This document shows, piece by piece, positions 1 to 64,000 of a DNA stretch of 64,000 bases (positions are counted from its first letter, which is position 1; every line of letters begins with the position of its first letter). The DNA is from Brienomyrus brachyistius (Eukaryota; Chordata; Actinopteri; Osteoglossiformes; Mormyridae). The notes beneath the pieces were generated by a model. It saw only the letters and a list, made by a program, of their open reading frames with translations. It was not told where the DNA came from and searched no databases. The position numbers were made by a program, and so were the translations under genes. The DNA is taken from contig NW_026042421.1 in NCBI RefSeq assembly GCF_023856365.1, positions 88,501 through 152,500 on the forward strand, read 5' to 3'.

Positions 1-461
1 GCTTTGAGTACTCTAATCTCGGGACTTTAACCCAATACTTTGAGGACTTTCACCTCGGGACTTCAACCCGTTTTAAGGAGGATGAACCTTACTCCTCCGA
101 CCAATTTAGCTGTTCGGGGGTCCTGAATTTCCCGGGACGCTCAATCCCAGCTGTCCTACTGCTCATCAGCAGTAGGTGGGTTGCCAAACCAAGGACACGA
201 CAGTGGACTTAAATCCTCCGCCAATAGGTTCTACTACGGGGTCCCGTACCCTCTGTTCACAGGCCGTCAGAGCTACGCACAACAGGCCCTCGCCACAATA
301 TTGGTCGACAGATCCTGAGACACTTCCAGCCACTTTATTTAGCAATCGCCAATATGCAGAATTCGATAAAACAGGCTCTGCTCACCTAATTGCTGGGCGC
401 CCGTGGCTCTCTGCGTCCCCAAGACCTCGTCTCTGGTTCCAATCCAAACAACCTTCTCCTC
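1..461 (-). mobile_element. Endogenous retrovirus leader (5' untranslated internal region), runs off left edge
   Basis: This stretch lies just inside the primer-binding site at 462-479 when read on the minus strand, so it should be the provirus leader between 5' LTR and gag. No gag-like reading frame is recognised here; the rest of the provirus would lie left of base 1. The short plus-strand open frame at 176-535 crosses the primer site and LTR edge and is not considered a gene. Confidence 0.6.
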
Positions 462-479
462 ATCCCGGACGAGCCCCCA
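462..479 (-). promoter_or_regulatory. Retroviral primer-binding site, tRNA-Pro type
   Basis: The minus strand reads TGGGGGCTCGTCCGGGAT, the 18-nt primer site complementary to the 3' end of tRNA-Pro used by gammaretroviruses. It starts three bases after the LTR terminal CA, the normal spacing. This fixes the element as a minus-strand provirus with its 5' LTR at higher coordinates. Confidence 0.88.
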
Positions 480-563
480 AATTGTTGGAGTTAGACTCCA
501 CCGAGTCCGTTGATGAGGAAAAGATGCATTCGTGAGGCAAAGGATGGTTGTAAGTCAGCTCTC

Positions 564-569
564 TTTATT
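564..569 (-). terminator. LTR polyadenylation signal AATAAA
   Basis: AATAAA on the minus strand, downstream of the LTR TATA box and about 80 bp before the LTR end. It is placed as expected for the R region. Confidence 0.6.
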
Positions 570-655
570 TGTTGTACAGATCGATCCGGGAGCCACTCTC
601 AGATGCACAAAAGTACACACCAAGGGAAGCTCAGCTCCCTGTTGTCTGTGTCTAA

Positions 656-663
656 CTTTTATA
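656..663 (-). promoter_or_regulatory. LTR TATA box
   Basis: TATAAAAG on the minus strand, about 90 bp upstream of the LTR polyadenylation signal. This matches the U3/R layout of simple retroviral LTRs. Confidence 0.6.
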
Positions 664-1050
664 CCCCGTTTAGGGCGTCTACTGTTCTTGTTGGTATCTT
701 TCCAGTTGACGTAACATATAACTATTGTTTGGACATTGCTGGCGTTAGTCCCCACACCCGTTCCCTTTGATCTTATCTTGTTATGTTGCAATTTAGCAGC
801 GTCAGCGACCCCCTCCCTTGTCATGTCCCCGCAGGTCAAGCGTAAGCTTAATGTCACCACGAGCCTGTCAATGTACCTTCTGCTTTCCGGAATTTACTTA
901 CACAACGAGGAGGGCTGGAGCCCCCCTTCTCTTCCTGCCTGTGTTCCAGTTTGTTCCCCTTTCTCAGTGTGACAAAGTTTAGCACGCAACCTAGCCCCCC
1001 TTCATTCGCCATTTATATTTTCCGCCGGGCACCCGAAATGCTGCCACACA

Positions 1051-3500
1051 AAAGATTTAAAAGTGTCTGGGGTATCTACTATAGTAATTTAGTCAGATGC
1101 CAACATATTCACAGCAGCTAATTTGCAGCGCATTCGTGAAACCGCTTTTCGCTCCAACGAGAAACTCATGTTGTAATATCGCGAGATCTCGTGACACGCG
1201 TTTCACTCCCACTTCTTAGTAACAGTCATGATTTGATAAAGTGACAACCTGCGTAATAATTGGTAATACATAGAGTTTGCTATTGTTCAGGCTAGCAGAC
1301 TGTTATGGCTTGAGGTTAATGGTGCCTGTTACTTGTGAATTTTCACATTTGCAGGGATCTTCTGCCTCGTGAACGTGAAACGGATAATTATGCTAAAAGA
1401 AGAAAAAAGCAGAACTGCAATGTGTGTAAGGCTGGTGCTGATTTTTCAGTCTGAACACAGTAAAATTTATACAAATTACCTGTATTCAAACTTGTATTCT
1501 TTATATAGTTTGGTTAATTACTATTTAAAAGTTTTATCTGCGCTCCATTGTATAACTTGTACTGGAGATTTGTATGTACTTTTTGATTGGAAATGGTTAG
1601 TTGTATATACATTGAATATTTTTATGATTAATTTCTTTGTTTATTTAATTTGGCAACAGATTTGCACTTTTAGAAGTATTGCTGTTCATTTTTGTGAAAG
1701 TTGTTACTAAAAAAAACAAAAGAAGCAGACTTGTGTAAATCCTATATTGGCCGTGTATTCTTCCTGTAGCGTAGTGACAGCTTTTTGTACGGAAGCCGTG
1801 AACGGCTGTGCTTGCAAATATATTTTCTTCTGAATAATTAGAAGGATAAGCATATTTTGTCGCCGCCGCGAGATAGTCATGCCATACACAGCTCTGCTCG
1901 TTTTTGTACTGTTACTGTGTTACTTAATTTGCGCATCCATGAATTTAACGTTGACATTAAGTCAACATTGACATTGACAACGTTGACATTAAGTGTTGCA
2001 CCTATCTAGTGTTTTACTGTGAAGGGCATGTTATATCTCGTCTCTAAGTCGCACTATGGTCCAGGGGAATGCTATGTCATATCAGAACATGTGTCGATTA
2101 TGTGGCAATATAAATATTTTATATTACTGTCAGTTTTAGTTTCAGAAATCCATCATTTGAGAAAAAAGGCCAGTCACGACAAATATATATGGAATATAAC
2201 AACAGAGTTTAGGCAGCTGTATTTGTTTAAGTGTAAAGATGCACATAGAAACATGCATGAGCTCATCTGAGAATAAACTGAATGCAATGAAGATTTGTGA
2301 CTCCTGCTGGAAAATGCGAATAGTGGCAGGGTCTTCAAGTAGTACATTTGTCTGAGAGTCAATTAATATTAGGAAAGGCACAGTTTTTTTTCAATGGCGC
2401 TAATTATCAAGAAGGAAATGGAGTACCCCAGCACCTGGTTTACGGGCACTGGAAGCTCCAGTATCAGTCAGACTTTCATGTAAGTATATGTGTGTTTAAT
2501 GACTTAGCAGTTGGTTAAAAAGTAGACTTGTGCATGTTTCATCTTTACCAGGGGCAGAGGGGAAACTCAATAAATAGCCTTCTCTCACACTTCCAGACCT
2601 GCAGAACTGAGCATGTCCCCTGGTTTTGTGCATATGTCTGTAGGCTTTGAGTTTTTCCTATGGGGGCTTCAATTTCCTCCCAGAGTACAAATACGTGCAG
2701 ATCAGTTGCATTGGGGAGTCCATACTGTGATGCTGAGTGGGTGTAGGAGGAGATTGAGAGATGAAACTCCGGATGATTTACTCCCTCGGCTAACTAACCA
2801 GAACAGGATCGTACCAATACCAAAATGATAAGTTTATAAATGTTTTTCACTACCCTGATTCATTCAGTTATTTATGTTTGTTAATTCCACCTCCCAAGCA
2901 AATACATAAATAAACAAACAAACAAATATTCAGGGGGAATGTGTCATAGGTGATAGAATCAGTGGATGAATCTAAAGAAAAAAAGTTATGATTTCTTTCT
3001 CTCCAAAACACAATGCAAAAAACTCTTAAGTTAGGTAAGACATTGAAATTTTATGACAGTAGCATGATGCAGAGGAACAACAGAAGGAAAAATCTAACTA
3101 AACCTGAGTCAACTAGGACTAATTACACTAAATTAAGTGGAACACACAAAATACCTAAAACCACTTAATAAACAAGCAAGAAATATTACATTTGATTAAC
3201 TATACTGATGCCTGAGGGAAGTTCTTGTGCTTAATGCAGCAAGTATGTACAGCTGCAGAGACACTCTACACATAGTGCAAATAAATTAAAAAGTATACAG
3301 TACACACACTGATTCCTGAAAAATCAAAATACCATGGAATACTAATGAAATACTTATCAGGATGATGATGACGATGATGATGATAATAATAGAAATAATA
3401 ATGAATTAGTTTAGGGTATTATGCAATTGACATGTACAATTAAAAAAGAAATTGCACCAGACATTTCCTGTGGCAAAGAAGGGTTGCTTTGTGCCACGTT
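1051..3500. other. AT-rich intergenic stretch, no gene recognised
   Basis: The frames here are short and AT-rich and show no domain motifs. The 2,600-2,800 part resembles a worn copy of the fish repeat seen more clearly at 55,560-55,855 (phrase TTTCCTCCCAGAGTAC). A short GAT/GAT-like run lies near 3,360-3,400. Confidence 0.5.
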
Positions 3501-3507
3501 ACTCAAG

Positions 3508-3720
3508 TCAATTCACTTTATTTTGTATAGTGCATTTTCACAGCCTTACATAGTCTCAAAGCACTTTACTTTGTCCCTGCCCAATTGTCCCAGTGAGCAA
3601 TATCAAGCCTGAAAAATTATAAAGCCACATTGGCAAGGATAAACTCAGTCATAGTAAGAAACCTTTGGAGGAACCAGAGTGAAAGGGGGAGCCCATCCTC
3701 CACAGGGCAGAAGTCAGGAT
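3508..3720 (+). repeat. Dispersed fish repeat (cattaged 'agcgctttacag / aaaccttgggagg' type)
   Basis: It contains TTCACTTTATTTTGTATAG followed by AAGCACTTTACT and AAACCTTTGGAGGAACCAG. This phrase series is common in teleost interspersed repeats. A second partial copy (aaaccttgggagggacca, gggggagcccatcctcc) is at 11,190-11,260. Confidence 0.6.
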
Positions 3721-3779
3721 AACAAAGTCCTGATCTATATGGTTCAATTAGTTAAGTCCGGATGTAAATACAGAATAAC

Positions 3780-3905
3780 TGGCAGCAGGGCACACAGGAA
3801 AGACGTCACAGGCAGGAGGGCAGGCAGGAGGGTGGCACAGGCAGGACGTAATGGGCAGGAGGGCGGGCAGGCAGGGCAGCACAGGCAGAAGGGCTGGCGG
3901 GTAGC
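3780..3905 (+). repeat. Purine-rich GGCAGGA-type low-complexity repeat
   Basis: Irregular tandem runs of GGCAGGAGGG / GGCACAGGCAGG. The apparent protein across it is only the repeat read in frame. Confidence 0.6.
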
Positions 3906-4097
3906 CAGAACTGTTTTGCCACTGCAGTCTGTTTTACAGTTTCATCTGCATTTGTTCCCACAAGGAATAACAACAGCTAATTTATGAACATGCTGCTTTT
4001 CAGAAAAGAAGTTTAATTTCTAGGAACATGACCAGTGCAAACATTTAGTGTTGACGGTTCTTTGTAAAATGGATGTTCTGTACTTTTATTGATCTGT

Positions 4098-4137
4098 CCG
4101 TCCATCCATCCATCCATCCATCCATCCATCCATCCAT
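4098..4137 (+). repeat. (CATC)n microsatellite
   Basis: About ten CATC units. Confidence 0.9.
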
Positions 4138-4199
4138 TTTCTAACTACTTCTGATGAAGTTCCGGGTTATGAGGTATCCTGAAGCCCAGGCAATATGGG

Positions 4200-4512
4200 A
4201 CACACACACACACATAGGGTATACCTATCTTTATGGGGCCCGCTCATTCACTTCTATGGGATAAATGCTAACGCTAACTATGACAAGCTTAACCCCCACC
4301 CTGCCCTAACCATAACCATAAGTAACCCAGCAAAATACAAGAGGTTTTGCATTTTTAGTTTTTCCATAGCAGTCACAGATTTTTATAAAATAGAGTTTTC
4401 CTGGTTTTCGGTTTCGTGGTCCCCATAAGGGAAAAAAAACAGGTATTTATCACGTTATGGGGTAGGATAGGTATACCCGCTCGCACACACACACACACAC
4501 ACACACACATGC
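4200..4512 (+). repeat. Dispersed 'tggggac/CA-tail' fish repeat
   Basis: CA repeats at both ends (4,200-4,214 and 4,485-4,510) flank TATACCTATCTTTATGGGG and GTGGTCCCCATAAGG. Related segments with TGGGGACC and CCCCATAA phrases occur at 42,565-42,860 and 57,270-57,375, and inside each 477-bp unit at 50.1-53.5 kb. Confidence 0.65.
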
Positions 4513-4867
4513 ACACAAATGGATAGATCAACACAGTTACTATGGATGTCGATCCTGCAATAATGAGACAGAACTATCATACTTAATAGGATCATATCCC
4601 TAGTTCTACATATGCATAATTATATTTTAAAAAGATCCCACGCACCCAGCACATGAGATGTTTGAACTTCTGCTCTCTGGTAAACGTTACCGCAGTATGC
4701 ATTGCAAAAAAACAGATTTAATAAGACCTTCTACCCCAAAGCCATCAGAATACTAAATGCTAATGAACATAAGTTTATGTGAAACCCTACTCTCTCTTCC
4801 TCTCTGTGCACTTTATTACCACAACTGGTATTAAGTTTACTTTTTATTTATACAGTATAGTGCAATA

Positions 4868-5017
4868 ATATAATCACGAATGGTGTGTGAGTGTGCCCTG
4901 TGATGGGCTGGCCCCCCATCCTGGGTTGTTCCCTGCCTCGTGCCCATTCCACATTCCGGGATAGGCTCCGGACCACCCGCGACCCAGTAGGATAAGCAGT
5001 TTGGAAAATGGATGGAT
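4868..5017 (+). repeat. Dispersed fish repeat ending in (GGAT)n
   Basis: It contains GTGATGGGCTGGCCCCCCAT, GGGATAGGCTCCGGACC and ends GGAAAATGGATGGATGGAT. This is a phrase series found in very many teleost genomes. Confidence 0.75.
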
Positions 5018-5237
5018 GGATATAACTAACATAAGACAGACATTACACCTAACAAACAATAAACACGAAATAAAGGAGTGGACACAAAAAAAATGTAATG
5101 CAATGACCAGATTTAACACCTGGATTATGTCCCCCCTTAGTCTCCTTTGCTCGAGGCTAAACAGATTCAGCTCAGCTAACCTCTCCTCATTAGACATTCC
5201 TCTAAGACCAGGAATCATTCTCCCAGCTAAGCAAGCC
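5018..5237 (-). mobile_element. Internally deleted non-LTR retrotransposon fragment
   Basis: Positions 5,018-5,110 repeat 7,735-7,840 almost exactly (ATAACTAACATAAGACAGAC and following), and 5,115-5,232 repeat 8,127-8,232. The intervening 290 bp of the larger copy is missing. On the minus strand the second part encodes the RT-tail motif MIPGLRGMSNEERLAELNLF. It is a decayed LINE 3' piece, not a host gene. Confidence 0.75.
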
Positions 5238-6021
5238 TGAGTCCGGCTTCCACTCCCCCGATTCCCAGCAATGTTAACTTGGAAGGGCGTGTTCTGTATG
5301 CACAACTGAGACAACCCAGGTGGAGCTCAGCTTATCGGCTGGCAAAATTGCCTTCAGGTATCACCCACCCTAGTGAGAGTCCAAGCTAGGGCTGTTCTCA
5401 GAACTCACCCTAAACGAGGTCCTGCTCAAAAGTTGTAATGACCGCCTGAGGTACCTGTGAGCCTTGCCCGTAATGAGTCAGTGGGTGTAGCCGAGCTGAC
5501 ACGCTTTTGGGCGTCCAATTGCTGAGAACTCCCCTTCGGTTTTGACAAACTGTACGATCGCAAGCAGTGACAGCAGAGCCACAGACAAGCTCAACCAGCA
5601 GAGAGCGAATGGTAAGCACCCAACACCCGAAGGGCTCAACTGATCACATCCAAACGACTTCCTGATGGGATTGTGTACGTAACTGGTTTACTGTTGTTAA
5701 TAGTGGTTGAACTTCTATGCAAGTCCCCTTGTTGGGGGAGAGGGAATGAATGAAAGCATAAGGTGAAATAAAACCTAAAATAAATCAAAAAGGTTAAACA
5801 GAAATCAAACCAAATGAATTGTGTTTCTTCTTCAATTGTAAACATAAATTAGTTATGCAACAATAACCTAATTGGATGTTAATGTATTGTGATCAAATTG
5901 ATTTAGTCCATGAAGTTAATTCCTGCTTTCAGGCAAGAACGTGTGTGTCCAATTATGCGTGTTGTATCACCGCAGTTGACCACCAGAGACCCAACTCAGA
6001 TGTTGTTAACCTACTATGGCG
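5238..6021. other. Unassigned sequence between LINE fragment and minisatellite
   Basis: No coding signal or named repeat is recognised. It lies between two copies of the same LINE piece (5,018-5,237 and 7,735-8,232), so it may be part of a larger retroelement or a later insertion. Confidence 0.35.
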
Positions 6022-6675
6022 GACCACTAGAGGTGCAATTTCAATGGAGTGGCACTGCTATGGCTTGCCACTAGAAGCGCAATTTCAAAATGGAGTGGTA
6101 GTTCTATGCCTGACCATCAGGGGAGCAATATCGAAATGGGGTCGTAGTTCTATGCCTGACCACTGGAGGCGCGATTTCGAAATGGAGTGGTAGTTCTATG
6201 CCTGACCACTAGAGGCGCAATTTCGAACTGGAGTGGTAGTTCTATGCCTGACCACTAGGGGCGCAATATCGAAATGGAGTGGTAGTTCTATGCCTGACCA
6301 CCGGGGGCGCAATATCGAAATGGAGTGGTAGTTCTATGCCTGACCACTAGAGGCGCGATTTCGAAATGGAGTGTTAGTTCTATGCCTGACCACTAGAGGC
6401 GCAATTTCGAAATGGAGTGGTAGTTCTATGCCTGACCACCGGGGGCGCAATATCGAAATGGAGTGGTAGTTCTATGCCTGACCACCGGGGGCGCAATATC
6501 GAAATGGAGTGGTAGTTCTATGCCTGACCACCGGGGGCGCAATATTGAAATGGAGTGGTAGTTCTATGCCTGACCACCGGGGGCGCAATATCGAAATGGA
6601 GTGGTAGTTCTATGCCTGGCCACTGGAGGCGCAATTTCGAAATGGAGTGGAAGTTCTATGCCTGACCACTAGAGG
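6022..6675 (+). repeat. 46-bp minisatellite, about 14 copies
   Basis: The unit begins GACCACTAGAGGCGCAATTT or GACCACCGGGGGCGCAATAT and ends GTGGTAGTTCTATGCCT, repeating every 46 bp. Two main variants alternate irregularly (CTAGAGGCG... and CCGGGGGCG...). The leftmost two units are the most diverged. The core CCACTAGAGGCGC resembles, imperfectly, a CTCF half-core. Confidence 0.92.
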
Positions 6676-7734
6676 TAACCAAACGGTTGCCGACGCAAGA
6701 TGAGTGACACACACATTTAATGCATGCGCATGCCGCTTGCGGCCTTCTTCTGTGCCTTGCACAGTATAAACCCCCTTAAAACAATTACTGAAGCGAGACG
6801 GCGCTCGCGTTACGGCGACGGATTTAAATTGTGAGTGCACTATAATTTGTCGCAAATGGTGCTTAACCACGGTGGGTCTCAAGCACAGGAGACTCCCAAT
6901 TTCTAAATGACACACTCACAGCGCAAAGTTGTGTTAAACTTGCTTTGTCTACAGCAGGCACACACATACGAGTATGATCCTGATAGGTAACTAAGCTATC
7001 GGTCTTATGTCCAAGCGCAACATAATTTAGGTTAGAACCTCGTAACAAGTATTCCCGTTTGCTAATAGAGAGATCTCTCCCAGGATATATAGAAACGGAG
7101 AAACTCCGAATCGAACCTGGAAACAAAGCGCTACATCTGAGAATTTCGTCAGACATATGGTTAAGGTTCACTGCAGTTTAATACGAAAGAACTACAATGA
7201 AATAACCGAAAATAAAACAAAATAATATAACTACTAATAATAGAAATAAAAATAACTATAATAAGCCCTTATGATCCCGCTTAAATGCCTTCAGATTGCC
7301 ATGAGTGCGACTTTGGCAACCAGTTCACAGTAGCGCTTCTTCACTGCACGTTCGGTCATAAAAAATTTAAATTGTGTGCTCAGAATAAGTTTAAACCTTC
7401 TGCCTTGTGATTATTAACCAATTGTTATGCCGAATGGTCGGCTCCTCCAAACTCAATTGCGAAACACTGTGAGTCTGTTAATGTGTGACTTAAATGGAAC
7501 TCATTAATAACCAGTATCGCGTAATAACCTGGGTTAGAATAGAAGGCTCATACAACAAGCTGCGTCACCAGGTAATGTAAACGATCGGTAGCGAAGCTCC
7601 CCTCACGGCCAACGAGAGAGAGTCTCGCGATATTTCAGGCGAATTTGAGGTTTCAGAGCGTAGATCGCACAGGCAGGGATTCTTGTGAGCACTCAATGAA
7701 CAGAGGCTGAAGTTGTGTAAAAGACATGCATTTA
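6676..7734. other. Unassigned, probably retroelement-derived stretch
   Basis: No protein motif was found. Near 7,730 the minus strand reads GGAATAAATGCATG, a possible polyadenylation signal of an LTR-like element. There is no primer-binding site or terminal repeat to confirm this. Confidence 0.3.
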
Positions 7735-8330
7735 TTCCTATAACTAACATAAGACAGACATTACACCTAACAAACAATAAACACGAAATAACGGAGTGGA
7801 CACAAACAATGTAATCATGAAAATGCAATGACCAGATTTAAAATGAGTAACCTTAAAAGGGAAAATACTGTTCTGCAATGCAAGCAATTTTGCAAAAAAT
7901 CTTATCTAGCTCTGATTTAAAAGAACCCAGGGTTTTAGCTTGTGTTACAATAACAGGAAGACTATTCCATACTCTAACTACACGCTGTGTACAGAAATGC
8001 TTCATCAAATTCGTTTTAAAATGTTCTCCAGCTAATTTCCACTTATGGCCACGAGTTCTGGTATTTAAACTAACATTGAAATAGTCATTTGGCTGAAAAG
8101 CATCCAGACCTGTTAGAATCTTAAACACCTGGATTATGTCCCCCCTTAGTCTCCTTTGCTCGAGGCTAAACAGATTCAGCTCAGCTAACCTCTCCTCATT
8201 AGACATTCCTCTAAGACCAGGAATCATTCTCGTTGCCCTACGTTGCACCTTTTCCAAGGCAGCAATGTCCTTCTTAAGGTATGGTAACCAAACCCGCACA
8301 CAATATTCTAGGTGGGGTCTTACCAAGGAA
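7735..8330 (-). mobile_element. LINE ORF2 C-terminal fragment (reverse transcriptase tail)
   Basis: The minus-strand frame 7,853-8,326 (157 aa) starts MVRPHLEYCVRVWLPYLKKD and carries LEKVQRRATRMIPGLR, RRLRGDIIQVFKIL, TRGHKWKL and TQRVVRVWNSLP. This is the conserved region after the RT palm of CR1/L2/Rex-type non-LTR retrotransposons in fish. Only the C-terminal part is present, so this is a 5'-truncated, inactive insertion. The 3' part overlaps sequence shared with 5,018-5,110. Confidence 0.88.
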
Positions 8331-8346
8331 TTATGTTATCGTAGCA

Positions 8347-8754
8347 TCACTTGCCTTGTCTTAAACTCCACACACCTAGAGATGCAATGTGCCTTCTCGC
8401 GTGGTGTTCCTGCAGAGGGAGTCTGTGAGTGCTGGAGATTGGGGGAGGGGGCAGTGTGGCTATGTCTGCTCTGTGTTCCTCCAGACGAGCAAAGAAGCTG
8501 TTTAGCTCCTTTGCTAAAAGGGCGTTGCTGTTAACAGTGACGGTGTTGTTGCCTTTGAAGTTTGTAATGTGTTGTATTCCCTGCCACACCCACTGTGGGT
8601 TGTTGTATGTGAAGTAGACCTCTATTTTCTGTTTCTCTGCCTGCCTGGCAACCTTGATGCCCCTATTCAGGTTAGCTCTGGCTGCACTCTGTGTTCTTGA
8701 CTGCGCTGTCTTGTCCTGTAGTATTGTATTGTTGCTCTTGTGTTTATCTTGCAC
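8347..8754 (-). mobile_element. LINE ORF2 middle fragment (between endonuclease and RT)
   Basis: The minus-strand frame of 135 aa has ARANLNRGIKVARQAEKQK, PQWVWQGIQHITNFKGNN and LLAKELNSFFARLEEHRA. This pattern is typical of the linker between endonuclease and RT in fish non-LTR elements (WQGI..ITN.K...LN.FF.R.E). The frame is open but has neither catalytic domain. It may belong to a different insertion than 7,735-8,330, since the intervening RT core is missing. Confidence 0.8.
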
Positions 8755-8935
8755 TTTCTCCCTCTGTTTGTGCTCCTTTCACTCTGTATAGTTCTATCTT
8801 GCCCGCACTTGTGTCATCTTGTGTTGTTTCTGTTTTTCTTCTTTGTCTTGCACCGTGGTCCAGGAGGAACAATGTTTCCTTTCACTGTGTACTGTGTATA
8901 TTGCTGAAATAACAATAAACCCACTTGACCACCTG
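8755..8935 (+). mobile_element. LINE 3' UTR-like tail
   Basis: It reads CTTGCACCGTGGTCCAGGAG, AACAATGTTTCCTTTCACTG, GTGTACTGTGTATATTGCTG and ends AACAATAAACCCACTTGACC. This is a very common 3' end of fish retroelements, with an AATAAA near its end. It abuts the 5' flank of the chemerin-like gene. Confidence 0.65.
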
Positions 8936-9078
8936 CCTCGATTCATCCTGAAGAGTTTTCCAATGTTGTTCAAAGGTCTGTTTGTTTCGGGTGAAGGACA
9001 CGCCCCTGGACGTGCTGGATAAGGGGACCACAGATCAGTGTCCTCAGTCCTGCTTCTCCCTTCAAAGCTGAGAGGAAG

Positions 9079-11071
9079 ATGACCCGCCTGCTGGTTCTGG
9101 TTTTGGCTTATGGAGCTCTGCTTATCTCCACAGAGGCCCAGCAAGATTACCACAGTCTCCCTGCACTCTACAAGACGGCCATTAAACTCGCAGTCGAAAA
9201 TGCTCATCAAGGAACCCGTCAGCACATGAATTTCTATAACATCCAGGGCCGTCCGAAGGTAACTGCTGAGAAAGTGTTTACAAAAGTGTGAAACTTTCAT
9301 CATCTGCAAGCTGAACTAATGAGAATCACATTGATTTTGATGTTTTAATTTCAATGCATATGATGCTTAATGTCTCTTCACAATGAAAGTGATGGTTGTA
9401 TATCTCAGCCCTGGTCAATTTTACCTTCTCACAGTTTCTCTCTGAATCTGCTGCAGTCAAGTCTGTGACAGTTTGCCATTTTTTGGGTGATTATTGTTTG
9501 TTATATTGCCTTTAAAACAGTTGTAGGCAATTTTGTATATAACGTGTTTATGTGATTTAGATCAGCAGTGAATACATTGACATTGAGATTCTCTTGAGAG
9601 CAACAAAATGTCCAAAGTCAACTGCAACAGACCATCGGGCTGACTGTATTTTCATGGACAAGAGGGTAAGTAAAGAGTCACTGTGACTGTGAGCATTGGA
9701 CATATCAGTTAGCAAATTAATTTAGGTTCATGTTAACTTTTTTGATGCCCTGCGGAGGAAAGTTAGCCAACAATAAAGTAACAAATAGATAGGTGGCCTC
9801 AAACAGCCAGTTCCATCACCTTATTCTCAAATTTTAGTAGGTTTACAGGCTTAAAGGCTGGATTACCAGGCAGTTGAAATCAGCCTTAAATGGCAGTGTG
9901 GTGTTTTGTGGTGAAAGGGCAATTAAATCTGGTCAGAGCAGGGTAGATGCGCAGTGTGAATTACCCTTTAAATTTACCTATTTAAATAGTGAACTACAGG
10001 ACCACTTAGCTTGATCGGAGGACAGTATTTTAATACAGAGCAGTGTTCAGTTAAACGGGATTTGTTGTTCATACTTTTAGATGAACTTGCTTTGTATAAT
10101 ATAGCCTTAAGGTGACCCTGCTTTGGAAGCTCTTTCCTCTAAAATTGTTCTGTGTCATTAAACCCTGCAGTCCAGCAGCTCTGCCTTAAATCTTTAGATA
10201 TATCTTTACTACACCTTCTCTCACTGTATTTATTGCCCACCACTCTTTAAATACTGTTTTTGTGTGTCTGTGTGTTTTTGCAGCCATTCATTAACTGTAG
10301 AGTTTGCAGCAGACGGTCTGGTAATAATCTTACACATCCATCAATTGACTGTGTACCAAACAAGAAAGTGGATGAAGTAAGTGTAGAGAGTCTTAGCATT
10401 ATGGAAATGTAACAGGTGTGTGAATTGTGTCTAAACATGTGGTTAAACTTTGATTGTGTTTGTACATGCAAAAATTTGATCAGAGTACTGTTTATTAATG
10501 ACAAGGTTACTTTTAATCTGAACAACAGTGGCAGCACCAGGGAAAAGCTTGGGGGGGGGGCTCTAGCTCCTCCTCCAATGACCATAGTACCCCCACAGCA
10601 CCCCCAAAATATTGGTTTCATTTTTTCTTTAACTATCTGTAAAATCTGTATATTGTGTAAGACATTTTTGCGGTTTTTATAGCATACTTGTAGTGTATTT
10701 TTTCTTCAAAGTACACATAGAGGCTCTGTGAGCTAGACGTTAGAATTTCATATTTTATCATATTTTATCCATGCTGTAGCTTATCGTGCTGTGTGCTTCT
10801 ATACAGCATCTACATAAGCTGAAAAGCTAAAGCACCCGCTCTAAATAATCTCACTCCCCTATAGCACCTGTAGCATTAAGTCACTGGCGCTGCCACTGCT
10901 GAATAAACGACTCCAATCTGACTAAACCGCTTAACTTTTCCTCCCCATGTTACATTTCAGGACAAACGACGTAATATGTGTCCTTCTGATAAACCTCCTC
11001 TCAGATCTAAAACTGCCTTGGCTTCCAAGGACACTAAAGAAGCTGAAGGAGACTGTCTGGGCTGTTTCTGA
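9079..11071 (+). CDS. rarres2-like: Chemerin-like secreted cystatin-fold protein (rarres2-like), 4 exons, 162 aa
   Basis: Coding exons are 9,079-9,258, 9,561-9,665, 10,284-10,376 and 10,961-11,071. All introns are phase 0 with good GT/AG sites, and the stop TGA is at 11,069. The product starts with a signal peptide (MTRLLVLVLAYGALLISTEA, cleavage near residue 20). A cystatin/cathelicidin-type fold follows, with LPALYKTAIKLAVENAH early and cysteine motifs ATKCPKST, ADCIFMD, FINCRVCSRRS, IDCVPNKK, NMCPSDKP and a terminal GDCLGCF. Length and the CxxC-HPSIDC pattern fit chemerin (about 160 aa), a secreted precursor that acts as a chemoattractant and adipokine after C-terminal cleavage. The tail with its extra CLGC pair differs from the human form. 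Other cystatin-like secreted proteins are the alternative. The exon model is strong; the family call is moderate. Confidence 0.72.
10527..10900. mobile_element. Foldback MITE-like element in intron 3 of the chemerin-like gene
   Basis: The ends read CAGTGGCAGCACCAGG near 10,527 and CTGGCGCTGCCACTG near 10,885, an inverted repeat. The inside contains the G-run and CTCTAGCTCCTCCTCC. It is non-coding; the frames across it are incidental. Confidence 0.6.
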
Positions 11072-11089
11072 TGGCTGATGGTCCTGCAA

Positions 11090-11270
11090 TGTGGACCAGA
11101 GGAGGAAACTGGAAGGGAAAATGCTTTGCTTTATATCATGCCCACCCAAAGCCCCCAGTGAGTAAGCCATAGGCGCCGATAGCATGGAAAAACTCCCAAG
11201 AAGGAAGAAACCTTGGGAGGGACCAAACTCAAAGGGGGAGCCCATCCTCCTGGGGCCGGCAAAGTGTAGG
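11090..11270 (+). repeat. Dispersed fish repeat, second copy
   Basis: It contains GGAAGAAACCTTGGGAGGGA and AGGGGGAGCCCATCCTCCTG, as in the copy at 3,508-3,720. It lies in the 3' flank or UTR of the chemerin-like gene; AATAAA signals occur near 11,633. Confidence 0.6.
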
Positions 11271-11499
11271 TGCAGGATCACAAAAAACTTAACGAGAGAA
11301 TTCGACTGTCCCTCACAAAAACTGTAAAGTTTTAGTGGCTAAATTGCTTTTTCTATGCCTTTTCAAACAGGAGGAGATTTGTTTGGCTATATGTAGAAAT
11401 TTTCTATACAATTTAGACAGCACAGAATCATTAACCTACTTTAATGAATTTATTTATACAACCACATATTTCACACATTTTGACATCAGTCATGCAGTG

Positions 11500-12345
11500 A
11501 AGATACAGTCTCTTTATTTCTTGACGCCAACCCTCCCCATTAATCCGGGCTTGGGACCGACACCTAGTTGAGCTGGCTTGCTCCCTTAAGTGGCTGGGTT
11601 AGGCTAAACTATGTACATATTTATAAAGACTACAATAAATTTATAAAGACCTCCCTAAATATGTAGTCTAACAAAACGCAGTTTAAAGAAGGTAGCCTAC
11701 CTGGTAAACAAAGAAATTAAAAGGCCCACAGCATATAATCGGGCTATATTCCAAGCAGTTTTTAAGAACGTAACCTACATGGCGAAATTGAATTACTTTC
11801 TGGACCAACAAACGCAACCAGGCATGAACATTATGCACCTTCCTAGTCTTGATGTAAGTCGTCCTACAGATGAGGACGTTAGGCAGCCTTTAGATCCGAC
11901 CCATCATGCACTGCAGTTTTTTGCAAATTCCTCAGACGGAAAACCATTAAATACCTCTTCTATTACCTTATATTACCTTATATTCATGTAATAAATATAC
12001 AAATATCAATTAGTTGGAAATCAGCCAGACAGACGTAATTACTACAAATGGTTTCCACTGTATTTGTGACTCTGAGTGCCGCAGGCTTGGATGCAGTGCC
12101 GCACCATTTTGTAAGGCATGCACTGGCCAATCATGTAGCACTTCTCTCAGAAATATTAATGAGACATCACCTACCACCCTGCAAAAAAGAAATTTGCCGC
12201 TTGTCCCCCTGCACATGAGCCAACTTGGCTGCGTCAACCAGCGGAGCTCCGGAGCCTCTGGAGAAACACGCGGCAAAAAAGGCTCGCATGCGGTCTTCCA
12301 AAGTTTGGGAATACTTCAGTCATGACACCTTTTCTGCGCCTCTAC
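11500..12345 (+). mobile_element. Decayed hAT-type transposon with BED-finger trace
   Basis: Positions 11,525-11,600 carry CCAACCCTCCCCATTAATCC and CTGGCTTGCTCCCTTAAGTG, phrases seen in fish DNA transposons. Near 12,268-12,335 the plus strand encodes KARMRSSKVWEYFSHDT, the usual start of a BED zinc finger in hAT transposases and ZBED proteins. The frame then closes (ending about 12,340) and no catalytic core is visible, so this is a remnant. Confidence 0.5.
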
Positions 12346-13032
12346 TGTAGCTGGCGTTAATGATGCTGTTTCAGCCATTTTATATTTTCTGTTTACTTAT
12401 TCTGTCATGTAAGACTGAGACAAATTATCGTTTACGACAATTCTTACACACTGTAGCCTGACTTGCTGACTTAAGTAAGTTTAACTATAAGCTACCTTTG
12501 CTAGTGTTTGTGAATAACATGTTTCTCTAGTTATGAAATTATTCCATGTTTTAGCATCTGTTTCAACATTAAAGTCAAATTGGTATACTGAAATATATAA
12601 AAACTATTGAACTATTAACTTAAGTCTAACATAGAAAATCCTACTGAATCTCTTAAGATTTTCCTTTTTTGTTAATGCACTAATGTTTAAGAAGTGTCTT
12701 AATAAATTGAATTTCAGATTTGTGTGTGGGTGGGAGTGGGTGAATTGTATTAAATTCATACATTCATTCTTTTGGCTCAGACATTACTGACCTAAAACAA
12801 ATTGAGGCATTGGGTAAGTGCTTAAATTAGCTACTAAATGGCAAAAAATATTCTAAATATCACATTTTCCATTCTTCGGTATAATTTTAACGAATCACCT
12901 ATGCTGCCAAACATTAACGCATAGATTGTCACAACACTCTATGTTTTAGTTCTTCTTTATGTGTATAGGACGGTGTGATGGTTCTGGTGGTGGGTGTGGC
13001 CGACGCTGCTCGCGATGTTTGGCTATGCTGCA
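12346..13032. other. AT-rich stretch, nothing recognised
   Basis: Only short frames and no motif. There is a G/T-rich patch near 12,720-12,745. Confidence 0.45.
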
Positions 13033-13250
13033 GTCCCAGGGACCAAGTTGGAACACATTTCCACCTTCAAGCTTAGGTGGAAAAACGGCACCGAGACCCA
13101 GCAGCAGGACAACTTCACTTGTCCAGACAACCAGCCCTGCTTCATCATTGAAGTAAGCCCTGTGAACAGGAGCGAGATGTACTTCTGCAGTGGATGTTAT
13201 AGCGGAAAGAACATCCCCATCCTCACGTCTGCCGGAGTGCCCCCTCAAGT
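13033..13250 (+). pseudogene. Orphan exon of an unrecognised cysteine-rich (secreted or extracellular) protein
   Basis: A good acceptor (CTATGCTGCAG, ending 13,032) and donor (CCTCAAG|gtgggt at 13,250) bound about 218 bp that stay open in one frame. The encoded peptide includes KLRWKNGTETQQQDNFTCPD, QPCFIIEVSPVNRSEMYFCS and GCYSGKN. It has three N-glycosylation sequons (NGT, NFT, NRS) and four cysteines, so it looks extracellular. No matching exon was found on either side within several kb. It could be a stranded exon of a lost or rearranged gene, or part of a gene whose other exons are far away. The function is unknown. Confidence 0.4.
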
Positions 13251-13294
13251 GGGTGTGTGACTTAACTCGATGGATGAATTGGACAGAATGTACT

Positions 13295-13905
13295 GTTACT
13301 AGAGGTCGACCGATATGGGTTTTTCAATAGCCGATGCCGATATTTAGGAGTCAGGGTCAGGCGATGGCCGATATATGCTGCTGATTTTTTTTGGCCGATA
13401 ATTGGACGTTTTCCCCTCTATTTGCATGGTAAAATATCACACTAATAATAACAAACGATACACAAAATTTCTCAATTTAGCATTTATTGAATACTCAACT
13501 TGGAAACAATAACACATTTATAAACAATAAAAATAGCAGCATCAGAATCTCTGTTAGTGCACAATATAGCAGCAAACTCCTCATGTCTGACGGAAGGAAA
13601 TTTGTAAACAATACAAAAAGGAATAAGCATGTTATCTTCAGTTGTAATCCCACTTCCAGTCCCTGAGTCTTACTCACCACACTCATACTTCACAGCAATC
13701 AGACAGCAGTTAATTAACCAGAAGAGAAAAATGCAAAAACACAACAGAACTTGTAAATAATAACAAACTAATAGACAATAAAAATAGCAGCATCAGAATC
13801 TCTATTAGTGCCAAATATAGCAGCAAACTCCTCATGTCTGACGGAAGGAAAATTTGTAAATACACAAAGGAATGAGCACATCTTCAGTTTTAATCCCATT
13901 TCCAG
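13295..13905. repeat. Dispersed repeat with internal direct duplication
   Basis: It starts ACTAGAGGTCGACCGATATG, a phrase common in hAT-derived vertebrate repeats. A block beginning ACAATAAAAATAGCAGCATC at about 13,525 is repeated at about 13,778 with few changes (CTCATGTCTGACGGAAGGAA in both). This is a direct duplication with about 253-bp spacing. Confidence 0.65.
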
Positions 13906-13985
13906 TCCCTGAGTCTTCCTCATCCCACAAGCAGGCAAGGCATGTCACCCCGGTTGTGTGACACTTATTTTATATAATAAAATAA

Positions 13986-15068
13986 GTGCCCCCTGCGGCC
14001 CCAGAGCCCGAGCAGCCGTCTCCGCTGCCTGCAGCTACCGCGCCCACGTCCGAGGCGCTTTCCCTGCCTGCAGCTCCCGGGCAGGCGCCCCCTCTGCAGC
14101 CTGCAGCTCCAGTCCCTGGCCCCACTCCAGTCCCTTCTCCCCCTGTGACTCTGGTACCCTCACCCCGACGAGCCCGACCCCGGCCACGGGTCCTTATGTC
14201 TGTGTCCCATAAGGGGAGAGGACACAGACGCACGGCTGGGGTCCCACCCGCCCAGCCCCCTGGCTCGCCCTCCCTCGCCGGCGCTAGGGCTTGGTCGGCG
14301 CCTGCGGGTCCTGGCCCTCCGGGTCGGCTGTCGTCTGCGGGTCCCCCTCCGCGGCCTCGTCGCCCTGCCTCGGTCCCTCCTCCGGCGTCTTATCGGTTGC
14401 CTGCGGGCCCCCCGACGGCGGCTCCTCATTCGCCTGCTGGTCCTCCCGCTCTGGCGTGTCGGAGGACGTCGCCGTCTGCTGCGGCTCCCCCTCTCTCCTT
14501 GCCCTCGCCAGGGTCCCTTCCAGCTCCTTCGTCCCCTTCCCTGGTCTCCCCTCCGACTCCCTCCTTCGTCCCTGCGTCTGTCCCTCACCCCGTCTCCTCG
14601 GCCCCTCCGGCTCCGGCCTCCCGGCCGCCTGCAGCCCTTCCGGCTGCCTCCCGTCGCCCGCTGGGTCTCCCTCGGGCTCCTCTTGGTTCCCCCTCCTTCT
14701 CTCCCTGGCCTCCCGTCTTTGTCCCTCCTGCCTCTGCTCCCCCTCGCTTTGTTCCTCCTGTCTCTGTCCCTCCTCTCTTTGTCCCTCGTCCCTCTGGCTT
14801 CTGCTCCTCTTTCCCCGATGTTCCCTTCGTTCACTCCCGGTCCTTTTGTCCTGCCTGTTCCCTCCGTGTCCCCCTTTCTGATCTGTTTCTCTGCCTTTCC
14901 TGTTTTATGTCAAGTCTTGTCCTGGCTCCTTCCCCTGTGCCAGTTCTGTCTGTCCGTTCTGTTCCCTGTCCCTCATTAATGAGGTTTTATATAGATATAC
15001 ATATATGCCCGGCTTGTCCGCTCCTCGTGTGTGCCACGCCCCCTGATTACCCACGTGTGCTTCCCTGA
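13986..15068 (+). pseudogene. GC-rich proline/serine-rich open frame, probably retrotransposon-derived
   Basis: The 360-residue frame is dominated by P, A, S and R (e.g. LPAAPGQAPPLQPAAPVPGP) and has no recognised domain. Long open frames exist on both strands and in several frames here, which is what GC-rich composition alone gives. The start ATG has no supporting context. Downstream sequence to 15,230 looks like a retroelement 3' end. It could be a gag/ORF1-like or untranslated retroelement region. It is not called as a host gene. Confidence 0.35.
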
Positions 15069-15230
15069 TCGTCTCCTGCTTTGCCCGATTACTTTGATTA
15101 GTCATGACCTATTTTAAGTTCTGGTCTTACCTGTTTGCCCTGTCCGTCATTGTAGTTTGTCAATGCCTGCGTTCCGTCCTGCTCTACCCGCTCCGTTTCC
15201 CCGATTAAAGACCCGTTTTCACAAACACAA
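15030..15230 (+). mobile_element. Retrotransposon-type 3' end
   Basis: Sequence such as CACGCCCCCTGATTACCCAC, GATTAGTCATGACCTATTTT and a final GATTAAAGACCCG (ATTAAA polyadenylation-like signal) resembles LTR or LINE 3' ends in fish. No paired terminal repeat or primer site was found to say which class it is. Confidence 0.4.
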
Positions 15231-15236
15231 AAAATT

Positions 15237-16483
15237 GGTTCAGATAGGCGACGGACAATCTGATTGGCTCAGATAGGCGACGGACAATCTGATTGGCTCA
15301 GATAGGCGACGGACAATCTGATTGGCTCAGATAGGCGACGGACAATCTGATTGGCTCAGACAGGCGACGGACAATCTGATTGGCTCAGACAGGCGACGGA
15401 CAATCTGATTGGCTCAGACAGGCGACGGACAATCTGATTGGCTCAGACAGGCGACGGACAATCTGATTGGCTCAGACAGGCGACGGACAATCTGATTGGC
15501 TCAGACAGGCGACGGACAATCTGATTGGCTCAGACAGGCGACGGACAATCTGATTGGCTCAGACAGGCGACGGACAATCTGATTGGCTCAGACAGGCGAC
15601 GGACAATCTGATTGGCTCAGACAGGCGACGGACAATCTGATTGGCTCAGACAGGCGACGGACAATCTGATTGGCTCAGACAGGCGACGGACAATCTGATT
15701 GGCTCAGACAGGCGACGGACAATCTGATTGGCTCAGACAGGCGACGGACAATCTGATTGGCTCAGACAGGCGACGGACAATCTGATTGGCTCAGACAGGC
15801 GACGGACAATCTGATTGGCTCAGACAGGCGACGGACAATCTGATTGGCTCAGACAGGCGACGGACAATCTGATTGGCTCAGACAGGCGACGGACAATCTG
15901 ATTGGCTCAGACAGGCGACGGACAATCTGATTGGCTCAGACAGGCGACGGACAATCTGATTGGCTCAGACAGGCGACGGACAATCTGATTGGCTCAGACA
16001 GGCGACGGACAATCTGATTGGCTCAGACAGGCGACGGACAATCTGATTGGCTCAGACAGGCGACGGACAATCTGATTGGCTCAGACAGGCGACGGACAAT
16101 CTGATTGGCTCAGACAGGCGACGGACAATCTGATTGGCTCAGACAGGCGACGGACAATCTGATTGGCTCAGACAGGCGACGGACAATCTGATTGGCTCAG
16201 ACAGGCGACGGACAATCTGATTGGCTCAGACAGGCGACGGACAATCTGATTGGCTCAGACAGGCGACGGACAATCTGATTGGCTCAGACAGGCGACGGAC
16301 AATCTGATTGGCTCAGACAGGCGACGGACAATCTGATTGGCTCAGACAGGCGACGGACAATCTGATTGGCTCAGATAGGCGACGGACAATCTGATTGGCT
16401 CAGATAGGCGACGGACAATCTGATTGGCTCAGACAGGCGACGGACAATCTGATTGGCTCAGACAGGCGACGGACAATCTGATT
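15237..16483 (+). repeat. 29-bp satellite, left arm, exactly 43 units
   Basis: The unit starts GGCTCAGACAGGCGACGGAC and ends AATCTGATT (29 bp), so the arm is 43 x 29 = 1,247 bp. The first four units and two near 16,370-16,405 have GATAGG; nearly all others have GACAGG. Each unit carries ATTGG (CCAAT box on the other strand) within CTGATTGGCT. It meets its inverted partner at 16,483/16,484 with a perfect 14-bp stem and a one-base loop. Confidence 0.98.
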
Positions 16484-26660
<10,177 letters not shown>

Positions 26661-28767
26661 TTTTCAGTCCGTACTAAAGACGTATTGCAAAATAAGCAGA
26701 GGTCCAACAGTAGGCCTTTGAATGGGCTACAGGCTGCATTGGGTTCTGCTGCTTTTTCTTCCGAGTCGCCTGCCCCTCCTCCCCCGAAGTCATCGGCTCT
26801 TCCTCGGTTGTATCACACACAGGTTCGGAAACATTCGATGCGCATTACCGTCCCCTCCTGCACTGGAGGGTTAAGGACAACGTGATTATATCGAACCAAA
26901 ATTGAAATGTGCAAGTTGACTTTCCTAGTTATACGTCTTCATTTTTATTCTGGGTTTAACAACCATGAGTTTATGACGTATTTTACATGATTAGTTGGCG
27001 ACTGGACCTTATTGTTTATATCTCTTATTAAGGATCCATCCATCCATACATCAATTATCAAAACCACACACTTACAATCCGAGTCTAGTTTCATATGCTG
27101 CGCTGCTGAGCGACCCGCAGAATATTATGCATGAGTACAAGTCACAAGCCCCGTTTCCACTAACACGGGGCCGGTTCTAGCTTGGTGCCTTTTGAGACCG
27201 AGGCAAAAAGATGCAGACTCTCCCCGTCGGGGAATCGAACCCCGGTCTCCCGCGTGACAGGCGGGGATACTCACCACTATACTAACGAGGAGATGTACGC
27301 GCACTACTTTTACATCTTCAAGATAAACAGCGGATGACTACTAACATTTGCGAGTAATCAATGACTGAGCTTCATGTCATGACCATGGTGCTCAAGAGAA
27401 GAAAAAATACATAATGTACGTCCACTGATACCAGAACAACCATATAGCTTTATACTAAGACGATGATTAAACGGAAAATTCCTTTACAAAACACTGCCAC
27501 AAAATCATAGTTTCGCAATATTACATCGTGCAACGGGACACAGTGTAAGTACGTGAAGTCGGTAATTAAATCAAGAAAAAAAAGTGAGAGGAAAAGAATA
27601 CTTTTCTATTATCATATTTTTCTAACTGGCCAAACTGAGTCATATTTTGATTATACACACTAACAGAAAAACAGTGCAAATCTCCGGTAGTCCGTTTCAC
27701 TTGCGCTCCGCTATGGGGCAGTAACAAGCAGAGCTTAAGTGTGGAAGGAAAAAAAAAACACAGGACAGCATCAATCCCAACTTCACAAACGCCGGAGATC
27801 GAGATGCTGTAAGCATGACAATTAACATCTTTATCCAAGGGAACAGCTGCAAGACACAGATGCCGCGCCTAACAAAGGTAGGATCGATTCCGAAGTTCAG
27901 GCATTTACAGACGCGGACTCTTCTGGAGTTGATTTTTTTCGGGAGATACGCATCAACTTCAAAAGTATGAACCGCATTATATCTATATCTGTTATGACGT
28001 TGTAGCTATTGATACTGATGCATCACAAAAATAATTTAAATGTTTTTTCATTCTGACATATGTTCGTTCGGACGAGGATTTTATTATATGAGATAAGTTT
28101 TAAATGAAAACTTTTTTTAATCTATATGATTAATTCTCGAATCTAAGCCAGACTTCACATAAATCATTCATTCATAAATATAATGGAACATACAACATCC
28201 AGGTATCCATGAAATTTATGATCAGGCTATACGTTTGTGATAACAACAAAACAACACAACATGTATATTTACAATATATGGGCCTATTGTTTAATATTGC
28301 CTCCAAATTATAGCCAGACAATAACGCAATAGGCCGACATCAAACTATTTTCATGTAAAACAAAAGTGCTGGCAGTTTGCTTGTGCTTACAGACCCCGCC
28401 TTGAGCCCATCCAGAAAGATCCCAAAAATAACCGACAAGCAAAGGTTGTAACAATCTGAGCATGTTTAGTTTAATGTAATCAGGAGCCGAATTAATAACG
28501 CGAATAAATGATCAAACCGAAAGTCTGTAGTCGGGAATATCCGATAACGTCTTTGACGTGCAGTTAAGATAGTCAGAGGAAAAACCTTGTAGTTTACTTA
28601 TATATATGCCTAAATATATGAGTGTGTCTCTCCGGTGATTTAATGATGAATATAACGATTACATATCAAATCACACATTAAGCAATTATTATATTACTAG
28701 GTTGAACGTTTTCACTATGTCTGTCGTCACCTTGATTTCACGATTTTGACTATTCTTCTTATCCCAG
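26661..28767. other. u2af2-rgs11 intergenic region: divergent promoters and a tRNA gene
   Basis: It holds the 5' ends of u2af2 (minus) and rgs11 (plus), the tRNA-Asp gene at 27,220-27,291, and otherwise unassigned sequence. The first coding exon of rgs11, with its start codon, should lie here but was not recognised. Confidence 0.5.
27220..27291 (-). tRNA. trnaD-GUC: tRNA-Asp (GTC)
   Basis: The minus strand starts TCCTCGTTAGTATAGTGGTG, has the anticodon loop CCTGTCACG (GTC), the T arm GGTTCGATTCC, and ends GACGGGGAG. It is 72 nt with a full acceptor stem (TCCTCGT/ACGGGGA), A-box TTAGTATAGTGG and B-box GGTTCGATTCC. There is no intron. A T5 pol III terminator follows about 10 nt downstream (AAAAA at 27,205-27,209 on the plus strand). 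This is the standard vertebrate nuclear tRNA-Asp. Confidence 0.97.
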
Positions 28768-31700
28768 ATTGAACAAGTCATTGTGGCGATGCAAGATCCC
28801 GACATGGGGATAAAGATGAAGAATCAAAGACTGTTAATCACAGTGATTCCACATGCGATGACAGGTGCACGATACATATTTTACTTTTTAAAAATAATTT
28901 TTCGTGCCGCCCGGGTTGTCTTACACCCGGCCGTGCAGTGTCCCGGGGGCCGGGTCCTAATGGTCATTTAAGCCCTTCACAGGAAAGCCCATACATCGGC
29001 GGTCTTCGGGAATCCTGTGCATTAAGACTGTCATCGATCTCCTTGCGCTCATATTTATTTATGTAATTTATTTATCGAGTTCAGCGTTTTTGATTTATGA
29101 CGGCTTAATGCATTTCTCGACTCTAACTAGATGCCTTCCTCGCTATGCCTTCCCAGGAAATGATATCGTGGAGTGGCTAATTCAGAAGTACTCCATCATG
29201 GAAGAAGGTAGGGCCGAGAAGTATGTAGGGAAGCGTTACCTGGTGCTCTTATGTGAGGTTAATCGATTGTTTTTTTCCCTTCGTGACGACGATGGCGCCC
29301 CTGCTGGCGAAAGACGTCATCAGGTTTTTTTTTTTTTGTAATAAAATAACAGAAATAAACGAGTCTTTTGAATAATAAATACAAATGAAGTAATAGAATT
29401 TGTCATCCATACAACAGATTAGCCTAGCTGCATTTATGTGTAAGCATATGCAATTCACGTGTCTGACAGAAGCATGTTCTGTTCCATTGATATTGCTGAG
29501 CCTGTGAATTAATAAATGTCAGAATTGAGCTTGTCCATAACATAGACACCCCATTCGCCTGAAGCTTTTGGGATTTTCTTCCCCTGGCGTCAATTTATCT
29601 GCTGAATTATTTATCTTTCTGCTGAGAGGCTATTAGTACAAATAATCTGTAGGCCAGTCCCGAGTCGCGCCGCTACGCATGCTGAGCTGTACGGTTTGAT
29701 AGTCCCGATGCAAACTTCGCTGATAGCCAGAGGCAGTCAGTCATGCCTGGAGAAATATCGCTATCCGTCTCCCTCATTATGCACTTCTGCAAGACGCTGT
29801 TGTCCTGAATTCCCGGGCGATGCAGATGAGGTTTTAAATAGCAAGGGAGCAGATTTCCCTGATTTACAGCCCAGATTGGAAAAGAAGTCGGAATGGAAAG
29901 GAGGGGACTTTTAGGCAGTAGATGGCAGATGCATTAACAGACTTGAATGGGCAAAAAACCTGTTGCCCCGGTAAGCAGTTACCCCTCCCTGTAAACACTA
30001 GGCTTCCCCCTAGCAGCGCTGTTGCTGCGCCGGGCTGAAACCCCCGGGAGCGCCTGACTGCCAATGGCCGCGGAGGCAGCCGGAAAGTGGAAAGTCCCAA
30101 TTACTCGTAATTAATTATAGTTCCAATGAGGAATGCACCATCCCCGCGGCTTATTCTGTGCACCATGTCAACGTTTTTTCCAGTTACTTGCTATACCGTA
30201 AAATAAAATATAATATGCCTACTCAGTTTCTAGTTATCGTGTGTTCTACTGTATTCCACTGACAAAAATTTAGAGAATTACTATGCCTAAATCTGGGCTA
30301 CGAGTAGTGGATTTGTTTGAGCTTTGAGTAGTTTACGTGGAAATGAGTGACCACTTTGTGTGTTTTCAGAGGCACTTCATGTGGGGAATCTGATCGTGAA
30401 GCACGGCTACATTTACCCCCTAAAGGACCCCAGGACGCTCGTCCTGCGGCCCGACGAGACGCCGTATCGCTTCCAGGTAACCTAAAACCACGGTTTCTTC
30501 AGATGGAGGGCAGCGCGAGAGGGTGGTGGCCATGTGGGGGGGCACGCATATCGAAACTATTCGTTGGAGAGACTGCGGAATTACCGTGTAGGACAGTATT
30601 TCTCAATCTGGTCCGGGCTCCAGAGCTGAGAGGGTGCAAAAACGTAGACTGTCTGGTAGGGAGCTGGGAGGGAGCAAAAACGTGGATCATCTGTGTGTCG
30701 CCGAGGACCGGATTGGGAAACACTGATGTATGAGAACCAATGCCAGTTAAAGTAGCAAAATGCCTTCCACCCGCCTTGTCCCTGACATGTTAAATCACAA
30801 AGCACCTTTGTCACGCTGCTTCTGAATAGTTTCAAATGACAGCATCTCCTTTTTGCTAGACTCCGTACTTCTGGAGCTCTCAGCAGTGGCCAGCCTCCGA
30901 GCTAGATTACGGTGATTACCAATTATTAATCATGTGCTCGCCTATTACATCATTACTTCCCTTTACTAGAATAATAGAAAAACACAGTTTCTTGCCATGT
31001 CTTTCTTTTGCTCTTCTAAAGCGATTTATTTTACTAAGAAGAATATCAGAAAGCAAGGGCAGCTGATAGACTATGAAAAGGTAAGAGAACATTTTTATTT
31101 ATGTACATTTCAATGCTATTCTTATTCGCTGGTCTGAAGCATTGCTTGATGAGATCATGTGATAGCTGAATGCTCATGGGAGTTTTACTTACACAAAATA
31201 TTATGAGGGTAGAAGGAAAAATGATTGGTTCAGAGAGATAACCAATTAGATTGTACATGAGGTGGATCCGAGCAACTAGAGGAGGCAGGAGCAACCAATC
31301 AGATGTCTTGGTCCTGCCTCCTCTGCAATCTGATTGGTTATCTATCCGAACCAATCATTTTTCCTTCTGCCCTCAGAACATTTTTGTGTAAGAAAACCTC
31401 CCACCAATTATGCACATAGTAGGATCGCACATAGACATCCACCAACTTGCCGCCATGTTGCGTCAGGGTCAACGCATTTTAGGTTCTCATCAGTAAGAGG
31501 GTTTGTGAATCCGACACTGCCAGCTGATATCCTGGGAGGGGTTCGGCCTGTGAGTCATAACGTGAACCCATGCAGCAACGCAGCCAGCCGTGCGACCTGG
31601 CAATGTCGCATTTAAACATCGTCTCCGCAGGACAGCTACAACATGTTGCACAAACGGATCAACCACACCTGGGACTTCGTGGTGATGCAGGCGAAGGAGC

Positions 31701-34700
31701 AGCTCAGGTAAACCCCACCCCAGCCCGGGAATACTGTCGCATCGAGCTATGAAATCAATTTCATAAATGCACACAAGGGGACAGATGAGAATGGATGAAT
31801 AAATCTCGTTTTAAGAGGATGATGATGTTACCTAAATTAAAAAGTAACATGGTGTGTGGTCATAATTTCCCTCCTATCTGTTAAATCAGACCTCAGCCTA
31901 AACACTAGAGTCGGAAATCCATTTCTAAGTGAAAAAGGAAACAGAAAAATGAAAACCCTACCTTGCAGTTCAGTGATTACCGCTATATGCTAATTACCCA
32001 GTATGCTTTCTGACTCTCCATCGACTGCTCTGCTCCTACCAGGGCAGCCAAACAGAGGCGCAAGGCGGACCGCATCGTGCTGGAATGTCAGGAACAGGCC
32101 TACTGGCTCGTCAACAGACCGCCAGTAAGCACCTCCCCCGAAACCCCTGACTCCCTACATCTGCCCCGGCGAAAACCCAGTATGCTGTGATTAGAGTAAA
32201 GCACACACTGGGTAAACCTGAACTCAATGCACCTTGGCAGCTCGAATATCGCCTAAGGCTGGGGGCGATTCTAGGATTTTTTTGAGGTTGTGGGGCAGAG
32301 TGGTGGCTCTGGGCCTAGGGATCTGTGCAAGCAAGTGGAAGGTTGTTGGTTCAAATCCTGTGAATGCCCAGAGTGATTCTACTCCGTTGGGCCTTTCAGC
32401 AAGGGCCTTAACCTGCAATTGCTTTGTCCTGGGTATGACATTAATCTACATGCAGGCCTGTTAGGAGATCCTTCAACTTACAGGGGAAACTTGGCAGGAT
32501 TGGCAGGAAGGCATAGGCAGGGTCCCATTCCCCCACAGAGAGCTGGGGGGTTGTGCAGTTCTCTCCCACGACAACGGGTTTGTTCAATGAAGGAAGGCAA
32601 AGGAAACATCTGTAAGGACATATGGAACATTTCCGGTATAATTTTCGATCTCCGTCATCTCCAGAGCATTGAGCTCAGCAAAATTCACGGGGGGGGGGGG
32701 GGAGTTTTATCTTCGTTAAGTAAGACACACAGAGTGTCTCCATGCATACTTTGTGGGGGAGGAATATATCACTTCAGGCCTGATAACCCACTACTGCTTC
32801 AGTGTGATCATGAAATATTTACTTAGCTGGGAAGAAGCCTATGTTCTGTGGGACGAGAGCTTTCAGAAGACAGACAGGACAGCAGGCTGCGGGAATGAGC
32901 AATTGCACCCTCGCTGAGTGTAATTTGGAGTTCATGAATAACACAGGAGAGTGGAGAATGAAAGTGTGGGACAGGAGCAGAGTGTGGTGTGTATCTGGCT
33001 TAATCCCGGCCGTCACTAGGGCCCCTTTCTGCTGGGTGCGCAGCATCTCTCAGGGCTAATAAGCATTAGCGTTTATGTGGGCCATTATCCCCATCCGGGG
33101 CGGCATCAGGAGGTGGGAATGGCAGCCACGCAGCTGCGGATCACATCCTAAATTCAGCTTATTTTGCAGATGTACCTTTTATTGAGACTAGAGCAGTTGG
33201 GGGTTTAGGGACTTCTCTCAGGGGTCCAGTGGTGATGTCACTCTGCTGACTGTGGGATTTAAACCGGCAACCTTCCAGTCATAGGCGGCGACTGCCAACC
33301 CGCTCAGCCACACACCACCTTCATTGATGAAACCCACCGTTTTGACGCCAATTAGACGGAAACACAGTTGAGCCAAAAACCACGCAGCGTAGGGCCCCCC
33401 AGTCAGGTGCTGCTCGTGTTTAAAAGGCAGGGACGCTCTGCACTCTGGTACGGCCAGGTGGACGGGGGAAGCTGGGGGGGGGGGGGGGGATTAAAACCAG
33501 CAAATGACAAAATGGCCGCTTCCTGCCTCCTTTCTCTTTGCCCGAGAAACACGAGACGCATCGCTAAGACTGGTGATGCTTGGATCTGGGAGAGAGGAGT
33601 GCGAAGGGACTGGGAGACGGCCTGAAGCTAAAATGCAGACATGCTGTGTTTGCGTCTCCCCCCCCACCACCCCCCCACTTGTTGGGCCTTTTAAACGAGC
33701 TGGAAGAGGATCCCACCTCCGGAATACCGGATCCATTATCTGACCTCTATTCCTGCGGCTCAGGCTTAATGCTGCATGTTAGCGGAGAGATAATGGATGT
33801 AATTGCAAATAGCAGCGTAATAATTTGCCAAATAGTCTCTCTGCTGTTAAGTCCTGAGCTGATCTGAAGCACTTTAATTGGGATTTAAGGAAACCATGTT
33901 AAATCAGATTGCATTCAGTATCGACATTTGGTTAGTTTATTCTGTAAAGCAGGGTACCCCAGTCCTGATCATGGATACTGTGTCACCGACTGGCCCTCCA
34001 GGACCGAATGGTCCTTTTGGAAAGCTGTCACACTGTCCCCTACTGGGCAGTGTCGCCATGGGCTGTACCCAGTGGCATCATGGGAAATGTGACCAGTAGT
34101 GCTAAGGGGTATTAATGCAGCGTTAGACCGGCGTCAGTCTGCTTGAGAGAAACGAGCTCACTCTTCATCTGAAGTTCAGCTAAGGATTTCTCACCCTCTG
34201 ATTTTCTGCAGCCGGGAACATTCAGCGTTCAAGAACAAGGCCCTGAGCGAAGGAACCGGCACAACTCCCGAGTCCAGCTGGTCTGAGCTTTTTATTAAGC
34301 ATATACATTTTTTCCGTAATGCCAGTACCTGCTGTTTATCGCCTCTGTCAGTCACAGGACCGGATCCGGGCAAACAAGAGAGCCGCTCGGGGCCTAGATA
34401 AGATCAAAGTCATGAAGAAAAAATATGTATATTAATATCTATATATATATGGCAGCTATAGGCAGAATAGGCTGTTGCCTTGGGCCCCCAAATTACCCAA
34501 GGAAGTGAAGTGATAATCAGTGTTTTTGGTGGGAGGGCATCCGAGGGAAGCTCGTGTGTGAGTGTGACAGCACTTCGTTGTGCTCATCTTTCTGTCTCAC
34601 TTCTTCCTCACTTCCTGCTCTCGTTTTCCATGCTAACGTAAGTACGTCAGCAGTCCCACAATACATACTCGTAATAGTGCTATATTATTCATGGTTTCTA

Positions 34701-37700
34701 GACTGGATGTCTGCTTAGTAAAGCCAGGAGCTGAGTGTGAGCAGAATTCCTACTGTCTGATTCCTTGCATGTGATTCGCTCGTGGGAGTTTTACCCTCAC
34801 AAAAATGTTCTGAGGGCAGAAGGAAAAATGATTGGTTCAGAGAGATAACCAATTAGATTGTAGAGGAGGTGGGTCTAAGGAACTAGAGGAGGCAGGAACA
34901 AGACATCTGATTGGTTGACCCCCCCCCCTCCTCTAGTTGCCTGTATCCACCACTTCTACAGTCTGATTGGTTATCTCTCTGAACCAATGAACCTTGTGCC
35001 CTCAGAACATTTTTGCGCAAGTAAAACTCCCATAAACATGTGGCTTATATCATGTTTAGAGACGGTTTTGTTTCTTCCTTCTTTACAGAACAGAACGCGG
35101 ACTACTACAAAAGAGAGGTAAGCCTGAAAGAATTTAGAGTGAACCTATTTCAGCTGATGGGATGGTTGCCAAGAACAACCAAAGAGGGTGATTAAGTGGG
35201 CTCTTAAGAATGCTGTCATAAGAAAATTGCTTCGGAAGGATCTACATCTGTGTTGTCGTTTTCTTTTGTTGGCTCTCAGATATTGACAAATTCTGTTTAA
35301 AGGTACAACAGCATGGCTCTTATCAGGGCTTGGATGTGTACCATGCTGTGCCTTTTTTCTGACTCTTATATTCCCCGTGTGATTTTTCATGGCTCCCGAC
35401 ACCAGATTGAACACATCAGGAAATCCCTGGGCCGCTCGAGGGTCAAGTCCTCCATCTGCCTGGAAAGGTTGGATAACAGCCTCCCCCACCTACCCCCCCC
35501 CAACACCTGTGATTCAGCCTCAGTCCCAGCATAGCTGGGGGACCACTGGTTCGACACCAGTCCACATTAGTCCCTAACTGGGGGATATCTCTGGGTATTC
35601 TGTATACTGTGCCTCTGATTGGTGGGGGGGGGGGATCTATTTCATGTTAATTCTGACAAAAATGCTGGGGACTGCTCTTTGTGAAAATCTAACCTCGTTA
35701 TTTCGTTCTTTCGTCCATCTGCCCATCCATCTTTCACCATAAATCTCAGAGTCACACATATCCTGGATTAATGATGCCTAACTAATATTGAAACCGGTTG
35801 ACTATTAAACTGAATTGAACTGTATTTAACTGCAAATAATTACTTAATATTGATCAGAAGGTCGCCGGTTCAAGCCTGGCTTCAGCACACTTGTGGGTCC
35901 TTGAACAAGGCCCTTAACCCCCAGGTTCCTGGGAGCCTCTACGGGCAGCTGCCCTTTGCTACCAAGCTTTCTCTCACCTATGGAGAGCAAGATGGAGGAG
36001 ATGAAAAGAGAATTTCCTTATAGGGTTCAATGACGTATAATCATTTCGTCACCATTTCGAGCTCCAGTTTGCTGGAATATGCCAGCATTGAACCTGAATA
36101 TTTGATGACTTGCAAGGATTATAGAAAGTAGGACTAAAACTGGGAATGGCTGGTCTTCTGTGTTCAGCTTCCTTAAGTTCAGCGAGCAGTACCTGAACCA
36201 TGACCCCATGATGCAAGGCTGCCCCCCCAGCAACCCCTGGATAACAGATGACACGGCACTCTGGACGCTGAATGCCGACATGTGAGTGTGCGTTACCGCG
36301 CCCCATCCTGCCTCTTCAGGGCCACACCCCCAGAGGTGACTGTCGTCTCTTCACTTCCACGCCTCCTGGTGCAGGGTGGAGACACCCACCAAGCTGCGGG
36401 TGGAACGATGGGGGTTCGGCTTCACGGAGCTCCTTAGGGACCCTCTGGGACGGTGCAAGTTCAGGGAGTACCTGGAGAAGGAGTTCAGTGGTGAGCAGCA
36501 TGTAGACCCCCCCGCCCAAGTAGATCAGCTTCATGGAGGCATCGTCAGCAAGTAAGAATCATATTCATTATTTGATCACTGCGGGCCTATTTGGGCAGTG
36601 TGTGACTCAGCAGATTGGGATTCATTGCAGGAGGTCATCAGCTCAAATCCCAGAGTCAGCTGAGTGACCTCACTATTGGGCCGTCGATCAGTTACTCCAG
36701 GGACTGACTGACCCTGCCCTCTCAAAAAAAAAAAAAAATAGGATCTAGCATCTGCTAAATTAATAATCATGATCCCTCTATGAAAGGCAATTCTCCTCCA
36801 TATTGGCATCGTGATGAGCGCCTCCTGCAGGTAGCTGATGCATGCGCTGTTTCATTCACAGTGGAGAACCTCTGTTTCTGGGAGGCCTGTGAGGACATCC
36901 GGCACGGCGAGAGCGCTACGATCCCGCAGAAGGTGGAAGAGGTCTACAAGTGAGTGCGACCTTGTGGCCCAGTGGGACAGTTTGCATCCCAGTTGAATTT
37001 AGAGCAGGCCCTGATGTGGCACTTGCTTACTCCCAGTGGGACTGCAAAGCTCAGGCTCATCACTTCCTTCCCCCCAGGCAGTTCCTGGCCCCGGGAGCCA
37101 GCAAGTGGGTAAACGTGGACAGCAAGACCATGGAGAAGACCCTGCAGGGCATGAAAAGCCCACATCGTTTTGTCCTGGATGACGCCCAGATGCACATCTA
37201 TTTCCTGATGAAGAAGGTAGGAGCATTAACTGTGCACAGCCATGAAAGTGGATGACAGCTTCATTAAAACGGGCTCTCGGCCTCTCCTCTCACCCTCAGG
37301 ACTCCTACGCCCGCTATTTAAAGTCCGATCTCTACAAAAACATGCTGGCTAGAGCCATAGAACCACAAGAGACCAAAAAAAGGTAAAACTATTATCTTCT
37401 ATAAAAGGGGTCTTTCTGTAATATATTCCATGTATTTTATATAAGGGGATAAGACTCATATTGGTGTGGGATACACACAGGTTCTGTTTCTGGGGTTGTT
37501 AACGATTAATTCCAGGGATTTTTGGGCTTAGTGTGAACTGCTGGCTTCAGCTTAGCTTCGTCACTAAGACTACACAGAGTTCTGTAATGTTAATTGCTTT
37601 TGCGTCCCCTGTGATGCTCTCCAGTTTCTGTTTGTAATTCCACGGTAGTCAAGGATTTTCCAACATGGCTGACTTAGAAAAGGCAGTGCCACAAGTGTTA

Positions 37701-37872
37701 GCGGAACGCTAACATGTTCTCCTTCCCATCATGCCCCAGTGTCTTTCCCTTTGTGAGACGCCAGCGGCACTCCAGCCGTAACCCTGCCCTTTTCGCCCAG
37801 GCCTTAGAGGACAACGGCAAGACCAAGTCCCTGGGGTCACCAGCAAGTCCCACAGCAGCCTGCTCTTCCTAA
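28768..37872 (+). CDS. rgs11: RGS11, R7-family regulator of G-protein signalling (5' exon and one linker exon unresolved)
   Basis: R7 RGS proteins pair with Gbeta5 and speed GTP hydrolysis by Galpha-o, for example in retinal ON-bipolar cells. Exons: 28,768-28,864, 29,157-29,207, 30,370-30,476, 30,860-30,911, 31,022-31,080, 31,631-31,707, 32,043-32,124, 34,212-34,280, 35,089-35,117, 35,406-35,467, 36,168-36,281, 36,375-36,490, 36,862-36,949, 37,078-37,216, 37,300-37,382 and 37,740-37,872. The DEP domain starts at [15 protein letters not shown] and includes [18 protein letters not shown] follows ([25 protein letters not shown]). The GGL domain has [12 protein letters not shown] and PSNPWITDD. 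The RGS domain runs from [17 protein letters not shown] to [15 protein letters not shown]. The tail [12 protein letters not shown]...SPTAACSS matches RGS11 rather than the long RGS9 tail; the nearby clcn7 agrees. Phase fails only between 34,280 and 35,089, so a small exon there is missed. The start codon lies upstream. Confidence 0.9.
30590..30728. mobile_element. Foldback MITE copy in rgs11 intron
   Basis: CAGTATTTCTCAATCTGGTC at the left and CCGAGGACCGGATTGGGAAA at the right are imperfect inverted ends. The AGGGAGCTGGGAGGGAGCAA block is partly duplicated. Same family as 20,696-20,866. Confidence 0.6.
31178..31402. mobile_element. Palindromic MITE, copy 1 (rgs11 intron)
   Basis: The ends GGGAGTTTTACTTACACAAA and TTTTTGTGTAAGAAAACCTC are inverted repeats. 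Inside, AAAAATGATTGGTTCAGAGA is mirrored by CCGAACCAATCATTTTTCC, and CAATCTGATTGGTTATC is mirrored too. The whole 225 bp can fold as a hairpin. Its GATTGGTTCAGA core matches the 29-bp satellite unit. Confidence 0.85.
32285..32465 (+). mobile_element. tRNA-derived SINE copy
   Basis: GGCAGAGTGGTGGCTCTGGG and GGTTGTTGGTTCAAATCCTG (B box) mark it, followed by the body phrase GCAAGGGCCTTAACCTGCAA. It lies in the rgs11 intron after 32,124. Confidence 0.7.
33170..33315 (-). mobile_element. tRNA-derived SINE copy
   Basis: The plus strand shows GTGATGTCACTCTGCTGACT, GGGATTTAAACCGGCAACCT and CCAACCCGCTCAGCCACACA, the reverse of the SINE A/B-box head. Confidence 0.7.
34783..35031. mobile_element. Palindromic MITE, copy 2 (rgs11 intron)
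   Basis: Same family as 31,178-31,402: it starts GGGAGTTTTACCCTCACAAA and ends TTTTTGCGCAAGTAAAACTC. The inside has AAAAATGATTGGTTCAGAGA mirrored by GTCTGATTGGTTATCTCTCT and GAACCAATGAAC. It lies 58 bp upstream of the 29-nt rgs11 exon at 35,089. Confidence 0.85.
35850..36005 (+). mobile_element. tRNA-derived SINE, 5'-truncated
   Basis: TGATCAGAAGGTCGCCGGTT then CAAGCCTGGC (B-box region), followed by AACAAGGCCCTTAACCCCCA. Confidence 0.65.
36598..36780 (+). mobile_element. tRNA-derived SINE copy
   Basis: GTGTGTGACTCAGCAGATTG (A-box-like), CATCAGCTCAAATCCCAGAG (B-box), CCAGGGACTGACTGACCCTG, an A-run, then GCATCTGCTAAATTAATAA. Same subfamily as 22,575-22,765. Confidence 0.7.
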
Positions 37873-38358
37873 CACTGCCTCCTGGGGGGGGGATGCACCC
37901 TGAGCTCACTGCTGCCCCACAGAGGCTGTTTGGGGGCGGTGCTCTGCTGCTCTATTTGACGCAGTCTTCCAGGATTTTTAACTTCGGATGTATTTTTATT
38001 ATAGTGTCATGTTAAATAAGAACAGACTAAATTATGGTTTAGATCAGAAGTGAGAAAAGTCCTGTGTCTCTATATATAGGAAAAGTTTATTTCATTAGTA
38101 ACAGACAAACCATAGTTGAGCCAAATATTGCCTTATTACTAAGTAATAAACATCTGCATACAACTTTCACTGAAACAATGGTTGTAATAGATAAATAGCC
38201 ATTTAAAACTTGGCATTTAGCTCAGTGCTTATAATGTGGATTGTGTCCCATATTCCAGATCAAAACTGTGCAGTTTCGAACCTGCATCATGTCTGCTTCA
38301 GATTCCAGCAGCTTCTCTCATCCTTTGTTCATTTACTTCTTCAGCATTTCTCAATAAA
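37873..38358 (+). terminator. rgs11 3' UTR with polyadenylation signals
   Basis: AATAAA occurs near 38,143 and at 38,353-38,358 downstream of the rgs11 stop at 37,870. The second is the better candidate for the transcript end; neither is proven. Confidence 0.45.
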
Positions 38359-41300
38359 TTAAGCAAGTTTTTAATTCACCTTTAGTGGAATTCTGTCACT
38401 TAAATACCAAAATAGAATAACACAGGTGTCGTACTTTTCAACCATTTTTCTTTTGGCTTATAAACGGCATGTGCTACTCTGAGATCACTGACCTGCTGGA
38501 GATGTGGTTCGGAACCGCAGGTGACCTCGAGTTCTTTTTTTTTTCCTCCGTGGAGGGAATCAAACAACAAAAGAGATTAGCCAGAGATCCACCCTGCACG
38601 GACTTGCTGGTATGATGGGAACGGGACCTAGATTTACTGGAAGCACAAAGAGAGCAAACTAAATTCTGCCCAACAGACAGGCGGAACAAATCGCTACAAA
38701 AGGTTTCAGTCACCTGTCTCCCCTGCCAGGACAGCACCTCCCTCCCACAGCGCACCAACAATACATTATACTATTATACCGTGTCTTGGAAAAGTATTGG
38801 AATCCTACTTAGTGTTTTAAAAAGCAGCACATTTCTAAATTATCTATATCCCAGTCCCTGAAAGCTATAACTAAAGATTACTGAGGGTAAGATGAATCTC
38901 TGCTGCATCTCATAAGTTCATTAAAAATCGAAACTTCCTTTCTTTCAGAACTGAATTTTCTGCCATGTTGGTCTTTAAAATTGTCCATTCGGCTCCAACA
39001 AGCTTTCGAACTCCAGTTTGAATGAAATATTGGGCTGCGAATGTGAAGTAGACAGGGTCATGGTGAGGAATGCGTCAGGAATATGGGGCGTGTCTGGAAG
39101 TCTGTGTCCATCACCAAAGCCTGTGATATTCATTATTGGCGGTTTGTTTATTGGCTGCTAAGGCTCACAATGGAAGCTCAATACTAAGTGTTTTGAATTA
39201 CTGAAGTTTGCATGTTGACGGAGCCGGGATGGATGGATGGATGGATAGATAAATGTTTAATAATACATGCAGTACAAGTGTCAAACTAACTTTACCAGAC
39301 AAGCCCATTAAAACGAGGCTCTCAGTTTCTCTTGAAATTCTTATGTAAAAAAAAAAAAAAAATAATAATAATAAACTACTTTGCATGTTACTTTTTAATA
39401 GATTTCCTTTTTAAAAAATTAAATCTGACTACGCAAATCCTTCAACTCCTACACTACCCATCAAGGCAATCCTCAGGATTCCAGCAGCACAGAGTTAACT
39501 GATGTTCTGCGCGGTTCTTAAAAATGCATGAAACTCGCGAGATAAAAATAAAACAACCGCAACAGAGAATACTGAAATTCCGTCTTCATATTACTGAAAC
39601 ATACAGGATTAAGAGACAACATGAAGTTGGGAAAGGGATTGGTGGGGGGTGGGGGGTGGGATTAAAGGCACTGTCAGCATAACATCATAAAGACGGCACC
39701 GATGTCCATTTGCCATGGATTATGTTGTATTCTGCGACTAAAAAGGACCCATAATCTGATTAAGTTCACATCAGACTAATGAGTGAATCTTCTCTGACAG
39801 CATTACTGACGCATAGCCCGCCATCCAGAGCTGCATTAGTGCGTTATGGGTTTCTAAGGCCCACCTTAACACAGCAGGGAAACACGTGCTGCTTAGTACG
39901 CTATTTCTCGGATCTGTAACATCGTAAGGTCACAGTACAACGTCGTGTCTTTCTGCAACTTTATAGCAGGGCTGAACAGCCAGGTGGCATTTTGGGCATT
40001 TTCAAGGTGAGCCGATGGGTAGGCGAGCCGGCAAAAATCTTGGGGAACCCCCCCCCCCTTTCCCAGTCAGCAAAATTTATTGCACAGCAAAAGTTATGGA
40101 GACCCCAGCTCTGTAAAATTTACTGTGGGAGTCCAAGGAAACTTTAAAAACACAATATCTCAATCTCCGGAGTCCTTTAAACCTAAAAAATATACAAAGA
40201 AATCTATGCTGTGATTCTGCTAGAGAATTTGGGCCCCATGAATGCATATCATATTGGGCCACAAACCCACACCAATGCAGTTATGTTCCAAGTTTTTTAC
40301 TGTCCTAATCTCCCCCCCTTAACTGCGCCCCAGACTTGATGTTCCACGTTACAATTTCAACCAAATGTTGTGTGTTAAAAAAAAAATTAAATTGTGCACC
40401 AAAATTTTTTAACATGAAAGCAAGCATTAATAAAACTTAATCAAATGTTGATTTTTTTTTTTTTATATATAGAATTTCTCATTGTTTTGCTGATATCTGG
40501 GAAAACTGGGTTCATGGATCGGGATGGAAAGGCATGTTCAACGCACATTTTTTTTAAAATATTGATTTCCAGCAACTAATAAGCAAATCGAGGGAAATCT
40601 GCAAGGTACAAATCTGCAAGGTACAACAGAACCGTTCATCTCATTTCTACCCCGTCAAATCGCGTCCCAGGCTTTCTGGACCTCCCACTGAAATGCATTC
40701 AGCGACATCCACCTAAACAATTGCATTACCCCGGCAACGGGACTGCAGTAATCTCATTTAGTCTGAGAATTTGTGTGTCAGAAGGTAGAAAATTAGGATA
40801 CGGACACGTTGCTCAAAGAGTGCCACGGAGTCACCAGCAGTATCATCAAACACGCCATTTAATACAATAATTTTTTTATCATTGTTTGTATAAATACAAA
40901 TGATTCTTATTAAACAGCATGACTGACTCGTGCAATACAAATAGGCATATGCATCAAAACCTTTATTAGATTTCAGAAATCACAGAAGAAAATCAAGCTT
41001 GGCAAAATAAAAATTCTGCAAAATTATCCAGTATATTTCAGCCGTTTCTATAAATGTACGCTAAGGTGGTACTTGCCAACGCCGAAACAATTCTCTCATC
41101 CAGTCACAGTGCTCTTTAAAATGGAGATACTTTAATTTATTTAAGGTTGAGTTAAAACACGACATTTAATATTCAGAATAAAATCAAAATCTGATAAGGG
41201 ATTCACATCGTTTACCGTTTAACTGGTATGTCCATTTTCGATAGGCTTGTTGGGTGGGTAAAAACCCTATTTAACTGATCAGGGTCACTTAGGCAAGTTC

Positions 41301-42299
41301 ACCTTAATTAAAAACAAAATAACTAAACAGCACATAACTAGTCAAAGTGTAAACTCTGCTGTTGGCAAAAACTGTACGGCTGGACCCCCAAGGGCACCAG
41401 CGACTGTAGGGCCTTGCTTGGCCAGTAGGGGGCCCCCTTGCACGTGACATTGCAAGGATTTGTAAGTTGTAGGGCGCAGATGGGAAACGAGGTGGGGTAA
41501 GAAGCATTTAAAGTGCGGAGCCACATACAGCCATGGGGGTGGGTTTGGGTTTCTAGCACAGCCTGCAAAGACCAGAATAAGTTCCTTTCCTCAACACACT
41601 AGCGCCCCCTTGGCCAAACACGACCCATGGTCACCTTGCAAATCATTAAGCTGCCCTGAACCCCACTCTGCTTTCAGTAAGTGCCATTTAAAAACAATGA
41701 TATACACACATTTTCAGGAGAGCACCTGTGAAGTCACCCCCCCACACACACACACACACACTACTGGCATTGTTTGGCACCCGACCCATGTAAACCTGAC
41801 CCCGATTTGCATAATTTATTCAGGTATATATCAGAAACCAGGGTTTCTGCCACCTAGAGGCTGTACGGCGCAACAAGAGACAAATCGCCATCAAAAACAC
41901 AGGACCTGGAGAATCACCCGGGGTGGGGGGGATACATACTGTCACGTACTGGCGTGGGTGGGGGAGGACGCAGGCAGTGTGGCAGTCAGCCAATGGGCGA
42001 ATTCACGAGAAAAAACACTGTATGTTAAAAACCGCTAGCATCCAGCATGAGAGAAAAAGGTCAAAGCGAGTCAGGGTTTTTCCGGGGGGGGGGGGGGGGG
42101 GCAGGGTTGGTCTTACCTACACTGGCATGGGAGGGGTGGGAGGCATTGGTTAATGGTACAATGTGCAAGACAATTATCTGGGAGAGGAAAATTAACTTCC
42201 CCTAAAGTAAAACTAAAGTCACAAGAAAACTGTGGTACCCTCTGTCAATAGACCACACTCAAAAAACTCTGAGTAAAAGAGGAACGTTATTGGCCTGGC

Positions 42300-42563
<264 letters not shown>

Positions 42564-42564
42564 T

Positions 42565-42900
42565 GGTTTCCATGTTGTATGGGGACCAGCTTTTTGATCA
42601 TCACTTGCGGGGACCACCCTTTCTACAGGTTCTAGAAATAAGAAAAAAATCAGGCATACTAACCATAGCTTTGTTAGCTTATACACGACTTCAAATATCT
42701 GAATTGATGAAGTAATATTTTGACCAAACTCTATGGGGACTTATGAAAAATCTGGTGAATATCACTAATGGGGACCTCATTTACATAGTATTTGCATTAT
42801 TCACACAAATTCCAATATATTTAGTGGGGACCTGATTTGCATAATTCACACAAATTCCTCCTTGATTAGTGGGGACATTGCAACTATAATTGTTACTAAT
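42565..42900 (+). repeat. Dispersed 'tggggac' fish repeat
   Basis: The phrases GTATGGGGACCAGC, GCGGGGACCACC, ATGGGGACCTCATTTACATA, GTGGGGACCTGATTTGCATA and GTGGGGACATTGCAAC recur. It is directly attached to the CA microsatellite, as in the 4.2 kb and 57.3 kb copies. Confidence 0.7.
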
Positions 42901-43544
42901 TGATGAGCACCTATATGAAGGCAATCCTCAGATAAATTATTATATTATATATGCATATGCATTCAACACACATCACAATGTTTTTCTCCTTTCACTCTAC
43001 AGTCAATTGTTATATGTTTCCAGCCATGTATTTTATACATACTGAAATTAAACGCCAAATGTTTGTGGTAAGTAAACCGTGTTCCTCCAACACATCAGCA
43101 TAGACAAAGTTTTCCTCAGTCTCGTGTAACCCTGAAGTTTCCTCTGAGTGATTAATCATATTAAATAACTGTCCAAAATAATAGTTAAGACATTTAGTTA
43201 TGACTGAAAACCTAGGGTTGTTAAGAATATCAGTGTGATTGAAGTGAACATTAATAGGTGAAGCAGTTAAAGGCTACATTCACTTACAAAGGATCAGACC
43301 CAAAGAAGTCAAACCTTTAAACCTTTACTTGCCAGTTTTACAGCCATTCTAAATATTTTTTAACCAGTCAACCATCCAGCATCAGCTATCTACTACTCAA
43401 TCACAGTACTGTGAAATATTTTAGCTACTCATAGTAAGAAATTATAAATACTTAATTGCTATGTTTCTCTAACAAATGAGGAGTTCTTTTGTGTCCTCTG
43501 TCCTATTGTTTAACTGTAGGCAATTAAAAATATTTATACTACGG

Positions 43545-43985
43545 GACCGTTGAATGCTTGAATCTGATTGGCTGACGAACGTTCTGAGGTGTGCAATTAT
43601 TTTCAGATAAACGAACGGCGAATGTAGTTCCAGGTAGCTCTCTTGACCGCATTACAGTTCCATATCACTTCGCATAGTTAACTGTAATAACGGAAATTAG
43701 CATACAGTACCTATATAGCACACAGGACTAACAAAAACAACAACATGACAGATGCGGAAGAAATAATCCTACTCACAATAGCGATTTAAGTAGAAAAACC
43801 GGACGAATCCCTTGAAATATATCATCTGATCGATGTCTTGAGGTGTGGCAACCGTAGTATAAGCGGAATAATTGACTCCGGACCGTTGAATTATTAGAAA
43901 ATAATGCACACCCAAGGTGGTAATGCGGCCACGACGCGAAGCGGAGAAATTATTTTCTAATAATTCAACGGTCAATTATTCCTTA
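43545..43985. mobile_element. MITE-like DNA element with strong terminal hairpin
   Basis: GGACCGTTGAATGCTTGAAT occurs near 43,546. GACCGTTGAATTATTAGAAA near 43,880 is mirrored by TTTCTAATAATTCAACGGTC at about 43,953-43,972. The last 95 bp can form a long hairpin. It is non-coding, in the 3' flank of the SET-recombinase fusion gene. Confidence 0.65.
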
Positions 43986-44655
43986 CATATTCTAAATCTA
44001 ACAAGTGTAAAAGTCAATGATTTAGCAAAACTCAATGGCAGGGTAAACACATCTGCATGGTTATTAACATACATCCCCCCAACCCCCCAGGCTCAAAAAA
44101 CTCTCTTTTGAAGGTCCCCATTATTGAATACAACATGTTGGTTTATTACATATTGTTGGGTGTAGAGAAGATTGGACTTCTGGTGGTAAATTCCACCACA
44201 CTTCCATTATAATAAGACACAGATTGAACTCCACACAACACGACACTGAACGCGACATTAACATTGCAAAATCTGCAACTTTTAATGAGTTCACCTTCAC
44301 AAACAAACTCATCAAATTAAGTCAAATGAATCTAAAGCAATCAAATTCCTGTTGCCTGATTTTTCAGATAGGCTTTCCTAATATAAAACAGAAACCTGTC
44401 AAAATCATTGGCATTTTTGGCTATTATTTTATATATATAACGTCAAACGGTCAAGAACTGCCATGACATTAAGCTTAAATTTAAACTACAAAATTTGCAA
44501 CTTTTTAGGAATTCAACTTCACAAACTCACCAAATGAAGTCAAATGAATCTAAAAGCAAATAAATTCCTGTTGACTGAGTTTTAAAACAGGAACCTTTCC
44601 AAATCACTGGCAAACGGAAACAAAAAGCCATACCAGAGAATTCGTAACTTTAACC

Positions 44656-47600
44656 CTATTTACGTTGAATTTCCCTTTTGTAGGCCGTGATGCGATTATA
44701 CACATAGAATTTCAAGTTCTCCCAGTTTCTTTGCTTAAGAGCTTCTGGTTCCGCTCTTAAACACCTCTCGCAATCGCTCTTTGCTGGCACAATACCAGAT
44801 ATGATGAACCGATTCATGTGCCTCTCCACTGCCTGCACCTCTGTCTGCTGCCAGGGTCTCTTCTTTTGGGTCACTTTACCTTAAAGTGGTAAGAAAAACT
44901 AATTAGTAATGCTGTAAATCAGATATAATTTGCTAAATTCTATATCAGCATACATGCAGCAAGTAAAATTCTTTGCATTTACCTAGGAATAGAATTATAT
45001 TGTCAAATTTTAAGAAGAAACAACAGTATGTATCTTCTTATGAACATTAAAGATCCACTAGATAAATCCATCTAGTATAGTATTAGTATTGTATATAGTG
45101 TGTATAGTAATTATATAAGACATTACAACCCTGATTTCAAAAAACTGGGATGCTGTGTAAAACATAAATAAAAACAGAATGCAACCGACATTCAACTGAA
45201 TACAAAAGAAAGGCTCAGTTCTTCACAAGCAAGGATAGCACAGTGGTTACCACTTGGTGTGTTAGCACTCATGGCATGTGAAAGTACCTTTAATGTTGAA
45301 TGCAAAATATGCCGCCATCCATATGATGTCTTTTTCAGAGACGTTATTGCTTATTCCAGCAAGACAATGCCAAGCCATATTCTGCACGTGTTACAACAGT
45401 GTGGCTTGCTGGTAAAAGAGCGCTGGATCTAAACTGGCCTGCCTGCAGACCACACCTGTCACCCTTTGAAAATGTGTGAAAATTATGAAACCCAAAATAC
45501 AACAACAGAGACCTTAGTTTGTTGAGCAACTGAAGTCATGTATCAAGTATGAATAGGAAAGAATTTCTTGTTCAAAACTTCAACAATTCCCAAAGGCTCA
45601 CTGAGTGTTGGTAAAAGAAAAGGTGATGTAATACAAAGGTAAACATGCCCCTGTCCCAACTTTTTTTAAGCATTTTGCAGGTATCAAAATCAGGTTCATC
45701 AGTATAAACACTAAATATTTTGTGTTTGTATTGTATTCAATTGAACATAGGTTGAGATTTGCAAATTATTGTATTCTGTTATTTATGGTTTACACAGAAT
45801 TATAATGTTTTTGGTATACTGTACAACCATCATACAAGTACTAATATGTACCGCTTTAGCTATATTAGCTTTGGTAACAAGAAAATTATATTAAAGCTAC
45901 TTGAAGTTGAGTTGCTTCTACATTATGAGTAATGCTGTAAGTTATCCAGTCATTCACACTGAATTGCTCCAGCACCCTGTGAACAGCCAGGACAGGTGGT
46001 TGATATAGGGGCTAGTTATTACTAATGTTTCATTTATTAGAACAGTTACTGTTACTAGTCCCACTTCAAGCAGCTTATAGAGTCGAGCAACAACCAATTA
46101 GCCCCATCAAATGGTACAGAGGGATTTCTGAGAATTGTGATTTTCAGACAGGGCAGAATAATGTAGAGCTGCTTGGGACAACAACAGTTTGGCAGCAAAG
46201 CATTCATTTAAAGCAATTTGGCTGCTACAACATTTAGCCATTTCTAGTTTAATTCAGACACTGACAGTACCTCCGCAAATACAAACAAAAGAGTAGAGAG
46301 TTCACCTTTGGATGAAGGCCTCACAGTACTGACTACTGACGGTGATGTATCATCTAATGGTAGTGGTTTATGTCTCTTGGACGGTGGTGGCGGCATTTCA
46401 TTCCTTTCGGTAGGAGGAAGTATCTCCTCTGCTGATGGTTCTGTGGAAAATAATCAACATTCAGAGCAGATGCTGGAGGTGGATGCAAATGCAGTAAACT
46501 ATTATTTTATTAAATATGCAGAAAAATCCAAAATATACAGCTGAATCATAGTCAGTAAACAGGCAGAGGCAGGCAAATCTCAAGAAACCAGAACCATGAT
46601 TAAAACCAGAGTGACAGGCTTGGTATCATTAGGTGCAAGATGCTAAGCATATACACCGATCAGGTATAACATTATGATCACTGACAGGTGAAGTGAACAA
46701 CACTGATTATCTCTTCATCATGGCACCTGATAGTGGATGGGATTTATTAGGCAGCAAGAGAACATTTTGTCCTCAAAGTTGATGTGTCAGAAGTAGGAAA
46801 AAAATGGGCAAGTTCAATGATTAGAGTGAGTTTGACAAGGGCCAATTCGTGATGTTATGTTTGATTATTATTTTTTTTTTTTATAATTGTAGCTTTCAAG
46901 TCCCAATTAATACGTCCATATGCCCCTGGCATTAGTTAGCTAAATAACAAATTCAATTAAAGCAATACTCTAATTAACTTATTTACTGACTTAAACTAGT
47001 GACAAAACATACCATCTATAATTGATGAATCTGCCTGACATTTCTCCTGGAAGTCTTCCTCATCACTGTCCAGAACTTTTTCTGTGGAAGTCATACGAAG
47101 TACAGCTTAACAACGTGATTAAACAAAAAGAATAGATAGCAAGCAGAAAAATAAACAAAAAAGTCAAATAACATACCATCTGGATCTATCTGAATTTCAT
47201 CCAAGTTCTTGCCATGAAACTCAGCTAATCTTCCCTGCTCGAGTGCCATTAGAACTTTGCTGATCTTTGCAAGTTGCAGGGTTTTCTCAGGGAGTCGATA
47301 GAACTCACGATGGATTCTAATGTCATGTCCAAGAAAGGTGGCCAGCTGGTCCATCTCTGTGTCTGTCATGTTCAGCACAGTTGAAAGGGTTGCAGCATGC
47401 TTTCGCAGTCTGGTAGATGTCAGTGATTCAGGACATTTTGCACCACACACCTTGGCAAATCCACGGATGCAATCAGAATCTCGGAAATGTGTGATAGCTT
47501 CTGGTCTCGCAAACATATACTGATTGTCCTTTAGTACCCCATAGGCCCCTCTCTGCTTAGCAAGGAGTTCTAATGCACACAGCATTTTTGGAGTCAATAG

Positions 47601-50600
47601 AATTGGAACTGGGCGACCACGTTTCCCCCTGGTGACAATCCGTGTAAAGTGTCTGTAAAGTTTTCTTTCCACTTCAGACAGAGCCCAGTCCACATCCTGA
47701 TGTGGATCAGAGGTGTCTCTCGATAAAAATGCAGATAAGGGCATGCTTGCCACCTCTCCTTCCCTGCGCCGGTTAAAGAGAATGATCTGGGTCATACACA
47801 CCTTTGTAAGCTCAATCCAGGCTTTTACAGAGGGATTTTCATAGAGCGATTTGTACCAGTTATCCTGCATTTCATTGAGATATGCATGCATTTTTTGGAC
47901 ATCTTCAGTAAAGGGCATGAGAGTGGGCACATTCCACTTTGCTTCACTGATGTTCCTCAATGCAGTAGCTGAGATCATCTCATTCCACTTTTGCTGATGG
48001 ACATCTAGAGACTTACTGGCATTCTCAACAAGCTCTTTGTTGTTTGAGATTAAACCCTGAGCTTTTAAAAGTTTACTTACTTTAACCAAGGCATTTCCAA
48101 GTTTGTTTGCCAGTGATGGAATTAAGAACTTGTTTGTTTCACTGTCATACCCACATGTAAACTTGACAGCTTTGACAGTGTCCATGTAGTTCTTTGGATT
48201 TATGAAATCTTCCAATTTTTTTAAGGTGGTCACTTTGCTGGCATTGTAAATCAGCCTTCCGATTTCTCTCATCTTCTCTCGAACATACTGTTGATTCTTG
48301 CGTGATGGTCCACCTTTGTTTAACAAGTGCTGTCCAAGAGCAATAATGACTTGGTCATTTTTGATTATATCTGTGACTGGGTCAGGATTCATGGCACCGA
48401 TTACTCCCCACAGTTGTTTACTTACGTGTGAAGGCACAGGCCCTGTGTATGTACACATGGACTGAACACGGTTCTTTCCTGGTTTGGAGGTGACTGATCC
48501 GGGTTTAAGTTTACAATTATGCATATGCCGCCAAAGAACCTTTCTTGTAAAAAGACCTTGACAATATGCACAGTGCATGAATTCCTTTCCCTGCACTTCT
48601 TTATGAGGTCGCCTAAATGGCACTAGTTCCCCCTTTCCTGACTCCATTACAGCAGCATTGTGAGCATAATTTCCTCTGTTACGAATATAATCTAGCTGTT
48701 TTTTCCTCTCCTTGGAACCCTTTGGAAAGCTTAGAGCTTTAGCTACATCAGGTTTATTTTCATGTGCACCTTCTAGATGCCTTGCGATCTTAGAATATGG
48801 TTTAGAGCAATACAAGCAATAGTGTTTCTTGTTGTAAATTCTATTCCCTCCTCTTTTTTTTAATGCCTTAACAACCATGATGTCATTTACATTCTGACTT
48901 GAAGAGGGTTCTTCTTCTGCTCCAGTGACTTCAGATGCAAGGTTGTGGTCATCATAAGTCATTTTGTCTGGGGTTGTCGAGTCACAGACTTGGGAACTCA
49001 CTGAACCAGAGACATCAAGCAAATCAAAAGACTGATTCTTGGTCCTTAGGTTTTGTTTAAAGCTGTATTCACTTCTACTGTCACTTTCACAAGTGGTATC
49101 TGGAATATAATCATCATTACTCCCTGATGTGGAATCATAAAGTTCATCAGAATTGTCAGGAACAGCGTCTTTCATCTAAAAATACAACAAAGTAATAATT
49201 ATTCGATCAGTAAATTGTCAGAAATGAATTCAGCTATTTTGATAATAAATTAATCATTGATTCAGTTTAATTTTTGCAGGTTTTGTAAGTGTGATAACGT
49301 TTCTTTTCACCATATTATTTTGGATTTTGGACAGCTGATTTAACAAAGACATCTGATGACATCTTAGGTTCAAAGAAAAAGTGATGCACATTTTTCACTT
49401 CTCTCTGGTATTTTATAGACCAAATAATTTATCAATTAAGAATATAATCCAATGAATAATTGATACTGAAAATAACTGTTGACTGAAACAAAGTCCCAGT
49501 TTAGTAAACATTTTTTTTTTGGAAAGAGAACTTACTTCAATACTTTTAGTCCGTCTGAGTCTTGGTACAAAAACCTCATCTTCATTGGCAATCTGTAAAT
49601 ACAAGCAACCATATAAACAATATTTGAAATAGTAGTTTCAATTACAAAGTATCCTCTAGGAATCTGTGGGGAAAAAAAGTCATCTGGGAACACAGTCTTT
49701 GGCACTATAATTAGTGAAATTAAAAATAAAGAAAAATCTGGAAAAAGAAACTTTTCTAAAATGCAATTTAAAATATGCAATTAAGAAAATTGAACTGAGA
49801 ATTGTTATGGCCAAAATATGTTGGCTGACCAACTTGATTGCATTATATAAATATAAACAAACTTTGAATTTGTTGCCTGCAAAACACACAAAAAAGGCTG
49901 ACAAAGATGGGTCATGTTTAACCACTTTGTGAAAGACTAACGTTAGAGATTTATCAAAAAGTACTGTGCAAAAAGAACATTTTTCAAAACAAGATAGCAC
50001 AATACAGAGCCCATAGAGAATTGTATGCTTCCAACTTTGTTTAAGGAAGAACCATATATTAGTGTGATTTTCAAGTGTTGACAAACTTTTCTCCATATAC
50101 TGTATGTTTAATGCATCATATGCTTTCTGGGGACATTCCACACACAGTGTTACTGTTCCTTATGGGGACCAGTTCTGCCCAATTTATCACAAACATTTTG
50201 TAGTCACACACCAACTGCAGGTGTGTTGTGGGGACGTCGTGAGTGCCTAGAATACAGTACTTATTACCAAAGATAATGATCCCAGTGAAAGCTAAAAGCT
50301 AACCCCTAAAGTAGAGAAACATAAAAAGAGACACTAGAATTCAATCTGAAGCGATGGACATGAATGTACCTGTTGAGGTGTGTTGTTTGGTTCAGTAGCA
50401 TCATATATCGGAGTCTTTGAGAGGAGGGAAGGTCGAGAGTCGTCCGACCCCATGGCATTAGCTGTAATGCTGGTCGTCTGAAAACACATTTATAATGACA
50501 AATTCAGATAATGAAAACACTGAAAACAAATTGTCAATTTCAAGTAAATATTCCATAACATGCAGACAGACAGACTGCGTGTACAGACAAAATCTACAAG

Positions 50601-53600
50601 AAAAGATGAGATGCATGCCGACAATCATCAGAGGAAAGAAAAAATCAAATTCATTGTAAAATATCTTTTTCTGCCCAGTCCAGCTCTGTCAGTGTTCACA
50701 CATCTTGAATGAAAGACGCTTTGTGGGGACATTCCACACACAGTGTTACTGTTCCTTATGGGGACCAGTTCTGCCCAATTTATCACAAACATTTTGTAGT
50801 CACACACCAACTGCAGGTGTGTTGTGGGGACGTCGTGAGTGCCTAGAATACAGTACTTATTACCAAAGATAACGATCCCAGTGAAAGCTAAAATCTCACC
50901 CCTAAAGTAGAGAAACATAAAAAGAGACACTAGAATTCAATCTGAAGCGATGGACATGAATGTACCTGTTGAGGTGTGTTGTTTGGTCCAGTAGCATCAT
51001 ATATCGGAGTCTTTGAGAGGAGGGAAGGTCGAGAGTCGTCCGGCCCCATGGCATTAGCAAAAGACAAAATCTACAAGAAAAGATGAGATGCATGCCGACA
51101 ATCATCAGAGGAAAGAAAAAATCAAATTCACTGTAAAATATCTTTTCCTGCCCAGTCCAGCTCTGTCAGTGTTCACACATCTTGAATGAAATATGCTTTG
51201 TGGGGACATTCCACACACAGTGTTACTGTTCCTTATGGGGACCAGTTCTGCCCAATTTATCACAAACATTTTGTAGTCACACACCAACTGCAGGTGTGTT
51301 GTGGGGACGTCGTGAGTGCCTAGAATACAGTACTTATTACCAAAGATAACGATCCCAGTGAAAGCTAAAATCTCACCCCTAAAGTAGAGAAACATAAAAA
51401 GAGACACTAGAATTCAATCTGAAGCGATGGACATGAATGTACCTGTTGAGGTGTGTTGTTTGGTCCAGTAGCATCATATATCGGAGTCTTTGAGAGGAGG
51501 GAAGGTCGAGAGTCGTCCGGCCCCATGGCATTAGCAAAAGACAAAATCTACAAGAAAAGATGAGATGCATGCCGACAATCATCAGAGGAAAGAAAAAATC
51601 AAATTCACTGTAAAATATCTTTTCCTGCCCAGTCCAGCTCTGTCAGTGTTCACACATCTTGAATGAAATATGCTTTATGGGGACATTCCACACACAGTGT
51701 TACTGTTCCTTATGGGGACCAGTTCTGCCCAATTTATCACAAACATTTTGTAGTCACACACCAACTGCAGGTGTGTTGTGGGGACGTCGTGAGTGCCTAG
51801 AATACAGTACTTATTACCAAAGATAACGATCCCAGTGAAAGCTAAAATCTCACCCCTAAAGTAGAGAAACATAAAAAGAGACACTAGAATTCAATCTGAA
51901 GCGATGGACATGAATGTACCTGTTGAGGTGTGTTGTTTGGTCCAGTAGCATCATATATCGGAGTCTTTGAGAGGAGGGAAGGTCGAGAGTCGTCCGGCCC
52001 CATGGCATTAGCAAAAGACAAAATCTACAAGAAAAGATGAGATGCATGCCGACAATCATCAGAGGAAAGAAAAAATCAAATTCACTGTAAAATATCTTTT
52101 CCTGCCCAGTCCAGCTCTGTCAGTGTTCACACATCTTGAATGAAATATGCTTTGTGGGGACATTCCACACACAGTGTTACTGTTCCTCATGGGGACCAGT
52201 TCTGCCCAATTTATCACAAACATTTTGTAGTCACACACCAACTGCAGGTGTGTTGTGGGGACGTCGTGAGTGCCTAGAATACAGTACTTATTACCAAAGA
52301 TAACGATCCCAGTGAAAGCTAAAAGCTAACCCCTAAAGTAGAGAAACATAAAAAGAGACACTAGAATTCAATCTGAAGCGATGGACATGAATGTACCTGT
52401 TGAGGTGTGTTGTTTGGTCCAGTAGCATCATATATCGGAGTCTTTGAGAGGAGGGAAGGTCGAGAGTCGTCCGGCCCCATGGCATTAGCAAAAGACAAAA
52501 TCTACAAGAAAAGATGAGATGCATGCCGACAATCATCAGAGGAAAGAAAAAATCAAATTCACTGTAAAATATCTTTTCCTGCCCAGTCCAGCTCTGTCAG
52601 TGTTCACACATCTTGAATGAAATATGCTTTGTGGGGACATTCCACACACAGTGTTACTGTTCCTTATGGGGACCAGTTCTGCCCAATTTATCACAAACAT
52701 TTTGTAGTCACACACCAACTGCAGGTGTGTTGTGGGGACGTCGTGAGTGCCTAGAATACAGTACTTATTACCAAAGATAACGATCCCAGTGAAAGCTAAA
52801 ATCTCACCCCTAAAGTAGAGAAACATAAAAAGAGACACTAGAATTCAATCTGAAGCGATGGACATGAATGTACCTGTTGAGGTGTGTTGTTTGGTTCAGT
52901 AGCATCATATATCGGAGTCTTTGAGAGGAGGGAAGGTCGAGAGTCGTTCGGCCCCATGGCATTAGCAAAAGACAAAATCTACAAGAAAAGATGAGATGCA
53001 TGCCGACAATCATCAGAGGAAAGAAAAAATCAAATTCATTGTAAAATATCTTTTTCTGCCCAGTCCAGCTCTGTCAGTGTTCACACATCTTGAATGAAAG
53101 ACGCTTTGTGGGGACATTCCACACACAGTGTTACTGTTCCTTATGGGGACCAGTTCTGCCCAATTTATCACAAACATTTTGTAGTCACACACCAACTGCA
53201 GGTGTGTTGTGGGGACGTCGTGAGTGCCTAGAATACAGTACTTATTACCAAAGATAACGATCCCAGTGAAAGCTAAAATCTCACCCCTAAAGTAGAGAAA
53301 CATAAAAAGAGACACTAGAATTCAATCTGAAGCGATGGACATGAATGTACCTGTTGAGGTGTGTTGTTTGGTCCAGTAGCATCATATATCGGAGTCTTTG
53401 ACAAGAGGGAAGGTTGAGAGTCGTCCGGCCCCATGGCATTAGCTGTAATGCTGGTCGCCTGAAAACACATTTATAATGACAAATAAAAAAAAATGAGATT
53501 TCACTATTCCAAATACATAATACAAAACTAAGTATTTGATACTTAACCAGGTGACTGGTTGGACACAATGGACCTGCTGGTGATTTTTTGTACTTTGCTC

Positions 53601-56600
53601 ATTCATCTACGCCTTTAAATGGACTGAATGGACTCCTCTAAATTTATATTAGCAGCTGTTTTTTCAACCAAATGTAACATTTTTATTAAATAATTAGGAC
53701 TTGCATTTACTTCATTAGCTGTAATCTAGGCTGAAAATATTTTTCATATGACTATCAACATCACTAACTTTATTCAGATTGTAGGTAAATTTTCATAAAT
53801 AAAGGAACTAAACATTGGCCATATTTATTACTGGGTTCTTAAACACTGATCTTATCTAACAGCTTCTGAGAACATTAGCAACTTTGATTTGATTTTCTAG
53901 TGCCTCTTCCTCTGTTAGAAGATTGTCATTTATCTTAGAGGTTGATCATGGATTGCAGCTTCAGGTGATGCTAAGATAATTCTGATACTACTTGACTGAT
54001 TTTGTTTCTTTATGTATGTTCATTTTCATTCTTATTTTACCACGTCAGTTTTTTTTATTTAAATAGTGATAAATTTGATTAATATATACTCCATTCAATC
54101 ATAAGCCTTTCTCAAACATTCTGCAACACTACAATATATTCTGTACACTGTGTGACATACTTGTTTTCTCCATGGGCAGTCGTCACCTCCATAGTCATAG
54201 GAAATCTCTTCTCCTTCATTAATGTCATTTAGTGCAAACAGACAAAGGTGCGGGTTTCCATTCACATCAATTTTTTTCATCCTACAGTTTGGATGCCTGT
54301 GGTCATCATTAACTAGCCGCCCAAAGGATCCATCTTCTTTAGAGGCATCAATACTTAAAAAGATGGTAACATGAGAAAACAGGAAATAAAAATATAACAA
54401 TATATCACCACAAGATCAGAGTTTCTATTAATTTAGTATAAGGAGTATTATTTGCAAATTGAAGTCTTACCAATACATTTTCCCTCTCCACTTGAACGCA
54501 AACATAAATGCAGTACATGATGGGTGGTAAAGTTTTCTTCTTCTCTGGGATTCCGCATTATTTATCATTTCTCCCCTATATTCAACAACAAAATCTCCTT
54601 TGCAAATCAAACCCTTTGCAAATATACCACGGCCTGTAATAGACAACAAAACCATTTTTAATAAAATAGGAAAACCTATGCATTCTACCATTATCCAATT
54701 AGCCCTGGTCATGTGTTCAGGTCTGGGAAACCCGTTTTTAATGTTTTGTAAAAGAATCAATTATAATTTCAACCTAACACTCGCTGGCCTTGGTGAGTGT
54801 GTAAAATGTATATAAATGGGCTCATCGGTCATATACATGAACCTATTATGTGTATAAATTACCAAATCTTGCAGATAATTCATGCCAATTACACAAAAAC
54901 TGACCTTGACAGATGGTACCTCATGATACCCTAAAGTTTGCATTAGATGCTGATCAGATAATGATACAATCATTATCTGATCAGCATCTAGTGCAAAGCT
55001 TCAGTTTTGCATGCAAGTAATTATTAACTGAAAAATCATGTCAGACATCACCTTACCTTTCTCTGCATTGATGTACTTCACATCTAATTTCCATGTTTTG
55101 TCAGTCTTTGAAACAACGTAATGAATGGCATCCTTAAGTGGGCTGATTCGTGGTGGCATTTCAAACTGCTAGGAAATTATTAAAAATTAGTTTGACAGAT
55201 CTCGAATCGTAACTGAAAAGTTATTAACTAAATAGTATTTTTTTATTAGTTCTTATGTTCAGATACATCAAAAGCATACTTTCAAGATTTATCACTCTCT
55301 CAGGCTACCACTTCTGAAAATCCTTTAAATAACTGACGAAACTCAACTGTAAACCAAAATGGGGAACCTGATATTGTGTGGTACTAAAAAAAATGTCACT
55401 GTAGCCTAAATGTCTTATGGGGTTGTTTACCTTGCAGAATGGTAAATATACACCTTCGCCTTGAGGAATAGATATGTTCCCCGTTTTCCTGTACTCTGTC
55501 CTTTACTGCTAGTATAACCCAGCTCCTCTCTTACCATGCGCAAAGTTAGATGAGACCCTATCTTTCCAATACCCATCCATCCATCCATTACCATAATCTG
55601 CACTGGAGTCGCAGGGGGGACACAGACGGGGACCAACCCTGGGTGGGCGCCAACACACCACACAACTACAGGGCCAATTTAGACGCACCAACCAGCCTAC
55701 CCTGCACGCCTTTGGACTGTGGGAGAAAACCGGAGCCCCTAGATAACCCAAGCAAACATGGGGAGAGCGTGCGAGCTCCACACAGAACGGACCCGGAATC
55801 GAACCCAGGACCTTCTTGCTGCAAGGCAGCAGCACTAAACACTGCACCCTCTTTCCAACATATAGAAGTGAAATAAACTATATGTTTATTTCTTAAACAT
55901 ATACCTTCTATATATATTCTATACCTTCTTTTTTAGATGCAACATTAATTATGAACCTGACTGGTTCATAACACAGGACAGGCAACTGCAGGATTTTTCT
56001 TTTAAAACCGCATTGCATCGATCTTCTATACCAGTACATACACTGTCCATCTTCTATTCGAGCTCGTATAGCGTCCATCATATGTCTACATTATATTATA
56101 CTGAGTAACTGCGTGATGCAGACGTGCAGTAAGCAAGGGGTTGCAGAACATATCTTCTTTATTCTGCTCAATTTACATACCGGTTTAAGAACATACTATG
56201 CGTGCATGCTAATGACTGTTCTAATAAACCGTTCTACAGACTTATCACGTCTCAGCCGAAGTGTTTCGAGAATCAGATTAAAAGGAGCATCGATACATCA
56301 AACCACCGTGAAGCGCTTTAAAGATTACCAGTAGTACTACTACTACTATTACTACTACTAATAATAATAGGAACTAGGGAACTGTGCTTGGCCCAGGAAA
56401 CTGTGCACCAATATCCTCCAAAGAGGCTGAACCCGTCACTCACACCGATGACAATTTTCGCTCGATTTTTTGGGAAACCGAAAATGGCTATCAGCTAACT
56501 ACATTACATGAAGCTAGTTAGATATGTGGGTATTACACTAAGCATTCACACGCCAGCTACAGGACCCAATTTAATATATTAGTTTCGTCTTATTAACTTA

Positions 56601-56815
56601 ACCAATCTAGCACACTAGTAAATCTGATAAGGTGTATGTAAACTCAGCTGGCTAGTCAGCTAGCATTGTTATATATTATAAATAAGTATTAATTATAAAT
56701 AACGTATTAAAACACAAGAAATATAATCACAAACTTACCTTTCACTGTATTTGGTCGTGTAAAAGCAGTAGAATCTTCCTTTCGTCTATGTTTCTACTTC
56801 CCGTGGTGCTGAAAA
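44656..56815 (-). CDS. KMT5A-like SET domain fused to Crypton-type tyrosine-recombinase-like domain, 16 exons, about 1,227 aa
   Basis: Exons in transcript order: 5' UTR about 56,815-56,739; 55,168-55,057 (ATG at 55,159); 54,633-54,471; 54,353-54,161; seven repeat exons between 53,458 and 50,370; 49,592-49,536; 49,175-47,177; 47,081-47,013; 46,440-46,306; 44,879-44,656 (stop TAG). All phases agree and the CDS sums to 3,684 nt. Residues about 1-153 are a SET domain close to KMT5A/SET8, which monomethylates H4K20: EKGRGIFAKG, GDFVVEYRGEMIN, MYCIDASKEDGSFGRLVN, EEISYDYG. Residues 154-400 are seven copies of a 35-36-aa peptide. The 2-kb exon has two zinc-finger-like motifs (C-x2-C...H near 539-557; C-x2-C...H-x3-C near 621-640). 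It then has a YR-like core: NRRREGE, RGKRGRPVPILL, TSTRLRKHAATL, LGHDIRIHREFYR (candidate Tyr about residue 1,045). The end is basic (KRPWQQTEVQAVERHMNRF...YNRITAYKREIQRK). Start choice, expression and activity are inferred. Confidence 0.82.
45125..45805 (+). mobile_element. Tc1-like transposon remnant in the last intron of the fusion gene
   Basis: The ends ACAACCCTGATTTCAAAAAA (45,125) and the TTTATGGTTTACACAGAATT region near 45,785 match a widespread fish element. Positions about 45,352-45,480 encode FQQDNAKPYSARVTTVWLAG and LNWPACRPHLSPFENVW, the last catalytic block of Tc1/mariner transposases. Large internal deletions and stops make it inactive. Confidence 0.75.
46655..46865 (+). mobile_element. 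Tc1-like transposon 5' remnant in fusion-gene intron
   Basis: GATCAGGTATAACATTATGA, GTGAAGTGAACAACACTGAT and GGGCAAGTTCAATGATTAGA are the 5' part of a common fish Tc1-like element whose transposase starts with MGK. It is broken off by 46,865. Confidence 0.7.
50120..53482 (-). repeat. Seven-copy, 477-bp tandem repeat that multiplies one coding exon
   Basis: Exons (plus coordinates): 53,351-53,458 (108 nt), 52,874-52,978, 52,397-52,501, 51,920-52,024, 51,443-51,547, 50,966-51,070 (105 nt each) and 50,370-50,477 (108 nt). Spacing is exactly 477 bp except between the last two (596 bp). All are in phase 0 with donor CAG|gtacatt. The internal peptide has ILSFANAMGPDDSRPSLLSK then TPIYDATGPNNTPQQ. 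The outer copies start TTSITANAMG or ATSITANAMG. A few residues vary (GSDD, GPND, DATE, DSQP). The intronic part of each unit contains TTGTGGGGACATTCCACACA and ATGGGGACCAGTTC, related to the dispersed tggggac repeat. Units are almost identical, so the array is young. Confidence 0.93.
53483..54160. other. Intron between SET exons and the exon array
   Basis: AT-rich, with nothing recognised. Confidence 0.5.
55560..55860 (-). repeat. Dispersed fish repeat in 5' intron of the fusion gene
   Basis: Starts with (CATC)n and continues GTCGCAGGGGGGACACAGAC, TTTGGACTGTGGGAGAAAAC, CAAACATGGGGAGAGCGTGC and GGAATCGAACCCAGGACCTT. This is a very common teleost phrase series, here in reverse orientation. Confidence 0.8.
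56333..56370 (+). repeat. (TAC)n microsatellite
   Basis: Short TAC/TAA trinucleotide run. Confidence 0.8.
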
Positions 56816-57075
56816 CTCATTAATGGTCAGATAAAACTACACTTCGCCATAACGCAGCTCTCGTTTCACCATTTTAACAATTTTTTGAAAATATTAACAT
56901 AGCAGCCACTTTTTTACACACCTACATTTATTGTTTATTTAATCTTATTTATTTTACTCGAAAGATAAGTATTATAATTGCTTAATAGAACAAAACTTTA
57001 CGGTGCTCTTACCTCTCAAAGCTATTGCACATGCGCAAATCACGCAAACACCTCCGTTAAGTGGGCGGTACCGTG

Positions 57076-57083
57076 ATTTGCAT
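57076..57083 (+). promoter_or_regulatory. Octamer motif ATTTGCAT
   Basis: Perfect POU-factor octamer in a short GC-richer patch (57,020-57,160) that also has GCACATGCGCAAAT (NRF1-like) and GGGCGG. It could be a promoter fragment, but no transcript starting here was recognised. Confidence 0.3.
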
Positions 57084-57372
57084 AAATTAGGCTTGCAAAA
57101 TGTGTGTAAGGCTCGGCCAAGCCCCACCCCCAAAAAGTTCCGGTTCCTGACTACAGGTGGCAACATAGAGAATCCGTGTGAACCGTGTGATCCGATGAGG
57201 TCGTTCGTTATGGGCCTAAGCTAAAACTTTGTAAGGCACATATATACAGTCTCCCCAATATGTTTTAATGGTTTCCCTTATGGGGACCTAGATTTTTGTC
57301 CCCATAACGTTTTTGGTCCCCATAAGGTGACTGTGTATACAGATCAATGTCCCCATAAAGATAGGAATACCA

Positions 57373-57375
<3 letters not shown>

Positions 57376-57450
<75 letters not shown>
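57376..57450 (+). repeat. (AC)n microsatellite
   Basis: About 37 AC units followed by a short CT run. Confidence 0.95.
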
Positions 57451-57454
<4 letters not shown>

Positions 57455-57722
57455 TCTCTCTCTGAAGTGCTTTAAAAACCTAACGGATAAATTATTTTAT
57501 GTGCAAACTGGGAGGGGGCAACAAAAAGTCGCAAAACACACATGGAATCGATCCCCTCCCCCATCACAACCAACCCTCGGTGAACGAAACCAGAAAGTCA
57601 GTCATTGGCATCCCGGGTTCCGGACTTTGCTGAAATGCACGACCGGTGCGGGTTCTGGCGGGGGCTGACTGGGGGCAGGGGGGGTTGGCCTGGTGAGCAG
57701 CGCGGCAGTCGCCTTCCACGCA

Positions 57723-60700
57723 TCACGTCTGTGCCAGCTGCAGCTCCTCCAGGCCGTCTTTGCCCAGGTGGTAACGGGCCAGGTCCTTCCGCGTCACCAG
57801 TCCCACCACCTGGGCACCGGGAACATGATTGGTACGTAGAACAGGGCATAGATAGCTGGTTATGTTATGAGGGAGGGGTGGGAGTAGCACAGGAAACCAG
57901 GGTGATAACCTTGATCTAGATGGATGCCCAACGGCCACTGGCTGAAAACCGATGCAGTAATTTTCGAATTTTACAATGAGAATGGAGATATGTGCTGGAG
58001 ATGACGAAGGCCTGAGGACCTCGCAAGGCAGACGCACCTGGTTGTCACTGTCCACCACAATGAGGTGCCGCAGACCAAGGGCCCTGAACAGCTTGAAGAC
58101 ACGAGGAAGCGACGTCTCCTGAAAAAGAGGCAGAAGAACACAGTCGCAGAACATGACTGTTTAGTCAAATGTGTCTCTGGTTCTCAAGGACCAAGACCAA
58201 GGCTGAGACTGAGACTAGTACCTGCGTGACAGTGTAGGGGGTGGGATTCATGAACTCCGTCAGGTCCATCATGCACTCCCTCTCGTCTTGGGACACATGG
58301 ATGGACTGGATCGGAGGGAAGCGAGGGTAGGCATCCCGGAAGTCCTTCAGCTGCAGTTTGCGCAGATTGAGACGAGAACGAGCCCGTTCCACAAACACCT
58401 GGTTGAAAAGAGTACACCGGTCACAACGTGGATGAGCACACTTCTCATTGGCTTGCTGCACTGACATTCGCAACCGTGTACGCAGTAAACAGACCCCTCA
58501 TTGGTCAATCGCACTGCCAGTCACATCCAGGTATTCAATAATCAAACCCCTCATTGGTCAGCTGCACTGTCATTCACAGGCATGCATATACACCAAGCAC
58601 CCTGATAGGTGTTAGTGTGGACAGACATGCTCCTTATTCAGCTGACCTCTGCAGGAACCTTAGGTCACACTCACCTTGTGTTTCAGGAGCACGATAAGCT
58701 GGAAACGCAGGATTAAGCCACAGATTTTCCCTGGCTAAGAGCACAAAATTCAGATTAGCAAAGCCCCAAAGTACATCATGTGACAAATCTCCAGGAAAAC
58801 AAAATCACCCCTAGTGGGAGGGACATACCTCACAGCCATCACTCAACCCGGAGACTACAGGGAACCCGTTGTGATTGGTCGAGGTGTTGCTGAGCACATC
58901 CACAATAGTGCCCACTTTCTCCACCAGGTTGAAGCAGGTTACTGGAGAGCTCATAACCTCCCTGAATGGACAGACACACCAAACCTGAATATACAGTGAG
59001 AATGAAGCACCAATGTCTTGCTAAAGGCGTGTACTGGGCTCATTGAAGCATTAGCAGGGAAAATCCTGTAGGGGGCAATATACCTGGCAGTCAGGGAGTG
59101 GGAGGTGGCTGGGGCATCCCAGTGCAGGAAGGGCACACTCTGCAGCTTGATGTGGATGTCGTATAGCCCCTGTGGGAAAATTCGAGTCACTCAGAAGAGC
59201 TTAGGATCACATCTGCACAACATTCATAAGCTGCCACCCCTTGAAGTTTTACTTCCTCTAAGCAGATTTGCTGGCACATTGAGGAACAGAGAAGCAAAAC
59301 GAGCTGTCACAGCATGATGTGCCACCTTAAGTTAGACAGCTGTGCAAAAACAACGGAAGGGTTCTCAAAATCAGTCACTGGAAGGACAGATGAAAAAAAG
59401 ATGGCGTCAGACTGGTGGCTAGCTGCACCACCCACACCAAAAGCAAACATGAGACCGGAGCAGTTAACGAAACACGACTGGCCCGATTCCAAGTTCTGCA
59501 CGGTCTGAAAGGCGATGAGCTCATCACTCACTGACAGGCTCACACATAATGCCAAATGGACCAACCCGCTCCAACCCGAAACGTCAACACTGACCTCCAC
59601 GAAATAATCGCCCACGATCTTCGCCGTCATCAGAACCAGCATTATGGGTAGGCCGTAGGTGACATTTCCGGTGGCTTCCACCATGATGACAGTCAGGCTG
59701 AGGGTCATCCTCACGATCCCACCTGGCAAAGACCTTCGTAAACAGACGCAAACCCGAAGCCTCATGTGCCTCCATGCACCTCTAGACGAGCTCTGAAAAG
59801 CAGGCTGACCGCGGACGGACACTCACCAAGCTGGGCGGCGGCTCCAATCAGAGCGTACTTCCCAGGGTCGGCCAAGGTCTGTCAAACGAAACGCCACAAA
59901 TCATAAAACATGCTCATTCAAAAACTTCGAGGGGGCTTTACTTCCAACAAACATTATGTTAAACTACATCTATGCCGACATGACGCTGGGCGGCCCAGGA
60001 AATCGATACAGCACTAACCAATAGGGCACCTTCAAAGAGTCACGTGACTGCTTAAAGAGTAAATCTGATTGGACAACAAAGAGGAAATCAATCTAAAGCG
60101 GGTGTTGAAGGAGGCCCTCTGACTTCTAAAGACCCCGTTCAATTTCCTTAATATATCAAAACCTGCAGCGTTTCCATTAAAGTTCTGCACAAACAAGCAA
60201 ATTTGTTGACAAAGTGAAATTGCATAAAGGGTGTTTCCATTAAGTAACATCATGGAAACAACACCTGCAATTTATGATTCCGTGCCTCAACATGGATTGA
60301 GCTTTTCATGAGATACGAGCTCTAGAACCAAGTCATCGTGTCCTACACAGCAACAAGTTCGCAAAATCGGCTTCCATTTCAGTTTTGCGAATCGCCACAA
60401 AAACCACTTCAATCAAACTGAAAGCGTTTGAGGGCTTGTCCTCCTGAAATATAATCGTACCCATTAACGGATTTTCAGTTTTGCTTCTTCAAAATGTGCA
60501 AAAAAATCAAGGTCAGTGGAAAACGTCGCCACTGTGAGGTTTCTCTCTGCTGAGGGAAGAGTTCTGCTATCGTGACGGCCCCTCCTCCGCCAGCGGACCA
60601 CGCCGCCTCACCGGCTATACGGCGCTTCCCCAGGAACGGCGACCCGTCCTGATGTACCTGTATGGAATTGTGCGGCGTAATGGAGGCCAGCAAAATGCCA

Positions 60701-62625
60701 AAGAGCCGCCCCCAGGCGGCGCCGATGAGCAGCGAGGGGATGAAGACCCCGGCGGACACAGTCAGGCCGTATGTCCAGCAGGCCAGGAAGAAGTAGGTGA
60801 TGGTGAAGATTCCCAGGGTCACGGGATTGTAGGAACCTGCCGGGGGGGGGGGGGGGTGGTGGTGGTGGAATTCATCACCTAAGTCAGTGTTTCCCACGTT
60901 TTTGCTAAAATGTTGATCATGTAGTTGATCCCCAAGAACGCTAATCTAGCGAAACCAGCTAGTTTTACTTGATTCACCCTTGTAATGAGGATACAGGTGT
61001 ACAGAAATTATTTCATGATGAATGGCATTTTTCATATGATCATTTCCATTTTTCTACCTGGTGTAAAGTGCAATTTGGAGCCGATCAAGACCAAGCCATG
61101 TTACTTTGGTATGTCTTTCATCCACTAGAGGGCATGGATGAACACAGTTTAGTGCCGTTCGAACTTGCCTACGGTGGCATTCGTCAGGGCACTTGAGAAG
61201 CGCTCCTGTTCTCCCCAGGCAGGGTGACAGTCCCCCCATCCCAAATGAGGGAAGCCTTGAATAATTGAGGAGGATTGTGTGTATGGGTTTAGCTGTCTGT
61301 CTGGGAAAACAATCAGCCAGAAGCGGCCCGTAAACAAACCTACGACACGACAGAGGTGGCAGACGAGTCTGACTGTTCAAACAGCTGCCCCGGACCTAGC
61401 CAGCCTGTCACCAATATCAAACACAGGTGTTCATTCTAAAGATGGACAACGGACTGTAATTATAATCTCTTCCAGAAGAAGGGCACAACAGGGGCGACCA
61501 ATCCGGCTTCAGGTCACGACCCATCCTGCCCTGAAACACGTGCTGGAAACTCCACGGACCTGCGGGGCTGTGGAACAGGCTGCGGACACTCCTCTCCGGG
61601 GTGTTGAAGACGATCGTGGCCATGGAATTGTACTCGCCATCAGCACAGAACAGCTGTGAGAGGGATAAGTGGAGGTTCAGGCCTGAGGACAGGATACACA
61701 CCCTCTCAGCTGTTCAGCCAATGAAATCACAGAGAGCCCACCTCCAGCTGCCTTACCTGCAAGGGGTATTCCTCCAGCTGATCCTCCCCCAGGGGCTGGC
61801 AGTCGTTGGAGAAGTAGATCATAGTGAAGAACACAGTGGCCGTCACGGCAGCAACCAGTATGGCCTCGATCACCTGCAGGCAGGGCCGGTGGATATACCT
61901 GGGGATGGGGGGGGGGGGGGGGGGGGGGGCATGGTGGCTCAGCTAATGATTTTGTTGTGGGACAACTTTCATTTGCATCAAACCAGTGTGGGGCAGTTTC
62001 AAGGTCAGCCCCACAGTCTCGGGATATATTTATTTAATTATTTAATTTCAAGTGTTAAGATGCCTAAGTTTCAGACAGGCGTGACACAGTAAAAACCAAA
62101 CAGGCCTCACTTACGTGCACACACACAGGCAGAGGTACGCACACACACACACACACACAGGCACACATGCGCACAGAAGTACGCACACACACACACACAC
62201 AGGCACACACACGCACACAGGCACACGCACACAGGCACACCTGATCCTGAGGATGGTGAGCCAGTAGTTCAGGACGTTGAACAGTGCTCCCAGCAATCCA
62301 CCTGCGGGGGGGAAAGAGACATGGGCCCGGCATGAGAAAACCAGAAACAGAACCAGTCCGTTAAGATGTAAAAGAGCAAGGTTTGGGTTTCCACAATAAG
62401 ACGCTCCCTCTCTCTCTCTCTCTCTCACCGAAGGCTCCCATGACGATAAACAGAGGAATCTCATACAGGTAGTACTCCGTGCTCTGAGGGGGGGGGGTAA
62501 AAAAAAAGAAAAAAAAATCAATACCCAGAATCCTCCAGTCAAACATGCAAATGACAACATCACACCCTACAGGACTACACACATGGGGGCACCTCTTGTT
62601 TGCCTCTTTTTTTTTTATTTAATTT

Positions 62626-62685
<60 letters not shown>

Positions 62686-64000
62686 TAATTTCTTCTATTT
62701 TCTAAAAAGTTACTGATATCTAGTTGGATGGCTAGATGAACACCGCTTCAGTTCCCAAACTTCTCCTCAGGGGCACCTCAGCCGTTCCATGATTTTGTTA
62801 AATTTCACCAACAGCTGAATTAAAAAAAGTTAAATATACTGGCTTAAAAAGTCAGTGAGAGACTGACTAGCTGTATGAGGTGTGCTGGTGGCCAAGTCAA
62901 AAAAAACACATGGCTGCATTGGACGGTCGCTGCAAATACTAGGATGATTTTAGCAGAGGTTCTGAAATGGCGAAGTTGACACACTTTCACAGGCATAATA
63001 TCATAGTTTTACACCAACACGAGGATAATCTAAATATCATTTTCTTTGCCTGCCTAAGACTTTTGCACAGTAGTGTATAATTTTTTAAAAAATGGTGAAC
63101 GTGTTGTGATCCTACAGGAAGCATACAGTGGGCATCCGGGGCAAACGTTTCCCAAAAACTTCAGGCACCGAAGGCGGGAAAAATTCTGCTGCGTTTAAAA
63201 AAAATAAAATAAACAACCGTATCTGCATACCATGTAAACTGCTACAGGTGCCTCTCTTGTAACGAGAAACATCCACAACCATGGCTAACATGCCTACCTA
63301 AACCAGGAGGCCCAACTAAAACAGCGCGGTACTCATGTCCACCGAGGTGATGACTATATTTCCAGCCCAGGGGGCCTCCCAGGAAAGTCATGCGCTGCGG
63401 GGTGGGGGCTGTGTCCAAGTCCCCCAACAAACGTTTCATGGTTTCCTTTCCAACCCATGTGACCAGAAGGCAGGTAAAAATACATCACTGCTCATGTGAC
63501 AGGGTACCGAGTCGAGCCCTTTCTGGAAATAACAGCTCATCCTTTTCTCTCTCACCCTTGTTTCCCCATAAAGTTCACAGATCAGCCCCTTCTTGAACGG
63601 CACGGACAGGAAAGACCAAAACATGTTCGGGAACAGTGTGAACTTGGTCTCATTCTGGATTTTGGTCAAAATTATACCGTCTTCTTTCGCCTTTCCCAAA
63701 CGAGGTAATGATTATAAAATGCTCTCCACTCTAAGTTGTCCAGACATCCATAAACATCACATTTTCCCCACTGACTAACGGGAGGCAGGAAACCAATGTC
63801 AGAGGGTAACGGCCGACATCTCCCAAGAGCTACTTGACTTGCGGACAGCATACCATTGGCCAAGACAACCAGATCAATTACCGATGCCCAATATTTTGAT
63901 TTTCAAGATTCCATCTACAGACTTTTAAAAAGGACAATCTACATCACAACACCGACAGAAATGGGAAACTTACATCGTTGTCAAAGCGTCCAAAGTTGAT
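57723..64000 (-). CDS. clcn7: CLCN7 (ClC-7), lysosomal Cl-/H+ exchanger, C-terminal half (partial at right edge)
   Basis: ClC-7 works with OSTM1 in lysosomes and at the osteoclast ruffled border. Exons in transcript order: right edge-63,974 (INFGRFDND), 62,483-62,429, 62,301-62,241, 61,898-61,757, 61,653-61,560, 60,836-60,658, 59,878-59,827, 59,722-59,595, 59,169-59,084, 58,961-58,829, 58,734-58,675, 58,398-58,222, 58,118-58,038 and 57,809-57,723 (stop TGA). Phases agree at all junctions, giving about 454 of roughly 800 residues. The ClC pore motif [18 protein letters not shown] and helices [20 protein letters not shown] and [12 protein letters not shown] are present. Two CBS domains follow (EVMSSPVTC..., [12 protein letters not shown]...[17 protein letters not shown]). 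The C-terminus [10 protein letters not shown] is the ClC-7 signature. The N-terminal half, with the selectivity and gating-glutamate motifs, lies beyond the window. Confidence 0.96.
61900..61930 (+). repeat. G homopolymer run in clcn7 intron
   Basis: About 20 G interrupted by one or two A/T, next to the exon at 61,757-61,898. A similar run is at 60,841-60,858. Confidence 0.85.
62105..62240 (+). repeat. (CA)n-rich microsatellite abutting a clcn7 exon
   Basis: Interrupted CA/CG repeats reach directly to the donor of the exon at 62,241-62,301. Confidence 0.9.
62484..63973. other. clcn7 intron, simple repeats and unassigned sequence
   Basis: It holds a poly-T/(AT)n tract at about 62,608-62,683. 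No exon was found; the reading phase shows none is needed between 63,974 and 62,483. Confidence 0.6.

What the first reader, a model, noticed from the sequence alone, without database searches (positions are those of the whole stretch)
44656..56815. A SET8-like methyltransferase domain joined in one gene to a Crypton-type recombinase domain
Separate stretches of minus-strand coding sequence join with matching phase at every junction into one 3,684-nt CDS. The start resembles KMT5A. The middle and end resemble Crypton-type tyrosine recombinases, which have been domesticated several times in vertebrates (e.g. KIAA1958, QRICH1 and ZMYM families). A fusion of an H4K20-type writer with a DNA-binding recombinase fold could target methylation to specific DNA. 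It could instead be a mobile element that carries its own SET domain. I cannot tell from one copy whether the fusion is described elsewhere.
Basis: partly seen in the sequence, partly recalled or inferred. Interest (0 to 1): 0.85.

Follow-up and report, generated by a model that had tools for sequence, protein, structure and literature searches.

The report
Fish jumping gene with histone methyltransferase
This is a mobile DNA element from an electric fish that carries, in one predicted protein, a histone-methyltransferase-like domain and a recombinase-like domain, and that inserts itself into runs of CA repeats; it shows a chromatin-modifying type of enzyme built into a vertebrate jumping gene.

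Summary
The observed gene is real: a 15-exon, 3,684-nt frame with matching phases encodes a KMT5A-type SET domain, a tandem-exon linker, zinc-finger-like motifs and a region with the tyrosine-recombinase (YR) signature. It belongs to a ~14.8-kb mobile element (window 42561-57375), not a single host gene. The genome, Brienomyrus brachyistius by protein matches, has 12 full-length copies, 99-100% identical over the recombinase exon. Copies end in (CA)n microsatellites on both sides. In 14 of 16 fetched copies of the window's amplified host locus the flanks are joined by a CA tract, i.e. the site is empty; other families of the same kind sit in that tract elsewhere. A SET match lies upstream of the recombinase in 43 of 59 loci, 40 of 45 long ones. 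Among the 120 listed hits, 119 carry SET, from 37 species (36 ray-finned fishes, one frog). A variant of one terminus occurs beside CA at 833 places. CryptonV targeting microsatellites and SET-carrying oomycete transposons are known; ten searches gave no report of this combination. YR homology, catalysis, mechanism and expression remain unproven.

The parts
42561..57375 (-). Whole element (about 14.8 kb), gene on minus strand, inserted in a (CA)n tract of an amplified host repeat
   Evidence: Homology between copies stops in (CA)n at both ends; empty sites
42447..42560 (.). (CA)n flanking the 3' (low) end of the element
   Evidence: boundary
57376..57454 (.). (CA)n flanking the 5' (high) end
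   Evidence: boundary
42561..42960 (.). Low terminus, starts TACTGGTTTCC next to CA; six GGGGAC motifs in one orientation in 400 bp
   Evidence: terminus (pattern incl. CACACACA) found at 15 places in the genome, reversed control 0
56976..57375 (.). High terminus, imperfect inverted copy of the low end; one GGGGAC and three GTCCCC in 400 bp; variant shared with short non-autonomous elements
55057..55159 (-). Exon 1, start codon (MPPRISPLKDAIHYVV...)
54471..54633 (-). Exon 2, first half of KMT5A-type SET domain (KGRG ... EYRG)
54161..54353 (-). Exon 3, second half of SET domain (GRLVNDD ... YDYGG)
50370..53458 (-). Seven tandem phase-0 exons of 35-36 aa each within a 477-bp repeat array; linker between SET and recombinase
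   Evidence: repeated linker exons also in several other species
49536..49592 (-). Small linker exon (IANEDEVFVPRLRRTKSIE)
47177..49175 (-). Large exon: acidic region, two zinc-finger-like motifs, recombinase-like core
48762..48818 (-). First zinc-finger-like motif (CLYC...H...H); position computed from residue numbers
   Evidence: conserved columns
48513..48572 (-). Second zinc-finger-like motif (CAYC...H...C); position computed from residue numbers
   Evidence: conserved columns
47298..47771 (-). Tyrosine-recombinase signature: R677/R679, K726, R799, H825, Y834 (numbering of P0002)
47013..47081 (-). Acidic exon
46306..46440 (-). Proline-rich exon
44656..44879 (-). Last exon with conserved C-terminal domain (PWQQTEVQAVERHM ... 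KFYVYNRI), stop codon
   Evidence: matched in many homologues (104 of 110)

Best explanation
It is a recently active DNA transposon of the tyrosine-recombinase kind (Crypton-like, closest to CryptonV in target choice) whose single spliced gene encodes a KMT5A-type SET domain, a repeat linker, zinc-finger-like motifs, a YR-like core and a conserved C-terminal domain. Shown: discrete ends, dispersed near-identical copies, insertion inside (CA)n with no other change at the empty sites read, SET-YR pairing across families, purifying selection on SET between two families. Inferred: the gene product is one protein; the zinc fingers and recombinase bind the GGGGAC motifs near the ends; crossover takes place within (CA)n, which is both the element's own end and the target, so a circle closed through (CA)n can enter any CA microsatellite; the tethered SET domain methylates histone H4 (or another local protein) at donor or target chromatin and so helps expression, timing with replication, or access. 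Short elements with a related terminus use the same kind of machinery.
For: 12 full-length copies 99-100% identical over the 1,997-bp recombinase exon on 6 contigs, recombinase frame without stops in these 12. Ends in (CA)n, flanks mostly unrelated. Empty sites: at C2:42436059-42436136 the two flanks of the C2:34.86M copy stand joined by 78 bp of CA; 14 of 16 fetched copies of the window's host locus are empty, 2 hold a family-4 end in the same tract, and C125 holds a family-3 element there. Families 2, 3 and 4, two copies each, also end in (CA)n on both sides, low end (CA)nTAC[TG][GC]G in all four families. SET upstream of YR on the same strand in 43 of 59 loci; none on the other strand within 15 kb; about 0.05 expected under uniform placement. 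SET and YR distances correlate, r=0.96, 21 proteins. SET exons of families 1 and 2: pS 0.77, pN 0.19. Head-to-tail pair sharing one CA tract. Ten other open frames of the element: no Pfam match at or above its curated cut-off.
Against: No transcript data. The YR homology is not significant by profile comparison (P=0.023 and 0.076 with two profiles; a decoy reached 0.034), and the usual His of the HxxR motif is Thr in 104 of 120 homologues. The NH of the KMT5A SET motif is ND in all 20 aligned members, so activity is not assured. 79 of 120 YR homologues show no SET match, a good part of them from short contigs. 16 of 59 YR loci have no SET hit upstream and none within 21 kb on either side among the hits; one of them, C58, lost SET exon 2 by deletion. 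The terminus patterns included CACACACA, so they do not measure how often such ends lie at CA. No circle, excision or methylation was observed.
Confidence: 0.85

Rival explanations
1. A host SET-recombinase fusion gene that was copied by segmental duplication, not a mobile element.
For: Multi-exon gene with conserved frame; one pair of copies (C2:39.64/39.73 Mb) has 100% identical flanks, i.e. segmental duplication, and several C2 copies share satellite-like flanks; the window lies in amplified host DNA.
Against: Homology stops in (CA)n at both ends, with unrelated flanks elsewhere; empty sites; different families in the same tract.
Confidence: 0.03
2. A mobile element in which the SET domain is catalytically dead and serves as a nucleosome-docking or protein-binding module.
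For: NH to ND change in all 20 aligned members.
Against: GRG, EYxG and YxY positions are kept in 12 of 12 SET+YR proteins with an intact YR set that I checked; strong constraint. Constraint alone does not separate catalysis from binding.
Confidence: 0.25
3. The SET domain and the recombinase are two neighbouring genes of one element, joined only by gene prediction.
For: No cDNA seen; many database proteins hold only one part (79 of 120; 200 SET-part hits in the 153-488 aa size class).
Against: All junction phases match and the linker exons are all phase 0; joined predictions in many species (119 of 120 listed hits carry SET; 107 of 110 new ones pass both length cuts).
Confidence: 0.1
4. The recombinase-like region is not a YR; another protein moves the element.
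For: No significant Pfam, PDB or profile match to a YR.
Against: R, K, R, H, Y in order, H to Y spacing as in lambda Int, each kept in 90 to 117 of 120 homologues; three DUF3504 frames from the same genome, a group derived from Crypton YRs in PMC3212892, score no better in the same test (P=0.019); no other Pfam domain found in ten further frames.
Confidence: 0.1

Closest known systems
CryptonV (Repbase; Kapitonov and Jurka 2012, cited in PMC8869645)
   Same: YR-encoding DNA transposon, some families inserted specifically in microsatellites (passage in PMC8869645)
   Different: The cited report is on cnidarians; I could not see its sequences or whether any encodes SET. Here: vertebrates, SET fused in the same predicted protein, imperfect inverted ends, related short elements
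CryptonA / CryptonI and DUF3504 genes (KIAA1958, QRICH1, ZMYM; PMC3212892)
   Same: YR-type DNA elements of animals; non-autonomous relatives reported as much more abundant than autonomous ones (passage)
   Different: No DUF3504 match here; the CryptonI copies compared there had no terminal repeats; 'methyltransferase' does not occur in that paper and 'set' only twice
HarbingerS and MuDR families of Phytophthora with SET genes (Kojima and Jurka 2014, cited in PMC12730594)
   Same: Transposons that carry a SET histone methyltransferase gene (passage)
   Different: Oomycete Harbinger and MuDR families (DDE transposases: recalled); here a YR-like recombinase, vertebrates, one fused predicted protein
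KMT5A / SET8 (H4K20 monomethyltransferase)
   Same: Closest solved SET domain, 99.9 bits over residues 30-145
   Different: ND replaces NH in all 20 aligned members; joined to a recombinase-like region; mobile
SETMAR (recalled, not from a call)
   Same: SET domain joined to a transposase-derived domain
   Different: A primate host gene made by one fusion with a mariner transposase; here the joined gene is the element's own and occurs in many species

Membership tests
Mobile DNA element | Dispersed copies with common ends and differing flanks | tested here: met
Mobile DNA element | Empty target sites | tested here: met
   (14 of 16 fetched host copies empty)
Crypton (YR DNA transposon) | Encodes a tyrosine recombinase | tested here: inconclusive
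   Motif order and conservation fit; no significant profile match
Crypton (YR DNA transposon) | No reverse transcriptase or DDE transposase in the element | tested here: met
   Pfam finds only SET at its cut-off in the protein and nothing at cut-off in ten other open frames of the element; frames under about 90 aa mostly not scanned
CryptonV | Insertion in microsatellites | tested here: met
   (CA)n in four families
CryptonV | YR sequence groups with CryptonV | not testable with these tools
   Repbase sequences not held
CryptonA / DUF3504 group | Match to PF12012 (DUF3504) | tested here: not met
   none of 44 homologues at E 0.1; 17 genome matches, none at a SET-YR locus; profile comparison P=0.67
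KMT5A-type SET methyltransferase | SET sequence closest to KMT5A | tested here: met
   (among solved structures)
KMT5A-type SET methyltransferase | NH of the SET core motif | tested here: not met
   ND in all 20 aligned members
KMT5A-type SET methyltransferase | H4K20 methylation activity | not testable with these tools
   needs an enzyme assay

The most novel reading that the evidence does not exclude
A so far undescribed lineage of vertebrate YR transposons has kept a built-in SET8-type histone methyltransferase across ray-finned fishes and at least one frog. It is the mobilising partner of abundant CA-microsatellite-bound short repeats, accounts for many 'KMT5A-like' gene predictions in fish, and was domesticated in carps into a gene with intact SET motifs and a recombinase without its catalytic tyrosine.
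Probability: 0.5. Interest if true: 0.88.

Novelty: new variant of a known kind. Interest (0 to 1): 0.78.

Why it matters
A transposon whose recombinase is joined to a histone methyltransferase makes a testable case of an element that modifies chromatin where it acts. Its target is the CA microsatellite, a common repeat, so the element may shape both microsatellites and the short repeats beside them. It also means that many fish genes annotated as KMT5A-like or set-1-like may be transposon pieces, which matters for gene-family counts and for claims about SET genes on sex or micro-chromosomes.

Tried and rejected
Host-gene reading: rejected on empty sites and termini. Viral relatives: one IMG/VR scan, none. 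DUF3504 and Phage_integrase families in the own genome: DUF3504 gave 17 exon matches, none at a SET-YR locus; Phage_integrase gave none. PHROGs: one of 24 members matched an integrase family, at 0.021. PDB search with the recombinase exon: one match at 0.54, a nuclear-receptor DNA-binding domain; the A3 profile also contained SET columns and the 60 rows shown were SET-domain chains. Profile comparison of the YR region with 9 integrases: right register with lambda Int but not significant (P 0.023); a deeper profile did not help (0.076; single integrases 0.0087 to 0.9; 14 decoys 0.034 to 0.96). A structure model could not be made. The expectation that this family itself gave rise to many short elements was only partly borne out: its low end occurs at 15 places, while the abundant short family has a variant of the high end at both its ends, so which family moves it is open. 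Link to the male-specific gibel carp gene setdm: only citations and one passing mention were seen in held papers; not tested. Rows dropped before counts: alignments of 300 bp or less, under 100 bp, 150 bp or less, 200 bp or less, under 220 residues and over 85% identity in the deep profile. In one search one further sequence with Cys (P0001, species not named) was left out of the carp count.
Full report
What was checked. NCBI predictions of the same architecture exist under LOC125717126, named as Brienomyrus brachyistius, on a contig whose length equals that of C2. Taxonomy: Mormyridae.

The parts. The first three exons encode a SET domain (PF00856 E=5.9e-20 in the joined protein P0002). Among solved structures the best 14 chains are KMT5A/SET8 (99.9 to 96.1 bits), the next has 67.8 bits. 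GRG, EYxG and YxY are kept; the NH pair of KMT5A is ND in all 20 aligned members. Then come seven tandem exons of 35-36 residues in a 477-bp repeat; repeated linker exons also occur in several other species. The large exon 47177-49175 has two zinc-finger-like motifs and a C-terminal half with the order R-R-K-R-H-Y (P0002 residues 677, 679, 726, 799, 825, 834). Over 120 homologues the counts are R677 116, R679 117, K726 107, R799 111, H825 110, Y834 90; where lambda Int has the His of HxxR, 104 have Thr. A profile of 43 rows aligned to a profile of 9 integrases puts the Lys loop, the box-II Arg, LGH and Tyr in register with lambda Int, P=0.023, against 0.36 for the reversed profile and 0.62 for the N-terminal half. 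With a deeper profile (67 sequences) P was 0.076, single integrases 0.0087 to 0.9, 14 decoys 0.034 to 0.96. So the YR assignment rests on motifs, not on significant homology. In the same test three DUF3504 frames from this genome, a group that PMC3212892 (abstract, outline, section 5 and passages seen) derives from Crypton YRs, reached only 0.019. Ten other open frames of the element gave no Pfam match at its cut-off.

It is a repeated, dispersed unit. The recombinase exon as DNA has 12 full-length matches at 99-100% on 6 contigs, three truncated ones at 95-98%, and rows of a second family at 66-76% (32 rows). As protein there are 71 matches; the 12 have no stop. Merged, these are 59 loci. In 43 a SET match lies 1.6 to 10.2 kb upstream on the same strand, in 40 of 45 among loci of 1.6 kb or more; none lies on the opposite strand within 15 kb, and about 0.05 pairs would be expected under uniform placement. 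The 16 others have no SET hit within 21 kb on any side. Both searches score only the best candidates, so these are lower bounds. The pairing holds in at least five groups of copies whose recombinases are about 45-57% identical to this one. One full-length copy without a SET match (C58) has lost a stretch that spans SET exon 2.

Ends and target. I fetched flanks for 10 of the other 11 full-length copies (C20 was not fetched). Homology stops in (CA)n at both sides. Apart from one segmental duplication (C2:39.64 and 39.73 Mb) and satellite-like flanks shared among several C2 copies, no flank similarity of 100 bp or more was found. Two copies at C2:42.4 Mb stand head to tail and share one CA tract. 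The ends read (CA)nTACTGGTTTCCATGTTGTATGGGGAC and, inward from the other side, (TG)nCGTTGGTATTCCTATCTTTATGGGGAC, an imperfect inverted pair. The low end occurs at 15 places, reversed control 0; the pattern included CACACACA. TGGGGAC in either orientation occurs 31 times in the 14,816-bp element and 7 times in the other 48,980 bases.

Empty sites. The two flanks of the copy at C2:34.86 Mb also occur joined by 78 bp of CA at C2:42436059-42436136. The window's own flank belongs to an amplified host repeat: 40 near-identical places were listed, 40 of 245 candidates having been scored. I fetched 16 of these at the insertion point: 14 have the two flanks joined by CA tracts, 38 to 178 bp between the anchors, in some with single TA or CT interruptions; 2 (C570, C558) hold a family-4 end in the same tract. 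C125 holds a family-3 element there, flanks 99.74% and 99.63% identical to the window's. Three families have thus entered the same microsatellite in different copies of one host repeat. Families 2, 3 and 4 end in (CA)n on both sides in the two copies compared of each, with the low end (CA)nTAC[TG][GC]G in all four families.

Short relatives. A looser search for the high end gave 62 places, 12 exact; the variant form gave 833 places with up to two mismatches, reversed control 0. These patterns demanded CACACACA on one side. Six copies were read: about 230-345 bp, the sequence in inverted orientation at both ends (altered at the left end of one), and a CA-rich tract also on the other, undemanded side in 6 of 6; their right ends are 88-95% identical to the element's high end over 52-99 bp, part of it CA. 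Which family moves them is open.

Age and constraint. SET exons of families 1 and 2 differ at 77% of synonymous and 19% of nonsynonymous sites, so the SET part has been kept by purifying selection (two loci of family 2, identical in this; in a third the second exon peptide was not found). SET and YR distances among 21 proteins correlate at r=0.96 (0 of 2,000 permutations reached it; shared descent of any kind would also give this). The 99-100% identity within the family and open frames point to recent activity.

Distribution. Of the 120 best YR homologues, 41 have a SET match in the same protein. With a frog SET-YR protein as query, 119 of the 120 listed hits carry PF00856 and come from 37 species, from Polypterus to Betta plus the frog Ranitomeya; 107 of the 110 new ones pass length cuts for both parts (one species, Amphiprion ocellaris, rests on a protein that fails a cut). 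A SET-part search returned 200 proteins, best 120 listed, with names such as KMT5A-A-like and set-1-like. A carp group (Labeo, Puntigrus, Sinocyclocheilus, Cyprinus, Carassius) lacks the catalytic Tyr in the 11 sequences checked (Cys 7, Phe 1, gap 3); of the 10 with a complete SET, 9 keep the motif positions and one reads GHG for GRG; 4 share an extra N-terminal stretch. Nine of them form one clade in the YR tree, support 1.00, but not firmly in the SET tree. Against it: the Tyr is also lost in other, scattered proteins (21 of 120 deviate at Tyr, Arg or His with all sites present), so plain decay is possible. This looks like domestication, from predicted models only.

How it most likely works. 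Shown: the unit moves, and it enters CA tracts. Inferred: recombinase and zinc fingers bind the GGGGAC motifs; strands are exchanged within CA, where element end and target are identical, so no separate target duplication is seen; a circle can enter a CA tract beside an older copy, giving the head-to-tail pair. The SET domain, tethered by a linker of variable length, is most simply a chromatin writer acting where the recombinase binds; H4K20 is the likeliest substrate from its KMT5A kinship. I give the SET-writer step about 0.4, a docking role about 0.25.

What is known. A passage in PMC8869645 says that some CryptonV families insert in microsatellites. A passage in PMC12730594 says that SET genes were taken up by HarbingerS and MuDR families of Phytophthora. 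Passages only were seen also of PMC4455052, PMC5753468, PMC9945428, PMC9004415, PMC8455134, PMC9406493, PMC8448357 and PMC6211105. Ten searches of the held papers gave no paper that I recognised as describing a SET-YR element; most hits were seen as listings only, and subscription papers and Repbase itself are not held. Hence new variant of a known kind, with the reservation that Repbase may hold fish entries.

Noticed in passing
57460-59500 and the window flanks: Host DNA of the window is an amplified repeat: 40 near-identical places listed (40 of 245 candidates scored), on many small contigs and near the ends of C22, C11 and C8, twice per contig about 174-179 kb apart in C96 and C114.
   Followed up: partly
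15234-17819: Two back-to-back 29-bp tandem arrays (43 and 46 copies) whose units are near reverse complements of each other, i.e. a very large inverted repeat (comparison by eye).
   Followed up: no
4200-4462, next to CA tract 4484-4517: A stretch 84% identical to the flank of a family-2 element and holding the TTATGGGGAC motif; probably one of the short non-autonomous elements.
   Followed up: partly
6014-6675: 46-bp tandem array, 14.4 copies.
   Followed up: no
57723-58497 (minus strand): Open frames that resemble part of a chloride channel gene of the CLCN6/7 kind (label recalled, from translations), just outside the element.
   Followed up: no
55560-55880: Sequence in the 5' part of the element that looks like a tRNA-derived fish SINE (recalled impression).
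   Followed up: no
Proteins P0044, P0047, P0049, P0050, P0053, P0063, P0067, P0073, P0086: Carp-group SET-YR proteins with SET motifs kept and no catalytic Tyr in the recombinase, four sequences with a shared N-terminal extension (P0044, P0049, P0053, P0073): candidate domesticated gene.
   Followed up: partly
Reference lists: A male-specific SET gene, setdm, on extra microchromosomes of gibel carp; C. gibelio has SET-YR proteins, so setdm may belong to this element family. Sequence not compared.
   Followed up: no
Names: Proteins matching this element family bear names such as KMT5A-A-like, set-1-like, rnf214, alpha-tectorin or PurQ in public annotation.
   Followed up: no
50585-53443: The 477-bp units of the linker-exon array also carry a TTATGGGGACC motif like those at the ends, one of seven altered; SET-YR spacing differs between copies, sometimes by 477 bp.
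   Followed up: no
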